Source: Candidatus Epulonipiscium sp.
GTDB lineage: Bacteria > Bacillota > Clostridia > Lachnospirales > Defluviitaleaceae
Assembly (NCBI GenBank): GCA_012519205.1
Contig: JAAYQR010000025.1
Coordinates: forward strand, 1-64,000
Length of the DNA stretch: 64,000 nucleotides
Direction: 5' to 3'
Shown here one piece after another: positions 1 to 64,000 of the stretch. Made by a program: the position numbers and the translations under genes. Position 1 is the stretch's first letter, and the number at the start of each line of letters is the position of its first letter. The notes beneath the pieces are model-generated. The model did no database searches, was not told where the DNA came from, and worked only from the letters and a program-made list of their open reading frames with translations.

Positions 1-794
1 AATGGAATCATTGCAGTTAATAATCTTCCTGAAAATAAGGAAATTACCATAGAAGGTAAACTAGAAAGTATGACTTCCAACCGTTTTCCCTTTCCCGGAA
101 TAAGGATAATTAATAAAATATAAATAAAAGGTATAAATGCAATAGCACCCCTTGATACAGTCATAAGAAGTGCTGTTAAACTGATAAGCTGTAGGGCAGA
201 ATAAAGAGCTTTTAGGTGCTTTTTGTCTGAACATATACCAAGGGCTATTAGAATAAAAAACACAATTCCCATATATGCCCCAAAGCTATTAGAGTATTGT
301 AATACTCCCCGGACACGACCATATTCATCTATTACCCCTTTAAAACCTAAGGCATCACTTAAATTCTTTCCAAGGCCCGCATCAATTCCCAAAAAGGCTG
401 CTATGCTGCCACTTATACCCAATATGTTAAGCCACAAAAAAACGTCCTTTTTGGTTTTTGTAAAATCCGATAAAATCAAAAAAATTACCATATAACTTAA
501 ATATCTAAAGACATATGTTAATGCTCCATAACGACTTGCCGCCACCCCAAATACTAAAGGAAGAACATATACCACCGGGAGCAATAGTACAAAAATCATA
601 GTAAAACTATCTATCTTCAATTTTTCTTTTTTCAGGATTTTAAAATAAGACCACAAAATAAAAAGAGCAAAAATTCCTATTTGTATGGGTAATATTTCTT
701 TTTCAAAGAATAGTCCCCTAGGAAAGGGAAGTAAAAATAAAATTATTCCTAAACCTATATATAAAGCCCACCGTAGATACCCTTGTTGTTTCAT
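1..794 (-). CDS. O-antigen ligase-like polytopic membrane protein (C-terminus beyond window)
   Basis: This reading frame starts at the ATG at 794, preceded by a GAGGAG ribosome site, and stays open to the window edge, giving at least 264 residues without a stop. The translation is strongly hydrophobic, with several membrane segments. It contains GRVRGVLQYSNSFGAYMG at about residues 160-177 and TVSRGA near residue 210, which resemble the conserved region of the O-antigen ligase / Wzy / RfaL superfamily. Members transfer or polymerise glycan chains at the outer face of the membrane. In a Gram-positive host the substrate would be a wall polysaccharide or an S-layer glycan, which is inference. 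The gene lies downstream of the surface-protein locus on the same strand, but a terminator separates them. The C-terminus cannot be seen. Confidence 0.75.
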   Translation of the reverse strand, partial: MKQQGYLRWALYIGLGIILFLLPFPRGLFFEKEILPIQIGIFALFILWSYFKILKKEKLKIDSFTMIFVLLLPVVYVLPLVFGVAASRYGALTYVFRYLSYMVIFLILSDFTKTKKDVFLWLNILGISGSIAAFLGIDAGLGKNLSDALGFKGVIDEYGRVRGVLQYSNSFGAYMGIVFFILIALGICSDKKHLKALYSALQLISLTALLMTVSRGAIAFIPFIYILLIILIPGKGKRLEVILSSLPSMVISLFSGRLLTAMIP

Positions 795-861
795 TATTTG
801 TTATCTCCTCTATCTTTCTTGTATTTTAATGTATTATATCACATTACTCAATTTAAAATCA

Positions 862-930
862 AAAAAATAGTGCCTACCAGACCATACTTCCACACTTTTA
901 CAAATGTGGGCATGAGGTCTGATAGTCACT
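862..930 (-). terminator. Rho-independent terminator after the SLH protein gene
   Basis: Arms at 869-883 and 916-930 form a nearly complete 15-bp stem. On the minus strand the hairpin is followed by a run of seven T (complement of 861-867). A smaller inner stem, CCACA/TGTGG, lies near 890-909. It separates the surface operon from the ligase-like gene. Confidence 0.75.
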
Positions 931-940
931 ATAATAGGCC

Positions 941-2431
941 TTAATTAAAGTAGATTATATCTTCCCTATAACTCTTTTGAAGGTCTTTTTGTAGAAATTC
1001 TAAAAACCTATTAATAATTGCTGAGGCTTCGCCCCTTTTCATTTTATCCTGAGCATTTATATTGTTATTCTCATCCCCTCCTATGATGCCTATTTCTGAT
1101 GCCATATATATAGCATCCCTTGCCCAATTAGGAATCTTCCCATCATCAGAAAAGGAAGTCTTATATCCTGGGGTCGGTGCCATGGATTCAAAACCTAGGG
1201 TCCTCATTAGGATTGTTATTGCCTCCCCTTTTGTTATGGTTCCATTGGGATTAAATTTATAATCATCGGTTCCTGATATTATATTTCTATAATAGGCTTC
1301 TTTTACATATGGAAAGTTAAGATCTGATGATCTCACATCTAAAAAGATTACTTCTTCTACTTCCTTTTTATTTCTGCCACCTCTTTTTTTAGTTTCTTCC
1401 TCTTGTACCTTGATATCACAGGACTTTACAATTGCCTTTACAAAGTCAATCCTGCTCATGGCTGTATTGGGGCTAAAAAAGGTCTGGCTGCCATCAAATA
1501 CTCCAAGGGAGTAGAGTTTTTCAATATCTCTTTGTGCCCAATATCCACCTATATCCCTAAACTTAGGGACTGGTAATCTTTCCACCATCGGTAGCATGGA
1601 AGCTTGGAGAGTCATGGTGTTTTGAGTTCTTTTATATGAATCAAAGCCCTCATCTACTTTTTTGGGAAGATTATAGGTATATTTTGATACCATTTCTTGG
1701 GTAGTAGTTTTTATATATCCTCCATTAAATGTGGTCATACTTGCTTGATTTTGGGAATACTTTAAGACTTTCATGGTGCTATCGGATACTTGAACATTAA
1801 CTGTTCCTTCCCAAGATAAATTATTAACTTCTTCCCCCTCGCCAATCCTATCGATTGTATATACATAATCTAAGGATTGGGTTTCGGTATTTCCCCAAAA
1901 GTTCTTATAACCTACATTTTTTCCGGTCATCTTCACTTGGGCCGTACCTTCATTATTATTTATTGTATAATATTTAAATATCTCTATATTACCATCATAG
2001 AAGTCTATCGCTGGGCGGTTATCTATAATATCTGATTGAGAAAACTGAACATTCCCTGCTGTCAACCTATAATTATCTCCATCGATAGTTACCGTTTCCG
2101 TGTATCTTGTTACTTCCGTATTGGCAATTGTCTGCCCCTTATCATTATAAGGGGCATACTCTGTTTTAAGCGTTACACTCCTTGATAACCTACCAGGGAT
2201 ATTTCTATCCTCAGGGGTTAAAGTAAATGTGTATTTAGTTTCTTTTGATTCACCTTTTTCTTTTTCGTCTATTTTGACTATCCCTTTGAATACGATAGGT
2301 TCCCCTGATAGAAAAACAACTTCCTTGTATTCAATTTTATTATACACTCCCCCAGTAAATTCTATGGGGGTTGCCCACAGAATTTGGGTGAAAAATAAGG
2401 TAAATAGGATTGTTAGTGGTAATTTTTTCAT
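941..2431 (-). CDS. Exported protein with three C-terminal SLH domains
   Basis: This 496-residue protein has a signal peptide (about residues 1-20, ending ILWATP). A novel beta-rich N-terminal region spans about 22-285, followed by three S-layer homology repeats at about 290-340, 362-415 and 425-480. The repeats show the usual features, for example FRDIGGYWAQRDIEKLYSLG and the FSPNTAMSR and FNPNGTITKGE segments. SLH domains bind pyruvylated secondary wall polymers, so the protein should be anchored to the wall. It is the last gene of a four-gene run of exported proteins and may provide the anchor for the others, which is inference. A basic, charged insertion (TKKRGGRNKKEVEE) separates SLH1 and SLH2. 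The start has an AAGGAGG site seven bases upstream. The N-terminal part matches no family I recognise. Confidence 0.85.
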   Translation of the reverse strand: MKKLPLTILFTLFFTQILWATPIEFTGGVYNKIEYKEVVFLSGEPIVFKGIVKIDEKEKGESKETKYTFTLTPEDRNIPGRLSRSVTLKTEYAPYNDKGQTIANTEVTRYTETVTIDGDNYRLTAGNVQFSQSDIIDNRPAIDFYDGNIEIFKYYTINNNEGTAQVKMTGKNVGYKNFWGNTETQSLDYVYTIDRIGEGEEVNNLSWEGTVNVQVSDSTMKVLKYSQNQASMTTFNGGYIKTTTQEMVSKYTYNLPKKVDEGFDSYKRTQNTMTLQASMLPMVERLPVPKFRDIGGYWAQRDIEKLYSLGVFDGSQTFFSPNTAMSRIDFVKAIVKSCDIKVQEEETKKRGGRNKKEVEEVIFLDVRSSDLNFPYVKEAYYRNIISGTDDYKFNPNGTITKGEAITILMRTLGFESMAPTPGYKTSFSDDGKIPNWARDAIYMASEIGIIGGDENNNINAQDKMKRGEASAIINRFLEFLQKDLQKSYREDIIYFN

Positions 2432-2523
2432 GAGATCCTCCTTGTTGAATAATGGGGCGGTATGAAAACTGCCTCATACGTTTGAATGATATGTAGTCCC
2501 ATCCCTGTCTAGGGTTAAAAGAT

Positions 2524-4212
2524 TTATTTTACTATGATGATTTTGGCCTTAAAGTCATCCCTTATGATGTATAATCTATCGGCTTGTTTTAGCTCATCTG
2601 GTTCTATTATTTTGTTATTTTTGATGATTAGGGATTCCTCCAAGGTTAGGTAGAATGAATCTTTTCTTGCCATCCAATTATCTTTTCTTGGACTATAGTC
2701 AATGGCGTTAGATATATTTATTCTCCAGCCTGTCCATTTATGATCTTCTGGTGCACCTGCTGCTACCCCATTAGTGGTTCTTAATCTTAATAAGGAGTCC
2801 CTATTTTTTTGAACCATAAGGGCAACTATTCTATCTCCATCGGCATAAATATATACATATCTATCTTCTAAATCATTATCCCTTGCGTAATCACTATTTT
2901 CGTCTATGGCATAATCCCCTGCCTTAAACTCTTCTAAGGTCTTCATCTTCTTTTCATCTAAATCATATATTAAAGTATCATCATCATAGAATAGCTCCTT
3001 GGTGCCCCTAAATCCTTCCCAAGCATTATTGTTTAATAGGGCAAAATCTTTTAATAGGATACTATTACTTGGTAAGATACTATCTAATCTTCCTTCGTAT
3101 ATGTAGTCTTGACCAATATTCGAATTATTGATATCTTCGTTATAAACATATATCACATTGGCATTCATTTGATTCATTAAGTTCCCATCTCCTACAATAA
3201 AAGCATCCATCCCAGAATCTAGGGAATTAATATCTACCAATCGCCCGTTTTTTATTACTATAGTTCCATTATTAATACTTAAATTTCTATGCTTTACAGC
3301 TAGTTCGAGGGAATTGGAATACCAGTTTATTTCTCCTATTTTATCTAGGTAATTAAATTCGTTGTTTGCTTTAATTACCATGCTCTCTATTCTCTCGGTA
3401 CTGAAGAAATCTTTAATTACCAAATATGCAATGTTTTCTCTATAATGTTTAAGCTTAGAGGGGGTTATTTTTTGCCCCCCTATATAAATAGGTAAATTTT
3501 CCGAATAGGATATGGTTTTGGCGCTACTTAGATTTTGCCATTCTCCATTATTAAATACCTTTAATTCGGTCAGGGTTAATTTATTGTCTATTTCATGGGT
3601 TACCGATATCCTTCCTTTATACAATCCCTTTATCTCTATGGATTTCCCTTGCACTGCTATTATGCTAATTACGCTTGTATCCATTTCATCAAAATATAAT
3701 TTCACCCTATCCCCCACATAAAGGGTCTTAAAATCTGTCTTTAATCCGTCTTTTAAGAAAATGGTTCCCGGTCCCGTAAAGTAGCTTTCCACTCCCCCTA
3801 TATCCAAGGCTATGATTAGTTGATTTCTATCTATAGTCTTAATGGTCCCAACCCTTGTTTTACTACCTTCTTCTATATATCCTGCTTCTACTGTTGAATA
3901 TCCTTCCATATAATTTATTTTGCGGTTCCTGAGGGTTGCATAAACTTCCATTCCTACTCTAAAATCACTTAATTTAGCACTGAGGGTATCTATACTAAAT
4001 ATAGGATTTTCCCCAAAGGAAAGGGTATGAAGTGTCCCATCATATTCTTCTATAGACACCTCATTTTTACCTATTTCCGTAAGAAACCCTTCAATAAGAC
4101 CCTGACGATAGGGGGTTCTCTCATCGGCAAAAATGCCCGTGGTACTAGAAAACACTATAAATAATATTGTTACTATCATTAGTATTTTATCCAAGATACT
4201 ATTTCTCATCAT
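2524..4212 (-). CDS. Exported repeat protein of unknown function
   Basis: This 562-residue protein has a signal peptide (about 1-29, ending TGIFADE). The rest is built from short beta-rich units of about 60-80 residues that open with patterns such as GFLTEIGKNEVSIEEYDG, VGTIKTIDRNQLIIALDIGG and EGRLDSILPSNSILLKDF. These look like small OB- or DUF5666-like barrels, but I cannot assign a named family. There is no SLH, sortase or catalytic motif. The gene begins 10 nt after the stop of the giant TIG gene and ends 92 nt before the SLH gene, so it is almost certainly co-transcribed and probably acts at the cell surface with them. The start is one of two adjacent ATGs behind a GGGAGG ribosome site. 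Confidence 0.75.
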   Translation of the reverse strand: MMRNSILDKILMIVTILFIVFSSTTGIFADERTPYRQGLIEGFLTEIGKNEVSIEEYDGTLHTLSFGENPIFSIDTLSAKLSDFRVGMEVYATLRNRKINYMEGYSTVEAGYIEEGSKTRVGTIKTIDRNQLIIALDIGGVESYFTGPGTIFLKDGLKTDFKTLYVGDRVKLYFDEMDTSVISIIAVQGKSIEIKGLYKGRISVTHEIDNKLTLTELKVFNNGEWQNLSSAKTISYSENLPIYIGGQKITPSKLKHYRENIAYLVIKDFFSTERIESMVIKANNEFNYLDKIGEINWYSNSLELAVKHRNLSINNGTIVIKNGRLVDINSLDSGMDAFIVGDGNLMNQMNANVIYVYNEDINNSNIGQDYIYEGRLDSILPSNSILLKDFALLNNNAWEGFRGTKELFYDDDTLIYDLDEKKMKTLEEFKAGDYAIDENSDYARDNDLEDRYVYIYADGDRIVALMVQKNRDSLLRLRTTNGVAAGAPEDHKWTGWRINISNAIDYSPRKDNWMARKDSFYLTLEESLIIKNNKIIEPDELKQADRLYIIRDDFKAKIIIVK

Positions 4213-4222
4213 TCTGACCTCC

Positions 4223-7200
4223 CTATCTCTTGCTGCCTACTACCATATATCTTCCTAATCTATTGATATAGGTTCCGATTGCCATTTGTTCATTAGTTTC
4301 TACCTTTTTAAGTGATACCCATCTTCTACTAGATGCATCATATCTATTAAAGGAGGCAGTATTTAATCTCCTCATAGAAGCCATATTCCCATTATAATCA
4401 AGATTTAATAAAATATTGGCGTCTAGATGTTCCATTTTTTCGCTACTTTTTCCAATGTATTGAGTCGCCTCTAATACATATTCCGTAGAAAGAGCAGTCA
4501 TTCCGCTTTCTAAGTTCAGATTGCCCGTATTTGGAAACATTCTAAATCTTATTCCTGAATCTTTATTGTATCTATTTGCCAGCATCTTTTCAGTTTTAAA
4601 TGCCTTGGGATTGATGACTAAAACAAAGTCTCTTCCGATAATTGTAATATTCTTAGAGTAATAAGAAGTTACTACCTCAGAGGCCATACGAATATCTACT
4701 TGGGTAGCTCCCGATAGGGGGCCTCTTATTAAGTCTATAGTCAATTCCGTATTATAATCCTCTCTTCCAAGGGTTATCTCAGCCCAATTCCCATTTTTTC
4801 TAATTATGGTCTTTTCGTTAAGTTCACCATCTATGTCAGGATTGCCTGTTACTGAACCGGTTCTAACCATATTACTTTCTTTAGATGCTTTAGATATATT
4901 AAATTCCCCAAGGGCTTTAACAATAAATTTGTATCTCGTTCTAGGCTCTAAATCCTCATAAATAAAGCTATTTAGCTTTGTGGTTCCTATCATTTCCATA
5001 TTCCTATTATCTATAACTGCATATATTTCATACTCTATGACATCGGGAACAGAATCCCATACTATTTTGATATATCTATCATAGACTAAGTCAGCCCTGA
5101 CCCCTCCCGGAGCACTAACTTCTGGCAGGGAATAGGAAAGAGCATAAATACTACTTGCCCCCCCATCGGAATTTATAATGATGACTCCTAAACTGTCTTT
5201 ATTACCTTCTGGAGTGATTACCCTAAGAGTTTCTTCATCAATAAATTCTACCTCTTTAGCTTCTATTCCCGACTCTAAGGTATAGGCTTCTCCATCAATA
5301 TAAAACACGTTTGTCCCTTGGGTATTTCCCTCTATCTTTCTAATAACAGGATTAAAGTATACCCGAGCTCCTGCCTTAAAGCCATAACCTTTTAGTTTAA
5401 CCTCCTGTCCTCCTTCAACAGATATAACTTTAATCTCATTTAATTCATTTAAATCCATTACCTTTACAATCTTTGGGTTACTTATAAATGTAAATTTATT
5501 TGGGAGAATAACAACAGTTCCATCGGGATTTTGTATTTTTACTTCTACTTCTCCTGGTTCATGGGCAGGAGTGGTAGCATAAATATATTTCCCGTCCATT
5601 GACACACTTATATTTGACGCGGGAACTTCCCCAAAGTATACCCTAAGTTTTTCATTAAATCCTGCCATCGTATCTCTAAAATCTTTTCCTTCAATGGTTA
5701 CTTTTGTTCCTCCACTAGAAGGTCCTTTATTTGGAGTGATGCTACTGCCACTAGGATTGCTTTCTCCTTTTGTAAATATTATATAAATAGGCAGCTGCCC
5801 AGCTATTTTGTCAGAAGATGCACTAGCTCCATCTTCATTTAAAACAACCAATCGATAGTACTTTCCTATTGCACCTTCGGGGACCGCAGGCATATCAAAG
5901 GTTAATCGGGTAGGAATACCTTCAAAATTTATCCTATTGGATGGTATATCCAGTATATTTCCGATGGATATAACAGCATTTTCTCTAAAATCACTCCCTA
6001 ATATCCTTATAGTATTTCCACCCTTGTGATTTACCCTTATTATTCTAGCCGTAATTTCTTTTCCATTTAGATTAATAACCTCTGACGTGGGAGAAATATT
6101 TTGACTGGTAATATCAGTAATCGTAGGTTTACTAGCAGGATTTAAATATTCAAAAGTTGAAGTTCCTATTCCCCCATCTGGATTGATTACCCTTATGGGA
6201 ACTCTTCCTACTGTATGATAAAAAGGTGTGGTTACGGTTATTTCCCCACTTGAAATATAACTTGTTGCTGGGGCAAAACCCCTTTCTACTATAAATCTTC
6301 TATCCACTACTGAAAACTTAATAAGCTCGCTGTAGGGGTATTGCCTTCCCTCATTGTCAACTAATAACTTAGTATTAATAAAAGATTCTTCATCGTTAAA
6401 GTTAGTGAAGGTATTAAAATATAAGATATCTTCATGTTTTAATCTAATAGTTATTGATGGACTCGGATTGGTATGGGCATTATACACTGCATTGTATACT
6501 GCTGTGAAATCCTTTTCAAGAGATACCTGAGCATTTCCTGCATTGATAAGCCCTGAATTCGGTTTATCTCTATCGATACTTTTATTTGTATTATCTCCAA
6601 ACTGTACCAATACAGTTGTTAGATTCTTCTTTTTATCTACTGAATCATTATACACTTTAACATTTGATTCCCGAAAATCAGAACCATATATGGTTACCCC
6701 TGTCCTCCCTGCCTTATTTCCCGCATTGGGGGATACCTTTGTAATAATAGGTTTCGAACCCTCATATGTATAATTTACTGAATTCGACCTTCCTGAATCA
6801 TTATTCTCGATAAATACTTGCGCTGTTCCCGCCGTCGCTTTAGGTGTAAGAACTTTGATATATGTACTGTTAAATTCTACAATCCTAGCCTTTTGCATCC
6901 CAAAATATACCTTAGGAAGAAGGGGTGACTCATAGTAGTAGTTATATCCACTAATTGGGGGATCAAGTTTTACCTTGCTCTTTTCTATATCAAACTTATC
7001 GTCATAAATACCGTTTTTGTTCAAGTCTGTATAAGGTTCATCTTTGTCCCTAACTTGGTTTCTATTATAATCTTCAAAGGGTTCAAAATCCCTAAAATCA
7101 CTTCCAGTAATCTCCACTATAGCTCCCCCTGCTGCTGTCCCTGATGCCGGGACTATCTTTTGAATTCTAGGGTTACTACTGGGCACTACATAAGTATAGG

Positions 7201-10200
7201 CATTTTCCATGGAATCATTACCCCCATCAGGATTAATAATAACCACCGGAACCGTCCATCGTCCCACTCCTTTATCTTTCATTAAATCTCCGTTGTATGG
7301 CGGTACGACAACAGTCATACTACTTCCTGATGTCGCAACATTTATATTATTAGGGGATACCTCTACACCATTTATGAATACTTTTATTTTTTCATATCCA
7401 GTATCTATAAAATCTTTCCCAGTGATGGTAATGATATTATTCCCATAAACACTTCCTTCTTCAGGCTCGATTTTTGTAATAGCCGGTCTGCTTAAAGGCT
7501 GTTTATAGTAATAAAAGCCCTGTTCGTCTTTTCTAGTATCTTTCTTTGTATCCGGATTTTGAACTGTTACGTCATACCATCCATCTGACGGTAAAACTGG
7601 AACTGTAAAATAGATGGTATTTTTATCTATTACCTTTACCCTATCCCCTGTTACTATACCTTCTTTTTCTTCATAGGGGGTTACGATTTCTAATTCTAGG
7701 GGTGGGGTCTGTCCTATCATTACCTTATTGTCCAAAATGGTTAGATCAAATAATCCCCCTCCTAACTTATCTGCTTTAAGCTTAGTCTTTGTTTCATCTA
7801 ATTTAACCGTATAATCATTTCCAATACCATCAGAAATAATCGGAACACCGGATGAATCTACATCAATTGTATAAAGTCGTTCTCCTGCCCTTAGTAAAAT
7901 ACTATGGTAATAATTTGCTACATTCAAAGTTCCATTTTGTATCGTAAATAAATTTTGTTTAGGAGAAAAAGTTCTTAGTTCAATCTCCCTAGTGGAAGTA
8001 TTTATGTTATAGGAGTTTATTTCTTTACCTTCTAACAGTATTCTTGTCCCTATTAGACGGTAAATCCCATCTACCCCCCCCGTAGGATCGGGTTTTAAAA
8101 AGTTTTCCCCTTTAACCACAACTAATGTACCTGTATTTCCCTTCCTTGGCTCAATTGATGTAATCTTGGGATCTGTAAAGGTCTTTACATATATGAAGGG
8201 ATAAATATCCATACCTCCTTCAATATTCATGACTTGAAGCTGCGTCTGACCTTCTCTGCCTTTAGGTGCCTTAAAGGTAATAGTCTTACCATCTGCTTCC
8301 CTTCTAATAGGCTTTACTTCCGCCCCATCTATGAAAATCTTAACCCCATCGGTAAAATTACTACCGGTAACTATGATATCTTCTCCTCCATCGACAGATA
8401 CCACGTTTGGATTTACATTTTGAATAATAGGATTTTTGGAGGTGTCAGGATTTACAAATTCAATATAGTCAAGAATCTGTGTATCAAGTCCTGTTTCCTT
8501 AGAATTTCTCATGGGGTTGGTTAGCCTAATATATGCCTTTCCTAGAGCCACACCTGTTGCAGGGGTTCCCTCTTCTAATTTTATTAATATTTTTGTCCCT
8601 ATTTCACTTCCACTAGAACCATCCAATTCTCTTCCTGTAGAATCAAACACCTTTAAAATCACATCATTCCTTCCATTAAGACTTTTATTAGGGTCATTAA
8701 AGTCTTCACTAGGATTGTTCTTATCGATTCTAAGATTTGGACCCAGTTCTACTATAGGATATCTGACTACTTCCCTTCCATCTGCATTAGTATATTTATG
8801 GATCATGAAGTTTTTACCATACACCGCCATATACCTATCACTAGGAATCTGGAGGGCTCCATTATTATTAGTAACCTGGATTTGTTTTGGAACAGCATCA
8901 GTGATTTCGGGTTTTACCTTACTAAGTATAAATGTATATCCATTTATTTTTACGGCTCTTTCCTTAATAGTTATGGTATTACCATCTTCTTTTGTTAATA
9001 CGGTTTCCGTTTCTATTACAACATCCTTTACAGGATTCGTATCTGCATCTGTGATTTGTGGTGCCCTGACAGTTATTTTATCTAAATCGTTATTAAAGGA
9101 TACATCATATTCACTGCCTCTTTTAATAAAATTTGCTTTATTCCCTATTATAACCCGTATGGTCCTTTCCGCCTTTTTTATCTTTATCCCAGAAGGTCCA
9201 TAGGTTCCATGACCATATTCTACTTTTAAGGCATCGGGGGTGGAATTTTGATTTACCACCATGGTTGATTCCGCAGAAGGGGCGAATTCGGATACATTTA
9301 AGCTTCCTATAAACTGTCCAGAAATTGTTACCAATTCTCCTGTATCTGCACCTCTATTTGGCTGCACATCTATGATAATTGCTTTATTCCTTCCATCAAT
9401 AATAGTAAATTTATCAGTAATTATCGTTTCCCCTGTTACTTCTTGCATTGGATCTTTTCCTTGGGATATTTTATTTGTTAAAACTACATAATATTCACCC
9501 ACAGGAAGATTAGGTACCTGGGTTGTTAAAAAGTCATTTTCCTCTGCAAGGGATTTTGCTTTATATACTGTGTTTAATCCTTTATTTGTATTACTGTAAG
9601 GGTCCGTACCGTCTAAATTCTTTAAAAAGAAAACATCATATTCATCTAATTTATTCGCTGTAAAATAGACAGTATCCCTAGGTTCTCCCCTATTAGGAAA
9701 CATTTCAAGGGTCCCCTCAATGGCTAAATCTTTTGTGAATCTAAACTGATCTAGGTATGTATAGTTAATTTGTACCTCTACATCATTGCTTTTACCGTTA
9801 TTAAAGTTAACATTTTTATTGGTAAATTTGCTTTTAAATATTAGCTCTTGAAGACCCAATTCACCGCTGGGCTTTTCTACTTTTAATACAGTTTTATCCT
9901 CTGATAGGGTATGGGAAAGACTTTTAATAGACTTATAGTTATTTTCCCTCCCAAATAAAGCATCTATATTAAGCTCTGAATTCCCAAGATTTGAAAGTCC
10001 TGTCCCTTTGATCTCTAAATCATCAGTACCAATTTTTACATTTCTCCTAACTTCCGTAAGGGTTGGCATATTTGCTTCATTAATCGGGATTCTAATACCT
10101 TCGATTGAAATAAATTCTCCTAATTGATTTTGGTTAATACGAAATTGTAATTCTCCTTCGGAATTTATCTCCCTATTTCCCAATGTCACAATCCCGCCTT

Positions 10201-10423
10201 TATAGGTTACAATTCCTACATTGGCATCTTTTAAACTCGTTCCCGTAATAGTTATATACATATTTTCGATAATACGGTTTCTATCATATGTTTTACCGAT
10301 GGTTACACTTGTAACAGTAAACCTCGTCTGATCAAAAGCATATACGAATTGCTCAGGCAAAAGACTAATCCCCATAATTAAAATCATAAACCATGATAAA
10401 CAAAACTTAATTCCTTTATGCAT
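4223..10423 (-). CDS. Giant exported IPT/TIG-repeat surface protein with one fibronectin type III domain
   Basis: This 2066-residue protein has a signal peptide (about 1-29). At least eight immunoglobulin-like TIG/IPT domains open with signatures of the form P-x-I-x-x-(I/V)-x-P-x-x-G and continue with (I/V)TGxxF. Their starts are near residues 661, 751, 978, 1086, 1224, 1433, 1559 and 1649. The domain at 1086 carries an Asp/Asn-rich insert (about 1118-1143) that resembles paired calcium-binding loops. A fibronectin type III domain lies at about 1769-1851, followed by a 200-residue C-terminal domain ending RYDASSRRWVSL...GRYMVVGSKR. That tail resembles the end of the neighbouring 808-aa protein. 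There is no SLH, LPXTG or catalytic motif. Such repeats usually form elongated surface fibres or adhesins, and wall attachment would need a partner such as the SLH protein two genes downstream. It matches TIG proteins only at family level. Confidence 0.85.
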   Translation of the reverse strand: MHKGIKFCLSWFMILIMGISLLPEQFVYAFDQTRFTVTSVTIGKTYDRNRIIENMYITITGTSLKDANVGIVTYKGGIVTLGNREINSEGELQFRINQNQLGEFISIEGIRIPINEANMPTLTEVRRNVKIGTDDLEIKGTGLSNLGNSELNIDALFGRENNYKSIKSLSHTLSEDKTVLKVEKPSGELGLQELIFKSKFTNKNVNFNNGKSNDVEVQINYTYLDQFRFTKDLAIEGTLEMFPNRGEPRDTVYFTANKLDEYDVFFLKNLDGTDPYSNTNKGLNTVYKAKSLAEENDFLTTQVPNLPVGEYYVVLTNKISQGKDPMQEVTGETIITDKFTIIDGRNKAIIIDVQPNRGADTGELVTISGQFIGSLNVSEFAPSAESTMVVNQNSTPDALKVEYGHGTYGPSGIKIKKAERTIRVIIGNKANFIKRGSEYDVSFNNDLDKITVRAPQITDADTNPVKDVVIETETVLTKEDGNTITIKERAVKINGYTFILSKVKPEITDAVPKQIQVTNNNGALQIPSDRYMAVYGKNFMIHKYTNADGREVVRYPIVELGPNLRIDKNNPSEDFNDPNKSLNGRNDVILKVFDSTGRELDGSSGSEIGTKILIKLEEGTPATGVALGKAYIRLTNPMRNSKETGLDTQILDYIEFVNPDTSKNPIIQNVNPNVVSVDGGEDIIVTGSNFTDGVKIFIDGAEVKPIRREADGKTITFKAPKGREGQTQLQVMNIEGGMDIYPFIYVKTFTDPKITSIEPRKGNTGTLVVVKGENFLKPDPTGGVDGIYRLIGTRILLEGKEINSYNINTSTREIELRTFSPKQNLFTIQNGTLNVANYYHSILLRAGERLYTIDVDSSGVPIISDGIGNDYTVKLDETKTKLKADKLGGGLFDLTILDNKVMIGQTPPLELEIVTPYEEKEGIVTGDRVKVIDKNTIYFTVPVLPSDGWYDVTVQNPDTKKDTRKDEQGFYYYKQPLSRPAITKIEPEEGSVYGNNIITITGKDFIDTGYEKIKVFINGVEVSPNNINVATSGSSMTVVVPPYNGDLMKDKGVGRWTVPVVIINPDGGNDSMENAYTYVVPSSNPRIQKIVPASGTAAGGAIVEITGSDFRDFEPFEDYNRNQVRDKDEPYTDLNKNGIYDDKFDIEKSKVKLDPPISGYNYYYESPLLPKVYFGMQKARIVEFNSTYIKVLTPKATAGTAQVFIENNDSGRSNSVNYTYEGSKPIITKVSPNAGNKAGRTGVTIYGSDFRESNVKVYNDSVDKKKNLTTVLVQFGDNTNKSIDRDKPNSGLINAGNAQVSLEKDFTAVYNAVYNAHTNPSPSITIRLKHEDILYFNTFTNFNDEESFINTKLLVDNEGRQYPYSELIKFSVVDRRFIVERGFAPATSYISSGEITVTTPFYHTVGRVPIRVINPDGGIGTSTFEYLNPASKPTITDITSQNISPTSEVINLNGKEITARIIRVNHKGGNTIRILGSDFRENAVISIGNILDIPSNRINFEGIPTRLTFDMPAVPEGAIGKYYRLVVLNEDGASASSDKIAGQLPIYIIFTKGESNPSGSSITPNKGPSSGGTKVTIEGKDFRDTMAGFNEKLRVYFGEVPASNISVSMDGKYIYATTPAHEPGEVEVKIQNPDGTVVILPNKFTFISNPKIVKVMDLNELNEIKVISVEGGQEVKLKGYGFKAGARVYFNPVIRKIEGNTQGTNVFYIDGEAYTLESGIEAKEVEFIDEETLRVITPEGNKDSLGVIIINSDGGASSIYALSYSLPEVSAPGGVRADLVYDRYIKIVWDSVPDVIEYEIYAVIDNRNMEMIGTTKLNSFIYEDLEPRTRYKFIVKALGEFNISKASKESNMVRTGSVTGNPDIDGELNEKTIIRKNGNWAEITLGREDYNTELTIDLIRGPLSGATQVDIRMASEVVTSYYSKNITIIGRDFVLVINPKAFKTEKMLANRYNKDSGIRFRMFPNTGNLNLESGMTALSTEYVLEATQYIGKSSEKMEHLDANILLNLDYNGNMASMRRLNTASFNRYDASSRRWVSLKKVETNEQMAIGTYINRLGRYMVVGSKR

Positions 10424-10479
10424 ATATTCATCCCCCGTCTAATAAGTGAAGTACCTGTCACCGCAGTTATTAAATCTTG

Positions 10480-12906
10480 TTAATTTTCTAGTATTACAAA
10501 CAATCCAGCTTTTTGGGTGGTACAGGTTACCTTTTGATTAATATAGTCGATATAACTTATTTCTTTGTTCCAAGTTCTTCTTATTTCATCGTAGCGATAT
10601 ATATTTAAATTAGCTCCATTGCTATTTTTATAGGGTATGGATACATCTATCGTGTTCCACCTGCAATTTTGAGCCCTTATTTCTATAAAATCGGATTTTA
10701 CTATCCTTTGCCCTAATTTAGTTTTTACCCCCTGGACCACTCTCGGTTCCGCTCTTCCTATATATAAATTTACCTCTGAATTATTGCCCCCTAGGTTGTA
10801 GAAACTTACATCTGCATATTTTGACTTTGTATATAATTTTCCTATATAATCGCCCATGTAGGTCTTATAGTTTATTCTTCTAGTCCAAACCTCTTTCCCC
10901 ATTAATTCATCCAAATCTAATTCCACTATCGTCCTATTAGTGTATCTTCCACTTAGGTATAGGGTATCTGTACTTACTTTGATATCTGCTAGTACATCTC
11001 CTTTTAAATCTCTATTTTTAACTTTGTACTCTTCCGTTGGTATGTTATCTCTATCTCCCCTAGGTAACACGCTAAGGGTCCCATATGTTATTGTAGAATG
11101 GTTATTATCATTTTGAATTATTATATTGTATAATCCTGAACCAAGCCTTCTTGGCAAGTATACAACTAAATATGTATTTCCTTTATTGTCTTTTTTAATT
11201 ATTATATAATCTGCTTCTTTTTCGTTAAAGAAAACCCTTATAGAAGATGTATAAAAGAAATCCCCATAAATCTTGATATATGTATCTGACGAATAATCTT
11301 CTATTACCGTTTGATTGAGGATTTCCTTATCTGTTACAGAAGGGGAAGCCATGGTTGTAAATTCCCAAGTGATTGGACTGCTATATCTTTCTTCTTCTAC
11401 CGCATCATTTCTTAATACCCTCCCAGCTATTCTTACAATATAGTCTGTTTGAGGGGATAGTGGTTTTATAGGAATATACAGATAAGCTTCCTTTTTAGTT
11501 CTATCTTTTTTAAAGATATATGTGTAATCATCATCATTTGGATTGGCTAAATCATTTCTACACATATTCAAAAATTCCGTATCCAGGTATTCTATATTAC
11601 TACCAATAGCTTTTATGCTACTTGAAAGAAGAAACTCTATTCCTACAGGTGAATTAAATTCTAGTTTCCCATCTATGTCCTCAAAAGTTACTTTAAGGAA
11701 ACTTCTATCCTTTAAGGCATTATGGGGAAGTTCTCCTTCATCAATCCAAGGATATCCTCCGTTTGACTTTGGATAAACATCTGTTACTTTCGGGGTTGAT
11801 TTAGATAATAAAGAAAATCTTGCGGTATCTTCGATGTAATCTTTATAATTATATTGAAGCTTATCTTTAAGGGTAACCTTTTCGTTAAATCTTAACCCAT
11901 AATTATATAAAACCTTTAAATCTACCCCTGATGTAAATTCCCTAAGGCCTTTTCCTGGTGAGTATACAACTATGATTTTATAATCCCCAGAATGATTGTA
12001 TTCCCTGAATTTATCCAGCACATCTTTTCTAAACTCCATATTAAGCCTTGTATTACTTACTACCCTTATATCTCTTTTTTCTATGATTATATCCTGTTCC
12101 TCTATCGGAAGAGATAAGGCTCTTCCCGATATGGGTCTTAATATTATCTTTTCGACTCCCTGTCTTAGGTTTTCTCCGATTAAGGTGTAATCCCAATATC
12201 TAAGGTCTTTATCGAATACGCAATCCGATGTATAGTCTATTACAACTTCTATATCTGAATTATTAAGTCCTCCTGAAAGCTTTTCTACATCCTTATCTTC
12301 TAATGTTAAGGTTAACTTAGTATCATTTTCATATTTAACTCTTTGCTTGGGTATTACAATTTCCCATGCACCATTTTTGATGTTTTTGAGAACAATTTGC
12401 TTGATATCTTTCTTAAAATCCTGTCCTGTTATAGTAATATTTTTAGAATTATATCGACCTATGATGGGTATCCATATTTCTTCTCCTTTATATTTCAACT
12501 CTAGATTATAATTCCCTGCATATTTTTCTTGGGAGAACTTTTCTGCATTGCTGCCTTTAATTTTTACTGTAAGTTCCCTTTCATTGCTAATTGTAAAATC
12601 ACTTTTGTTAATTATAATGGTATTATTACTATCCATAATATTTACCAAGCGGATACCTTCCAAATCCTTCGTAAAATTCTTATCCCCATATACGGTAAAA
12701 TCCCATTCACCTTTTTCATAAATGTCTGTTACTTTTGCCCCATTGTTTTTCATACGGCCATATACAACTCCTTCTACGGTTTGAGAAGGAACCTTTGTAT
12801 CTTTTTCCAGTCCCCAAGAAGTACTTTGGGGAATCATACCAATTAATATTAATGGAATAAGAGCTAGACAAAATCCTTTTATTTTTGTAAGATATAAACT
12901 TTTCAA
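10480..12906 (-). CDS. Exported Ig-like repeat protein, first gene of the surface locus
   Basis: An in-frame ATG at 12957 has no ribosome site, whereas a TTG at 12906 has AAGGGGG nine bases upstream and begins directly with a signal peptide (LKSLYLTKIKGFCLALIPLI), so I place the start there (808 aa). Three related 85-residue units follow, marked by DFTVYGDKNF, NITITGQDF and YTLIGENL. Next comes a segment like the SbsA/Big_5 Ig-like domain (about residues 375-525, with LSPQTDYIVRI and WEFTT), then a TIG-like domain. The C-terminus has YRYDEIRRTW and ends AGLFVILEN, similar to the tail of the giant protein downstream. This suggests a shared secretion or assembly tail, which is inference. No enzyme motif is visible. 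Confidence 0.75.
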   Translation of the reverse strand: MKSLYLTKIKGFCLALIPLILIGMIPQSTSWGLEKDTKVPSQTVEGVVYGRMKNNGAKVTDIYEKGEWDFTVYGDKNFTKDLEGIRLVNIMDSNNTIIINKSDFTISNERELTVKIKGSNAEKFSQEKYAGNYNLELKYKGEEIWIPIIGRYNSKNITITGQDFKKDIKQIVLKNIKNGAWEIVIPKQRVKYENDTKLTLTLEDKDVEKLSGGLNNSDIEVVIDYTSDCVFDKDLRYWDYTLIGENLRQGVEKIILRPISGRALSLPIEEQDIIIEKRDIRVVSNTRLNMEFRKDVLDKFREYNHSGDYKIIVVYSPGKGLREFTSGVDLKVLYNYGLRFNEKVTLKDKLQYNYKDYIEDTARFSLLSKSTPKVTDVYPKSNGGYPWIDEGELPHNALKDRSFLKVTFEDIDGKLEFNSPVGIEFLLSSSIKAIGSNIEYLDTEFLNMCRNDLANPNDDDYTYIFKKDRTKKEAYLYIPIKPLSPQTDYIVRIAGRVLRNDAVEEERYSSPITWEFTTMASPSVTDKEILNQTVIEDYSSDTYIKIYGDFFYTSSIRVFFNEKEADYIIIKKDNKGNTYLVVYLPRRLGSGLYNIIIQNDNNHSTITYGTLSVLPRGDRDNIPTEEYKVKNRDLKGDVLADIKVSTDTLYLSGRYTNRTIVELDLDELMGKEVWTRRINYKTYMGDYIGKLYTKSKYADVSFYNLGGNNSEVNLYIGRAEPRVVQGVKTKLGQRIVKSDFIEIRAQNCRWNTIDVSIPYKNSNGANLNIYRYDEIRRTWNKEISYIDYINQKVTCTTQKAGLFVILEN

Positions 12907-12978
12907 AACACAATTCCCCCTTAAGTATAAAGATTGGCTTATTGTTTTTATCGTCATATTATGTAAATATCTTTATAA

Positions 12979-13003
12979 TAAAAACAACCCCTATTTCGGG
13001 GTT
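12979..13003 (-). terminator. Terminator of galU
   Basis: Arms AACCCC (12986-12991) and GGGGTT (12998-13003) form the stem, followed on the minus strand by GTTTTTATT. The galU stop codon (13004-13002) touches the stem. Confidence 0.75.
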
Positions 13004-13877
13004 ATTTTTTGGTTTTATCTAATATAAAGTGTAGATATTCTAAAAATTCATCTTTTAAATCATCACGATTAAGGGCAAATTCGACGGTTGCCCTTAAAAA
13101 GCCCATTTTATTTCCTACATCGTATCTTTTCCCTATAAAATCATAGGCATAGATAGCCTCTTCCTCTGAGAGCTTTTTCAAGGCATCGGTTAATTGTATC
13201 TCTCCCCCTGTCCCAGCTTCCTGAACTTCAAGATAATCAAAAATTCTAGGGGTAATAATATATCTTCCAAGAATTGCTATATTTGATGGTGCCTCTTTTG
13301 TCTTTGGTTTTTCAACCATATCAGTTACTTTATAAACCCTATTTTCTATATGTTTAGCCCCTATTATTCCATATTTATTAACATCTTCATCAGGAACCTT
13401 TTGCACCCCTAAGATAGAAGTCTTAAATTCATTAAATATTTCTATCATCTGTTTTAAACAGGGATTTTCTGAAACAATGATATCATCCCCTAATAAAACT
13501 GCAAAAGGTTCGTCCCCGATAAAATTTTTTGCAGTTAATATTGCATGTCCTAGGCCTTTGGGTTCTTTTTGGCGGATATAATGGATATTTGCTAGTTCTG
13601 AGGCTTGTCTTGCTAACTTTAAAAGTTCTACTTTCCCTTTTCTTTCTAAGTCTAATTCTAGTTCTATAGACTTATCAAAATGATCCTCTATGGACCTTTT
13701 ACTTCTTCCTGTAACAATAATTATATCTTCTATACCTGAATTTACTGCTTCCTCTACGATGTACTGAATGGTTGGTTTATCCACTATGGGGAGCATTTCT
13801 TTAGGCTGTGCCTTGGTTGCAGGGAGAAATCTTGTTCCTAGCCCTGCTGCTGGGATAATTGCTTTTCTTATTCTCAT
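13002..13877 (-). CDS. galU: UTP--glucose-1-phosphate uridylyltransferase
   Basis: GalU makes UDP-glucose from UTP and glucose-1-phosphate for wall polysaccharides, glycolipids and S-layer glycans. The 291-residue length is typical. The N-terminus [20 protein letters not shown] (about 8-27) is the nucleotide-binding signature of the family, and VEKPK and GRYIITP further on are also characteristic. The cytoplasmic product would use the glucose-1-phosphate produced by the phosphoglucomutase at 32463-34196. It stands alone between the surface locus and the DUF1934 gene and has its own terminator. The start is an ATG behind GGAGAG. Confidence 0.95.
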
Positions 13878-13925
13878 GGTTTTCTCTCCTATATTTTGGG
13901 CTATTATAATACCCTATACTTTTTT

Positions 13926-14000
13926 AAGATTCTTCACTACGCTCAGAATGGCAGCTTAATACAATTAACTCCAGTCATCCTGGGTAGAGCGAAGGTTCTT
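13926..14000. repeat. Inverted pair of 29-bp 'GTCATTCTGAG...GAAGAATCTT' dispersed repeats
   Basis: Copy A (13926-13954) reads on the minus strand CATTCTGAGCGTAGTGAAG and copy B (13972-14000) reads on the plus strand CATCCTGGGTAGAGCGAAG. Both resemble a short intergenic repeat seen in many bacterial genomes. The two copies face each other across 17 bp and match at 19 of 29 positions. Copy B lies inside the 3' end of the DUF1934 gene and encodes its last residues. Confidence 0.6.
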
Positions 14001-14486
14001 AGTTTCTCCATTATGTTCTAAATAACAGGAAGTAGGTATGGTCCTTTCCTGATTAACTGTAGAATTAATCTTTATATTTAAAAAATTTATTCCCATGGAT
14101 GCGTGATTTATCTCCATTTCGTAAGTGATTTTAATTTCACCTTCCCCCTCATATAAATCTGTATTAATTTTTTTAGCTAAGACGGAAATAACCAAAGCTC
14201 CCTGACTAGTATCATAGTAAGTTGTATGCTTTTTATTAAGCTCGAAGGTCATATTGGAATTAATCCCCCCAAACCTCATAACCGACACCTTACCATTATC
14301 AATCTTTATTGTAGTCACTGTATCTTCTTTGTCTTCATTTTCCTCTTTATATGTTAGATATTCTTTATTATTTTTTATATAATAATATCCTGGGGCAACT
14401 ATTTCAACAGCATCCTCATGCCCTTCGTATTTTTGTGTTCCTAGTATGGATAAAATAACTTTCTGACCCTTTTGTGTATTTTTCAT
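13965..14486 (-). CDS. DUF1934 (YwiB-like) domain protein
   Basis: This 173-residue cytoplasmic protein has no signal peptide. The body (about 5-140) fits the DUF1934/YwiB family, a calycin-like beta barrel of unknown function. Recognisable parts are the start KVILSILGTQKYEG, a middle MRFGGINSNMTFE and LYEGEGEIKITYEMEIN. The last ten residues (NLRSTQDDWS) are encoded by a dispersed repeat, so the natural end may have been replaced. It sits 13 nt downstream of murI and is probably co-transcribed with murI and ddl. The start has AAGGAG. Function cannot be given beyond the family. Confidence 0.8.
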   Translation of the reverse strand: MKNTQKGQKVILSILGTQKYEGHEDAVEIVAPGYYYIKNNKEYLTYKEENEDKEDTVTTIKIDNGKVSVMRFGGINSNMTFELNKKHTTYYDTSQGALVISVLAKKINTDLYEGEGEIKITYEMEINHASMGINFLNIKINSTVNQERTIPTSCYLEHNGETKNLRSTQDDWS

Positions 14487-14499
14487 GATTTACTCCTTC

Positions 14500-15306
14500 T
14501 TAGTACTTTTCTATATCTATTTTTTGCACTGGCGGTATCATTTTTTTAAGAACAATGGCTGCTATTTGTTCAAACTTTGTTGTATTATCACTGACATAGA
14601 AAAAATGATTAGGAGAACTTTCTGATTCTCTTAAGCCCTTTTTATTTGCTAAAAGTTCCTTTAGATTCATTGCGGCCTCTAGAGCAGGATTTACTAATTT
14701 AACCTCAGGCCCAATTACATCTTGTATAACCCCCATAAGAAGAGGGTAATGGGTACACCCAAGGACTAGTGTATCTATTCTTTTTTCATAAAATGGCTCT
14801 AAATATTTTTTAGCTACTAAATAAGCAATATCGTTATCTGTCCAGCCCTCCTCTGCTAAGGGAACAAATAAGGGGCATGAAGATGAAAAGGTTTTTATAT
14901 TTCCATTGTACTTTTTAATAGCATTTGTGTAGCTTTTTGACCTTATGGTTGCTTCTGTGCCAATAATCCCCACTCGGCTATTTCTAGTCGTCTTATATGC
15001 CATAACAGCCCCGGGCCCAACCACTCCTATAATAGGAATCTGAAAAGTGTTTTGTACATCTTCTAAGCTGTTGGAGCTAGCTGTATTACAGGCAATAATA
15101 ATTGCCTTAATATTCCTTGTAAGTAGGAACCTAATAATTTGTTTTGAATATTTAGTTACAGTTTCTTTAGATTTACTTCCATAAGGGACCCTTGCAGTAT
15201 CTCCAAAGTATATTATTTCTTCATTAGGAAGCACCTTTAGTATCTCGCTAACTACTGTAAGCCCCCCGACCCCTGAATCAAATATTCCTATGGGACGATT
15301 GTCCAT
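14500..15306 (-). CDS. murI: Glutamate racemase
   Basis: MurI converts L-glutamate to D-glutamate for peptidoglycan. The 268 residues show all hallmarks: DSGVGGLT at 10-17, the first catalytic cysteine in ACNTAS (Cys73) and the second in GCTHYPLL (Cys184). It acts in the cytoplasm. The gene lies 18 nt downstream of ddl, so two D-amino-acid steps of wall synthesis are encoded together. The start is an ATG behind AAGGGG. Confidence 0.95.
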   Translation of the reverse strand: MDNRPIGIFDSGVGGLTVVSEILKVLPNEEIIYFGDTARVPYGSKSKETVTKYSKQIIRFLLTRNIKAIIIACNTASSNSLEDVQNTFQIPIIGVVGPGAVMAYKTTRNSRVGIIGTEATIRSKSYTNAIKKYNGNIKTFSSSCPLFVPLAEEGWTDNDIAYLVAKKYLEPFYEKRIDTLVLGCTHYPLLMGVIQDVIGPEVKLVNPALEAAMNLKELLANKKGLRESESSPNHFFYVSDNTTKFEQIAAIVLKKMIPPVQKIDIEKY

Positions 15307-15324
15307 TTGTATTCCCCTTCTCCA

Positions 15325-16392
15325 TTAGTTTTCTACTTTTTTTAGAGCTAATTCAATAAGTGTATGACAAAGTTTCTGCTTTGGAATACCAGCATTCTCC
15401 CAAAGCATAGGATACATACTGATGGAGGTAAAACCAGGCATCGTATTTATTTCGTTAAAAATCACCCTATTAGTATCTTTTTCCACAAAAAAGTCGACCC
15501 TTGATAACCCTAAACCTTCAACAGCCTTAAATATACGTATCGCTTTGGCTCTAATTTCATCGACAATTTCCTTTTCTAAATTTGGGGTTAATATTGTTTT
15601 TGATTCATTATTGTTATATTTTGCATCGTAATCATAGAATTCTGCAGCTGGAATTATTTCACCCACTCCTGAGGCAGATACATCTTCATTTCCTAGAACG
15701 GCACACTCTACTTCCCTACCTATTATGGTCTCTTCTATTAGTATCTTTCTATCATGAAGGGCTGCTATATTTAGACCCTTTATTAATTCTTCCCTATTAT
15801 GAGCCTTAGTTATCCCTACAGATGAACCTGCATTGGAAGGTTTAATAAAACATGGATAGGCAATAACATCTTCTATCCTTGATACCGTATCATTTATATT
15901 CTTTAATTCTTCCTTATATACGACGGTATATAAAGCTTGCGCAATATTTTGTTTTTCTATAATAATTTTGGTATATACCTTATCCATAGAAATACCCGAG
16001 GCTAAAACCCCACACCCCACATATGGGATATTTGCCATTTCTAGCATTCCCTGGATGGTCCCATCTTCTCCATACATGCCATGAAGTACAGGAAACACCA
16101 CATCTATAGGAATTATTTTAAATTTATCCCCAGCAATTTTCACTAAACCCTTAATGGTAGCATCGGGACTTATAAAGGCAGGGGTTGCAAATCTTTCCCA
16201 TTCCCCTGATTCTATATGTTTAATAGGACCGTTATATAACATCCACTTACCCTTTTTTGTTATACCTACGGTAAGAACAAAGTATTTATTTGTATCAATA
16301 CTGCTTATTACATTTTTGGCAGATACTAAGGAAACCTCATGTTCCGAGGACTGTCCCCCAAAAAGTACAACTACTGTCTTTTTATTATTCAA
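15325..16392 (-). CDS. ddl: D-alanine--D-alanine ligase
   Basis: Ddl joins two D-alanines with ATP for the peptidoglycan stem peptide. An upstream ATG at 16518 would add 42 residues with no family counterpart. The TTG at 16392 follows AGAGGG by six bases and begins at NNKKTVVVLFGGQSSEHEVS, the normal N-terminus, giving 355 aa. ATP-grasp features include HGMYGEDGTIQG, KPSNAGSSVG, and the metal-binding end RVDFFVEKD...FNEINTMPGFT. It is first in a likely ddl-murI-DUF1934 operon. The ribosome-site region is nearly identical to that of the PEGA gene at 35573. Confidence 0.93.
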   Translation of the reverse strand: MNNKKTVVVLFGGQSSEHEVSLVSAKNVISSIDTNKYFVLTVGITKKGKWMLYNGPIKHIESGEWERFATPAFISPDATIKGLVKIAGDKFKIIPIDVVFPVLHGMYGEDGTIQGMLEMANIPYVGCGVLASGISMDKVYTKIIIEKQNIAQALYTVVYKEELKNINDTVSRIEDVIAYPCFIKPSNAGSSVGITKAHNREELIKGLNIAALHDRKILIEETIIGREVECAVLGNEDVSASGVGEIIPAAEFYDYDAKYNNNESKTILTPNLEKEIVDEIRAKAIRIFKAVEGLGLSRVDFFVEKDTNRVIFNEINTMPGFTSISMYPMLWENAGIPKQKLCHTLIELALKKVEN

Positions 16393-16580
16393 TCCAATCC
16401 CTCTTTTCAAATGATATATAGTATTATTGTATGACCTTAGGCTTATTAGAATCATAAATATGTATAATTTATTATTTATCATATTTTTATGCTCAGGCAT
16501 AATGAAGGATTTTATCACTTATGCCCATTACCTATACATTTTAATGTTTTATGTTAATGAATTCAAGTTCTTTTATTATA

Positions 16581-16632
16581 GATAAAAACCCAATAAAACA
16601 AGGCACATGAATGTGCCTTGTTTTATTGGGTT
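16581..16632 (-). terminator. Long perfect terminator after ypeB
   Basis: A perfect 22-bp stem (16587-16608 with 16611-16632) has a two-base centre and is followed on the minus strand by TTTTTATC. The last three codons and the stop of ypeB (16625-16623) are inside the stem. Confidence 0.9.
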
Positions 16633-18035
16633 AGGACTGAATTTTTATTTTGTATTATTTGTAATATCTTTTCTTGCCTTCCATTTTCAGCATTAATATA
16701 AACTATGAATGGATTTTTTTCATGTACGCCCTTAAACTCGTAGCAAAGTACCTCCCTTTTAGATTCTAATGGAATAACTGCCATATTTACTTTTTGGATT
16801 TTAAAATTGGAGGTTATCTTTTCCCTTGCTTCTTCTTCAGTTAATTTTATTTCTGGCAACTTTCTATCGTGGTGCATCATTATATACCCCAAAGATTCAA
16901 AACCTATTATCTCTCCATTATTCATGGATACCTTTACTTTAATTAAATCGGGGTACATTATTACTTCGTCTATTTGAGGAGCAAAATTTATAACAACCGT
17001 ACTATCTACTTTTTCATAATAACTAGGCTTCATATGGGGATAGTCTTTTTCCTTTAGAAATTGCTCCGCCTTTTTTCTAGCTTCCTCTAGATTTATTTCC
17101 TTTCCGGAAGACTGTGCTTCTGTGTAATTTAACATCCAAAGAATCATACCTTTTTGTTGAGTCACATCCACTGAAATTGTCGGTTCATCTTGATTTTTTA
17201 AAATTACTTGGTAACTATATACTGGGATTGTGTGTTCTACCTTTGTATCTGTTTGACCTGTTTGTTTAATGGAATTAATTTTATCTTTACCTATAAAATC
17301 TTCAACTATTTTTTCTCCTTCTTCTTTTGTAATCTTTCTTTTATTCCTAAGCATCCTAGGTTCCATCTTTTCTATATGGTCTGAGAAGGGGCCATCGTAA
17401 ATTAATGTAGGAATATCCTGGAATTGCTTACTAACCTCCGATATTGAACCTGTTATTTTCTTACCTTCCCCCTTAGCCAAATCTTGATATCCCGCCTTTT
17501 CTACCTTTTCCCAGTCTATTCTGCTGCCATTATTGATTTCTTGCTTTATATTATTTAATTCCTTAGAAAGAGCCTTTGCATATTTTTGTATCTGAGATAC
17601 CTTTTCCCAGTCTTCTTTATCTAATTCATGCCCTCCTATTGCCTTATTCGTCATGGCAAAGGAAAAGTCACTGGCTTGGGATAGAAACTTTAAGGCTTTT
17701 GAAATACTAGCATGCTGATAAGGTAAATCCCCCAGGTTTCCTTGGGCTGAGGAAGCTTCTCTCCAAATCTGAGCAAATATTGGAGCACTTTGATCGGGAT
17801 TTTTAGTGAGTTTTGTTTTTGATAGCAAATTATCCATATTGTCTACATAGGTAACCGTTTCATAAAAAGACTTTTGGAAACGATTTTGTAAATATTGTCT
17901 ATAATTTAGCTTTTGCTTATACTGGTATATGCCAAAACCCAGAGTAAGAGCCAAAACCACCATTGTAATACTATACATTTGGACTCTGGATAATTGTTTT
18001 TTCCATTGATAAAATTTGTTATTTCTTTCTTTCAA
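16623..18035 (-). CDS. ypeB: Germination protein YpeB
   Basis: YpeB is the partner needed for SleB to be placed and kept stable in the spore. After a short basic start there is one membrane anchor (about residues 20-38, MYSITMVVLALTLGFGIYQY). A long helical region follows, then C-terminal PepSY/YPEB-like repeats, seen as RKKAEQFLKEKDYPHMKP and REKITSNFKI. The length of about 470 fits the family. The GTG at 18044 lies on top of the ribosome site, whereas TTG at 18035 sits five bases after AGGTGA, so I prefer TTG (470 aa). It begins about 21 nt after sleB, the conserved sleB-ypeB arrangement. Confidence 0.92.
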   Translation of the reverse strand: MKERNNKFYQWKKQLSRVQMYSITMVVLALTLGFGIYQYKQKLNYRQYLQNRFQKSFYETVTYVDNMDNLLSKTKLTKNPDQSAPIFAQIWREASSAQGNLGDLPYQHASISKALKFLSQASDFSFAMTNKAIGGHELDKEDWEKVSQIQKYAKALSKELNNIKQEINNGSRIDWEKVEKAGYQDLAKGEGKKITGSISEVSKQFQDIPTLIYDGPFSDHIEKMEPRMLRNKRKITKEEGEKIVEDFIGKDKINSIKQTGQTDTKVEHTIPVYSYQVILKNQDEPTISVDVTQQKGMILWMLNYTEAQSSGKEINLEEARKKAEQFLKEKDYPHMKPSYYEKVDSTVVINFAPQIDEVIMYPDLIKVKVSMNNGEIIGFESLGYIMMHHDRKLPEIKLTEEEAREKITSNFKIQKVNMAVIPLESKREVLCYEFKGVHEKNPFIVYINAENGRQEKILQIIQNKNSVLTQ

Positions 18036-18056
18036 AAAATTCACCTTCTTAGTATC

Positions 18057-18758
18057 TTATTTTTTACCAAAAACATGCTTTCCTATTCGTTTCGTAATCG
18101 GTACTGACCAAATCCATTTACTTTTAGCTGTTGCAGGGTTCCAATAATATATCGCCCCACCGGTAGGATCCCACCCATTTAAGGCATCCCTTGCCGCTTT
18201 AAGGGAGGAGTCCCCCGGGTCTAGATTAATCTGACCATCTTTCACAGCATCAAATGCCCCTGGTTGATAGATTACCCCCGCTATGGTGTTGGGAAAAGAT
18301 GAATGCCTTACCCTGTTTAAAATCACTGCTCCAATTGCAACTTGACCTTCATAGGGCTCTCCCCTTCCTTCCCCATGGATAGCCGATGCCATAAGCCTCA
18401 CATCCTTACCTGAGGCTGAATCTCCTCCCCCTCTTTGTGAATTATCTTTAACTTGAATTCCTATTTTTTCAAGGGTTTGCTGTCCTGCTATGCCATCTGC
18501 CTTTAATCCATTTTTAGATTGAAAGGACTTAACAGCCTCCCAAGTTTTATACCCGTATTTGCCATCTGCATTACCTGTATAATATCCCCATTGCTTTAGT
18601 TTTTGCTGTATCTGCCTTACTACATCTCCTTCCGAGCCCCAGGTATACGTAGCAGCCTCTATGGTCTTAGGGGTAACTAAATAAACCCACCCACTAAAAC
18701 CAAGATTAATTATCATAACGGCAGAAAGTACTATAAGTGATATCTTTTTAAAATCCAT
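18057..18758 (-). CDS. sleB: Spore cortex-lytic enzyme SleB
   Basis: SleB is a lytic transglycosylase that degrades cortex peptidoglycan during germination. The 233 residues comprise a signal peptide or anchor (about 1-35), one peptidoglycan-binding domain (about 42-97, WGSEGDVVRQIQQKLKQWGY) and a hydrolase_2 catalytic domain (about 124-233). The catalytic domain has the conserved AIHGEGRGEPYEGQVAIGAV with its catalytic glutamate, then ILNRVRHSSFPNT and the ending IYYWNPATAKSKWIWS...GKHVFGKK. It is intact, unlike its upstream paralogue. The start has an AGGAGGT site. It forms one transcription unit with ypeB and the paralogue. Confidence 0.95.
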   Translation of the reverse strand: MDFKKISLIVLSAVMIINLGFSGWVYLVTPKTIEAATYTWGSEGDVVRQIQQKLKQWGYYTGNADGKYGYKTWEAVKSFQSKNGLKADGIAGQQTLEKIGIQVKDNSQRGGGDSASGKDVRLMASAIHGEGRGEPYEGQVAIGAVILNRVRHSSFPNTIAGVIYQPGAFDAVKDGQINLDPGDSSLKAARDALNGWDPTGGAIYYWNPATAKSKWIWSVPITKRIGKHVFGKK

Positions 18759-18806
18759 AACCTACCTCCTGTATCTATTTTGCAAATACATGCTCTCCTA
18801 TTTGAG

Positions 18807-19682
18807 TTATAATTGGTCTTGACCATATCCATTTGCTAGTTGCCGTTGACGGATTCCAATAATATATCGCCCCCCTGAAGGATCCCAGCCATTTAGAGCA
18901 TCTTTTGCTGCTTTAATAGAACCTTCATCCGGAGTCAGGTTTATTTGACCGTCTTTTACGGCATCAAATGCCCCCGGTTGATAAATTACTCCTGCAATAG
19001 AATTAGGAAAGGACGAATGTCTGACTCTATTTAATATAACCGCCCCCACAGCTACTTTCCCTGTATAGGGTTCCCCCCTAGCTTCTCCGTGGATTGCAGC
19101 GGCTAAGAGGTGTACGTTCTTATTTCCCTCAGAAGCAGTATGGCCTGTGGGGATTCCTAAAGCGGCTAAGGTAGCACTACCTGTCACCCCATCCACTGTA
19201 ATTCCATTTTTTCTTTGGAAACCTCTTACAGCAGACCAAGTTCCATAACCATATACCCCGTCTATATTGCCCTTATAATAACCCCAGTTTTTTAGCCTTC
19301 TTTGAATCTCACGGACTGTCTCACCCCTAGAGCCCCAGGAGTATATTTTTTTGCTGCCGGAAGTGCCTACTCCTGTACTAATGCCAATTTTACTTAAGGT
19401 AACCGGCCCCGCTATACCATCTGCTTTTATGCCATGTTTTTGTTGAAACTTTCTTACAGCTGCCCAGGTCTTGTATCCGTATTTCCCATCTACATTGCCA
19501 TAATAATACCCCCATTGCTTTAATTTAGTTTGAATCTGTCTGACCCCACTTCCCTCCGAACCCCAGGTATATGTAATAGCTTCTACCGACTCCGGAGTAA
19601 TATATGAAGTAAATAATGCTGCTGAGCTGCTTATTATCGCGCCAATAATAAGTAAGCTTATGGCAATTTTCTTTGTATTCAT
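18807..19682 (-). CDS. SleB paralogue with two peptidoglycan-binding domains; C-terminus frameshifted
   Basis: This protein has a signal peptide (about 1-35), two peptidoglycan-binding repeats (about 43-98 and 118-172) and a SleB-type hydrolase domain from about 187 with AIHGEARGEPYTGKVAVGAV. The frame leaves the family sequence after NGWDPSGG and ends in an unrelated RYIIGIRQRQLANGYGQDQL. Reading one base over restores AIYYWNPSTATSKWIW and ends HVFAK, stop at 18775. The break is a run of six C on the plus strand (18870-18875) where seven are needed. It is either a recent one-base deletion, a phase-variable tract or a sequencing error. The restored gene would be 18775-19682. It heads the sleB-ypeB operon. 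Confidence 0.85.
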   Translation of the reverse strand: MNTKKIAISLLIIGAIISSSAALFTSYITPESVEAITYTWGSEGSGVRQIQTKLKQWGYYYGNVDGKYGYKTWAAVRKFQQKHGIKADGIAGPVTLSKIGISTGVGTSGSKKIYSWGSRGETVREIQRRLKNWGYYKGNIDGVYGYGTWSAVRGFQRKNGITVDGVTGSATLAALGIPTGHTASEGNKNVHLLAAAIHGEARGEPYTGKVAVGAVILNRVRHSSFPNSIAGVIYQPGAFDAVKDGQINLTPDEGSIKAAKDALNGWDPSGGRYIIGIRQRQLANGYGQDQL

Positions 19683-19715
19683 CGTGAGCCTCCTAGTTCG
19701 CCTTTATTTCCATAA

Positions 19716-19745
19716 TAGTATTTGTGAAAATATAGTTTTTTATCC
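19716..19745 (-). promoter_or_regulatory. Candidate sigma-G promoter of the sleB-ypeB operon
   Basis: GGATA (19745-19741) and AATACTA (19722-19716) are separated by 18 bp, close to the forespore sigma-G consensus GnATR-17/18-CATnnTA. sleB is a sigma-G gene in Bacillus. The assignment is by eye only. Confidence 0.4.
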
Positions 19746-19794
19746 AAAAAGGAGAATAAAAACAGATGCATAATGCATCTGTTTTTATTCTCCT
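19736..19794 (-). terminator. Terminator of the decarboxylase gene
   Basis: A perfect 21-bp stem (19750-19770 with 19774-19794) has a TAA loop and is followed on the minus strand by TTTTTGGATAAAAAAC. The stop codon of the decarboxylase (19787-19785) lies in the stem. Confidence 0.85.
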
Positions 19795-21251
19795 ATACTT
19801 CTTCCAAGGACTCTTATATAATTTACATAGGGATCTGCCGTTCCCTGCATCTGACAATTTTCCTCTTTCAAAATCTTTACATAGTCTATAATATCTTTGG
19901 TAATTCTTTCTCCCGGGCATATTATCGGAATACCCGGAGGATATGCCATAATCATCTCGGCACAAATTTCCCCTGCACATTCCTCTAAGGGGATTGCCCT
20001 TTTATGGCTATAAAAAGCATCCCTTGGTGATACTATAAGTTCTGGCATATCGGGAAGGCAAATTATATTTTTTACATCATGGACTCCCCTTTTCTTTGCA
20101 ATATCTGCCACTGCATCCACCAGTTTGTCTATATCTTCTTTTTTATCTCCCAAACTTATAACAGCCATAACATTGTATATATCAGACATTTCGACTTGTA
20201 TACTATATTCATCTCTTAAGACTTTTTCCATTTCAAAGCCACTGATTCCAAGTCTTCTAACATGAATCCCTAACTTGGTTTCATCCAAATCATAGCAACC
20301 GGGATTTCCTATTAGTTCTCTTCCAAAGGCATATATTCCTTCTATTTCATTTAACCTCTTTCTAGCATACCTACAGAGCCCTAGGGTTTCTTCTAACATC
20401 CCCTCCCCCTTAGTGGCTAGTAGCTTCCTAGCCGTATCAATGGAGGCCATAAGTAGGTACGAAGCACTAGTTGTAAAAGTTAAATTGATTACCTGTTTTA
20501 CTTTTTCTTTCTCAATCATATTTCCCCTAAGAAGTAGGACTGAACTTTGGGTTAAGCTGCCCCCTGTTTTATGGGTGCTACATGCACTCATATCTGCCCC
20601 GACCTCCATAGCTGTCAAAGGAAAGTCATCATGAAAATGCATATGGGCTCCATGGGCCTCATCTACCAAAACTGCCGTACCATTTCTATGGGCACTTCTC
20701 ACGATTGCCTTAAGGTCTGATACTGCTCCATAATATGTAGGATTAACAACAAAAACTGCCTTTGCGAAATCATGGATTTCTACTGCTTTTTTTATAACAG
20801 ATGCTGCCACTCCCATGGCAATGCCCAATTCTTCATTAATCTCTGAGGGTACATATATTGGGATTGCTCCAGATAAAATGACGCCTCCTATAGTTGACTT
20901 ATGTGCATTCCTTGGAATAATTATCTGCTCCCCTGGTCTTACGGCACTCATAATCATGGCCTGTATTCCCGAGGTTGTGCCATTTACTAAAAAGTATGCA
21001 CTCTCAGCCCCAAAGGCATCTGCTAAATATTCCTCTGCTTCCTTAATAACTGAAATGGGGTTACAGGCATTATCAAGATCCTCCATCCCATTTACATCCG
21101 CCTTCATTGTATTTTCACCTAAAAACTCTAAAAGTTCCGGATTTCCATGACCATATTTATGTCCTGGCACATGAAAGGGTACAATATCCTTATCCATATG
21201 TTCTTTTAGAGCCGTAAATAGAGGGGTTTTTGTATGATCAATTCGGTTCAC
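19785..21251 (-). CDS. PLP-dependent Orn/Lys/Arg decarboxylase (SpeA/YaaO type)
   Basis: This 488-residue protein belongs to the short Gram-positive branch of fold-I basic amino acid decarboxylases, which lack the large N-terminal wing. The PLP lysine is in STHKTGGSLTQSS near residue 229. VDEAHGAHMHF (the aspartate that contacts the pyridine nitrogen) and the N-terminal VPGHKYG are also typical. The likely product is agmatine or cadaverine, and substrate choice cannot be read from the sequence. The start is GTG eight bases after GGAGG. It has its own terminator and an AT-rich leader with an inverted repeat. Confidence 0.88.
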   Translation of the reverse strand: MNRIDHTKTPLFTALKEHMDKDIVPFHVPGHKYGHGNPELLEFLGENTMKADVNGMEDLDNACNPISVIKEAEEYLADAFGAESAYFLVNGTTSGIQAMIMSAVRPGEQIIIPRNAHKSTIGGVILSGAIPIYVPSEINEELGIAMGVAASVIKKAVEIHDFAKAVFVVNPTYYGAVSDLKAIVRSAHRNGTAVLVDEAHGAHMHFHDDFPLTAMEVGADMSACSTHKTGGSLTQSSVLLLRGNMIEKEKVKQVINLTFTTSASYLLMASIDTARKLLATKGEGMLEETLGLCRYARKRLNEIEGIYAFGRELIGNPGCYDLDETKLGIHVRRLGISGFEMEKVLRDEYSIQVEMSDIYNVMAVISLGDKKEDIDKLVDAVADIAKKRGVHDVKNIICLPDMPELIVSPRDAFYSHKRAIPLEECAGEICAEMIMAYPPGIPIICPGERITKDIIDYVKILKEENCQMQGTADPYVNYIRVLGRSIGE

Positions 21252-21272
21252 TTATCTGCCTCCAATTCTTAA

Positions 21273-21320
21273 TTGCATAAAATTTATTATAATGATAATC
21301 AAAATATGAGTTTTATGCAA
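21273..21320. promoter_or_regulatory. Inverted repeat in the decarboxylase leader
   Basis: A perfect 10-bp inverted repeat, TTGCATAAAA (21273-21282) and TTTTATGCAA (21311-21320), encloses 28 bp that include a TATAAT-like box on the minus strand. It could be an operator around the promoter or an mRNA stem. The enclosed TATAATGATAATCAAAATA only loosely resembles a Fur box. Confidence 0.35.
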
Positions 21321-21333
21321 TACAAACTTTTTA

Positions 21334-21362
21334 AAGATTCTTCCCTACGTTTAAAATGATAG
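21334..21362 (-). repeat. Third, degenerate copy of the 29-bp dispersed repeat
   Basis: Read on the minus strand this segment matches the repeat copy at 13926-13954 at 23 of 29 positions, including GTAG.GAAGAATCTT. It lies in the intergenic space between the decarboxylase start and the end of spoIIR. Confidence 0.5.
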
Positions 21363-21410
21363 AAGGTTGATATTTAGAATTCCAGTAATTAAAAAAGAAT
21401 TATGAAATTA

Positions 21411-22106
21411 TCATAATCCTTTTTCAACAAATTGATATTTCTTGTTGACCTTTTTCCCTTGCCACCATTCCACGATTTTAAACTTTATTTTAATGGGAAT
21501 TTCCTCTTCATAAGCTGCTTGGGTTATTATTTTATATTCTTCTTCACTAAGAACCTGTTTTAAATCCTCCTTCGTATCTTCCGGGACTACCCCGTGGGTC
21601 ACATCAACAAAACAAAGAGGAGGAAACATAACACACCACCAGTTCTTTCCTGTAGCTTTCCCTATGGATACTTTTAGCGCTTCATACTCCCCTGTTGGAA
21701 GAATGATATCTCCATATTGCTTCGTTGGAAATACCGCAGGGCCTAAGGTAACTTTAACAGGATAATTTTTACCCCATTTCTTTATTATTTCCTTTGCTAT
21801 TTCTTCCATCTTATTGCTATTTTTAATAAGGATGTCTCTTGTTACCTCTATTTTATCAGAGGTAGAAAGTAGGGGAGTCATTTCTTCTAAAATAGCATCC
21901 CTTACTTCTATCTTCATTTCTTGGTCTTCTCTAGAATCACTATTTGCTACGACATGAAATCTAATAACATGATTTGCTAAGGAAGTTTGGATGGCTTCTG
22001 AGTATCCTTTAGTATAATTTAAAATGACTCCTGTAATGATACTTCCTAGGATTATAGATACAAGGAGTATGGATTTTTCCCTTTTAAACCAGTTGATTAT
22101 TTTCAT
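21411..22106 (-). CDS. spoIIR: Stage II sporulation protein R
   Basis: SpoIIR is made in the forespore and signals across the septum so that SpoIIGA processes pro-sigma-E in the mother cell. The 231 residues contain an N-terminal membrane segment (about 13-32) and the family block IRFHVVANSDSREDQEMKIE (about 48-67). Further on is the conserved GKNWWCVMFPPLCFVD (about 153-168). The length is normal. It stands alone with a candidate sigma-F promoter, as expected for this gene. The start ATG follows AAGGGGG. Confidence 0.95.
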   Translation of the reverse strand: MKIINWFKREKSILLVSIILGSIITGVILNYTKGYSEAIQTSLANHVIRFHVVANSDSREDQEMKIEVRDAILEEMTPLLSTSDKIEVTRDILIKNSNKMEEIAKEIIKKWGKNYPVKVTLGPAVFPTKQYGDIILPTGEYEALKVSIGKATGKNWWCVMFPPLCFVDVTHGVVPEDTKEDLKQVLSEEEYKIITQAAYEEEIPIKIKFKIVEWWQGKKVNKKYQFVEKGL

Positions 22107-22134
22107 TAATAATTCCCCCTTTTTGGTATATTTT

Positions 22135-22163
22135 TATTGTTTCCATTTATAATCCTTTTATAC
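22135..22163 (-). promoter_or_regulatory. Candidate sigma-F promoter of spoIIR
   Basis: GTATA (22163-22159) and GGAAACAATA (22144-22135) fit the sigma-F elements GYWTA and GGnRAnAnTW. The 14-bp spacer is slightly shorter than usual. spoIIR is known to be sigma-F dependent in Bacillus. Predicted transcription starts about 22 nt before the ATG. Confidence 0.45.
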
Positions 22164-22170
22164 CATAAAT

Positions 22171-23328
22171 TTATTTTGCCTGTCCTATACGGCGGATTTT
22201 TACATGGATATCAATTATAAAATCCATCTCTTGAAATTCTTCTTCCCAGTTATCCTTTACCTTATTCCACCTTTTGTAATCTTGCCTTTCTAATTCTTTT
22301 CCTATTTCTATTACATCTGCCTTATATTCTTCCTGAAGTACTCTAAGGGAGTTACGGATTTCTTCTTTTATAACCTTTTCAAATGCCATTTCAATCTTTT
22401 TAATTTCCTTATTGTCCAATGCACTTTCATCAAGTATATATTCATCAAGGTTTCCCTCTGCTTCAATTATGATATTACAAGACAGCTTCCCGTTATCTTC
22501 ATTAAATCTTATCTTGGACTTGGCGCTAGATACATGATATGCAACATGGAAATCCTTATAAGGAGCACTAACCTCTAGCCTTCTATTTTTCTTTTTGATC
22601 CAAAGAATTCCCTTTATCTGCCTATCGTCAAGCCATCCTGCTAATTCATAATCTTTAATAATTGCTGCCCCGGCAATTTTAATATCTTTTTCCCCAAGAT
22701 GTATTTGAGGAATGATTGCCATTTTATCTTCTTGAAGGCTTTTAATAAGTTCTCCTAAGGTTTTTTCTTCAAAACGTATGGTTTCCCCTTGGTTGTTTTC
22801 AAATAACTGTGTAATATGCATTCCTATCATGGGCTGCATATCGGGGTGAACCTTGACAACATCCTCTGCGGCACCATCGATTGCTACAATGGGAATACTT
22901 CTACTAAATTCTGAATTCCTTAAAAAAATATCTAAAACCTCTTTAAATAAGGCTTTATCCTTTAGAAGTTCATCACCTAATACTATTGCCTTAGTATGTC
23001 CAAAATAAATTGTCTTGTTAATGCGTCCTTCTAATCCTTTATAGGTATTAGAAAATGTTGGTCCTGTACTAACCTTGGCATATCTTGGTTCTTCAGTTAC
23101 CCCTTGCTGACCTACAAGTTTTGGAAGGTTAGGGATACTAAAAGCTACCCTGAATTTTGTCCAATGGGTATTCAAATTAGGATCATCTTTTTCTTCATCA
23201 AATATAAATTTATCTATACCTATCGCTAAGACAAATGCCCTTCTATCTATGCTCATTCTATCCCAGCAGCCTGTAAGTATAGTCACTATTAGTATAGTGG
23301 ATAAAATAAATATCTTATTTCTTTTCAA
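22171..23328 (-). CDS. gerC: Ger(x)C family spore germination lipoprotein
   Basis: This is the C subunit of a GerA-type germinant receptor in the spore inner membrane. A short signal peptide ends in a lipobox, TILTGC, followed by WDRMSIDRRAFVLAIGIDK, the standard start of mature GerC proteins. Family motifs include the region YKGLEGRINKTIYFGHTKAI and later IAGAAIIKDYELAGWLD. A GTG at 23337 is possible, but TTG at 23328 sits five bases after AGGTGA and is preferred (385 aa). It overlaps the end of gerB, showing translational coupling. The subunit order on the minus strand is A, B, C, as in classical gerA operons. Confidence 0.93.
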   Translation of the reverse strand: MKRNKIFILSTILIVTILTGCWDRMSIDRRAFVLAIGIDKFIFDEEKDDPNLNTHWTKFRVAFSIPNLPKLVGQQGVTEEPRYAKVSTGPTFSNTYKGLEGRINKTIYFGHTKAIVLGDELLKDKALFKEVLDIFLRNSEFSRSIPIVAIDGAAEDVVKVHPDMQPMIGMHITQLFENNQGETIRFEEKTLGELIKSLQEDKMAIIPQIHLGEKDIKIAGAAIIKDYELAGWLDDRQIKGILWIKKKNRRLEVSAPYKDFHVAYHVSSAKSKIRFNEDNGKLSCNIIIEAEGNLDEYILDESALDNKEIKKIEMAFEKVIKEEIRNSLRVLQEEYKADVIEIGKELERQDYKRWNKVKDNWEEEFQEMDFIIDIHVKIRRIGQAK

Positions 23329-24421
23329 TGGGTTCACCTAGCTTTCTTACCCTTGCAATAATCAGAAGAATGAGAGGTATGGGAAGAATAAACAAAATCC
23401 TAAAATAGTTTCTAATAAGTTTTGTCCATTCTAAAGTTTCTACAATATTATTAGGAATAAGAGATATAAAATATAAAACAGGTACTAAGGGAAGTACTAA
23501 AAATCGCTGTTCCCTAGCTTTGATAAGCCTTGTAATAATCAAGCTAATAAAATATAAGCCCGCACTGATAAATGAGAACACAGATAAAATCCAAAAAATC
23601 ATCATAAGAGCATCTTGTCTTTCAATAAAAGCACCGGGGATTTCTATTACTTGCATTAAGGTCATAACAGGCCATATTTGCTGTTTTGTCCCTATGGAGC
23701 CAAGAACTCCTATGGTGATTATAACTAAAATGGTACTCATAACCCCAACAGCTCCTATGGCGGTAAAAGAGACCCTCCTTAACTTTTTAGGATTATTCAC
23801 AAGCGGAGCAACCATCAAAAGTAGTTCCACAGGGGTATAGGTAAATGCCATAAAATACATTCCCTCTAGCATTTTAGGAATGGGTGTTGTAAACACAGGC
23901 ATCAGATTGGAAAAATCTGTATCCGGAATTACAAATATCAAAATAATAATTAGGGGAATAAACATAATAAATATAAGAATTTCTCCAAGTCTCGCCCTAC
24001 ACTCATAACCTTTTCGAACCATATAGGAACATATTAAAAGCATGGAGGCTATTATAATCTCAATGGGAGTCCTAGGTAGGAGGACCTGTTTTGTCAATTC
24101 TCCAAACACCCTTAGCTCAAGGGATATACTAAAACATAATTTTATAGCTAAAAGACTGCTTAAGATAATTCCAATAGGTTTTGATAGTATTTTAGAAGAA
24201 AACTCAACAAAGGTATCCCCCGGAAATCTCATAGCTATTTCTGTTACAAGGTATCCATAAACAAATGCCAGTAAAGTTGAAAGAATAACAATTATCCACG
24301 CATCCTGATTTGCAAATTCAGCCGCACTCCTAGGAAAAAAAAGTACGGATGTACTAAATAAATCTAAAATGAGTAGTATTTCTACTTGTCTAATAGAAGC
24401 CTTATCATTTTTAGAAAACAT
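23315..24421 (-). CDS. gerB: GerAB/ArcD/ProY family germinant receptor permease subunit
   Basis: This 368-residue integral membrane protein has about ten hydrophobic segments. It starts ISIRQVEILLILDLFSTSVLF-like, with RQVEIL and a mid-protein FMAFTYTPVELLLMV typical of the spore germination B subunit (amino acid permease superfamily). The B subunit is thought to bind the germinant in the membrane. It begins 9 nt after gerA and its end overlaps gerC, so the three subunits are translated together. Confidence 0.92.
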   Translation of the reverse strand: MFSKNDKASIRQVEILLILDLFSTSVLFFPRSAAEFANQDAWIIVILSTLLAFVYGYLVTEIAMRFPGDTFVEFSSKILSKPIGIILSSLLAIKLCFSISLELRVFGELTKQVLLPRTPIEIIIASMLLICSYMVRKGYECRARLGEILIFIMFIPLIIILIFVIPDTDFSNLMPVFTTPIPKMLEGMYFMAFTYTPVELLLMVAPLVNNPKKLRRVSFTAIGAVGVMSTILVIITIGVLGSIGTKQQIWPVMTLMQVIEIPGAFIERQDALMMIFWILSVFSFISAGLYFISLIITRLIKAREQRFLVLPLVPVLYFISLIPNNIVETLEWTKLIRNYFRILFILPIPLILLIIARVRKLGEPIEKK

Positions 24422-24430
24422 AATGCCCTC

Positions 24431-26026
24431 CTACTCATTCTTTTTTTTATCTATTCTTAAACGTATTCTTTCATTAGGTCTAGCAAAAATTGGCCTTCTT
24501 CTCATCATAAATATAGGCAACCTAAAGATAGAGTCCTTCAAATCTTCATATTCATTGATGCCGGAAGAAACATAGGGAGACATATATGGGATATTAAAAC
24601 TCTTTAAGGAAACAAGATGAATCAATACAATCAAACTTCCAAGCAAAAATCCATAAAGACCAAGGGTCGCTGAAGATATGATAATAAGATACTTTACAAG
24701 TCTTAGACCCACGGTTAGAGAATTATCGGGAATGGCAAAACTAGAGATAGCCGTAACCGCCACAATTATGACTACAACCGGGCTAACTATTTTAGCTTCA
24801 ACAGCAGCCTGTCCAATGATAATCCCCCCTACAATCCCGATGGTGCTTCCTATGGGCCCTGGGAGCCTTGTTCCTGCTTCCCTAAGAAGCTCAAATGCCA
24901 ATTCCATCAATACGACTTCTACGACTGAGGGAAAAGGGACTACTTCCCTCGATGCCGCTATAGCCATAGTAAGAGGAGTCGGTATCATAGAAGGATGGTA
25001 ATCCGTTAAGGCTAAATAAAATCCTGGTATCGCTGCCGCAAAAAATGCTGCAATATAACGGATAACCCTAGTAAAACTCATAATAGTCCAACGCTGATAA
25101 TAATCTTCTGCCGATTGAAAAAAGCTATTTAATGTGGATGGAACCAAGAGTACAAAAGGGGTAGTATCCACGATAATGACAATTCTTCCTTCTAATATGG
25201 CTGCAGCCGCCTTATCGGGCCGTTGGGTCGATTGAATTTGTGGAAAAGGGGTTTTCCAGTCGTCCTCTATAAGATGTTCTATATATCCACTATCTAATAT
25301 TCCATCTATTTCAAATCTATTTAAACGTTCTTCTAAATCCTTTAATATATCTGGTCTAACTATATCCTCTATATACATAAGAGCGATATCTGTTCTGCTT
25401 CTAATTCCTATCTGAAGCTGCTTTACTTTAAGTTTTGTATCCCTTATTCTTCTTCTTATAAGGACAGTATTTATCCTTAGGGCTTCACTAAAGCCCTCCT
25501 TAGGCCCCCTTATAACAATTTCCGAATCCGGCTCTTGTACACCTCTGCCGGGCCACCCCTTTGTGGCTACTATAATAACCTTGGCATAGCCATCTATAAA
25601 AAGTGCTGTATCTCCTGAAAGTATAGCTAAAGCGGCTGCATCTAGTGTATCTTCTTCTTTTATATCTGCAGTTGTAATTCCCCCATCACGGATAAAATCG
25701 AAAAGTGATGTTTTTATCTCATCTATACTGGGTGGAACCTGCCTAACTTGTATCATTAGCTGTTCTAATAAGGAACCTTCTATAATTTGTCTGTCTGTCA
25801 TTAAATCAATATATGCAATAAACATATTTACATTTTTATTTTTGCCTATGGGAAATTTTCTTCTTACAAAATCGCCACAATCCTTAAAAAGCATTTCAAG
25901 ATTTTCTATATTTTCATTTAGATTTTTAGAAAGAGGTATTGTAATCTTATTTTCAGCGTCATGAAAGACATCCTCTCTTTTTTTATTGTAGAGTTTATTC
26001 CCAAACCACTTTTTAATTTTACTCAT
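24431..26026 (-). CDS. gerA: GerA family spore germination protein (A subunit)
   Basis: This is the A subunit of the germinant receptor, with a hydrophilic N-terminal half (about 1-250) and a C-terminal half with about five or six membrane segments. Family signatures include GDTALFIDGYAKVIIVATKGW, IRGPKEGFSEALRINTVLIR and PSVVEVVLMELAFELLREAG. An ATG at 26047 overlaps the preceding stop, but the ATG at 26026 follows GGAGG by six bases and starts MSKIKKWF, so 531 aa is preferred. It forms an operon with the small membrane gene upstream and gerB/gerC downstream. Confidence 0.93.
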   Translation of the reverse strand: MSKIKKWFGNKLYNKKREDVFHDAENKITIPLSKNLNENIENLEMLFKDCGDFVRRKFPIGKNKNVNMFIAYIDLMTDRQIIEGSLLEQLMIQVRQVPPSIDEIKTSLFDFIRDGGITTADIKEEDTLDAAALAILSGDTALFIDGYAKVIIVATKGWPGRGVQEPDSEIVIRGPKEGFSEALRINTVLIRRRIRDTKLKVKQLQIGIRSRTDIALMYIEDIVRPDILKDLEERLNRFEIDGILDSGYIEHLIEDDWKTPFPQIQSTQRPDKAAAAILEGRIVIIVDTTPFVLLVPSTLNSFFQSAEDYYQRWTIMSFTRVIRYIAAFFAAAIPGFYLALTDYHPSMIPTPLTMAIAASREVVPFPSVVEVVLMELAFELLREAGTRLPGPIGSTIGIVGGIIIGQAAVEAKIVSPVVVIIVAVTAISSFAIPDNSLTVGLRLVKYLIIISSATLGLYGFLLGSLIVLIHLVSLKSFNIPYMSPYVSSGINEYEDLKDSIFRLPIFMMRRRPIFARPNERIRLRIDKKKNE

Positions 26027-26046
26027 CTTAAACCTCCATATTAGCA

Positions 26047-26256
26047 TTAGCTCAATACTTTAAGGACTATAAAAACTCCCAATCCGCCTATAATATATAT
26101 AAGGCCGATATATCTTGCCCATTTAGCTTCCTCTACATATTTTTTTGATTTAAGAACTATGGCATCATTAAAGATAGTAAGAACACCAATTCCTACAGTT
26201 AATACCATAAACCATACAGAATATAAACTTTTTATTTTTTCGAATATAAGACCCAT
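26047..26256 (-). CDS. Small two-helix membrane protein upstream of gerA (CLC_0170-like)
   Basis: This 69-residue protein has two hydrophobic helices (about 12-32 and 48-67) separated by a short charged loop, SKKYVEEAKWARY. It resembles the small CLC_0170 family of Clostridia. It directly precedes gerA, and its stop codon region overlaps the gerA leader, so it is part of the germination operon. By position it may correspond to the small accessory D subunit found with some germinant receptors, which is inference. No enzymatic motif is present. Confidence 0.7.
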   Translation of the reverse strand: MGLIFEKIKSLYSVWFMVLTVGIGVLTIFNDAIVLKSKKYVEEAKWARYIGLIYIIGGLGVFIVLKVLS

Positions 26257-26320
26257 AAATTACCACCATCATATTTTTTATATTTATTTCATTTTCTGTA
26301 TTTTTTACTAATTTTATTCA

Positions 26321-26356
26321 CAAAAAAAGCCTTCAGGAAATTTTCCTGAAAGCTTT
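26321..26356 (-). terminator. Terminator of the GntR gene
   Basis: A 15-bp stem (26326-26340 with 26342-26356, one G-U pair on the minus strand) is followed by seven T. The GntR stop codon (26357-26355) overlaps the outer end. Confidence 0.8.
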
Positions 26357-27038
26357 ATTTTGCAGCTTCTCTTCTTACATACTTAATAACTGCTCTTTCT
26401 TGATTTTTAATATGTTCTGTTGCAACTTTTTCTGCTAGGCTTGGATTTTTATTTTCGATGGCATGAACAATTTGTTCATGTTCTTCTTGTATCGCTTTAA
26501 AGTCACCAAAACTCTTTAAATATGCAACTCTATATCTATGAATCTGTTCCCTTAAATTATTTACTATTTGAATAAGCTTTTCATTCTTGGTTGCCCCAAA
26601 AATAATATCATGGAATTCTGTATCCTTTTTAATCATAGTATCCACATCTTCTTCTTTAGCTGCATCAGAAAATATATCCATGGTCTCCTTTAACTGACCC
26701 AAATCTTCCTTTTCCATCTTATCGCAGGCAAGCCTTACAGCTAAAGCTTCTAATACACTCCTTACCTCAAGTACATCTTGAATGTCCTTTTCCGTAATAT
26801 TAGCGACCTGTGCCCCTTTTCTCGGCACCATTACAACAAATCCTTCCAATTCTAATTTTCTTATGGCTTCTCTTATAGGTGTTCTGCTAACCCCCATCTT
26901 TTCCGCCAATTGTTTTTCCATAAGTCTCTCCCCTGGAAGCAAGTCTCCAGATAATATGGCTTTTCTAAGTGTATTAAACACAACATCCCTAAGGGGAAGA
27001 TATTCATCTAAATTCAAATTTAATGCATTTTTATCCAT
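26355..27038 (-). CDS. GntR family (FadR/FCD subfamily) transcriptional regulator
   Basis: This 227-residue DNA-binding repressor has an N-terminal winged helix (about 12-78, with LLPGERLMEKQLAEKMGVSR and TPIREAIRKLELEG) and a C-terminal all-helical FCD ligand domain (about 90-220). In the FCD domain Asp/His residues such as EFHDIIF and the final VATEHIKNQERA can bind a metal and an organic acid. The effector is unknown. It starts only 2 nt after ispE ends, so the two are co-transcribed, but no catabolic target lies beside it. Confidence 0.9.
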   Translation of the reverse strand: MDKNALNLNLDEYLPLRDVVFNTLRKAILSGDLLPGERLMEKQLAEKMGVSRTPIREAIRKLELEGFVVMVPRKGAQVANITEKDIQDVLEVRSVLEALAVRLACDKMEKEDLGQLKETMDIFSDAAKEEDVDTMIKKDTEFHDIIFGATKNEKLIQIVNNLREQIHRYRVAYLKSFGDFKAIQEEHEQIVHAIENKNPSLAEKVATEHIKNQERAVIKYVRREAAK

Positions 27039-27040
27039 CG

Positions 27041-27925
27041 TTATCTCTCCCTGTTAAATATGGTAGTAACAAATACATCCTTTGCCTTGTTATGAAGCTT
27101 AAGCTCCTTACTAACTGCCTGGGCCTGTTTTTTTTCCTCAAAAATCCCATATACTGATGGGCCACTGCCACTCATTAATGCGCCTAGTGCCCCATATTCT
27201 ACCATGGTCTGTTTAATCCTATCAATAGCTGGATATTCCTTTATGGTTACGCTTTCTAATACATTCCCAAGATTTTTAGCAATAAGATTTAAATCCCCTT
27301 TTTCGATGCCCTCAATAACCTTTTTTGTATCAGGCCTTAAAGATAGTTCATTTAATTTAAGGTTTTTATAAATATATGCCGTAGATACATTAATAGATGG
27401 TTTAGCAATAACTAAATAACAAAAAGGCATGGGGGGTAATTTTGTGAGTTTCTCCCCTATACCTCGGGCTAGGGCTGTTCCCCTTAAAATGCAATAGGGT
27501 ATATCTGCCCCTAATCTAACACCTAAGCCCATTAATTCTTTCTTTGGGATATTTAAATTAAACAATGCATTGAGTCCCACAAAAACCGCAGCTGCATCGG
27601 AGCTTCCTCCTGCAAGACCCGCCGCTACAGGTATTCTCTTTTGAAGTTCTATTAATATTCCATCCTTAATACTATAAGTTTCAGTCATTAGTTGGGCAGC
27701 TTTATATGCAAGATTTTTCCCATCCTCAGGGAGCCATTTTAAATTCGTTTTTAGCTTAATCCCCGGAGCCCTCATTTTTCTAATGGTAATATGGTCATAT
27801 AGGTTAATACTTTGCATAATCATTTCTACATCATGATATCCATCGGGTCTTTTGCCTAATACATCAAGGGTCAAATTAATCTTTGCCCTAGCTTTAAGTT
27901 CTATTTGGTGCATGGTACTCATCAT
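27041..27925 (-). CDS. ispE: 4-diphosphocytidyl-2-C-methyl-D-erythritol kinase
   Basis: IspE phosphorylates CDP-methylerythritol in the MEP isoprenoid pathway. It is a GHMP kinase, with the N-terminus KARAKINLTLDVLGKRPDGY, the ATP-binding loop IPVAAGLAGGSSDAAA (about 95-110) and the C-terminal MSGSGPSVYGIF. The 294 residues are normal, and the exact start among three nearby ATGs is uncertain. As in Bacillus, it lies downstream of yabG and veg, and it is coupled to the GntR gene. Confidence 0.95.
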   Translation of the reverse strand: MMSTMHQIELKARAKINLTLDVLGKRPDGYHDVEMIMQSINLYDHITIRKMRAPGIKLKTNLKWLPEDGKNLAYKAAQLMTETYSIKDGILIELQKRIPVAAGLAGGSSDAAAVFVGLNALFNLNIPKKELMGLGVRLGADIPYCILRGTALARGIGEKLTKLPPMPFCYLVIAKPSINVSTAYIYKNLKLNELSLRPDTKKVIEGIEKGDLNLIAKNLGNVLESVTIKEYPAIDRIKQTMVEYGALGALMSGSGPSVYGIFEEKKQAQAVSKELKLHNKAKDVFVTTIFNRER

Positions 27926-28020
27926 ATCATTCCAGTCCTAAGTGGTATACTTAATATTATATACATTATTGCAAATAGAAGTCAATAACAGGTAGGAATG
28001 TACTTATAATATTATATTAA

Positions 28021-28048
28021 AAATAAAAGGCCTGCATGAGCAAGCCTT
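28021..28048 (-). terminator. Terminator of the SPOCS/LysM gene
   Basis: A 9-bp stem (28027-28035 with 28040-28048, one G-U pair on the minus strand) is followed by TTTTATTTTTAATA. The stop codon overlaps the stem. Confidence 0.7.
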
Positions 28049-29621
28049 AAATTGCCGATAGTTTTTTAATTATTAGCAATTTCTGTCCCTTATAGATTTT
28101 TTCGGGGTCTTCAATATCATTAATGGCTGTTAGTTCTTCTATAGTTGTATTATATCTTTTTGCTATTTTCCATAAGGTATCCCCATCCTGTACCATATAT
28201 ATTATCAGGCTCGGCATATTCATAAGTACATCGGGGTCTATTTCTGTTTCCGCCATATCAATTATAATATCTATTTCTTGTTCATCCATAATTTCTGCAT
28301 CTACTTGGAACATCATTTTAACCCCAATATCTCTTTCTGATTTAAAAGTATGCATAATATCATCTACATCGACCCTTATATCTACCTTTTTATCGATTGA
28401 TGCCCCCTCTATATCCATGGTCTGTTTAAAGGGCATCATTGTTTCATAAAGATAAATCGGATTTTCCCTCTCTCCAGTTAAATATATTAATTTTATTTCC
28501 GCTATACCCTCTAAACCTATCTTATCATCCATAAGGCGAATATCTTCTATCTTAGGTTTAGCATAAATATTATAGATTTCGGCAATATTGGGGGCATCGG
28601 AATCTAGGGTCAGGGATTCTTCTAATACGATACTTTCTCTATCTTTGTTTATTAATCTTTGATAGGGAAGTTTTTGTTTGTTTATTTTTATTTCTTTCCC
28701 CGGGCAATATGCATCATCTATAACCTCTATCTTTTCCGCAGAAATTAATCTAATACTAATTAATATAACCAATTCCACTTCCAGTATTCTTTCTTCCCCA
28801 TCTAAATCAGGTCTAATTTGAATATATTGATTTAATACTTTAATATCAGTGTTGCAATGCATACCTTCACTAGCCCCTGGACATTCTATGGTTCCATTGT
28901 AAGGAATTTTATGATCTATGCATTCTATTTCATTTTCGCCCATAACCCCTGCATACAAGGTTCTTATATTCACATCACCTTTTATGGTAACTGAATCCTC
29001 TCCTACCTTAGCTTCCTTATTAGAAAGACAAATATCACTTTTTAAAACTTCTTGTATATTAGGTTTTCCTGAAGGTACAGCCAGCTCGTCTTTTATAACC
29101 ATTTTATCTTGATTTAATCCTGCCGTATTATAAAAAGTGAGAGTTTGCTTTTGAATTTGAACCGGATTCTTACTATTAGCTCCAATGATTATCTCATTTT
29201 TCTTTCTTTCAGTTACATTGGCATTCATAGAAACTAAAGCCTTCACGCTAATTTTTCTGCTATTTATCCAAGTATAATCCAAGTGTTCCAAATCATACTC
29301 CATAGTATAATTCATTTCTTTCTTAATTCCATCCATATTAATAAAGTTATCCAGGGGCAGACTCCCCGTCATATTATGTACCACCCTTTCAGAACCTTCT
29401 GCAGCGTATAGTACATAAACCCTAATCTGTCCTTTATAATTAATCCTATCTGCTAAAATGTCAACCTGTTCTAATTCCACCTTGCCATTCATTTGTAAAA
29501 CCCTTACCATATCGGGTTTTATATCTGGTACAATAATATCTCCTTCTACAATATCCTGAACTGTTTCTTTACGAATGGGCCGGTCAAATTCTATTGTTTC
29601 CTTTATAAGTTCTAATGACAT
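28047..29621 (-). CDS. SPOCS (DUF3794) and LysM domain spore coat protein
   Basis: This 524-residue protein has three SPOCS/DUF3794 beta-rich repeats (roughly 35-135, 180-290 and 335-440) and a C-terminal LysM domain (about 475-520, VQDGDTLWKIAKRYNTTIEE). SPOCS domains occur in SpoVID-type coat morphogenetic proteins, and LysM binds cortex or wall glycan, so a role in coat or cortex assembly in the mother cell is likely. It fills the place next to veg where Bacillus has sspF. A candidate sigma-E promoter precedes it. The start follows AAGGAGG. Confidence 0.88.
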   Translation of the reverse strand: MSLELIKETIEFDRPIRKETVQDIVEGDIIVPDIKPDMVRVLQMNGKVELEQVDILADRINYKGQIRVYVLYAAEGSERVVHNMTGSLPLDNFINMDGIKKEMNYTMEYDLEHLDYTWINSRKISVKALVSMNANVTERKKNEIIIGANSKNPVQIQKQTLTFYNTAGLNQDKMVIKDELAVPSGKPNIQEVLKSDICLSNKEAKVGEDSVTIKGDVNIRTLYAGVMGENEIECIDHKIPYNGTIECPGASEGMHCNTDIKVLNQYIQIRPDLDGEERILEVELVILISIRLISAEKIEVIDDAYCPGKEIKINKQKLPYQRLINKDRESIVLEESLTLDSDAPNIAEIYNIYAKPKIEDIRLMDDKIGLEGIAEIKLIYLTGERENPIYLYETMMPFKQTMDIEGASIDKKVDIRVDVDDIMHTFKSERDIGVKMMFQVDAEIMDEQEIDIIIDMAETEIDPDVLMNMPSLIIYMVQDGDTLWKIAKRYNTTIEELTAINDIEDPEKIYKGQKLLIIKKLSAI

Positions 29622-29655
29622 AAATTTCCCTCCTTAAGGACCTTTGTCTATATAA

Positions 29656-29684
29656 AATGTATGACTTATCCTAAGGAATTTATG
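29656..29684 (-). promoter_or_regulatory. Candidate sigma-E promoter of the SPOCS/LysM gene
   Basis: CATAAAT (29684-29678) and CATACATT (29663-29656) are 14 bp apart, close to the sigma-E elements KMATATT and CATACAMT. This agrees with mother-cell expression of a coat gene. Confidence 0.45.
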
Positions 29685-29702
29685 ACTACGATTTTATATT
29701 TT

Positions 29703-29740
29703 TACAAAAAAATAAAAGCATACAGAATTTGCACACTTTT
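29703..29740 (-). terminator. Terminator of veg
   Basis: On the minus strand AAAAGTGTGCA pairs with TGTATGCTTTT (11 bp, three G-U pairs; plus coordinates 29714-29724 and 29730-29740). It is followed by TATTTTTTTG. Confidence 0.65.
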
Positions 29741-29795
29741 ATCAATCAAAATTTGCTATCTTTAGTCAAAATCCAGCTTTTAAAAAAGAACAAAA

Positions 29796-30071
29796 TCATA
29801 TAAATTGACTTTGCTCTTTTTCTACTTCATTATAAAAAGAAAGCTCTACTGTTTGAGTTAGGATATCGGTATAACTGTAGGAAATTCTTCTAAAGCTGTT
29901 TTCAAAAGCATTTTTAACCCTAACTACGAAAACGCTTGAGTAAGCATCCTCTAGTACTCCTTCATTGATGACGGTTTTGCGCCTACCCTTATTGGTTTTA
30001 AGCTTTACCTTTTCACCTACACATTCTTCGATATCTCTCCGAATCTGGGAAAGATCTTGCCTTAGCATCAT
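29796..30071 (-). CDS. veg: Veg family protein
   Basis: This 91-residue protein of the Veg family starts LSQIRRDIEECVGEKVKLK and has the basic stretch TNKGRRKTVINEGVLEDAY. Veg is highly expressed in Bacillus and has been linked to biofilm matrix gene control, but its biochemistry is unclear. Two strong tandem sigma-A promoters lie upstream, as for Bacillus veg. It is downstream of yabG on the same strand. A GAGGTGAT ribosome site precedes two adjacent ATGs. Confidence 0.93.
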   Translation of the reverse strand: MMLRQDLSQIRRDIEECVGEKVKLKTNKGRRKTVINEGVLEDAYSSVFVVRVKNAFENSFRRISYSYTDILTQTVELSFYNEVEKEQSQFI

Positions 30072-30102
30072 TCACATCACCTCATCCTATGTCACTTTAT
30101 AG

Positions 30103-30131
30103 AGTATATCATACCCTCTTAATAATGTCAA
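30103..30131 (-). promoter_or_regulatory. veg promoter P2 (sigma-A)
   Basis: TTGACA (30131-30126), a 17-bp spacer and TATACT (30108-30103), with TG one base before the -10 box. It is the promoter nearer the gene. Confidence 0.8.
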
Positions 30132-30141
30132 TAAATTTTTG

Positions 30142-30171
30142 ATTATATCAAAATCGGCAATAGTATGTCAA
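30142..30171 (-). promoter_or_regulatory. veg promoter P1 (sigma-A)
   Basis: TTGACA (30171-30166), an 18-bp spacer and TATAAT (30147-30142). It lies directly upstream of P2, giving a tandem pair. Confidence 0.8.
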
Positions 30172-30212
30172 TAGAAATACGTAAAAATGTTAAACTAAAA
30201 ATCTTCAAAAAA

Positions 30213-31040
30213 CTACAAAATACTTGGTGCACCTTCCCTATATTTTCCTCTTGTTTGAAAACCTCCTATTCCTTTTAGCCCCGTAATGGTATTTTCTATA
30301 ATTTCTTCTATCGCAAGAATCTTTGCCATGGAAGCATATGCTATCTTTTCACATATAAAAACCGGATCTAAAGCATGTATCATCACTCTTTCCGGAGAAC
30401 TGGCAAAATTAGCCCCTGCCTCTATTAAAGCTTCATAATTTGATTGACAGGCTCCAGCAAATACTACCAGTTCATCCATATTGGGCTCATATTCTCTTGC
30501 TCTTTTTACTGTCTCAACAAAATGCTTTGAATTCCTATAATTATTTATATTTTTATAATCACTAGTCCCCTTTACTATAGAATCATGCCCGGTTATTACC
30601 AATATATCCGGTCTATATTCTCTTAGCATAGATGAAATTTCTAAGGGATGATCCTTTTCTTCTATGTCTTTACCCACGACATCAATTCCCAGTCCTTCGT
30701 AAAACTTTAAGCAGACTTTTAAATATGATGGGTCTCCATCTACATGCAGAACCTTCCCCGGCCTTTTTAAAATTGATTCTCCCGAAGCCCTTCTTTGATT
30801 TTCTTCTGATAATCTTTTTTTTAATATGCCTCTCATGGTCTTTTCTGCTTTAATTAAAGTGATATCATCTAGGGGATTGCTATAATAGACTTTTTGCAAA
30901 TCTTGCCACGGGGCATCTGCCAAAATCCTATAATTAAGCCCTGATAATTTCACTATTCCATAGGGTGTTACTTCAGTTATTCGAAAATATAAGTCCCCGC
31001 CATAAGACCTCCTAACTACGATATCTCCAACCTTTAGCAT
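30213..31040 (-). CDS. yabG: Sporulation-specific protease YabG
   Basis: YabG is a mother-cell cysteine protease that trims coat proteins late in sporulation and, in clostridia, processes germination proteins. The 275 residues begin LKVGDIVVRRSYGGDLYFRI and contain the family blocks KVLHVDGDPSYLKVCLKFYE, LVITGHDS (conserved His) and VVFAGACQSNYEAL (conserved Cys). Length and motifs are standard. It is followed by veg, as in Bacillus. The start has AAAGGAGG. Confidence 0.93.
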   Translation of the reverse strand: MLKVGDIVVRRSYGGDLYFRITEVTPYGIVKLSGLNYRILADAPWQDLQKVYYSNPLDDITLIKAEKTMRGILKKRLSEENQRRASGESILKRPGKVLHVDGDPSYLKVCLKFYEGLGIDVVGKDIEEKDHPLEISSMLREYRPDILVITGHDSIVKGTSDYKNINNYRNSKHFVETVKRAREYEPNMDELVVFAGACQSNYEALIEAGANFASSPERVMIHALDPVFICEKIAYASMAKILAIEEIIENTITGLKGIGGFQTRGKYREGAPSIL

Positions 31041-31174
31041 ATGGATCCTCCTTTCAAAGGCTATAATCCATATTATGTAAAAGTTGGCTTGCTGTGCATA
31101 AAAATAAAGTGTAAATGTCTTACCCTTTATTCTTGTTGGAATATCGCATTTTATAAAAAAACAATCCCCTTGAC

Positions 31175-32314
31175 TTATTTCTTATATGCAAACTTTAACC
31201 ATATTGGGGTAATTAATGTGGTTAGTATAACCATAATTATTACAGGGGCAAAAAAGGCCTCTGGCATCAATCCGACTGCGGCTCCTTTATTGGCAACGAT
31301 AAGGGCAACCTCCCCCCTTGAAATCATACCTACCCCTATTCTGTAAGATTCTTTAGTTGAATATCCACTTATTTTAGCCCCTAGTCCACATCCAAGGACT
31401 TTACTAAATACGGCAACTAATACTAATAAAACCGTAAACATGATAATTGTGTTATTCATTCCCACGATAGAAGTTTTAATACCTATACTAGCGAAAAAAA
31501 TCGGAGATAAAAACAGGTATGAAAGAATCCCTATTCTCCTTTGTATATAGCGAGATTGTAGGGTGTTGCAAAGAATTAACCCTGCAATGTAGGCCCCTGT
31601 TATATCTGCTATCCCAAATTCCTCTGCGACATAGGATAGGATTAAACAAAAGGCAAGTCCAAGTACTGGAATCCTTCTTTTTTTACCCCCTTGCTTACTA
31701 AGCCATTGAAAAAAATAATAGGATATAACCCCTGCCCCTATAGCCAATATAAAAAATGCAACTATTTTAAAGAGTATCATTAAAATACTCGGAGCATCGG
31801 GGCTAGCCGTGCTGGTTATTATGGTTAAAATAATAATTCCTAATATATCGTCTATTACTGCAGCCCCCAAAATCGCTGTTCCTGATTCAGTCCTTAATTT
31901 TCCCATTTCCTGAAGGGTTTCCACAGTAATACTAACCGATGTAGCCGTTAAAATAACCCCAATAAATATATTCTCTAGCCAGTTTTGATTAAAGAGTACA
32001 GAAACCAAAGCTCCCCCTATCAATGGAACTACCACTCCTATAATAGCTATAACCAAAGAGGCCTTCCCACTTTTTCTTAATTCCTTTATATCTGTTTCAA
32101 GACCTGCTGAAAACATAAGGACAATTACTCCTAATTCTGCGACTAGGGAAATAAATTCTGTTTCCCTTAAAAAATTTATTCCTGCGGGTCCTAGTATAAT
32201 TCCTGCTATAAGTGCCCCTAAAACTTGAGGCATACTAAACCTCCTGGTAATTAATCCAAAGACTTTTGTAAAAACTAAGATTATAGCTATATCTAATAAA
32301 AAGGCTGTGGACAT
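31175..32314 (-). CDS. Kef/NapA-type cation:proton antiporter (CPA2), membrane domain only
   Basis: This 379-residue transporter has 11-12 hydrophobic segments. Motifs of the Na+/H+ exchanger (CPA2) family include MPQVLGALIAGIILGPAGIN near the N-terminus, a mid-protein ATSVSITVETL and GAAVIDDILGIIIL, where the paired aspartates bind the ion. MISRGEVALIVA lies near the end. It lacks the C-terminal TrkA-N domain of true Kef channels, so ligand gating is not expected. A likely role is Na+ or K+ versus H+ exchange. It is monocistronic between yabG and pgm. Confidence 0.88.
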   Translation of the reverse strand: MSTAFLLDIAIILVFTKVFGLITRRFSMPQVLGALIAGIILGPAGINFLRETEFISLVAELGVIVLMFSAGLETDIKELRKSGKASLVIAIIGVVVPLIGGALVSVLFNQNWLENIFIGVILTATSVSITVETLQEMGKLRTESGTAILGAAVIDDILGIIILTIITSTASPDAPSILMILFKIVAFFILAIGAGVISYYFFQWLSKQGGKKRRIPVLGLAFCLILSYVAEEFGIADITGAYIAGLILCNTLQSRYIQRRIGILSYLFLSPIFFASIGIKTSIVGMNNTIIMFTVLLVLVAVFSKVLGCGLGAKISGYSTKESYRIGVGMISRGEVALIVANKGAAVGLMPEAFFAPVIIMVILTTLITPIWLKFAYKK

Positions 32315-32364
32315 GGTGTCATCTCCTTATGCAATCTATGATAGAAAATCTACAATACTTTAAT

Positions 32365-32373
32365 ATTATAGCA
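32365..32373 (-). promoter_or_regulatory. Extended -10 promoter candidate for the antiporter
   Basis: TGCTATAAT on the minus strand (32373-32365) is an extended -10 element. No good -35 box is seen upstream. Confidence 0.35.
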
Positions 32374-32429
32374 ATGGGAACAGCTTATTATTCTGGTATG
32401 TCCCTATAATTTAAAAAAATCCTTAAGAA

Positions 32430-32460
32430 ATATAAAAGTGTGCAATCTCTGCACACTTTT
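32430..32460 (-). terminator. Terminator of the phosphoglucomutase gene
   Basis: A perfect 11-bp stem, AAAAGTGTGCA (32434-32444) with TGCACACTTTT (32450-32460) and a five-base loop, lies directly after the stop at 32463. Confidence 0.75.
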
Positions 32461-32462
32461 AA

Positions 32463-34196
32463 TCATATTCCCTCTATTTTTTTCATTACCGAATTAGATA
32501 AATCCATTAGTTTTTTATTGGCATCTTCTTCGCTATTTCCTTTGACTCCAAAATAGAACTTTATCTTTGGCTCTGTCCCCGACGGTCTTGCACAAACCCA
32601 GGCACTATTTTCTAGATTGAAATATAATACATTGGATTTTGGAAGATTTATTTTAGTTTCTTCGTTGGTTACTTTATTTATTACAATTTGTTTTTCATAA
32701 TCTTTTATTTCTAATATTTTCATTCCAGCAAATTCTACAAGAGGACTATTTCTTAGAAATTCAAGAATTGTTTTGATTTTTTCTAGGCCTTCTATGCCTT
32801 TTAAAGTAATAGAGTTTAGGGATTCTTTATAATACCCATATTTTTTATATAAATTTTGTAAGCCTTCATATAAGGTTATGCCCTTATCCTTATAAACTGC
32901 CGCCAATTCACAAGCTAGCATTGAAGCTACTACGGCATCCTTATCCCTAGCATAGGTTCCAGCTAAATATCCATAACTTTCCTCAAAACCAAACAAATAT
33001 TCGTTTTTCCCACTTTCTTCAAAGTATTTTATCTTTTCTCCAATATACTTAAATCCCGTTAATACTTCAAATAAGGAAATATCGTATTCTTTAGCAATAG
33101 CCTCAGCCATCCTTGTTGTCACTATGGTTTTAATAAGAGCTCCGTTCCTTGGAAGGATATCCTTTGCCTTTTTAGCAGATATTATATATTCTGCTAAGAG
33201 GACTCCTGTCATATTTCCCGTCAAAACTATGTATTCTCCCTTTTCGTCCCGAACTAAAACCCCCATCCTATCTGCATCAGGATCAGTGCCTATGATAATA
33301 TCCGCATTGTTTTCTTTTGCTAATTTGATAGCTAGTTTAAAAGCCTCTGGATCCTCAGGATTAGGATATGATACTGTAGAAAAATTAGAATCGGGTTTTT
33401 CCTGTTCTTTAACAATAATTACATTTTCAAAGCCTACTTCTTTTAAAACCCTCCTAACCGGTTTATTTCCCGTTCCGTGGATAGGGGTATAAACAATGGT
33501 AATATCAGAAGCCATCTTTTTAATAATATCCCTGTTAATACTTTGGCCCTTTACTGCCTCGATATAGGCATCGTTAAGTTCTTCTCCTATTACATTAAAA
33601 AGACCTTTTGACTTGGCTTCTATCTCATCTATGGTCTTTACTTGCCTAAAATCGGTTATCTTATTAACCTCTTTGATTATTTCCTCATCTAATGGCGGTG
33701 GCACCTGTCCCCCATCGGACCAATATACCTTGTACCCATTATATTCTGGTGGATTATGACTGGCAGTTATAACAATCCCCGCTACACATCCTAAATATCT
33801 AACAGCAAAAGAAAGTTCTGGGGTTGGGGTTAGTTCTTTAAATATATATGTTTTAATACCACTTCCATTTAAGACTAAGGCAGCTTCTGTTGCAAATTCT
33901 TTTGAATAATGCCTTGAATCATAAGCAATAGCAACGCCTTTTTCTGTATTTTCCAATCCCTTATCTAAAATATAATTTGCAAGACCCTGGGTTGCCTTCC
34001 TAACTGTATATTTATTCATGCGATTTGTTCCTGCCCCTATGATTCCCCTTAGACCCCCTGTACCAAATTCCAAATCTTTATAGAATCTTTCTTTAATTTC
34101 ATTCTCGTCGTTTTTTATTTTTATTAATTCATTTTTGGTTTCCTCATCAAAATAATCATCTTTTAACCAACTCTCATAGCCTTTAACAAAATCCAT
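32463..34196 (-). CDS. Phospho-sugar mutase (phosphoglucomutase)
   Basis: This 577-residue enzyme interconverts glucose-6-phosphate and glucose-1-phosphate (possibly also mannose phosphates). The phosphoserine loop is ITASHNPPEYNGYK (about 140-153), the metal loop is GTDPDADRMG (about 302-311) and the phosphate-binding loop is RPSGTEPKIKFY (about 534-545). Length and motifs match the long Firmicute PgcA group. The product feeds galU at 13 kb. It lies 48 nt after the PEGA gene and probably shares its transcript. The start has AAGGGGTGG. Confidence 0.92.
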   Translation of the reverse strand: MDFVKGYESWLKDDYFDEETKNELIKIKNDENEIKERFYKDLEFGTGGLRGIIGAGTNRMNKYTVRKATQGLANYILDKGLENTEKGVAIAYDSRHYSKEFATEAALVLNGSGIKTYIFKELTPTPELSFAVRYLGCVAGIVITASHNPPEYNGYKVYWSDGGQVPPPLDEEIIKEVNKITDFRQVKTIDEIEAKSKGLFNVIGEELNDAYIEAVKGQSINRDIIKKMASDITIVYTPIHGTGNKPVRRVLKEVGFENVIIVKEQEKPDSNFSTVSYPNPEDPEAFKLAIKLAKENNADIIIGTDPDADRMGVLVRDEKGEYIVLTGNMTGVLLAEYIISAKKAKDILPRNGALIKTIVTTRMAEAIAKEYDISLFEVLTGFKYIGEKIKYFEESGKNEYLFGFEESYGYLAGTYARDKDAVVASMLACELAAVYKDKGITLYEGLQNLYKKYGYYKESLNSITLKGIEGLEKIKTILEFLRNSPLVEFAGMKILEIKDYEKQIVINKVTNEETKINLPKSNVLYFNLENSAWVCARPSGTEPKIKFYFGVKGNSEEDANKKLMDLSNSVMKKIEGI

Positions 34197-34244
34197 TGTC
34201 TTCCACCCCTTTATACATATTTTATTTATATTTATACTACAGTT

Positions 34245-35573
34245 TTACTCTCCCATATTACCATTTTCTAGGGCTGAGCCAGTATCTTTTTTATCCTCTT
34301 GAAGGGTAAATAAGAATTGTTTTTCCTTTTTACCTTCCTCTAGAGAAGCTGGGAAATGAATAGGACTATATCCTTCCTTTACAAGGGAAATCTTATGTTC
34401 TCCAAAGGGTATTTGCCGTTCAACAGGAGATGTACCTATAAAGGTATCGTCTATATATACCTCTGCCCCTGGGGGATTGGTATCAACTACCACTTTAACC
34501 ATCTTAGCCATTTCATTTTCCTCTAATTTTATTTCAATTCTATTGTCTTCTTTTTCCACCTTAAAGTCTCGGCTCCAGTCTTTATAACCCTCTTTTTTTA
34601 CTATCATATGATAATCCCCATATTCTAGCAATATAATTTCGTTAGCAGGGTATTCAACGTCATTAATAAATATCTTATAATCCGTAGTGCCCTTTGCTAT
34701 TACTTGGAGTCTTCCAATTTTCTTTTTCATATCCTTTAGGTCAATTTCCCGAACCTGTCCAGCATCTACTTGAATATTTTTTACGACTGGTTCATAACCC
34801 GTTCTTTTTATTACTACCTTATGGCTCCCCTCTAAAACTTCTATCTTTTTTGCCTCTTTTATACTTATAAATATATTATTATCTATTTCCACCGTTCCAT
34901 CCTCATCGGAAGAGTTTACAGCTATATATCCATGGGAAGTTTCAAGATCGATAAATAATGCTTTGTTTTTATAACCTTTTAGGCTTATTCTATCTATTGC
35001 ACTAATATCTTCTAAAGATATTGGATCATTTTTATACATTGTAATCAATCTGTGGGTATAGGAGTATATTTCATTACCTACTTGTATGGTCTCTGATTCT
35101 AAATCTATTATTACGTCCCTAATCCCCTTCTTTTCCCAAGCCTCGCCGCTGATTCTAAAGTATTTCGGGACCCTACTGCCCTTATCATATTTTGTTTGGA
35201 TTATATCCCCTTTTTTAAATTGCTTTAGGGTCATGGCATTTCCATATAAATCCTTCATTTCTGTTCCACTCTCAATATTAAGGATTAATTGCTCTTCTGT
35301 GTCGATATTTATGATTTCTATTTTATTGCTATCTACCCCAGTTACTACTCCTATTGTTTCCTCCATTTCTCCTGTTTCTTCACCCTTTTGGGGATCTTTA
35401 TCTTCCCTAGAAATACCCTTATCTTCCTTCTTAAACCCATCTTCCTTTCCCATCATGGAATAAAAGATTCCAAACATAATGAATAATATTAACAAGCCTC
35501 CAAGCCCTGTTAAAAGCATAAACTTTATAAAATCTGATTGTGATTTAGCATTATTTTTCTTTTTATTAGCCAC
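34245..35573 (-). CDS. Membrane-anchored PEGA-domain protein
   Basis: The GTG at 35573 follows AGAGGG by six bases, and upstream starts only add non-homologous residues, so the protein is about 442 aa. After a basic start (ANKKKNNAKSQ) there is one membrane helix (about 15-38), a charged linker, a beta-rich middle and a C-terminal run of PEGA-type repeats. These repeats end in phrases such as GSHKVVIKRTGYEPV, GDYHMIVKKEGYKDW and GEHKISLVKEGYSPI. PEGA domains occur in surface or wall-associated proteins, but function is not established. The gene follows a candidate structured RNA with terminator, which may be its leader. Confidence 0.85.
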   Translation of the reverse strand: MANKKKNNAKSQSDFIKFMLLTGLGGLLILFIMFGIFYSMMGKEDGFKKEDKGISREDKDPQKGEETGEMEETIGVVTGVDSNKIEIINIDTEEQLILNIESGTEMKDLYGNAMTLKQFKKGDIIQTKYDKGSRVPKYFRISGEAWEKKGIRDVIIDLESETIQVGNEIYSYTHRLITMYKNDPISLEDISAIDRISLKGYKNKALFIDLETSHGYIAVNSSDEDGTVEIDNNIFISIKEAKKIEVLEGSHKVVIKRTGYEPVVKNIQVDAGQVREIDLKDMKKKIGRLQVIAKGTTDYKIFINDVEYPANEIILLEYGDYHMIVKKEGYKDWSRDFKVEKEDNRIEIKLEENEMAKMVKVVVDTNPPGAEVYIDDTFIGTSPVERQIPFGEHKISLVKEGYSPIHFPASLEEGKKEKQFLFTLQEDKKDTGSALENGNMGE

Positions 35574-35646
35574 TACAATCCCTCTTTTCAACCTATATTT
35601 TTGTGCCGTATAAACTGACAATTGTATTATACACCAATAATAAAAC

Positions 35647-35673
35647 AAAAAAAAGAAACCTTTTCAGGTTCTT
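35647..35673 (-). terminator. Terminator at the end of the candidate RNA
   Basis: The stem AAGAACC/GGTTTCTT (imperfect) with a TGAAAA loop is followed by eight T on the minus strand. It lies 74 nt upstream of the PEGA start codon. Confidence 0.7.
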
Positions 35674-35782
35674 AAAAGGGAACCACACAAAACACTCATC
35701 TGTAAAGGGCTAAAGGGTATTTCAATATCTATGATAAGTTCATAGATTGGAGAGGACGATGATTGTGTTTTGTATGATTTAT
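35647..35782 (-). ncRNA. Candidate structured RNA (or terminator-controlled leader of the PEGA gene)
   Basis: A predicted start near 35782 follows a strong sigma-A promoter. A 9-bp closing stem, ACAAAACAC (35773-35765) with GTGTTTTGT (35695-35687), continues after a 2-nt bulge into TCATC/GATGA (35762-35758 with 35700-35696). Inside is a second stem, CAATCTATGA (35749-35740) with TCATAG and ATTG (35734-35723), separated by a large asymmetric internal loop. A terminator with eight U (35654-35647) ends it. The segment GAACC (35671-35667) can pair with GGTTC upstream (35684-35680) or with GGTTT in the terminator, so the structure could switch. It codes for no obvious peptide and matches no riboswitch I recognise. 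It may be a free sRNA, a 6S-like RNA or a leader. Confidence 0.45.
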
Positions 35783-35787
35783 CAGTA

Positions 35788-35816
35788 ATCATACCAGTAA
35801 ATAACGAATTTTTCAA
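35788..35816 (-). promoter_or_regulatory. Sigma-A promoter of the candidate RNA
   Basis: TTGAAA (35816-35811), exactly 17 bp, then TATGAT (35793-35788); each box is one base from consensus. It lies between the end of the CotS-like gene and the structured region. Confidence 0.65.
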
Positions 35817-35826
35817 CAATAAATTT

Positions 35827-36816
35827 TTATAATTTATCTATATACCTTATAAACTCTATTAAATTTTCTTTTTGTTCCACAATGGAATTGAGTTTCCTTA
35901 TAAGATTTCGAGATGGCCACGCCCTTTTACTATTATAATACTTATTACATGTCTTCCAAAAATCAGTAGGAAAAATTAAAAGACTGATTAATATATTCTT
36001 CATGCCTTCTATAGTAAATTCTTTATTATACAATGCTAGAAGTTCATTAAGCATTTGGATATTCCATCCGTGCTTTTTCATTATCTTTTTTAATACTGAG
36101 GCCAAATCGTAAACGGGAAGACCATATTTACACTTTTCAAAATGGGTCACATATAAATGTCCCTCGGAAACCATAATCAGATTATGATATGTATAATCAT
36201 TATGGCAAATATACTTGCTTTTTCTCATTTCTTTACTTATTTCACTGTAATAAGCCTTCTTAAGATGTTCTATAGCCTTCAAAGAAAATTCCTCATAATC
36301 CTTATGATGTTTTAAAAATAATATATCAAAATCACTCATATGGCTTTGCCTATTAATCTTTTTTTTCATTGTATTAAATTCTTTTACCCTTTTTCTAAAG
36401 ATTAAGGGTAAATCATCTCCATAATATCTAATCCTACTCCCTTCAATTGCAGTCATACCCTTTGATTTTTTATGCATATAACCTAAATTAGAAATCGCCT
36501 TTTTTATATCTATCGGATTTCCGAAGTCGCATTCTCTTCCATCCACCCAATCGGTCATAATATATATTACCCCATCGTGAATATAGTAGGGGGCATTTTT
36601 ATCAGAAATATGAAATCTATCAATCCATTTAAATCCATTGGCATATAGGTATTCTTTTGCACTATGTTGGAAAAGGAGATTAGGGATATCTTCATTTACG
36701 GCTCTAATAATTTTTATCCCTTGATTCGTTTTACATATAAAGGAGTTTCTAAAGGGTGTATAGGTCTTTAATCTATATCCAAATGCTTTTATAATTTCTG
36801 GCTTTAGCTCTTTCAA
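35827..36816 (-). CDS. CotS-family spore coat kinase-like protein
   Basis: This 329-residue protein has the aminoglycoside-phosphotransferase / CotS kinase fold. The catalytic loop appears as ICHNDYTYHNLIM (about 203-215, Asp as base) and the metal-binding segment is shifted to THFEKCKYGLPVYDLA, where the usual IDFD is replaced by THFE. The N-terminal lobe has RNSFICKTNQGIKIIR. Members sit in the spore coat and some are thought to phosphorylate or glycosylate coat components; activity here is uncertain given the altered metal loop. The start is TTG after GGGGGTGA. Confidence 0.82.
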   Translation of the reverse strand: MKELKPEIIKAFGYRLKTYTPFRNSFICKTNQGIKIIRAVNEDIPNLLFQHSAKEYLYANGFKWIDRFHISDKNAPYYIHDGVIYIMTDWVDGRECDFGNPIDIKKAISNLGYMHKKSKGMTAIEGSRIRYYGDDLPLIFRKRVKEFNTMKKKINRQSHMSDFDILFLKHHKDYEEFSLKAIEHLKKAYYSEISKEMRKSKYICHNDYTYHNLIMVSEGHLYVTHFEKCKYGLPVYDLASVLKKIMKKHGWNIQMLNELLALYNKEFTIEGMKNILISLLIFPTDFWKTCNKYYNSKRAWPSRNLIRKLNSIVEQKENLIEFIRYIDKL

Positions 36817-36949
36817 TATTTCACCCCCAATTTATTTATGCAGGACCAAATCTAAATTATCAATTTAGCATAGAAAACGGTTCTCTATATGTTTATGAAT
36901 GAATATAGGAAAATATGAGGACATGATTCGTAAATTTTATTTGATTTAC

Positions 36950-36990
36950 AATTTGTTCATAATTTGTTCATAGTATCAAATTATACTATG
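36950..36990. promoter_or_regulatory. Operator-like palindrome and tandem 11-mers upstream of the ABC/Gld operon
   Basis: Two exact head-to-tail copies of AATTTGTTCAT (36950-36960 and 36961-36971) run into a perfect palindrome, CATAGTAT-CAAATT-ATACTATG (36969-36990). This ends 31 bp before the ABC start codon, where a promoter must lie. The arrangement suggests a regulator site, but no regulator gene is next to it. Confidence 0.5.
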
Positions 36991-37021
36991 AGGGAAATCA
37001 CTTTATAAGGAGAAGTTTTAT

Positions 37022-37969
37022 ATGATAGAGGTAAATGACTTAACAAAGTCCTTTGGCTCCCTAAGAGCTGTAGATAATATCAGTTTTTCTCTTAATGATG
37101 GGGAAATCCTAGGATTTTTAGGTCCTAATGGGGCCGGAAAATCAACTACAATGAATATGCTTTGCGGCCTATTGCTTCCCGACAAAGGAAGTATAAAAAT
37201 TAATGGAATTAATCTGCTGGAAAACCCAAAAAAAGCAAAATCCCATATAGGATATCTTCCTGAACATCCTCCTTTATATCCCGATATGACCGTTATGGAG
37301 TTTCTTTTGTTTTGCTGCGAATTAAAAGATATTCATAAAAATCCTAAGGGAGAATGTTCTAGGGTTATTCATTTATGTGGCATTGAAGAAGTAAAAACAA
37401 GGCTTATTAAAAACCTTTCTAAAGGATATAAACAAAGAATAGGAATTGCCTCTTCCCTAATTGGAAGTCCCGACGTGCTTATTTTGGATGAGCCTACCGT
37501 AGGTCTTGATCCTAAACAAATTAAGGAGATTCGAAATGTAATAAAGGGGTTATCAAAAAGTCACTCTATCATTTTAAGTTCTCATATTCTTCCTGAAGTG
37601 AGTACCCTTTGTGATAAGGTTATTATTATGAATAAAGGAAAGATTGCTGCTATAGATACTTCTGATAATTTATCCCATTCCTTACAGAATTCTTTTGATC
37701 TTTATATGGAAATAGAAGGGCCAAAAGAAGATGTATTATATACTATTTCATCCCTTAGGGGGGTACTATCTGCCCAGGCTCTAAAGCCCATTGAAGAAAA
37801 CATTTTTGCCTATAAAATCAAAGGGGAAAAGGATATAGATATCCGCCGACCCCTTTTTTATGCCCTTGCTGAATGTAGAATGCCCATACTTAAAATGGAC
37901 CTAAAAAAGATGAGTCTAGAAGATGTATTCTTACATATTACCCTAGATGAAAATGAGGAAAGGGAGTAA
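37022..37969 (+). CDS. ABC transporter ATP-binding protein (GldA/CcmA type)
   Basis: This 315-residue ATPase has Walker A GPNGAGKST (about 35-43), signature LSKGYKQR (about 133-140), Walker B VLILDEPTVGLDP (about 154-166) and switch His in ILSSHIL. The extra C-terminal region of about 90 residues is typical of the ABC-2 exporters of the GldA/NatA type. It heads a plus-strand operon with an ABC-2 permease, a GldG-like protein and a DUF4340 protein, which together resemble the gld-type ABC unit. Substrate unknown. The start follows AAGGAG. Confidence 0.9.
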   Translation: MIEVNDLTKSFGSLRAVDNISFSLNDGEILGFLGPNGAGKSTTMNMLCGLLLPDKGSIKINGINLLENPKKAKSHIGYLPEHPPLYPDMTVMEFLLFCCELKDIHKNPKGECSRVIHLCGIEEVKTRLIKNLSKGYKQRIGIASSLIGSPDVLILDEPTVGLDPKQIKEIRNVIKGLSKSHSIILSSHILPEVSTLCDKVIIMNKGKIAAIDTSDNLSHSLQNSFDLYMEIEGPKEDVLYTISSLRGVLSAQALKPIEENIFAYKIKGEKDIDIRRPLFYALAECRMPILKMDLKKMSLEDVFLHITLDENEERE

Positions 37970-38683
37970 ATGTTAATGAAAATATGGATCATATGTAAAA
38001 GGGAATTAAAAGGATATTTTTACTCTTCCCAGGCCTATATTTTAATAGGACTTTTCTTGTTATTAAGTGGTTTTTTCTTTTGCAATTTTATAATCGGTGC
38101 TAAAAACTCCAGTATTCAGTATGCAATGGCTAGCTGGCCCATTATATTTTTATTTATTGCCCCCATCCTAACCATGAAACTTTTTACCGAAGAAAAGAAA
38201 AATGGAACAGAAAAACTAATCTTTGCTTCTCCCATATCCGTTAGGGATGTGGTTATTGGAAAGTTTTTAAGTGTTTGCCTAGTTTATATTATGACCCTAG
38301 CTCCTACCCTTATTCATGTAGTACTGGTGCTTATTATTGGCAAACCCGATATGGGAATCATTTTTTCATCCTACATAGGTAATCTACTTCTTGGATTAAG
38401 TTTCCTATCTGTTGGAGTGTTTGCGTCTTCTCTTACAGAAAATCAAATTATTGCTGGGGTTATAAGCTTTGGTCTTCTACTTTTCTTCTGGCTTGCCGAC
38501 CTTTTACAGGGGGTTTTTTCGGGACTTCCTCGAAGCCTTATAGTAATATTTAGTCTCTTTGAACCCTATAATCCTTTTCAAATGGGAATCATCTCCCTAT
38601 CGGGGATAGCTTATTATCTAAGTTTTACAGGGATATTCCTATTTTTAACCATTAGAGTAATCAAAAGCCGCTGGCTACAGTAG
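37970..38683 (+). CDS. ABC-2 type permease (GldF-like)
   Basis: This 237-residue protein has six hydrophobic segments and the GldF-type signature APILTMKLFTEEKKNGTEKL (about 61-80), followed by a LLFASPIS-like block (here IFASPISVRDVVIGKFLS). It starts directly at the stop of the ATPase gene (a second ATG lies 6 nt later), so translation is coupled. It should form the membrane channel with the ATPase. Confidence 0.88.
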   Translation: MLMKIWIICKRELKGYFYSSQAYILIGLFLLLSGFFFCNFIIGAKNSSIQYAMASWPIIFLFIAPILTMKLFTEEKKNGTEKLIFASPISVRDVVIGKFLSVCLVYIMTLAPTLIHVVLVLIIGKPDMGIIFSSYIGNLLLGLSFLSVGVFASSLTENQIIAGVISFGLLLFFWLADLLQGVFSGLPRSLIVIFSLFEPYNPFQMGIISLSGIAYYLSFTGIFLFLTIRVIKSRWLQ

Positions 38684-38693
38684 GAGGAGTACA

Positions 38694-40019
38694 ATGAATA
38701 TAGAAAAATTAATAAGGGGAATTAAATATGGAAGCAATTCTATAACTTTTGCTGCTACTATTATTGGAATTATTATTATCATTAATTTATTTATCCACTC
38801 TTTTAATATCCAATGGGATTTAACTAGGAGCAAATTATACTCCCTTTCTAATGAAAGCAAAACCCTTTTAAAAGACATAGATGAAAAAGTAGAATTGTTG
38901 TTTTTTGCTAATCCTGCTGATTCTATTTCCCTAGATATAAAGCAGTTATATGAAAGTATATCTAAAGTGAATAAAAACATTTCCCTCGACATCATCGATC
39001 CTATGAAAAATCCAAGCCTTGTTAATGAATATCAAATTAACTCTGAGTATACCTTTGTTGTTTCTTCTAATAAGAGAACAAAACAAATTCCCTATTATGA
39101 TTTAATAAGGGTTAATTATAATACGGAAGAACATTATTTCGATGGTGAAACCTCTCTTATACAGGCCATACTAGATGTAACCGCTGAAAAAGAAATCACT
39201 GTTTATATTCTAGAAGGGCACGGAGAATTTCATAAGGATAAAGAATTAACCCTCCTTACCCATCTTTTAGAACAGAAGGGAATTAAGGTTGTAAACTATT
39301 TCCTTGCAAAAAACAAGGATATACCAAAGGATTGTGATATTATCTATATAATAGGTCCCCAGTTTGATTATAGTCCTGATGAAATTAAACTCCTAGAAAA
39401 TTACCTTGATGATGATGGCAAAATGCTTCTAACCTTTAATGCTTATGCGGAAGGTGAGAATCTTAATAATTTAAAAAATCTTGCCCTAAACTATGGCATA
39501 GAAATAGAAGATAGTTTGCTAAAAGATCCTATAAATAATTATGGTGGAGATGAACAAGCCCTAATACCCTTATATAATTCCCATGATATCGTTAAAAAAT
39601 TGATGGAAGATAATATTGCAACAATAATCCCTAGGGCTAGGAAGCTTTCTATAAAAGAAAAAAGCGCTGTAACCAACAATGTTGTTTTTGAAACTTCTGA
39701 GGGATTGCCCTTTGCCATAACTGCGGAAAAGGAAATAATTGCCGGTAAGAAAGCTCAACTTTTAGTAATTGGTAATTCTTTTTTTGCCCATGATGAAATT
39801 ATAAGTATTGGGGGAAATATTGAAATATTTTTTGGAGCTTTATCGTGGTTTAGGGAAGATTCTAATATAGTAGACATACCCCCTAAAACTTATACCCCAA
39901 AACCCATTGTACTAGTGGGCACCCAGCCGGTTTTAATATTTATTGTTTGTATCTTTCTTATGCCACTTTTTGTATTTTTGTTTGGGGGAATAGTCTATTT
40001 CAGGAGGAGAGCTTTATGA
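38694..40019 (+). CDS. GldG-like ABC auxiliary protein
   Basis: This 441-residue protein has one membrane helix near the N-terminus (about 18-40), a large extracytoplasmic domain and a second helix near the C-terminus (about 412-436). The domain shows the GldG / ABC_transp_aux pattern: YSLSNESKTLLKDIDEKVEL, EKEITVYILEGHGEF and LLENYLDDDGKMLL, similar to the glutamine-amidotransferase-like fold of intraflagellar and gliding proteins. The role is probably as an extracytoplasmic partner of the permease. Its stop overlaps the next start (ATGA). Confidence 0.85.
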   Translation: MNIEKLIRGIKYGSNSITFAATIIGIIIIINLFIHSFNIQWDLTRSKLYSLSNESKTLLKDIDEKVELLFFANPADSISLDIKQLYESISKVNKNISLDIIDPMKNPSLVNEYQINSEYTFVVSSNKRTKQIPYYDLIRVNYNTEEHYFDGETSLIQAILDVTAEKEITVYILEGHGEFHKDKELTLLTHLLEQKGIKVVNYFLAKNKDIPKDCDIIYIIGPQFDYSPDEIKLLENYLDDDGKMLLTFNAYAEGENLNNLKNLALNYGIEIEDSLLKDPINNYGGDEQALIPLYNSHDIVKKLMEDNIATIIPRARKLSIKEKSAVTNNVVFETSEGLPFAITAEKEIIAGKKAQLLVIGNSFFAHDEIISIGGNIEIFFGALSWFREDSNIVDIPPKTYTPKPIVLVGTQPVLIFIVCIFLMPLFVFLFGGIVYFRRRAL

Positions 40020-40945
40020 AAAAGGTTATCCCAACCCTTATAGCCCTTGCACTGTTTATAGGAATGTTCTTTTATTATAAACATTTTAAAGACTTAAGGC
40101 TGGACAAAGAACTTAACAATGGATTCATATGGAAATGGGAACAAAATAAGATTACACAAATAAACATCACTTCTGAAAATGAATTTATAAAACTAAAAAG
40201 AGATGGAGATACTTGGGATATCCTTTCCCCTATAGAGTATCCTGCCAACTCTTTTAATGTAAGTAATATAATTGCTAGATTTTCTTCCCCTACCTTTAAT
40301 GAAATTGTAGAAGAAAACCCCAAGAACCTAATAACTTACGGTCTTAAATCCCCAACTAAAAGTATTACTTTGACTAATGATGAAGGGCTTTCCAATACCT
40401 TAAACCTTGGCAGCCTTGCTCCCTTATCTAGGGGATATTATGCCTATAATAATAATAAAGTATATACCATGGATTTTTCCATTTGGGATGAAATCCCCCT
40501 AGAGCTTACTTATCTTAGAAAAAAAAGCCTTCTCTCCTTTAATAGTGATTATATAGATAAAATCACTGTAGAAAATGAAGGAAATTTCTTTTCTATCATT
40601 TCCAAGGAGGAAGATGGCAAAACTAATTGGTATATCGATAATCGCCTTTTAAATCAAGCCTCTGTGAATTCTTTGATAACTTCATTAAATGGAAAAATCA
40701 TTAAGGAATTTGTAGATGATAATGCCTCGAAAGAATCCCTAAAAAAATATGGGCTTGAAAATCCAAGGGCAAAGATAACCCTTTATTTGAACGATAGGGA
40801 TGAATCCCGTTTAATGCTTTATATTGGTGAGTTAAAGGAAAATATGGCCTATGCAACCACAGATATGAAATTTATATATAAGATAGAATCTTCCTTCCTT
40901 CTACCCCAAGAGTTAACCGTAGATTATTTTATGTCCTTACAATAA
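40016..40945 (+). CDS. DUF4340 domain protein
   Basis: This 309-residue protein has one N-terminal membrane helix (about 4-21) and two similar extracytoplasmic beta-rich halves. They are visible in the repeat of phrases NLITYGLKSPTKSITL and SLKKYGLENPRAKITL, each followed by a LGSLAPLSRGYYAY / IGELKENMAYATT stretch. This is the DUF4340 pattern, usually found with GldG-like proteins. The start is the ATG at 40016, coupled by a 4-nt overlap and preceded by GGAGGAG. Function unknown. Confidence 0.85.
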   Translation: MKKVIPTLIALALFIGMFFYYKHFKDLRLDKELNNGFIWKWEQNKITQINITSENEFIKLKRDGDTWDILSPIEYPANSFNVSNIIARFSSPTFNEIVEENPKNLITYGLKSPTKSITLTNDEGLSNTLNLGSLAPLSRGYYAYNNNKVYTMDFSIWDEIPLELTYLRKKSLLSFNSDYIDKITVENEGNFFSIISKEEDGKTNWYIDNRLLNQASVNSLITSLNGKIIKEFVDDNASKESLKKYGLENPRAKITLYLNDRDESRLMLYIGELKENMAYATTDMKFIYKIESSFLLPQELTVDYFMSLQ

Positions 40946-40977
40946 AATAATAGTACCGATACAAATTCAAAAGTAAT

Positions 40978-42327
40978 TTAGTCATTGCTATGAAGCATTT
41001 TTTCTCTTCCATAGGATAGGAGCTGCTCTTTAGTATTTAAACCTGGGTTTTTTATTACCATTTCAAGAAGATATTCTAGGGTTTCTCCTATTGTTTTTCC
41101 TTTTTTTATACCCAATTTTATTAAATCCTCCCCGTTTATTGCCAGTTCCTTTAAGGAAAAACACTCTTTGTTTTGCTTGACTTCTTTATATATCTCATAA
41201 AGACTTTTAAGCCTTTCTTCTTTTTCTTTATAAAATTTTGGGTTTTGTGCTTTAGAATCTGCCAATTGGACTTTCAATAAATCTAAAAAGGCATCTTCCC
41301 CTATTTTATGGAGGACTCCTTTAATAGACTTTTTATCTTCTTCTATTCTCTCATCATGCCATTTAATAAGTTGTAATATATGCTTTGAACTTTTTTTATC
41401 AAATTTCAGCCTGTCCATAATTTTTTCTGCCAATACTACACTTTTTTCTACATGGCCATAAAAATGATCAATTCCCTTATCATCAGTTGTTTTATGTTCT
41501 GGTTTTCCTATGTCATGAAGGAGCATTGTCCATCTAAGGGATAGGATTTTATCCACAGCTTCCACGGATTTTAGGGTGTGAATACCAACGTTATCCCCAT
41601 GATGGGGATGATTTTGTTCGGTTTTAAAACATTCTTCCACTTCTTTAAGGATATATTTTAAAATTCCCGTATCATATAATAAAATGAACTTTCTTACGGA
41701 ATCAGATAAAAGGATTTTATCTAGTTCTTCCCTTACTCTTTCACTACTTATATGGGAAATTAAATAACTATTATTTTTTATGGCACTTAGGGTATTTCCC
41801 TCTATATCAAAATTAAGTTGTGAAGAAAATCTAATCCCCCTAAGCATACGAAGAGCATCTTCTTCAAATCTCCTATCGGGATTCCCAACACATCTGATTT
41901 TTTCTTTTTTTATGTCTTCTATTCCTCCCATAGGGTCTATAAATCCTTCCTTAGGATGGTATGCCACAGCATTCATTGTAAAATCCCTTCTAGATAAGTC
42001 TTTGGATAAATCCTTAGTAAAAGCTACTTCCTTAGGCCGTCTATGATCTTCATAGAATCCTTCTATTCTATAAGTGGTTATCTCAAAATGTTTTTCATTT
42101 AAAATAACCGTTACCGTTCCATGGGCAATACCTGTATCATAGGTTTTCTTAAACATGGATTTTACCTCTTCAGGCTTTGCCGAAGTTGTTATATCCCAAT
42201 CATGGGGAGTTCTATTCATTAAAATATCTCTTACACATCCTCCCACTATATATCCTTCATACCCTTGTCTATTTAACATAAATATAATTTCTTCAGCTTC
42301 CTTAGGAATATCAATTTTCTTAAACAT
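40978..42327 (-). CDS. cca: CCA-adding tRNA nucleotidyltransferase with HD domain
   Basis: This enzyme adds or repairs the CCA end of tRNAs. The N-terminal nucleotidyltransferase has GGCVRDILMNRTPHDWDI (about 30-47), followed by RRDFTMNAVA and the RFEEDALRMLRGIRF block. A mid-protein HD domain (HHGDNVGIHTL, LLHDIGKP) may add phosphohydrolase activity. A TTG at 42339 lies on the ribosome site, and the ATG at 42327 follows GGAGGG, so 449 aa is preferred. Both tRNA genes in this window lack an encoded CCA, consistent with a need for this enzyme. Confidence 0.93.
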   Translation of the reverse strand: MFKKIDIPKEAEEIIFMLNRQGYEGYIVGGCVRDILMNRTPHDWDITTSAKPEEVKSMFKKTYDTGIAHGTVTVILNEKHFEITTYRIEGFYEDHRRPKEVAFTKDLSKDLSRRDFTMNAVAYHPKEGFIDPMGGIEDIKKEKIRCVGNPDRRFEEDALRMLRGIRFSSQLNFDIEGNTLSAIKNNSYLISHISSERVREELDKILLSDSVRKFILLYDTGILKYILKEVEECFKTEQNHPHHGDNVGIHTLKSVEAVDKILSLRWTMLLHDIGKPEHKTTDDKGIDHFYGHVEKSVVLAEKIMDRLKFDKKSSKHILQLIKWHDERIEEDKKSIKGVLHKIGEDAFLDLLKVQLADSKAQNPKFYKEKEERLKSLYEIYKEVKQNKECFSLKELAINGEDLIKLGIKKGKTIGETLEYLLEMVIKNPGLNTKEQLLSYGREKMLHSND

Positions 42328-42450
42328 TTTTCCCTCCAAAGTTTCTTCATTATCTATAATATTATATTAGTTTCCCATCTTTTAAAAGTATTCATGAATA
42401 AATTTATAAATTTAAGCAAAACTAATCATGAAATGAAAGGAGGATTTTAA

Positions 42451-42924
42451 ATGGATAAAACTGTGGTAGCTTTATTTGGAAACAGGCAAGATGCTGAAAA
42501 TGCCGCATACGAGCTTAGAAATCAAAATCTTCGTATGGATGATATCTCCATAGCAGCCCGAGAGCTTGATGGGGGTGAAGACGAAGGCGAATTAATTAAT
42601 GATAATATTTCTGATGGTATTACAACAGGAAGTGTATTAGGAGGTCTTGCAGGACTTTTAATAGGAGCAGGTAGCTTTGCCATCCCTGGACTTGGGGTGT
42701 TGGTGGCAGCAGGCCCTTTAGCCGGCCTTTTATCAGGAGCAGTTACCGGGGGTGTTGTCGGTGGTTTAATCGATCTTGGAATCCCAGAAAATGAAACTGC
42801 TAGATATGAAGAAGGTATAAAGGAAGGGAAGGTCCTCCTTACTACGAAGGCAACGGAAGAAACTGTGGATTCAGTAACGGATATACTTAAAAATTTCGGC
42901 GGAGAAGAAGTAGCCGTACATTAA
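42451..42924 (+). CDS. General stress protein with glycine-zipper core (YflT/GSP17M-like)
   Basis: This 157-residue protein has an N-terminal motif, VVALFGNRQDAENAAYELRN, typical of the heat-induced stress protein YflT domain. A long glycine/alanine-rich hydrophobic centre follows (about 52-112, GSVLGGLAGLLIGAG and GAVTGGVVGGL), which looks like a glycine zipper that may insert in or associate with a membrane. A short alpha-beta end contains EGKVLLTTKATEE. It is monocistronic. The start follows AAAGGAGG. Confidence 0.82.
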   Translation: MDKTVVALFGNRQDAENAAYELRNQNLRMDDISIAARELDGGEDEGELINDNISDGITTGSVLGGLAGLLIGAGSFAIPGLGVLVAAGPLAGLLSGAVTGGVVGGLIDLGIPENETARYEEGIKEGKVLLTTKATEETVDSVTDILKNFGGEEVAVH

Positions 42925-42928
42925 AATT

Positions 42929-42959
42929 AAAAAGTAACCACCTTTGGTGGTTACTTTTT
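42929..42959. terminator. Bidirectional terminator between the stress gene and proS
   Basis: A perfect 14-bp stem (42929-42942 with 42946-42959) has a TTT loop and five A/T at its outer ends, serving both convergent genes. Confidence 0.85.
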
Positions 42960-44394
42960 AATATGCTCTTCCCCAATATAACATCTTACTTGCAGGTTTT
43001 TCGCAGCATACACAAGTATCTGAAATATGCTCCTGCTCAAAAGGAATACATCTTGAAGTAGCCCCTGTTTCCTCTTTTATTTTATCTTCACAGGCTTCAT
43101 CCCCACACCACATAGCCTTAATAAATCCTGGGGAGGTTGCTAGTATCCTTTTAAACTCTTCAATATTTTTTGCAGTATAGGTTTTTTCGTCCCTCATTAT
43201 TCTTGCTTTTTCTAATAGTTCTTTTTGAAGAATATCCATATGCTTTGGTATTTCGGTTTCTAATTCATCTATTGAAATTATTATCTTTTCTCTTGTATCT
43301 CTTCTAACCAATACGACTTGGTTCTTTTCTATATCCTTAGGTCCTATTTCTAGTCTATAGGGAACCCCTTTCATTTCATGTTCACTAAATTTCCATCCAG
43401 GCATTTTATCCCTGTCATCCAATTCTACCCTAACCAAAGAAGATAGCCTATTTTTTATTTCATTAGCTTTATCTAATACCCCTTCTTTATGAGCAGCAAT
43501 AGGAATCATGACCAGTTGAGTTGGAGCAATTTTAGGTGGTAAGACTAGTCCACTGTTATCTCCATGAACCATAATAACAGCCCCTATTAATCTTGTGGTC
43601 ATTCCCCAGGAGGTCTGATGAACATATTTCAGTTCATTATTTTTATCCGTATATTGAATTCCAAATGCCTTAGCAAAACCATCTCCAAAATTGTGACTAG
43701 TTCCTGATTGGAGTGCCTTTCCATCATGCATTAAACTTTCTATAGTGTAAGTTGAATTTGCCCCTGCAAATTTTTCTTTATCGGTTTTTTGCCCTTTAAC
43801 CACGGGGATTGCAAGAACATTTTCGCAAAACTTGGCATAGACATTTAGCATTTTTATGGTTTCTTCTTGAGCCTCTTCGGCCGTTGCATGGGCTGTATGC
43901 CCCTCCTGCCATAAAAACTCCAAAGTTCTTAAAAACGGTCTGGTGCTTTTTTCCCAACGAACAACAGAACACCATTGATTGTATAGTTTTGGAAGATCAC
44001 GGTAAGATTGAATGACATTGGCATAATGCTCGCAAAATAGGGTTTCTGAAGTCGGACGAACACAAAGCCGCTCGGTTAATTTTTCTTCTCCCCCATGGGT
44101 AACCCAAGCAACTTCTGGAGCAAACCCCTCTACATGATCTTTTTCCTTTTGAAGAAGGCTTTCGGGTATAAACATTGGCATGTATACGTTTTTATGCCCT
44201 GTTTCTTTAAATCTCATATCTAGTTGACTTTGAAGTAATTCCCATATGGCATATCCATAGGGCTGAAGAATCATACATCCCCTTACACTGGAGTAATCTA
44301 TAAGTTCTGCTTTTTTAACTACATCCGTGTACCATTGGGCAAAGTCCTGCTCCATATCGGTTATTTCTTGAACGAATTTCTTATCTTTTCCCAT
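42958..44394 (-). CDS. proS: Proline--tRNA ligase, short archaeal/eukaryotic type
   Basis: This class II synthetase of 478 residues lacks the editing insertion of the usual bacterial ProRS. Motif 2 is in [20 protein letters not shown] (about 139-158) and motif 3 in [13 protein letters not shown] (about 271-283). The C-terminal zinc-type domain ends [16 protein letters not shown] with several cysteines. It charges tRNA-Pro. A T-box leader with a complete antiterminator controls it. The start follows AAAGG. Confidence 0.95.
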
Positions 44395-44420
44395 ATCACT
44401 TTTCCTTTCTCATTAAAAAT

Positions 44421-44665
44421 AAAAAAACCCCAATCCCATAAAGGGACCGAGGTTATCGGCGGTACCACCCTAATAATACAATGATATTAAAAAATAAGTG
44501 TTTTAATATCATCTATCGCTCTTTTTTGATAACGGCAGAAAACTGCCGCTGCATTTTTCATGCAGAACTCCAAGGCGGGGCATAAATAAATCTTTTAGAA
44601 ATCTTTCACCTATGATTCCCTCTCTGTAAAAAAACCTTATTTATGATTCCTTTTCATTGTTTCTT
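44421..44665 (-). promoter_or_regulatory. T-box leader of proS
   Basis: The T-box sequence GGGTGGTACCGCCG (44470-44457) is followed by a terminator of 12 pairs (with G-U) and seven T. Upstream there is an AG-box region CAGAGAGGG (about 44627-44619) and a GGTGAAAG distal element. The likely specifier CCC (44579-44577) precedes GCCTTGGAG; CCC is a proline codon, agreeing with the gene. Uncharged tRNA-Pro should stabilise the antiterminator. The rest of the 44395-44839 gap holds its promoter and nothing else I can identify. Confidence 0.93.
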
Positions 44666-44681
44666 ACAGGTATTTGGATTT

Positions 44682-44711
44682 ATGATATAGCAAATTAAGC
44701 TTGTTTGTCAA
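44682..44711 (-). promoter_or_regulatory. Promoter of the proS T-box transcript
   Basis: TTGACA (44711-44706), an 18-bp spacer and TATCAT (44687-44682) place transcription start near 44675, just before the T-box stem I. Confidence 0.6.
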
Positions 44712-44839
44712 GGGGATTTTAATCTTCTTTAGGTAAATTACCTTGCAATATTACTACTTATTAACATTGTATTAAAAGGATAAACAACAAGTGATGTTTG
44801 TTTTTTTAGTTCAATACCTTAAAAATAATCACAAAAATC

Positions 44840-46516
44840 TTATATGTTGAATTTATTAACTCTAAGGGATAAATCTTGAGATAAATTATTTAATTTATTG
44901 ATAGCCTTTTCTATAGTCTGCACACTTATTAATTGCTGCTCTGTCAATGCTGATACCTGTTGTGTATTGGCACAAGTTTCCTCACAAGTACTAGATATGT
45001 TTTCTATCATTTGTACGCTACCTTCAGCGTTTTGAGTTGTTTCCAATACTTGTTCTATAATTATATTTATACATTCCGCCATATCTTTCATTTTCATATT
45101 AACTTCTGTTAAGGTTATATTAGTCTCTTTTACAGCTTCATCCTGTTTTAATACAGTTTGTTTCCCCTTAATCATATATTGTACTATAGTTTCAATTTGA
45201 TTAAATATCTCCCCTATAACACTATTAATAAACTTAGTTTGTTCTTCTGTTTGTATTACTAACTTTCTAATTTCATCTGCCACAACCGCAAATCCTTTCC
45301 CTGCCTCTCCTGCCTTTGCAGATTCTATCGCAGCATTTAGTGAAAGAAGATTTGTCTGTTCAGAAATAGAGCGAATAACACCTGTAACTGAATGAATTTC
45401 TTTTGATTTGATTTCAAGTAACTTAATTTGTTCATTAATCCAATAAAAAGTTTTCATTGTCTCATCAGACTTAACCGTTAAAGCTTTTGTGGCTGCATCT
45501 CCCCGTTCCACGGCAATCCTTACCTCATCTGTGATTTTATTCATGCTATAGGTTGTATTTTTTGTGTAGTTGGTAGATCTTGATATAACTTGCATCGCAA
45601 GAGTACCCTTTTCTGCATCCTCGGCTAGCTTTTGGCTAGCAAAGGCTATTTCTTCAATGGCCCTTGCTACTTCCTCAGAATTATAAACTGTTTGATTTAC
45701 CCCTATCTTTGTATCTTGAATTGCTGCATAAAGTATATCTGTTGCATCTTTTATATTGATGGCTAATTCTTTTAAGGTAGCAATCATTCCATTAAATCCG
45801 TTGGAAAGCACCCCTATTTCATCCTTATTTTTAACTATTATTGGATTCACTTGTAAATTCCCTTTTTCAACTTCTTTCATTGCCCTTGAAAGTATAACTA
45901 TGGGTTTCATTATTCTAGTCATTACAATGTATATCCCAAATGCTGCTAAAACCAATACTAAGAATCCAACTATAATCAGATTTTTCAAAGCTGTTTTTTG
46001 TGCTGCAATAAATTCATCATAAACTCCAGATAAAGCAATAAATAAATCCCAATCATAGTGATAAGTATAGTAGGCAAATTTTTCCTTACCGTTCCATTCA
46101 TAAGAAACCTTTTGAACCCTTGCTCTTCCATACCCATTGTTATTGACTGCTTCCTTGTTGTCCATAATTTCTTTTACAAAATCGTATTGGGTAGCATCAG
46201 CCCCTACTAGGTTTTCGTCTGGATGCATTAGAAATTTTCCATTTCCATTTATCACGAAGCCATATCCAGTCACTCCTATTACTCTATTAGAAAGGTATTT
46301 TAAAAATCTCTCTCTTGCTTGCTCTTCTACCTGTACCAGTTCCCTATACCCCTCAATTATTCCTACAAGGGCTGCCGTTTGTTGTTCCATTTGAATAGAT
46401 AATATTCTATCACTTTGGGTAACTGTAGTATAGTAACCAGGAATACCGGTTCCCAAGATAGTAATTAGTATGATTAGTATTGTAATAAAAACTATTTTGT
46501 TACTTACTTTGTTCAT
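44840..46516 (-). CDS. Methyl-accepting chemotaxis protein with extracellular Cache-type sensor
   Basis: This 558-residue receptor has membrane helices at about 8-28 and 183-203, an extracellular single-Cache-like domain between them ([20 protein letters not shown]) and a HAMP linker (about 204-256). The cytoplasmic signalling domain has the hairpin tip [20 protein letters not shown] and the block [13 protein letters not shown]. It sends ligand information to CheA/CheW. The ATG at 46522 lies on the GGAGG site, so the ATG at 46516 is preferred. It is adjacent to a truncated sugar permease, so its former ligand may have been a sugar or its binding protein (inference). Confidence 0.92.
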
Positions 46517-46583
46517 TTCCATCCTCCTAGTCCGTTTTTACAACAGACATTAGACCCGCAAAATATATAAGTTGCCTATCTTT

Positions 46584-47123
46584 TTACTTTGCTTTATTCC
46601 TAGTTATCACATCAAATATTACTGCCGCTACAAGTACAATACCCTTTATAATATACTGGTATGAAATCCCTACACCCATGAGATTCATTCCACTGGTCAA
46701 TGCTGTAATAACCAATGCTCCTATAATTGAACCTGTCACCTTACCTACACCCCCGGCAGCAGATACACCACCAATATACGCAGATGCAATGGCATCAAGT
46801 TCAAAGGCTGTTCCCGCTGTTGTAGTTGCCGATTGTAATCTTGAGGTATATAAGATCCCAGCTAAAGCTGCAAGCATACTCATGGAGGCAAATACTATTA
46901 AGGTTATTTTATTTACATCAATACCACTTAACTGCGCTGCTTCAGGATTTCCACCAACGGCATAAATATGCCTTCCTATTACAGTTTTAGTTGTAATAAA
47001 ATGATATATTGCTACTATAATAATAACTACCACTACAGTCCAAGATAATCCATTATAATTTGCTAGTATCCATGTAATATATGCTATAACAGCAGATACT
47101 AAAAAAATCTTAGCTACTAACAT
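46584..47123 (-). pseudogene. C-terminal remnant of a sugar ABC transporter permease (XylH/MglC type)
   Basis: The 179 residues correspond to the C-terminal half of BPD_transp_2 sugar permeases, with TVIGRHIYAVGGNPEAAQLS and ASAYIGGVSAAGGVGKVTGS as diagnostic blocks. The normal length is about 330-400, so the first five or so membrane segments are missing. The frame can be extended upstream by only about 16 codons before a stop. No ATPase or binding-protein gene is nearby. It looks like the remains of a deleted transporter operon. Confidence 0.78.
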
Positions 47124-47186
47124 ACTTGGGGATATTACATCAAAATTATATTGTATATTTAAAAGTAAGAATTTTCAACTTTACCC

Positions 47187-47264
47187 TAAAAAAACTCCAT
47201 TTATCATCATCTAATTTTCAGACCTGCTGATAATCGCTTAGTAGTATAGATGTGACAATGGAGT
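47187..47264 (-). terminator. Large terminator after the ACT gene
   Basis: Outer arms ACTCCATT/AATGGAGT (47194-47201 and 47257-47264) and a CATCTA/TAGATG inner stem close a loop of about 35 nt. This is followed by seven T on the minus strand. The loop is large for a simple terminator. Confidence 0.55.
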
Positions 47265-47270
47265 ATAAAC

Positions 47271-47696
47271 TTAAATTTGATAAATTTCACTAGCATTAAT
47301 CAATTCCATCTTATGCCTTGTGATAGAGTCAATTGCCCTTTGTATATCGTCGGTTTTAATTATTACCAATGCCTTTTCTCCTACCTCAAATGCATACATA
47401 TATTCGATGCTTATGCCGTCCTTAGATAGGATATCTAAAGCCTTAGCTAAAGCTCCGGGGATATGGGGAGTGGCAAGACAAATTACCTCTGTTAGACTCA
47501 CAGAAAAGCCCTTTTCTTTTAAGGCAGTAAAAGCCTTATTAGTATCTGTCAAAATTAGTCTAAGGATTCCATACTCTGCTGTGTCTGCAATACTTAGGGC
47601 TGAAATATTAATATCCAAATCTCCTAAGGTCTTAGTAACTTCTGTTAATCTTCCTGATTTGTTTTCTAGAAAAACCGATAATTGTTTAATAATCAT
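47271..47696 (-). CDS. Tandem ACT domain protein
   Basis: This 141-residue protein consists of two ACT domains (about 1-68 and 70-141), with starts IKQLSVFLENKSGRLTEVTK and VICLATPHIPGALAKALDIL. ACT pairs bind amino acids or other small ligands. Proteins of this kind are often encoded beside aryl-CoA (phenylacetate or indoleacetate) ligases, as here, 33 nt after paaK, and may regulate them; the ligand is unknown. Confidence 0.88.
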   Translation of the reverse strand: MIIKQLSVFLENKSGRLTEVTKTLGDLDINISALSIADTAEYGILRLILTDTNKAFTALKEKGFSVSLTEVICLATPHIPGALAKALDILSKDGISIEYMYAFEVGEKALVIIKTDDIQRAIDSITRHKMELINASEIYQI

Positions 47697-47729
47697 ATTA
47701 CCCTCCTTTTGCTGCCTCGCAGCATAAGT

Positions 47730-49028
47730 TTAAATTTTTCTTCTATCGATAACTCTTTTAGCTTTTCCTTCGCTTCTCTCGATGGTCTTTGGTTCTACTA
47801 ACTTAACCTTAACACCGATTCCAAGGGTACTTTCTATCTTATGCTTAATTCTTGATGTTAGAGCCTCTAATTTTTTAATTTCATCAGAAAAAAGATTTCC
47901 TTCAACCTCAACCCATACTTCTAAGATATCTAAATTATTAACCCTATCAACAATTAAAAGATAATGGGGTTTTGTTTCTCCCATATTAAGAAGTACACTT
48001 TCAATTTGAGATGGAAATACATTCACCCCCCTTATAATTAACATATCATCGCTTCTTCCCGTGCATTTTTCCATACGAACGAGGGTCCTTCCACATTGGC
48101 ATTTTTCATAATTAAGTGTAGTTAAATCTCTTGTTCTATATCTAAGAAGAGGAAGGGCCTCTTTGGTAATAGTAGTAAATACTAACTCTCCGATTTCTCC
48201 TTCTTTAACTATCCCTAGGGTATCTGGATTGATGGTCTCGGGTACAAAATGATCTTCTTGAATATGAAGTCCATTTTGTATCTCGCACTCGCAGGAAACC
48301 CCAGGTCCTATGATTTCACTTAAGCCAAATATATCAATAGCTTTAATATGTAACTTTTCTTGAATCTGCCGCCTCATTTCCTCCGTCCAAGGCTCTGCTC
48401 CAAATATCCCAACCCTTAAGTTTAAATCCTTAGGATTGACTCCCATTTCTTCCATAGCCTCTGCAAGATAAAGAGCATAGGAAGGTGTACAAGCAAGTAC
48501 GGTACTTCCAAAGTCTTTCATAAGTTGAATTTGTTTTGCAGTGTTGCCCCCTGAAATAGGTATAACAGTTGAACCTAGTTTTTCACTGCCATAATGAAGA
48601 CCGAGGCCCCCTGTAAATAAGCCATATCCATAGGCAATCTGTATGATATCATTTTTAATAACCCCAGAAGAACCAAGACTTCTTGCAACTACTTCTGACC
48701 AGGTTGTAAGATCTTTTCTCGTATAACCTACTACAGTCGGCCTTCCTGTGGTTCCTGAAGATGCATGAACCCTTACAACTTCACTGATGGGTACTGCAAA
48801 TAAACTATAGGGATAATTCTCCCTAAGATCTTGTTTTGTCGTAAAGGGTAGTTTATCTAGATCATCAATTCCTTTTATATCTCCTGGTTCTAGTCCCAAC
48901 TCCTGCATCTTTTTTCTATAGAAAGGAACATTATGATATACCCTTTCAACCGTTGCGCCCAATCTTTTTCCCTGGAGGATTCTAATTTCCTCCCTACCCA
49001 TACACTCATTATATTCATTCCAAATCAT
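47730..49028 (-). CDS. paaK: Phenylacetate--CoA ligase family protein
   Basis: This 432-residue adenylate-forming enzyme activates an aryl acid (phenylacetate, indoleacetate or similar) with ATP and CoA. It shows the N-terminal [20 protein letters not shown], the P-loop [14 protein letters not shown] (about 91-104), a cysteine-rich [20 protein letters not shown] and the C-terminal [14 protein letters not shown]. In anaerobes such ligases act in aromatic amino acid fermentation. It follows the fumarase beta subunit by 21 nt and precedes the ACT gene. Confidence 0.9.
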
Positions 49029-49049
49029 CTTTTTCCCGCCCTTTTTTAC

Positions 49050-49601
49050 TTAATTATTTTTGTATTTTTCTTTTTGTGTATCATATAAATTATTTCCCCT
49101 GCAATCAATGGTTACAACTACAGGAAAATCCTCTACCAAAAGTTTGTAAATAGCCTCAGCACCCAAATCCTCGTAGGCAACTACCTCTGATTTTTTTATC
49201 TTAACTGAAAGTAATGCTCCTGCTCCACCTATGGCTGTAAAATAAACAGCATTATTTTTTTTCATAGAGTCAATGACTTCTTTGCATCTTTGTCCTTTTC
49301 CTACCATACCCCCTAAGCCTTTATCTAGCATCATAGGAGTATAAGCATCCATTCTTCCACTGGTAGTAGGACCACAACTTCCAATAACTTCTCCAGGTCT
49401 TGCGGGACAGGGCCCTACGTAATAAATAACTTGGTCCTTTATATCTATTGGCAACTTTTCTTCCCTGCTTAAGGCTTCTATCATCCTTTTATGTGCTGCA
49501 TCCCTTCCTGTAAAAATAATTCCCGATAAAAGTACTTCCTCCCCAACTTTTAAAGTTTTTATTATCTCTTTTGTTAATGGCAAAGATATTTTCCTTTTCA
49601 T
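49050..49601 (-). CDS. fumB: Class I fumarate hydratase, beta subunit
   Basis: This 183-residue subunit corresponds to the C-terminal part of FumA-type enzymes. It has SGIIFTGRDAAHKRM (about 26-40), YVGPCPARPGEVIGSCGPTT (about 61-80, substrate loop) and GRMDAYTPMMLDKGL. With the alpha subunit it carries out fumarate-malate interconversion. L-tartrate dehydratase is a close relative and cannot be excluded. It starts 9 nt after the alpha gene. Confidence 0.9.
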   Translation of the reverse strand: MKRKISLPLTKEIIKTLKVGEEVLLSGIIFTGRDAAHKRMIEALSREEKLPIDIKDQVIYYVGPCPARPGEVIGSCGPTTSGRMDAYTPMMLDKGLGGMVGKGQRCKEVIDSMKKNNAVYFTAIGGAGALLSVKIKKSEVVAYEDLGAEAIYKLLVEDFPVVVTIDCRGNNLYDTQKEKYKNN

Positions 49602-49610
49602 AGTCTCCCC

Positions 49611-50453
49611 CTAAAGAATAATGCTTCTATGCCTTGTTACATGACAGCTTATATTAACTGCCACCGGAAGGCTTGCAATATGAGTCGGAAAAACTTCTAT
49701 ATTTACCCCTAGGGCCGTAATTCTTCCCCCTAAACCCTGAGGGCCAATTCCTAGGGTATTAATCTTTCCTAAAAGTCTTTCTTCCATTTCCCTAATATGA
49801 GTCTTGGGGCTTTTTTTATCTATAGGTCTTAATAATGCCTTCTTAGCCAGTATAGCCGCCATTTCGAAATTTCCCCCAATCCCTACTCCCACTACTAATG
49901 GTGGACAGGCATTAGGACCCGCCCTATCTACAGTATCTAAAACAAACTGCTCTACCCCCTCTATACCATCGGAAGGCTTCAACATCCTAAGGGCACTCAT
50001 GTTTTCACTACCCCCTCCTTTGGGGGCTACGATAATTTTGATATTATCCCCCTTAACTATTTGATAGTGGATAATTCCTGGGGTATTGTCCTTTGTATTT
50101 TCACGGATTAGGGGATCTTTTACTATAGATTTCCTAAGAAAACCCTCCTTATAACCTTTTCTTATTCCATTTTGGATGGCACCTTCTAAATCCCCCCCGA
50201 TAATATGTATATCCTGTCCTAATTCAATAAAAACTACAGCAGTACCCGTATCTTGACATATGGGTATCTTTTTTTCTTTAGCTATCTTGGCATTTTCCAT
50301 TATATCTTGTAGGATACTTTGTCCTAGGGGATTTGTTTCTTTTTCTTTTGAATTTTCCAAGGCCGTTTTTATATCTCTTGATAAATAATAATTAGCTTCC
50401 TTGCAAAGTTTTTCTACTGCACTTTCTATTTCCCTAGTATGTATTTTTCTCAT
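49611..50453 (-). CDS. fumA: Class I fumarate hydratase, alpha subunit
   Basis: This 280-residue subunit binds a [4Fe-4S] cluster. Cluster cysteines are visible in [13 protein letters not shown] (about Cys61) and [16 protein letters not shown] (about Cys182), with a third near ISCHVTRH (about Cys271). The oxygen-sensitive cluster fits an anaerobe. It heads a fumA-fumB-paaK-ACT run on the minus strand. The start follows AAAAGGGGTG. Confidence 0.92.
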
Positions 50454-50515
50454 CGTGGCACCCCTTTTGCTTTTTTAATTATAGATTAATGACTCATACT
50501 ATACAAGTTTTGTTA

Positions 50516-51583
50516 TCATCTCCATGGAGGAATTATGCCAATCTTTTGCATAGTTTTTAAAAAAATCACAAAGACAGGACCTATGATAATTCCCACAAAT
50601 CCAAACAGTCTAATCCCAATATACATAGACATTAACGTTACAAGGGGATATACCCCTATTTGGCTAGCTAATACCTTTGGTTCTAGCATTTGCCTAAATA
50701 ATATGACAATACCATAAATAATAAGTAACCCTATGGCTCCGTAGAGATTACCACTTATCCCGTTATAAATTGCCAAAGGGATTAAAATAGTACCACTGCC
50801 TAAGATAGGAAATGCATCTACAATACCAGTAACTATCCCTATTAAAAAAGAATATTTAAATCTAAGGATACTAAGACCGATTGTACAAATAGTTATGATA
50901 AACAACATTAAAATGAATTGAGTTTTTATATACCCAAGCAATGCTCCAAATAAATCCCTCTTAATCGTATCAAATTTTCTAATCCAAGACCTTGGCATTT
51001 GCCTTTCCATGAAATTTTGAATCCTCTTTCTATCTTTACTCATAAAAAAGGTCGCAATTAAAGCTACTATACCAAAAAACAAGGCATTAGGTAAGGCCAC
51101 TACAATCCCTATAGACCCCCTTCGAACACTCGATCCTAATATATTAGGAAAACCTTTTATAACTATACCCATACCCCCTGCTAATAGGTTTTGTATATGA
51201 AGAGGCAAACTAAAAATGAAATTCTCAGTCCTTCCTTTAATATTTTCTATAGTTATCATAAAGCTACTATAATACATTGGAATATCCTTTCCAAAAGCTC
51301 TAGCCTGCTCTACTATTTCTATTACTATAACTGTAAGCATTCCCCCTACTAAGCCCAGAACAATAATAATTGATAAGATACTAGAAACCCCTCTTGCCAA
51401 CTTCCACTTTTTATTAAACCATCTTACCATAGGCTCCATCAGGGATGATATAACCCAGGCTACAACAAAGGGCGCTATAAAAGAAAATAAATATCTAAAA
51501 AAGATATAAACTCCTATCGTTAATAATATAGTAATCATAATCCTTTGTATAAAGTGTTTGTTTTTCTCATAGAATTCCCACAT
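50516..51583 (-). CDS. ytvI: Sporulation integral membrane protein YtvI (AI-2E transporter family)
   Basis: This 355-residue protein has eight or so membrane segments and the family blocks PFVVAWVISSLMEPMVRW (about 35-52) and IVDAFPILGSGTILIPLAIY (about 255-274). In Bacillus YtvI is made during sporulation, but its substrate is unknown. The ATG at 51595 overlaps the GGAGG site, so 51583 is used. A second member of the same superfamily lies across the tRNA genes at 52348. Confidence 0.87.
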   Translation of the reverse strand: MWEFYEKNKHFIQRIMITILLTIGVYIFFRYLFSFIAPFVVAWVISSLMEPMVRWFNKKWKLARGVSSILSIIIVLGLVGGMLTVIVIEIVEQARAFGKDIPMYYSSFMITIENIKGRTENFIFSLPLHIQNLLAGGMGIVIKGFPNILGSSVRRGSIGIVVALPNALFFGIVALIATFFMSKDRKRIQNFMERQMPRSWIRKFDTIKRDLFGALLGYIKTQFILMLFIITICTIGLSILRFKYSFLIGIVTGIVDAFPILGSGTILIPLAIYNGISGNLYGAIGLLIIYGIVILFRQMLEPKVLASQIGVYPLVTLMSMYIGIRLFGFVGIIIGPVFVIFLKTMQKIGIIPPWR

Positions 51584-51807
51584 ATCTGCCTCCATTAGAT
51601 ATGGATATTTTGTATTATCTTATTATTTTTTATGATACAAAAATTTACAGGTTATTTCAATAGATTATACTTATTGTTCTTGTCCAATTAACATATAATA
51701 ATCCTATTCTTATAAATTTGATTATAGAATTTAAAAAACCCAGTCCAAAATTTTATAAGGTATTATTTTAATTTTATTCTTTATATGACAACGAAAGGAG
51801 AATTTTA

Positions 51808-51996
51808 ATGAACTTTGAATTGCGCTCTATCGAAAATGCAAAGATTAGATTAGAAGAAATAGAAGACAAACTCCAGGAAAATCAAAAAAGCTTAAGTGAG
51901 GGAACCCTAGGAACCCAACAAGAACTTATTAAAGAATCTATTCAGGTAATTGAAAGAGCTAAGGAAGAGCTGGGTAAATTAGAAAGAAACTTATAA
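51808..51996 (+). CDS. Small coiled-coil protein of unknown function
   Basis: This 62-residue, highly charged protein is predicted to be almost entirely helical with heptad-like spacing (LRSIENAKIRLEEIEDKLQE at 5-24, then IERAKEELGKLERNL at the end). It has a clear AAAGGAG ribosome site and its own terminator, so it is probably real although short. No family recognised. Confidence 0.6.
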   Translation: MNFELRSIENAKIRLEEIEDKLQENQKSLSEGTLGTQQELIKESIQVIERAKEELGKLERNL

Positions 51997-52003
51997 TAAA
52001 TAT

Positions 52004-52040
52004 AACAAAAGGATATTCCATTTTGGAATATCCTTTTGTT
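52004..52040. terminator. Bidirectional terminator between the small ORF and the tRNAs
   Basis: A perfect 17-bp stem (52004-52020 with 52024-52040) has a TTT loop. It ends the small plus-strand gene and probably also the minus-strand tRNA transcript. Confidence 0.8.
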
Positions 52041-52048
52041 ATACCATA

Positions 52049-52132
52049 TGCGATTGGGGGGACTCGAACCCCCACGGACTATTGTCCATTAGATCCTTAG
52101 TCTAACGCGTATACCAATTCCGCCACAATCGC
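52049..52132 (-). tRNA. tRNA-Leu (AAG)
   Basis: This 84-nt class II tRNA has acceptor GCGATTG/CAATCGC, a long variable arm, a T-loop GGTTCGAGTCC and an anticodon stem TTAGA/TCTAA around the loop CTAAGGA. The anticodon is therefore AAG (A34 likely edited to inosine). No CCA is encoded. Confidence 0.93.
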
Positions 52133-52136
52133 AAAA

Positions 52137-52209
52137 TACACCATCGGGGGCTCGAACCCCGGACGCCCTGATTAAGAGTCAGGTGCTCTACCAACTGAGC
52201 TAATGGTGC
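52137..52209 (-). tRNA. tRNA-Lys (CTT)
   Basis: This 73-nt tRNA has anticodon stem CCTGA/TCAGG and loop CTCTTAA, giving CTT. The acceptor stem is GCACCAT/ATGGTGT, ending in a G1-U72 wobble pair. No CCA is encoded. It lies 4 nt upstream of tRNA-Leu in the same transcript. Confidence 0.93.
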
Positions 52210-52229
52210 AAATTTTCCACGCAAAAGGT

Positions 52230-52258
52230 ATTATATCACGGCTATTTTGCTTTTGCAA
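52230..52258 (-). promoter_or_regulatory. Promoter of the tRNA-Lys/tRNA-Leu operon
   Basis: TTGCAA (52258-52253), a 17-bp spacer and TATAAT (52235-52230) with a TG extension one base before the -10 box. Confidence 0.8.
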
Positions 52259-52347
52259 TAGGAAAATTTTATAATTTAAAGTTTTATTGACCTGTATTTT
52301 ATCCTGTGATACTGTATGATTATAGATATGTTAAGGAGTGGTTAGCC

Positions 52348-53514
52348 ATGAAAAAAATGCCCTGGGATGCAAACTATTTTAAGATTGCCTTATATACTTT
52401 TCTAGTATTAGCCTTAACTGTTTTATTCGAAAAAATCATAGGCAATATAGATCTTATTATCCAATACCTTTCTATGCTCTCAAAACAAATATATAAAATA
52501 TTATCTCCTTTTATCTATGGATTTTTCATTGCATACATATTAAATCCTGCAATTAGTAAAGCAGAAAAAGGACTCCAAAGGTTAGATAAAAGAAAAGGAC
52601 ATTCTAGATTTAGAAGAATCCTATCAATTTTAACCGTATATATTACTGTGTTTGGTTTTTTGAGTCTAACCTTTATTTACGTTATTCCTCAAATAACCCA
52701 GAGCATTATAGACTTATTCCAAAAGATTCCTAGTAGTCTAATAACTTTAGAAAAAAATATAGAAAATCTTTTGGAGGATTATAGCTGTTTTGATTATTAC
52801 AATTTCAGCTCAATAATTGAAAGTAATATTAATCCCTTTATACAAAACTCTAGTTTAATATTTAACCGTATTTTTACATATATTGTTAATAGTGCCCTAG
52901 GAATTACTTCAGGGTTATTAAATATTTTTGTAGGTCTTATGATAAGTTTTTACCTGCTAAATGAAAAAGAAGGCTTTCTTAAAAAGACAAAAAAGGCTAT
53001 TTACGCTATCTTTAAGGCTAAAACCGCTGATAAAATTATTATCATTGCAAAAGAAAGTCATATTATGTTCACTCGCTTTTTCGTTGGTAAATTTATTGAT
53101 TCTCTGATTATCGGGATTTTATGTTTTATAGGCATGTTATTTCTTAAAAATCCCTACGCCCTACTTATTGCAGTAATCGTAGGAATTACCAATATGATAC
53201 CTTATTTTGGACCTTTTATAGGGGCTATTCCTTCTATTTTAATCACTCTTTTAATTAGCCCTCTAGATGCCCTTTGGGTTAGCCTATTTATTTTTGCCCT
53301 ACAGCAATTTGATGGTAATATTTTAGGTCCTAAAATATTGGGTGATTCCACCGGACTTAGTCCTTTTTGGGTAATCTTTTCTATTATAATTGGTGGCGCT
53401 TTTTTTGGAGTCCTAGGTATGTTAATTGGTGTTCCTACTTTTGCAGTAATTCGCACCTTATTTAACAACTGGGTAGACAAAAGACTGGAGAAAAAAAATA
53501 TAAAAACAATTTAA
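52348..53514 (+). CDS. AI-2E family transporter (TqsA/PerM-like)
   Basis: This 388-residue polytopic protein shows the family's N-terminal LSPFIYGFFIAYILNPAISK and the C-terminal signature NMIPYFGPFIGAIPSILI plus ALQQFDGNILGPKILGDSTG. Members export small molecules or act as Na+/H+ antiporters; the substrate here is unknown. An earlier TTG or ATG in frame lacks a ribosome site, and the ATG at 52348 follows AAGGAG by nine bases. It lies 19 nt before the CPBP protease gene. Confidence 0.88.
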   Translation: MKKMPWDANYFKIALYTFLVLALTVLFEKIIGNIDLIIQYLSMLSKQIYKILSPFIYGFFIAYILNPAISKAEKGLQRLDKRKGHSRFRRILSILTVYITVFGFLSLTFIYVIPQITQSIIDLFQKIPSSLITLEKNIENLLEDYSCFDYYNFSSIIESNINPFIQNSSLIFNRIFTYIVNSALGITSGLLNIFVGLMISFYLLNEKEGFLKKTKKAIYAIFKAKTADKIIIIAKESHIMFTRFFVGKFIDSLIIGILCFIGMLFLKNPYALLIAVIVGITNMIPYFGPFIGAIPSILITLLISPLDALWVSLFIFALQQFDGNILGPKILGDSTGLSPFWVIFSIIIGGAFFGVLGMLIGVPTFAVIRTLFNNWVDKRLEKKNIKTI

Positions 53515-53533
53515 CTTGTAAAGAGGTGTGCTT

Positions 53534-54475
53534 ATGAACGCAATTTTAAAATCAAATTTATTTGCGGGAATCTTACTACTCCTTCAATTATTTGGAGCCT
53601 TCTTTTTAATACTTATTCCGGGTTTTATGGATCTTCCCCTTCCCATAATTCTTATCCTAACCCAAACATTATTTCTATTGGTACCAACGACTATATATTT
53701 TATAGTTACCAAGGCTCCTGTTAAAAAAACTCTTAGATTTAATTGGCCCGGATTTTTTACTATCCTACTTACACTCTTATTTGCAATATTTGTTCAGCCT
53801 GCCATGATGTTCTTATCTGCCCTTTCGGGACTATTTTTTAACAACAATATTTCTGAAATTGTAACGAAATTAAATTCCTATCCTTTGATATTGATGATCG
53901 GTGTTATTGCCCTTACACCTGCTATATGTGAGGAAGTAACCATGAGAGGAATTCTTCTTTCGGGATATGATAATGTAGATATCAAAAAAGCTATGTTATT
54001 AAATGGGTTGTTTTTCGGGATGCTCCATGCAGATTTACAGCAATTTTTATATGCTTTTGCCCTTGGAGCCATATTTTCCTATTTAGTTAGACTTACTGAT
54101 TCTATTATTCCTTCTATGGTGGCCCATTTTACTATTAATGGTTCCCAGCTGCTTATGCAAAGATTTATATCCCATATGGCGACGTTCACGGGGCAGGATC
54201 TATCTACTTTGGCATCTATAGAACCAACTCTTTATGATAAGCTTATTGCTTTGGGATTTATAGCAATCTTGGCTGTAATAATAACCCCCATTGCCGGAAT
54301 CTTACTATATGCCATTAGAGATATGAATATAAATAAAAAACGAAAGGACGATAAAAACCTTTCCAATCATAAGGTATTTAATTGGCCTGTATGGGTATCT
54401 ATTGGAATCTTTATCCCTTATATGGTTATCACTTTATCTCTTCAATATATTTTGGATTTACTCGATAAATTCTAA
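53534..54475 (+). CDS. CPBP family intramembrane glutamic protease
   Basis: This 313-residue membrane protein with about seven helices carries the three motifs of the CPBP/Rce1 (Abi) family: EEVTMRG (EExxxR, about 136-142), FFGMLHADLQQF (FxxxH, about 157-168) and HFTIN (about 197-201). Such proteases cleave within or near the membrane, for example in pheromone maturation or bacteriocin immunity; the target is unknown. The ATG at 53534 follows AGAGG. It is probably co-transcribed with the AI-2E gene. Confidence 0.88.
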   Translation: MNAILKSNLFAGILLLLQLFGAFFLILIPGFMDLPLPIILILTQTLFLLVPTTIYFIVTKAPVKKTLRFNWPGFFTILLTLLFAIFVQPAMMFLSALSGLFFNNNISEIVTKLNSYPLILMIGVIALTPAICEEVTMRGILLSGYDNVDIKKAMLLNGLFFGMLHADLQQFLYAFALGAIFSYLVRLTDSIIPSMVAHFTINGSQLLMQRFISHMATFTGQDLSTLASIEPTLYDKLIALGFIAILAVIITPIAGILLYAIRDMNINKKRKDDKNLSNHKVFNWPVWVSIGIFIPYMVITLSLQYILDLLDKF

Positions 54476-54480
54476 AACTT

Positions 54481-54510
54481 AAAATCAACCATATGGTTGA
54501 TTTTTATTTT
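54481..54510 (+). terminator. Terminator of the CPBP gene
   Basis: The perfect stem AAAATCAACC/GGTTGATTTT with an ATAT loop (54481-54504) is followed by TTATTTTTTCC. Confidence 0.75.
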
Positions 54511-54668
54511 TTCCTTTTTCTCCTCCCGCTCCCCCCATTTATTTCTTCATCTAGGTATTTATCTATTTCCCCTACTTTTTTAACAATACTTCTTGACATT
54601 GCCTTAATATTTTTGTATTCATAGCTGTGTTGACGTAACCTGTATTTTGCTTTTTGATAAAATTTCAT
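54504..54668 (-). CDS. Small basic protein of unknown function
   Basis: This 54-residue reading frame has a near-ideal GAGGTGAT ribosome site seven bases before the ATG. The protein is lysine/arginine-rich, mostly helical, with a C-terminal GGSGRRKRKK tail that could bind nucleic acid. No family recognised. It fills an otherwise empty 360-bp space between the CPBP and peptidoglycan-binding genes. Confidence 0.6.
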   Translation of the reverse strand: MKFYQKAKYRLRQHSYEYKNIKAMSRSIVKKVGEIDKYLDEEINGGSGRRKRKK

Positions 54669-54757
54669 AAAATCACCTCAATTCTATAAAAACACTCTCC
54701 CCTACTAGTCTATGCCGCCAATAATAGAAGAGTTATTACAAAGTTGTTAAATAGGGG

Positions 54758-54786
54758 TTTACAAATTAATAATTTTGTAATAAAAT
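54758..54786 (+). promoter_or_regulatory. Promoter of the peptidoglycan-binding protein gene
   Basis: TTTACA (54758-54763), 17 bp and TAAAAT (54781-54786), about 50 nt before the start codon. Confidence 0.5.
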
Positions 54787-54835
54787 AAAGATGTAAAGAA
54801 GTTATGTAATCCAAGACATCTAAGGAGGACGTATT

Positions 54836-55627
54836 ATGAATAAAAATGTAAAGAGATGGATGACAGGACTTTTGGTTACTACAATCTTTTTAGTACCTCA
54901 AAATGCCTCAGCTATTCTTCTTAAACAGGGTACAAGGAGTGCAGAGGTTACAAAGGTTCAAACAGAATTAAAAAATCGGGGATATTTTAAATATCACACG
55001 GCTACAGGCTATTATGGCCATATTACCGCCGATGCAGTTAGGGCATTCCAAAGAGAAAAAGGGCTCGCAATTGATGGAATTGTAGGTAACAATACGTACA
55101 ATGCCCTTTTTGAAAATAATAGCACTAATAGTATTAATACCAATACTCTTCAAAAGGGTGCTGTTGATTGGTTTAGTAAGGTTCAATACATATTTCCAAG
55201 AGGAAAAAATGCCAAAATCACTGATATTAAAACTGGTAAATCCTTTATTATTAAAAGGACCTTTGGTACAAACCATGCCGATGTGGAAGCTCTAACAAAA
55301 GAAGATACGAAGATAATAAAGGATATATGGGGAGGATTTAGCTGGGAAAGAAGGGCTGTTGTAGTTGAAGTAGACGGTCATATACTTGCTGGTTCAATGA
55401 CTGCCATGCCCCATGCAGGGGTTGATAATAAGCCCGCTGTGGTAGTGGTAAATAATAGAAGTGGTGGATATGGTAGAGGCCAAAACCTTGATGCTGTAAA
55501 AAATAATGGTATGGATGGTCATATTGACATTCATTTTTTAAATAGCAGGACTCATGGCACTAACGTTATGCAGAAAGTTCATCAGGATAAAGTCAAGGAA
55601 GCCGCAGAGCATATCTCAAAGAATTAA
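54836..55627 (+). CDS. Exported peptidoglycan-binding domain protein
   Basis: This 263-residue protein has a signal peptide (about 1-25), one peptidoglycan-binding domain (about 31-90, TRSAEVTKVQTELKNRGYFK) and a C-terminal domain (about 100-263) with GHIDIHFLNSRTHG and conserved histidines. That C-terminal domain recurs in clostridial wall proteins, but I cannot name a catalytic activity. It is likely a wall- or cortex-associated protein. It has its own promoter and terminator. Confidence 0.85.
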   Translation: MNKNVKRWMTGLLVTTIFLVPQNASAILLKQGTRSAEVTKVQTELKNRGYFKYHTATGYYGHITADAVRAFQREKGLAIDGIVGNNTYNALFENNSTNSINTNTLQKGAVDWFSKVQYIFPRGKNAKITDIKTGKSFIIKRTFGTNHADVEALTKEDTKIIKDIWGGFSWERRAVVVEVDGHILAGSMTAMPHAGVDNKPAVVVVNNRSGGYGRGQNLDAVKNNGMDGHIDIHFLNSRTHGTNVMQKVHQDKVKEAAEHISKN

Positions 55628-55657
55628 GAATAAGGCAACTTTCGTTGCCTTATTCTT
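55626..55657. terminator. Bidirectional terminator of convergent genes
   Basis: The perfect 14-bp stem AAGAATAAGGCAAC/GTTGCCTTATTCTT (55626-55639 with 55644-55657) overlaps the ends of both flanking genes. Confidence 0.8.
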
Positions 55658-56636
55658 GTCTAATGGGTAATTCAATAATCCAGTAACCATATTCTCCTGT
55701 GGTTGGTTTTACATCCCTACAACATAGAAAACTACTACAGCCAAAGACCTTGGCTCTTTCTACCATATTAGGATAGTAAATATCTGGAATACCTAAGCAG
55801 TAAGTATTTAATTCTTTGTTTTGGCCAAGTAAAAGATGGTTATATTTTTTAGCCCCTACAAGAAGATACGGATTACTGTACCATCGCCACGGATAATCTA
55901 AAATGAGGGGAAGTTCTTCATATGAAATCCTATACCATTCCATACCTTCACTGGGTTTTTCAAAGGGATTCATTCTAATATTCCCTTCTAGAATCTTCCT
56001 TAGGAAATCTTCTTTTTTAGGCTCATTCCTTGGAAATTGCCATTTGTTATCAGGTATAAAATAGGATGGTTCCTCTTCATCTAACTTAGAATCTTCTTCT
56101 TTATCTTCCTTATCTTCCTTATTTTCCTTAGGAATTTCTTCAGACATCCTCTTTATAGGCTCTTCATTTTCGACTTGCTCCTCTTTGGTAAAACTTTTTT
56201 CTGTCTTTTCATCTTCCTTTGGAAGTTCTTCATTATTATTTATCTTCCATGGAAATGGTTCTTTTTTAAAACCTACAAGTGGTATTGAGTTTTCATGGGT
56301 TAAAATAACTACTCCCTCGAATTTATCTATAGAGAGGCCACTCCCCCCTACATCTCCCCTATCTACTTCTATATTTATATCTCTTTTCCCTTTTTCATCC
56401 ACATAAAAAGATTCTATGAGAATTTGTTTGGGGCCTTCCGGTAAATTAGCAAGCAAAAAAGCTCTATATCCTTTTTCCCTTGGAATAAGCTTTAAATCTT
56501 GCACATATATTTGTACTTTAGCTTTATTACCATAGGAGTTTATTTTGCAATATCCAGAGGGCTCTTTATTAGCAAAGGAATACCCTCTTGTGTCCTGTTT
56601 TAAGATAATAAAAGTTCGATAATTACGCTTTTCCAA
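55650..56636 (-). CDS. Conserved hypothetical protein with acidic linker
   Basis: This 328-residue cytoplasmic protein has three parts: an N-terminal beta-rich domain (about 1-120), a highly acidic, low-complexity linker rich in Glu, Lys and Asp (about 132-195) and a C-terminal domain (about 215-328) that contains WYRISYEELPLILDYPWRWY and a cysteine cluster FGCSSFLCC. No signal peptide or membrane segment is visible. The start is TTG after GGGGGAG. I do not recognise a function; similar two-domain proteins occur in other Clostridia. Confidence 0.7.
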   Translation of the reverse strand: MEKRNYRTFIILKQDTRGYSFANKEPSGYCKINSYGNKAKVQIYVQDLKLIPREKGYRAFLLANLPEGPKQILIESFYVDEKGKRDINIEVDRGDVGGSGLSIDKFEGVVILTHENSIPLVGFKKEPFPWKINNNEELPKEDEKTEKSFTKEEQVENEEPIKRMSEEIPKENKEDKEDKEEDSKLDEEEPSYFIPDNKWQFPRNEPKKEDFLRKILEGNIRMNPFEKPSEGMEWYRISYEELPLILDYPWRWYSNPYLLVGAKKYNHLLLGQNKELNTYCLGIPDIYYPNMVERAKVFGCSSFLCCRDVKPTTGEYGYWIIELPIRQE

Positions 56637-56696
56637 TTTAACTCCCCCATTTCATACCTTGTCTTTATAATATATTGGGGAAGTTCTAAAAATATG

Positions 56697-57563
56697 CTAA
56701 TATTCTTTACTTAGTGCATCAGACAACTTAGCAAAATCATGAATGGATAGCATTTCTCCTCTAATCTTTTCATCAAACCCTAAACCTTTAAATATTCCAC
56801 CCATTTCTTCTTTAGAAAGGGTCGTTATATTATTATTTATAAGACTATTTATAAGGGTTTTTCTTCTTTGGGAAAAAGAGGCCTTTATTATTCTGAAAAA
56901 CAACCTTTCATCTATGGCCTCTACTGAAGGCTTCTCTAGAACTTCTAAATGTATCACGGCAGAATCTACATTAGGTCTTGGTATGAAAGAATTTCTCGGT
57001 ACCTTTGCTATGATACTAGATTTTGCATAGTAAGCTGTGGTAAGGGTAATTGCCCCATAATCCTTATTATTAGGGGAAGCTATTAGCCTCTTTGCCACTT
57101 CCTTTTGGACCATTACAGTTATACTTGAAACTGGAAGGTTATTTTCTAAGAGTCCCATAATAATGGGAGTTGTTATATAATACGGGAGGTTAGCTACTAC
57201 CTTAATCGGCTTATTTCCGTTTTTATCCTCTACTAATTTTTTAATATCTACTTTTAAGATATCATTATGGATTATTTCTATATTTTTGCACTCCCCAAGG
57301 GTTTCACCTAATATAGGTATTAACTGATTGTCTATTTCTATAGCAATAACCTTTTTTGCATACTGGGATAATACTTGGGTTAGGCTCCCTATTCCAGGTC
57401 CTATTTCTAATATGCAGTCTTCATCTGTAATTCGTGCACCATTTATTATTTTATTTAATACATGGGTATCAATTAAAAAGTTTTGACCATATTTTTTTCT
57501 AAAAATAAAAGGATATTTATTTAATATTTCTTTTGTCTTATTAGGAGTTGCGATTAATTCCAT
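56697..57563 (-). CDS. rsmA: 16S rRNA (adenine1518-N6/adenine1519-N6)-dimethyltransferase
   Basis: RsmA (KsgA) dimethylates two adjacent adenines near the 3' end of 16S rRNA. The N-terminus KKYGQNFLIDTHVLNKI and SAM-binding motif LEIGPGIGSLTQVL (about 52-65) are clear, followed by the catalytic NLPYYITTPI (about 126-135). The C-terminal RKTLINSL is also typical. The ATG at 57563 follows GGAGGAG, giving 288 aa. It is downstream of the YabE-like gene, but rnmV, which often lies between them, is absent. Confidence 0.95.
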   Translation of the reverse strand: MELIATPNKTKEILNKYPFIFRKKYGQNFLIDTHVLNKIINGARITDEDCILEIGPGIGSLTQVLSQYAKKVIAIEIDNQLIPILGETLGECKNIEIIHNDILKVDIKKLVEDKNGNKPIKVVANLPYYITTPIIMGLLENNLPVSSITVMVQKEVAKRLIASPNNKDYGAITLTTAYYAKSSIIAKVPRNSFIPRPNVDSAVIHLEVLEKPSVEAIDERLFFRIIKASFSQRRKTLINSLINNNITTLSKEEMGGIFKGLGFDEKIRGEMLSIHDFAKLSDALSKEY

Positions 57564-57599
57564 GGTTTCTCCTCCATTTTTCAATCCTTTTTATAACCT

Positions 57600-57625
57600 A
57601 CAAAAAGCCGAATACCTTCGGCTTT
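57600..57625 (-). terminator. Terminator of the YabE-like gene
   Basis: The 9-bp stem AAAGCCGAA/TTCGGCTTT (57604-57612 with 57617-57625) is followed by TTG on the minus strand; it sits between the YabE-like gene and rsmA. Confidence 0.65.
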
Positions 57626-57627
57626 GG

Positions 57628-58629
57628 CTATTGTACTAATATATATACTTTTCTTTGTTGTCTTCCAAATTGCAGGGCTTCCTTTTTTGTATCAAAGTAT
57701 AAGTCAATCTTTTTTCCTTTGATAGCTCCCCCCGTATCTTCTGCTACTGCATATCCATACCCTTCAACATATAATTTAGTTCCAAGGGGGATTACCCTTG
57801 GGTCTACAGCAACTGTTCCTACCCTTGCTCTAGTTCCTGTAGCAGTAATGCCAAATCCCGGCTCCCCCGGATTTTTCCCTGTATCTGCATAACTTGCTGT
57901 ATAGGCAGTAGTATTCATTATTATTTCTTTTGTGTACTTATATGACTTTCCGTCAATTCCCTCAATTACATTTTCAGCACCTATTTTTATAATTTCATCT
58001 TGAGGTTCTTCTAGGATTATTTCAGCAATTACTTCGCTCTTTTGTTCATCCTCCCCAATATACTCAACCTTTGTTGTAACCTCTTTTAAGCCATTGGCTC
58101 CTTGGTTGATTAATTCCTTCTCCCCTATGGGTAAGTTAGGTGTTTCTATAATTTGTGTCTTATAGGGTATCTCTTCTTCTATCGTAACAACTTCTTCTCT
58201 ATGGGTCCTAACTTCTAGTTTCATATGGGGTAAAATTTTATCGTTAAGGGAGTTATTTATGCTTCCCCTCTCCCCTAACATAATTCCCTGCTCTTTTATG
58301 AAATCCTCTATAGTTTCTGTTTTAGTATATATTTCTTCTTCCTTTCCGTCTATAGTTAAATCAATGGGGATTGCTCTAATTATTTTGATGGTCATTCCTT
58401 CTACCAAATTCTCATGCATGGTCACATTAAGCTCATCATCTTTATCTAAAATGATGCTTTGTTCTTGTAAAAAGGTTTCTACTGTAGACTTTGGTGTCCT
58501 ATATAGGGTAGATTTATTATTGTCAATTACAGTTACCTCTTTTAACATCAATTGATATGCTGTTGCACTACTTGAGCCTAGTAAAAACATGACCATAATG
58601 AGAAATAAGGTTCTTGTTTTTTGATTCAT
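57628..58629 (-). CDS. yabE: YabE-like wall protein with DUF348, G5 and 3D domains
   Basis: This 333-residue protein has an N-terminal signal or anchor (about 7-26), two DUF348 repeats (about 28-130, each with xTVexFLxEQ pattern), a G5 domain (about 135-215) and a C-terminal 3D domain (about 240-333). The 3D domain contains TGTRARVGTVAVDPRVIPLG and the aspartates AEDTGGAIKGKKIDLYF. It is related to Bacillus YabE and to resuscitation-promoting factors, which cleave peptidoglycan. A consensus sigma-A promoter precedes it. The ATG at 58629 follows GGAGG. Confidence 0.9.
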   Translation of the reverse strand: MNQKTRTLFLIMVMFLLGSSSATAYQLMLKEVTVIDNNKSTLYRTPKSTVETFLQEQSIILDKDDELNVTMHENLVEGMTIKIIRAIPIDLTIDGKEEEIYTKTETIEDFIKEQGIMLGERGSINNSLNDKILPHMKLEVRTHREEVVTIEEEIPYKTQIIETPNLPIGEKELINQGANGLKEVTTKVEYIGEDEQKSEVIAEIILEEPQDEIIKIGAENVIEGIDGKSYKYTKEIIMNTTAYTASYADTGKNPGEPGFGITATGTRARVGTVAVDPRVIPLGTKLYVEGYGYAVAEDTGGAIKGKKIDLYFDTKKEALQFGRQQRKVYILVQ

Positions 58630-58664
58630 TTCTGTACCTCCTGCATCCAAATTGATACCTTGGT

Positions 58665-58693
58665 ATTATAGATGGGAAACTATGGATTGTCAA
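58665..58693 (-). promoter_or_regulatory. Consensus sigma-A promoter of the YabE-like gene
   Basis: TTGACA (58693-58688), exactly 17 bp and TATAAT (58670-58665), a perfect match to the consensus. Confidence 0.85.
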
Positions 58694-58822
58694 ATTTTTA
58701 AATGTATATTAATTCCAAATCCCTGTAATCCTTGATATCTCTATTATATACAGGTATTTTACAACTTATTCATAAATATTTTATTATTTTGTAAAACTTA
58801 TTTTACATTTTCTTAATATATG

Positions 58823-58870
58823 AAAAAACCAGAATATATAAGGCTTTGAGCCCTTTTTTATATTCTGGTT
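58823..58870 (-). terminator. Terminator of the metG-tatD operon
   Basis: The outer stem AACCAGAATATA/TATATTCTGGTT (58827-58838 with 58859-58870) encloses an inner AAGGCT/AGCCC stem. It is followed by six T on the minus strand. Confidence 0.75.
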
Positions 58871-58914
58871 CATCATTTTTTATATTTTCCTTTGTAATAT
58901 AAACTTAATATTTC

Positions 58915-59673
58915 TCAAATTTTAAACAACTCTCTACCATTTTCCTTTGTTATCCTTGCTATCTCCTTAACATCTACATCCTTAATATTAGCTATTTTTT
59001 CGACAATATATCTTAAATTAGTTGAATCATTTCTCTTTCCCCTAAAGGGCACGGGGCTAAGATAAGGGGCATCTGTCTCGATGAGAATTGAAGATAGGGG
59101 TATTTCTTTGATTACCTCTATAACCTTCTTTGCATTCTTAAAAGTAGTTGTCCCTCCAATCCCTATATAAAACCCTTTTTTAACATATTCCTTAGCCATT
59201 TCTACACTACCAGAATAACAGTGTATAACCCCTTTTCGTGGTTTTACTTTACTAATAATATCAAAGGTCTCATAGCTTGCTTCCCTACTATGAATGATAA
59301 CTGGCAATTCTATTTCCTTTGCCCAATTTAATTGCCTTTCAAACCAATGCCTTTGCAAATCCCTAGGGGAATTATCATAGTGATAATCAAGACCTATCTC
59401 CCCGATGGCTACTACCTTATATTCCTTAGAAAGGCCCTTTAACTGCTTAAAGTTATCTTCATTTAATTCCTTAACATCATGGGGATGAACCCCTATACTA
59501 CAATAAATATATTCATATCTCTTAGCCAATTCTATTCCAGCTTTGGATGAAGAAACATTAGCAGCCACCTGTATAACATAGTCAATCCCCTCTATGGGAA
59601 GCTTTTCTAAAAGTTCTTCTCTGTCCTCATCAAAAGCCTTATCATCATAATGGGCATGGGATTCAAAATACAT
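58915..59673 (-). CDS. tatD: TatD family metal-dependent DNase
   Basis: This 252-residue TIM-barrel hydrolase has metal ligands in ESHAHYDD (His6, His8), IGEIGLDYH (Glu), PVIIHSREA (His) and IHCYSG plus IETDAPYLSP (Asp). TatD proteins are 3'-5' DNases/RNases acting in DNA repair or turnover. Its ATG overlaps the metG stop (TAATG), so the two are coupled, as in Bacillus. Confidence 0.93.
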   Translation of the reverse strand: MYFESHAHYDDKAFDEDREELLEKLPIEGIDYVIQVAANVSSSKAGIELAKRYEYIYCSIGVHPHDVKELNEDNFKQLKGLSKEYKVVAIGEIGLDYHYDNSPRDLQRHWFERQLNWAKEIELPVIIHSREASYETFDIISKVKPRKGVIHCYSGSVEMAKEYVKKGFYIGIGGTTTFKNAKKVIEVIKEIPLSSILIETDAPYLSPVPFRGKRNDSTNLRYIVEKIANIKDVDVKEIARITKENGRELFKI

Positions 59674-61622
59674 TATTTCACCTTCGCTCCGCTTTCAATA
59701 TCTTTATCAGTCGATGCCAAAACTAAATTTCCATCTTCATCGGATGCTGCTAATATCATTCCTTCGGATAGTATTCCTCTTAATTTTACAGGTGGTAAAT
59801 TGCATACTACTATGACCTTTTTACCTACCATTTCCTCGGGGGTATAGTGCTTTGCAATACCAGAAACTATTTGTCTTGTTTCTTTTCCTATTTTAATCTG
59901 AGATTTTAGAAGTTTATCAGCTTTTTCTACCTTTTCACAGCTAAGGACTTCTCCTATCCTAAGATCCATTTTGGCAAAATCATCAATCGAAATGTATTCA
60001 GCATTTTTCCCGTTACTTTTTGTTTTTGCAACAAATTCTTCCCTAGTTTTCCTTTGGGCTTCTTCTAATTTTTCCAATTCCAGTTTTATATCAATTCTTG
60101 GAAACAATATTTCACCTTTTCTTACAGTAAAGTTTTGAGGAAGCATACCCCAGGTTTTTGTACTATCCCAAGTTGTCATTTGTCCCTCTATTATTCCTAG
60201 CTGTTCCCATATCTTCTTGGGAGTTGCTGGCATAAAGGGGTGAACGAGTATAGATGCAATACGGATAACCTCACCTAGGTTGTATAAAACATTAGAAAGC
60301 TCGTCCCTTCTAGCTTCGTCCTTAGCTAAAATCCAGGGAGTCGTTTTATCTATATATTTATTGGCTCTTCTAACTAAACTCCAAATCTCTATTAAGGCAT
60401 CACTAAATAGAAGTTTTTCCATATGTTCTTCTACTTTAGATACAGTTTCTAAGGCCATGGCTTTAATATCGGAATCAAAGGGTGAAGGCTTTTTATCTTC
60501 TATCAAAGTACCACTGAAATATTTATCAACCATGGCTATGGTTCTTGATATAAGGTTACCAAAATCATTGGCTAAATCTGCATTTATTCTTTGAATTAAT
60601 GCTTCATTGCTAAAGTTTCCATCTTGTCCAAAGGCAACTTCCCTAAGTAAAAAATATCTAATGGCATCGGAACCATAATGATCCACTAACACCTTTGGAT
60701 CGACTACATTTCCCTTTGACTTTGACATCTTTCCTCCGTCTATTACGAGCCATCCGTGACCAAATACCTGTTTTGGTAATGGCTCTCCTAATGCCATAAG
60801 AAGGGCTGGCCATATAATAGTATGAAAACGAACAATTTCTTTTCCTACTAAATGAACATCTGCAGGCCAATATCTTTTATATTCTTCATCTCTTTCAGAT
60901 AAATACCCCAAGGCTGTTATATAGTTAGATAAGGCATCTACCCATACATACACCACATGCCCTGGATCAAATTCAATGGGTATTCCCCATTTAAATGAAG
61001 TCCTAGATACGCATAAATCCTCAAGCCCAGGCTTTAAAAAATTATTGATCATTTCATTTTGCCTTGTGTTTGGCTGAATAAATTCAGGATTTTTTTCTAT
61101 ATATTCAATTAATCGATCTTGATATTTTGATAGTTTAAAAAAATAACTTTCTTCCTTTACCTTCTCGACTTCCCTATCGCAATCTGGGCACTTACCTTCG
61201 TGTAGTTGCCTTTCTGTGTAAAAAGCTTCACAGGGGGTACAATACCAACCTTCATAGGAACTTTTATAAATATCTCCCTTTTCATAAAGCTTTTTAAATA
61301 TTTTTTGAACTGTTTTTTTATGGTAATCATCAGTTGTTCTAATAAAATTATCATAACTTATATCCATTATCTTCCACAATTCTTTAATCCATGTTACAAT
61401 TGAATCAACATACTTTTTTGGAGGCATGCCTTTTTGCTTGGCAATACGCTCAATTTTTTGACCATGTTCATCGGTCCCAGTTAAAAATTTTACATCAAAA
61501 CCCCTAAGTCTCTTATATCTTGCCATGGTATCGGCGGCTACGGTAGTATAGGAATGACCTATATGTAGCTTATCACTAGGGTAATAAATAGGTGTTGTAA
61601 TATAGTAGGTTTTTTTACTCAT
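59673..61622 (-). CDS. metG: Methionine--tRNA ligase
   Basis: This 649-residue class I synthetase has HIGH (His20-His23), KMSKS (about 296-300) and a zinc-knuckle region CTPCEAFYTE...CPDCD (about 127-147). The anticodon-binding helical domain and a C-terminal EMAP-II-type tRNA-binding domain (about 550-649, FAKMDLRIGEVLSCEKVEKA) follow. It charges both initiator and elongator tRNA-Met. It begins the metG-tatD operon. The start follows GGAGGAG. Confidence 0.95.
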   Translation of the reverse strand: MSKKTYYITTPIYYPSDKLHIGHSYTTVAADTMARYKRLRGFDVKFLTGTDEHGQKIERIAKQKGMPPKKYVDSIVTWIKELWKIMDISYDNFIRTTDDYHKKTVQKIFKKLYEKGDIYKSSYEGWYCTPCEAFYTERQLHEGKCPDCDREVEKVKEESYFFKLSKYQDRLIEYIEKNPEFIQPNTRQNEMINNFLKPGLEDLCVSRTSFKWGIPIEFDPGHVVYVWVDALSNYITALGYLSERDEEYKRYWPADVHLVGKEIVRFHTIIWPALLMALGEPLPKQVFGHGWLVIDGGKMSKSKGNVVDPKVLVDHYGSDAIRYFLLREVAFGQDGNFSNEALIQRINADLANDFGNLISRTIAMVDKYFSGTLIEDKKPSPFDSDIKAMALETVSKVEEHMEKLLFSDALIEIWSLVRRANKYIDKTTPWILAKDEARRDELSNVLYNLGEVIRIASILVHPFMPATPKKIWEQLGIIEGQMTTWDSTKTWGMLPQNFTVRKGEILFPRIDIKLELEKLEEAQRKTREEFVAKTKSNGKNAEYISIDDFAKMDLRIGEVLSCEKVEKADKLLKSQIKIGKETRQIVSGIAKHYTPEEMVGKKVIVVCNLPPVKLRGILSEGMILAASDEDGNLVLASTDKDIESGAKVK

Positions 61623-61657
61623 TGTACTCCTCCATCTCCTCTAACATATTAAAAAAT

Positions 61658-61686
61658 ATTATATATCCTTTAAATGAAAAATGCAA
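61658..61686 (-). promoter_or_regulatory. Promoter of metG
   Basis: TTGCAT (61686-61681), 17 bp and TATAAT (61663-61658). No T-box is seen in the short leader. Confidence 0.65.
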
Positions 61687-61810
61687 AACCTTATATTTTT
61701 AGTTTTTACCATTATATATAAAGTATGTTTATCTTTAATGTATATATACTAACTTATAGGTTTAGAATATAGATTAAAGTTTAGTTATTACTATTTTTTC
61801 TACTATTTAC

Positions 61811-61840
61811 TTGACACCCTTAGGACAAATTATGTATTAT
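61811..61840 (+). promoter_or_regulatory. Promoter of pckA
   Basis: TTGACA (61811-61816), an 18-bp spacer and TATTAT (61835-61840), about 80 nt upstream of the start codon. Confidence 0.65.
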
Positions 61841-61919
61841 TAAAATGGGGAAAATTTGAAAGTTTTATTTGTTTTTTCCCATATAAATACATAAATAAAT
61901 TAACAAGGAGGATTAATTT

Positions 61920-63575
61920 ATGGCGACTCAAGCAAGATTTCAAAGGGACCAAATTGGGGCGGACAACCCTATTTTCTCCCAGATTAGAGCAACTATCGAA
62001 ACACCTTTTTATGGTAATAATGTAGTTAAGGTTACTTCGTTAAAAGAAGCTTACAAATTAGCTGCTGCTTCCCCTGGAACCATTGTAACAGATATGCCTG
62101 TTTATAATCCAGAAGCTATTGGCTTAGATGCAGATGCTAAGGTACTACTTTTTAACGATGGTGCTGTTAGCGGTCGTGCTGCAGCAGCTAGAAAAATCAT
62201 TGGTGAACCAGGAGTTAATACTAACGAATACGCTCTTAAGATTAGCGAAGCTGTTTACAGATCTCGTAATAGCAAAATGTACCATGCTGAAGTTTATGTG
62301 GGACTTCATGAAGACTTTATGGTAAAAGCACATTTATTAATACCAGAAGGTCAAGAAAACATTATGTATTCTTGGATGCTTAACTTCCAATATATAACCG
62401 ATGAATACTTCAATATGTACCAAAGATCTAATAAACTAAAATATGAAGGAGATATCTATGTATTCTCTGATCCTACCTGGTCTCATCCAGAACACCCAAT
62501 GGGCCTTTCATGCTTTGATCCTGCCCATAACTGCGCTGCAATCCTTGGAATGAGATACTTCGGTGAGCACAAAAAAGGCACCTTAACCCTTGGATGGGCT
62601 ATTGCAAACCGTAATGGATATGCATCTTGTCATGGTGGACAAAAACGTTACAATTTATCTAATGGAAATAAATTCGTTGCTGGTGTATTTGGCCTTTCAG
62701 GTTCAGGTAAATCTACTATTACCCATGCCCGCCATAATGATAAATATAATATCACAGTTCTTCATGATGATGCCTTTGTTATTTCCACTGAGGACAGCTC
62801 TTCTGTTGCTCTAGAACCTGCTTACTTTGACAAAACCCAAGACTACCCATTAGTTTCCGAAGATAACAAATACTTATTAACTGTACAAAATAATGCTGCA
62901 ACTATAGATGAAGACGGTAAAGTGGTCATCGTTACAGAAGATATCAGAAATGGAAATGGCCGAGCAGTAAAATCTAAGTTATGGTCTCCTAACCGTGTTG
63001 ATAAATTCGACGAACCAGTTAATGCTATCTTCTGGTTAATGAAGGATCCAACCCTTCCTCCTGTTGTAAAATTAAAAGGAGCAGAACTTGCTTCTGTTAT
63101 GGGAGCTACCCTAGCAACAAAAAGAACTACTGCTGAAAGACTTGCACCAGGTGTAGATCCTAATGCATTAGTTGTAGAGCCCTATGCCAACCCATTTAGA
63201 ACATATCCATTAGCAGATGATTACAACAAATTTAAGGCTTTATTCCATGACAGACATATTGATTGCTATATTTTAAACACAGGATTCTTTATGGATAAGA
63301 AAGTAACCCCTGCTGTTACTTTAGGAGCATTAGAGGCTATTATTGAAGGAGATGCTCAGTTTAAGCCTTGGGCAAACTTCTCTGATATAGAAATCCTCGA
63401 AATTGAAGGCTTTATTCCTGATTTAAATGACTCTGAATATACAGATCAATTAAAGAAAAGAATGGAAGATAGGATAAAATTCATCGAATCTAAAAAAACA
63501 GTAAGAGAAGGATTCGACAAACTTCCTGATGAAGCTTTACAGGCACTTAAAAAGGTTGTTAATGAACTAAAATAA
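61920..63575 (+). CDS. pckA: Phosphoenolpyruvate carboxykinase (ATP)
   Basis: This 551-residue enzyme interconverts oxaloacetate and phosphoenolpyruvate with ATP/ADP. The kinase-1a P-loop is GLSGSGKST (about 258-266), followed by HDDAFVIS (kinase-2-type metal site). In anaerobes it can run in the carboxylating direction and supply oxaloacetate, then malate and fumarate via the fumarase at 49-50 kb (inference). It has its own promoter, a GGAGG ribosome site and a terminator. The codon choice appears cleaner than in neighbours, suggesting high expression. Confidence 0.95.
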   Translation: MATQARFQRDQIGADNPIFSQIRATIETPFYGNNVVKVTSLKEAYKLAAASPGTIVTDMPVYNPEAIGLDADAKVLLFNDGAVSGRAAAARKIIGEPGVNTNEYALKISEAVYRSRNSKMYHAEVYVGLHEDFMVKAHLLIPEGQENIMYSWMLNFQYITDEYFNMYQRSNKLKYEGDIYVFSDPTWSHPEHPMGLSCFDPAHNCAAILGMRYFGEHKKGTLTLGWAIANRNGYASCHGGQKRYNLSNGNKFVAGVFGLSGSGKSTITHARHNDKYNITVLHDDAFVISTEDSSSVALEPAYFDKTQDYPLVSEDNKYLLTVQNNAATIDEDGKVVIVTEDIRNGNGRAVKSKLWSPNRVDKFDEPVNAIFWLMKDPTLPPVVKLKGAELASVMGATLATKRTTAERLAPGVDPNALVVEPYANPFRTYPLADDYNKFKALFHDRHIDCYILNTGFFMDKKVTPAVTLGALEAIIEGDAQFKPWANFSDIEILEIEGFIPDLNDSEYTDQLKKRMEDRIKFIESKKTVREGFDKLPDEALQALKKVVNELK

Positions 63576-63576
63576 G

Positions 63577-63602
63577 AAGAAGCCATGGGCTTCTTTTTAT
63601 TT
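63577..63602 (+). terminator. Terminator of pckA
   Basis: The stem AAGAAGCC/GGCTTCTT (63577-63584 with 63588-63595) has an ATG loop and is followed by TTTTATTTT. It sits at the convergent end with spmB. Confidence 0.75.
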
Positions 63603-64000
63603 TCCAAAAATCCATAAGGTAATATAAAAAGAGGCAACTACCCCCGCTAGATTAGCAATTATTGCTCCTGAAAGTGTATACCTGGTCTTTTTAATCCCAA
63701 TAGACATAAAGTAAACTGACATAGTATAAAAAATTGTTTCTGTACATCCCATCATAATAGAAACAAACCTTCCAATGAATGAATCTGGTCCGTACTGCTT
63801 AAATAAATCTAAAACCAATCCTAAACTAGCAGAAGAAGAGATACTTCTTAATATTGTAAGAGGAATTAATTCCGATGGAAAAGAAGTAAAAGCAAATAAA
63901 GGTTTAAGTATTCTTTCAATATAACCTAGGGTTCCTGATACCCTAATGATTCCCACAGCAATCATTAGGCCTATTAAAGTGGGCATAATAGTCAAAATGG
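63597..64000 (-). CDS. spmB: Spore maturation protein B (N-terminus beyond window)
   Basis: The visible C-terminal 134 residues or so are hydrophobic and show SpmB features: IMPTLIGLMIAVGIIRVSG, PSELIPLTILRSISSSASLG and GCTETIFYTMSVYFMSIGIK. These belong to the nucleoside-recognition (Gate) family. SpmA/SpmB are needed for spore core dehydration. The reading frame continues past 64000, and about 40 residues are missing at the N-terminus. It converges on pckA. Confidence 0.9.
   Translation of the reverse strand, partial: ILTIMPTLIGLMIAVGIIRVSGTLGYIERILKPLFAFTSFPSELIPLTILRSISSSASLGLVLDLFKQYGPDSFIGRFVSIMMGCTETIFYTMSVYFMSIGIKKTRYTLSGAIIANLAGVVASFYITLWIFGK

Follow-up and report, generated by a model that had tools for sequence, protein, structure and literature searches.

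The gap between a cotS-family gene and a PEGA-domain gene in Candidatus Epulonipiscium sp. raises the question of whether a segment of its minus strand, predicted to fold into a long rod, is a small RNA in its own right or belongs to the transcript of one of its neighbours. The segment lies within the 64,000-nt stretch of contig JAAYQR010000025.1 that we analysed (the window), and its features are collected in Table 1. An initial annotation of the window had considered two roles for it, namely a switch controlling the PEGA-phosphoglucomutase transcript and a free small RNA with a 6S-like outline.

For comparison we used eight species of the family, comprising the window genome and seven Defluviitalea relatives, all outside the genus of the window genome. 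The PEGA gene is present in all eight with cotS before it; its product is 53-62% identical in the seven other genomes, and cotS has 329 codons in every family genome where its length was listed. A phosphoglucomutase-like gene (pgm) comes after the PEGA gene. The neighbourhood has a sporulation character, with genes for a SipL/SPOCS-LysM protein (28047-29621) and a YabG protease (30213-31040) on the same minus strand as cotS. Also on this strand, positions 4223-10423 encode a 2066-residue protein with several TIG/IPT domains, a probable large surface protein. The rod is overlapped by a 51-codon ORF (35664-35819) that has no ribosome-binding site and no homologue in the family genomes, Pfam or plasmids, and a small protein gene at this position was therefore ruled out.

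Table 1. Features of the cotS-PEGA gap and its flanking genes (window coordinates).
Feature	Position	Strand	Details
cotS-family spore coat kinase-like gene, upstream neighbour	35827-36816	minus	329 aa; TIGR02906 249 bits (cut-off 172.7)
Extended -10 sigma-A type promoter TTGAAA-17-TATGAT with TGn	35788-35816	minus	10/12 match + TGn
Rod	35681-35779	minus	z -6.0; 0/200 shuffles as good
Outer helix	35779-35765 + 35762-35758 paired with 35700-35681	minus	20 pairs (15 + 5), 2-nt bulge
Unpaired CCUCUCC, internal loop	35749-35755	minus	accessible; possible anti-Shine-Dalgarno seed
Inner hairpin	35727-35747	minus	8 bp; MFE and centroid
Two tandem CCCUUU, internal loop (35717-35712, 35709-35704)	35704-35717	minus	mean unpaired probability 0.69 and 0.97
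Third CCCUUU, linker between rod and terminator	35675-35680	minus	unpaired 0.98
Intrinsic terminator hairpin + U8, conserved cotS terminator common to the candidate RNA	35647-35673	minus	same place in 8/8 family genomes
-10 box TATAAT (in GTGTATAAT) of predicted PEGA promoter, downstream of terminator	35626-35631	minus	GTGTATAAT invariant in 8/8 genomes
PEGA-domain membrane protein gene, downstream neighbour	34245-35567	minus	GTG start 35567; PF08308 85.9 bits

Promoter and predicted fold

The TTGAAA-17-TATGAT promoter proposed in the initial annotation was borne out by our analysis. Its -35 box (35816-35811) and -10 box (35793-35788) are separated by a 17-nt spacer, and the predicted transcription start (35782-35780) coincides with the base of the rod. 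Eight sites of this quality (10/12 match plus TGn) occur on both strands of the 64-kb window, one of them directly preceding tRNA genes at 52209, and we calculated a chance of ~0.0005 for such a site to lie in the 9-nt zone at the foot of the rod. Ordinary promoter-like matches in the window are no commoner than in shuffled sequences. We did not count the GTATGAT/ATCATAC dyad of 7 bp that overlaps the -10 box, since such dyads occur at 2.3 per kb.

The rod-like fold was confirmed as well, with a predicted energy of -28.1 kcal/mol for the rod alone, but its dimensions differ from those first described: the outer helix has 15 + 5 pairs around a 2-nt bulge rather than 14, and the inner helix has 8 pairs rather than 10. 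The plus strand of the same region gives a z of -2.4 vs -6.0 on the minus strand. For the whole 137 nt, in which the rod is followed by a 7-nt linker and then by the terminator hairpin and its U8 tract (35654-35647), the z is -5.1. A coarse scan of the window (55-nt step, not centred on the rod) identified no more than a handful of places that exceed the rod region in fold excess. The largest excess, with z of about -8 to -9.5 on both strands, was observed at 19691-19855 and 16556-16665, which lie near gene ends and are probably bidirectional terminators. We judge discrete transcription of the candidate RNA to be fairly likely.

Terminator, PEGA promoter and distribution of the rod

The candidate RNA had been described as possessing its own terminator. 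A hairpin and U8 tract would end the RNA, but they also form the conserved terminus of cotS: all eight family genomes have, 3' of this gene, a short hairpin with TTTCTTTTTTTT, whose arms vary between genera but keep their pairing. Because the same hairpin-U8 follows cotS throughout the family, the terminator of the candidate RNA is, by comparison of the genomes, the ancestral cotS terminator. It is followed in 8/8 genomes by TTxGTGTATAAT, which is the predicted promoter of the PEGA gene itself. Since this conserved promoter lies after the terminator, PEGA-pgm would be transcribed from a start beyond the terminator, and this speaks against a riboswitch. We noted that the minus-strand stretch from TTTCTTTTTTTT to TTxGTGTATAAT (35626-35660) is nearly invariant in the eight genomes, and this conservation perhaps exceeds what a terminator and a -10 box need.

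The distance from the cotS stop codon to the hairpin is ~5 nt in one relative (G001), ~12 nt in four (G003, G005, G006 and G007), ~65-75 nt in two (G002 and G004) and ~155 nt in the window genome. The rod was found in the window genome and is absent from the seven other family genomes. A covariance model of the rod identified only the rod itself among 8 family, 196 order and 391 class genomes, so that the conservation in relatives suggested as a check by the initial annotation was not observed in this set, which contains no other member of the genus. BLAST revealed no second copy in the window genome, returning short chance matches only (among them a 20/21-nt match within an rsmG-like gene), and this single copy number rules out a repeat element. 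When the segment was used as a BLAST query against phages, plasmids and 57 relatives, the hits were again short chance pieces, with the exception of the terminator in G003 and G005. A contig search with the PEGA alignment returned the same relatives, none nearer, and no viral contigs. Because the compared genomes include no close (same-genus) relative, we take the rod's lack of conservation to be narrow distribution and not absence of function.

C-rich segments and competing explanations

The predicted structure leaves 45 positions of the rod and linker mostly unpaired (16 C, 15 U, 12 A and 2 G), and the paired bases hold 11 G. A count of three CCCUUU motifs within 110 nt was reached by 0 of 5000 shuffles and, when both strands of the window were scanned, by the candidate alone, these motif statistics having been chosen after the sequence had been inspected. 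Possible targets were sought among 368 genes, called crudely in the window and in genome stretches sampled to a total of 400 kb. AAAGGG occurred 29 times in the start regions of these genes vs 15 times in coding controls, a twofold difference, and the preference of the linker segment for translation-start regions was equalled by 1 of 60 shuffled linkers. The two loop segments, including the one with CCUCUCC, showed no preference for the translation starts of the 368 genes above that of composition-matched shuffles, and the tandem CCCUUU segment had no more near-perfect targets than the control number. Since the loop segments fail to beat shuffles, the idea of a seed rests mainly on composition and repetition. 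Pairing with the PEGA, pgm or cotS starts was middling, and we therefore make no claim of a cis-target. Taken together, these comparisons lend moderate support to ribosome-binding sites as the predicted targets.

The explanation we favour, with a probability of roughly 0.5, is a lineage-specific trans-acting small RNA of ~135 nt that would pair with G-rich ribosome-binding sites in an LhrC-like manner. The strong promoter of vegetative type in the cotS-PEGA gap would initiate transcription from ~35782, and the conserved cotS terminator would stop it. The long rod may confer stability on the RNA and keep CCUCUCC and the three CCCUUU motifs single-stranded, allowing these G-poor, C-rich segments to pair with target mRNAs at their G-rich Shine-Dalgarno regions and to block ribosome binding, as in LhrC, RsaE/RoxS and FsrA of other Firmicutes. 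For this C-rich antisense mechanism the odds seem to us about even. Promoter placement, fold and exposed C-rich repeats support, at the sequence level, the earlier suggestion of a free small RNA transcribed from a promoter of its own. We regard it as possible but doubtful that the RNA is a young one near its birth, the promoter and a C-rich rod with multiple seeds having arisen in one lineage upstream of the old cotS terminator; it would then be a regulator of ribosome-binding sites outside every known sRNA family. If real, such an RNA would offer a before-and-after picture of sRNA birth by the borrowing of a neighbour's terminator, as well as a compact example of multi-site C-rich targeting beyond Listeria and Staphylococcus.

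The rod might instead be part of a long structured 3' UTR of the cotS mRNA, perhaps protecting it against 3' exonucleases, in which case the promoter match would be fortuitous or weak. The use of the conserved cotS terminator and the range of cotS-terminator distances in the family (~5 to ~155 nt) are consistent with such a UTR, but seven relatives manage without the rod, and chance would seldom place a 10/12 extended -10 promoter precisely at the base of the rod; we consider this explanation improbable. About equally improbable is the insertion of a passive palindrome, or drift of the gap sequence, without function. We found neither further copies in the genome nor a recognisable target-site duplication, and a promoter, a strand-biased fold and repeated loop motifs would have to coincide, whereas the occurrence of the rod in one genome and in none of seven relatives, together with the larger gaps without a rod in G002 and G004, counts in its favour.

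The initial annotation had also proposed that 35671-35667 can pair in two ways. The alternative pairing of this segment (GAACC) with 35684-35680 (GGUUC) does exist, with 5 bp and -5.5 kcal/mol when taken alone, but in the full RNA it is 4.3 kcal/mol less favourable, and a nearby 5-nt complement comes cheaply and is weak evidence. Were this pairing to open the terminator, read-through into PEGA-phosphoglucomutase would make the segment an attenuator or riboswitch, as might be suggested by the mutual exclusivity of the two pairings, the modest size of the energy difference and the 5-28% reached by single alternative pairs in nascent RNA. However, the segment does not occupy a leader position, since the conserved terminator and a separate promoter intervene before PEGA in all eight genomes, seven of which lack the rod, and no Rfam aptamer was detected; the proposed switch is accordingly very unlikely. 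Still further from probable, to the point of being negligible, is an additional or divergent 6S RNA, binding RNA polymerase. Its appeal lies in the rod shape and the large, asymmetric loop inside it, but the candidate is ~135 nt long vs 187 model positions and gave no 6S match at E up to 10, and the kinship implied by the 6S-like outline has to be abandoned given that the true 6S RNA of this genome is elsewhere (contig C27, 147081-147272, 72.9 bits).

Comparison with known RNAs

A search with all 4227 Rfam covariance models assigned the small RNA we favour to no family at the gathering level or at E up to 10 beyond chance, its sole match being to the PyrG leader (E = 8). Elsewhere in the window, a T-box leader (RF00230, 93.9 bits) was identified at 44439-44666 on the minus strand, immediately 5' of a gene for prolyl-tRNA synthetase (42958-44394, PF09180/PF00587). 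In the literature on small RNAs in Defluviitalea we found nothing relevant.

The candidate shares with 6S RNA (RF00013) a rod outline with an internal loop, but it fails the covariance model, and a genuine 6S lies elsewhere in the same genome. With RsaE/RoxS and FsrA of Staphylococcus and Bacillus it has in common C-rich seeds, here predicted, that lie exposed and are complementary to Shine-Dalgarno sequences; it differs from them in having no Rfam match and no conservation across genera, and their architecture is unlike its rod. As in C-rich trans-acting small RNAs of Firmicutes, we observed at the sequence level a free-standing promoter and a terminator, the latter common to cotS, and repeated C-rich motifs in segments predicted to be unpaired.

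In Listeria LhrC, an RNA poor in G, the Shine-Dalgarno region of lapB is bound by three redundant CU-rich sites (UCCC), located in a loop, in a linker and in the loop of the terminator; RNAIII, RsaE, SprD and FsrA also use UCCC motifs (PMC4132741). The candidate differs from the LhrC family of L. monocytogenes in being present in a single copy vs five, in the lack of an Rfam match, in its motif (CCCUUU vs CUCCC...UUUU) and in forming one long rod vs a short stem-loop. It resembles the family in its low G content, in three C/U-rich sites predicted to be single-stranded, one of them in the linker between rod and terminator, and in its intrinsic terminator, and an hfq gene is present in the genome. 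The candidate is probably an orphan small RNA belonging to a known functional kind and not a new RNA class, and as such it would leave the set of known mechanisms as it is.
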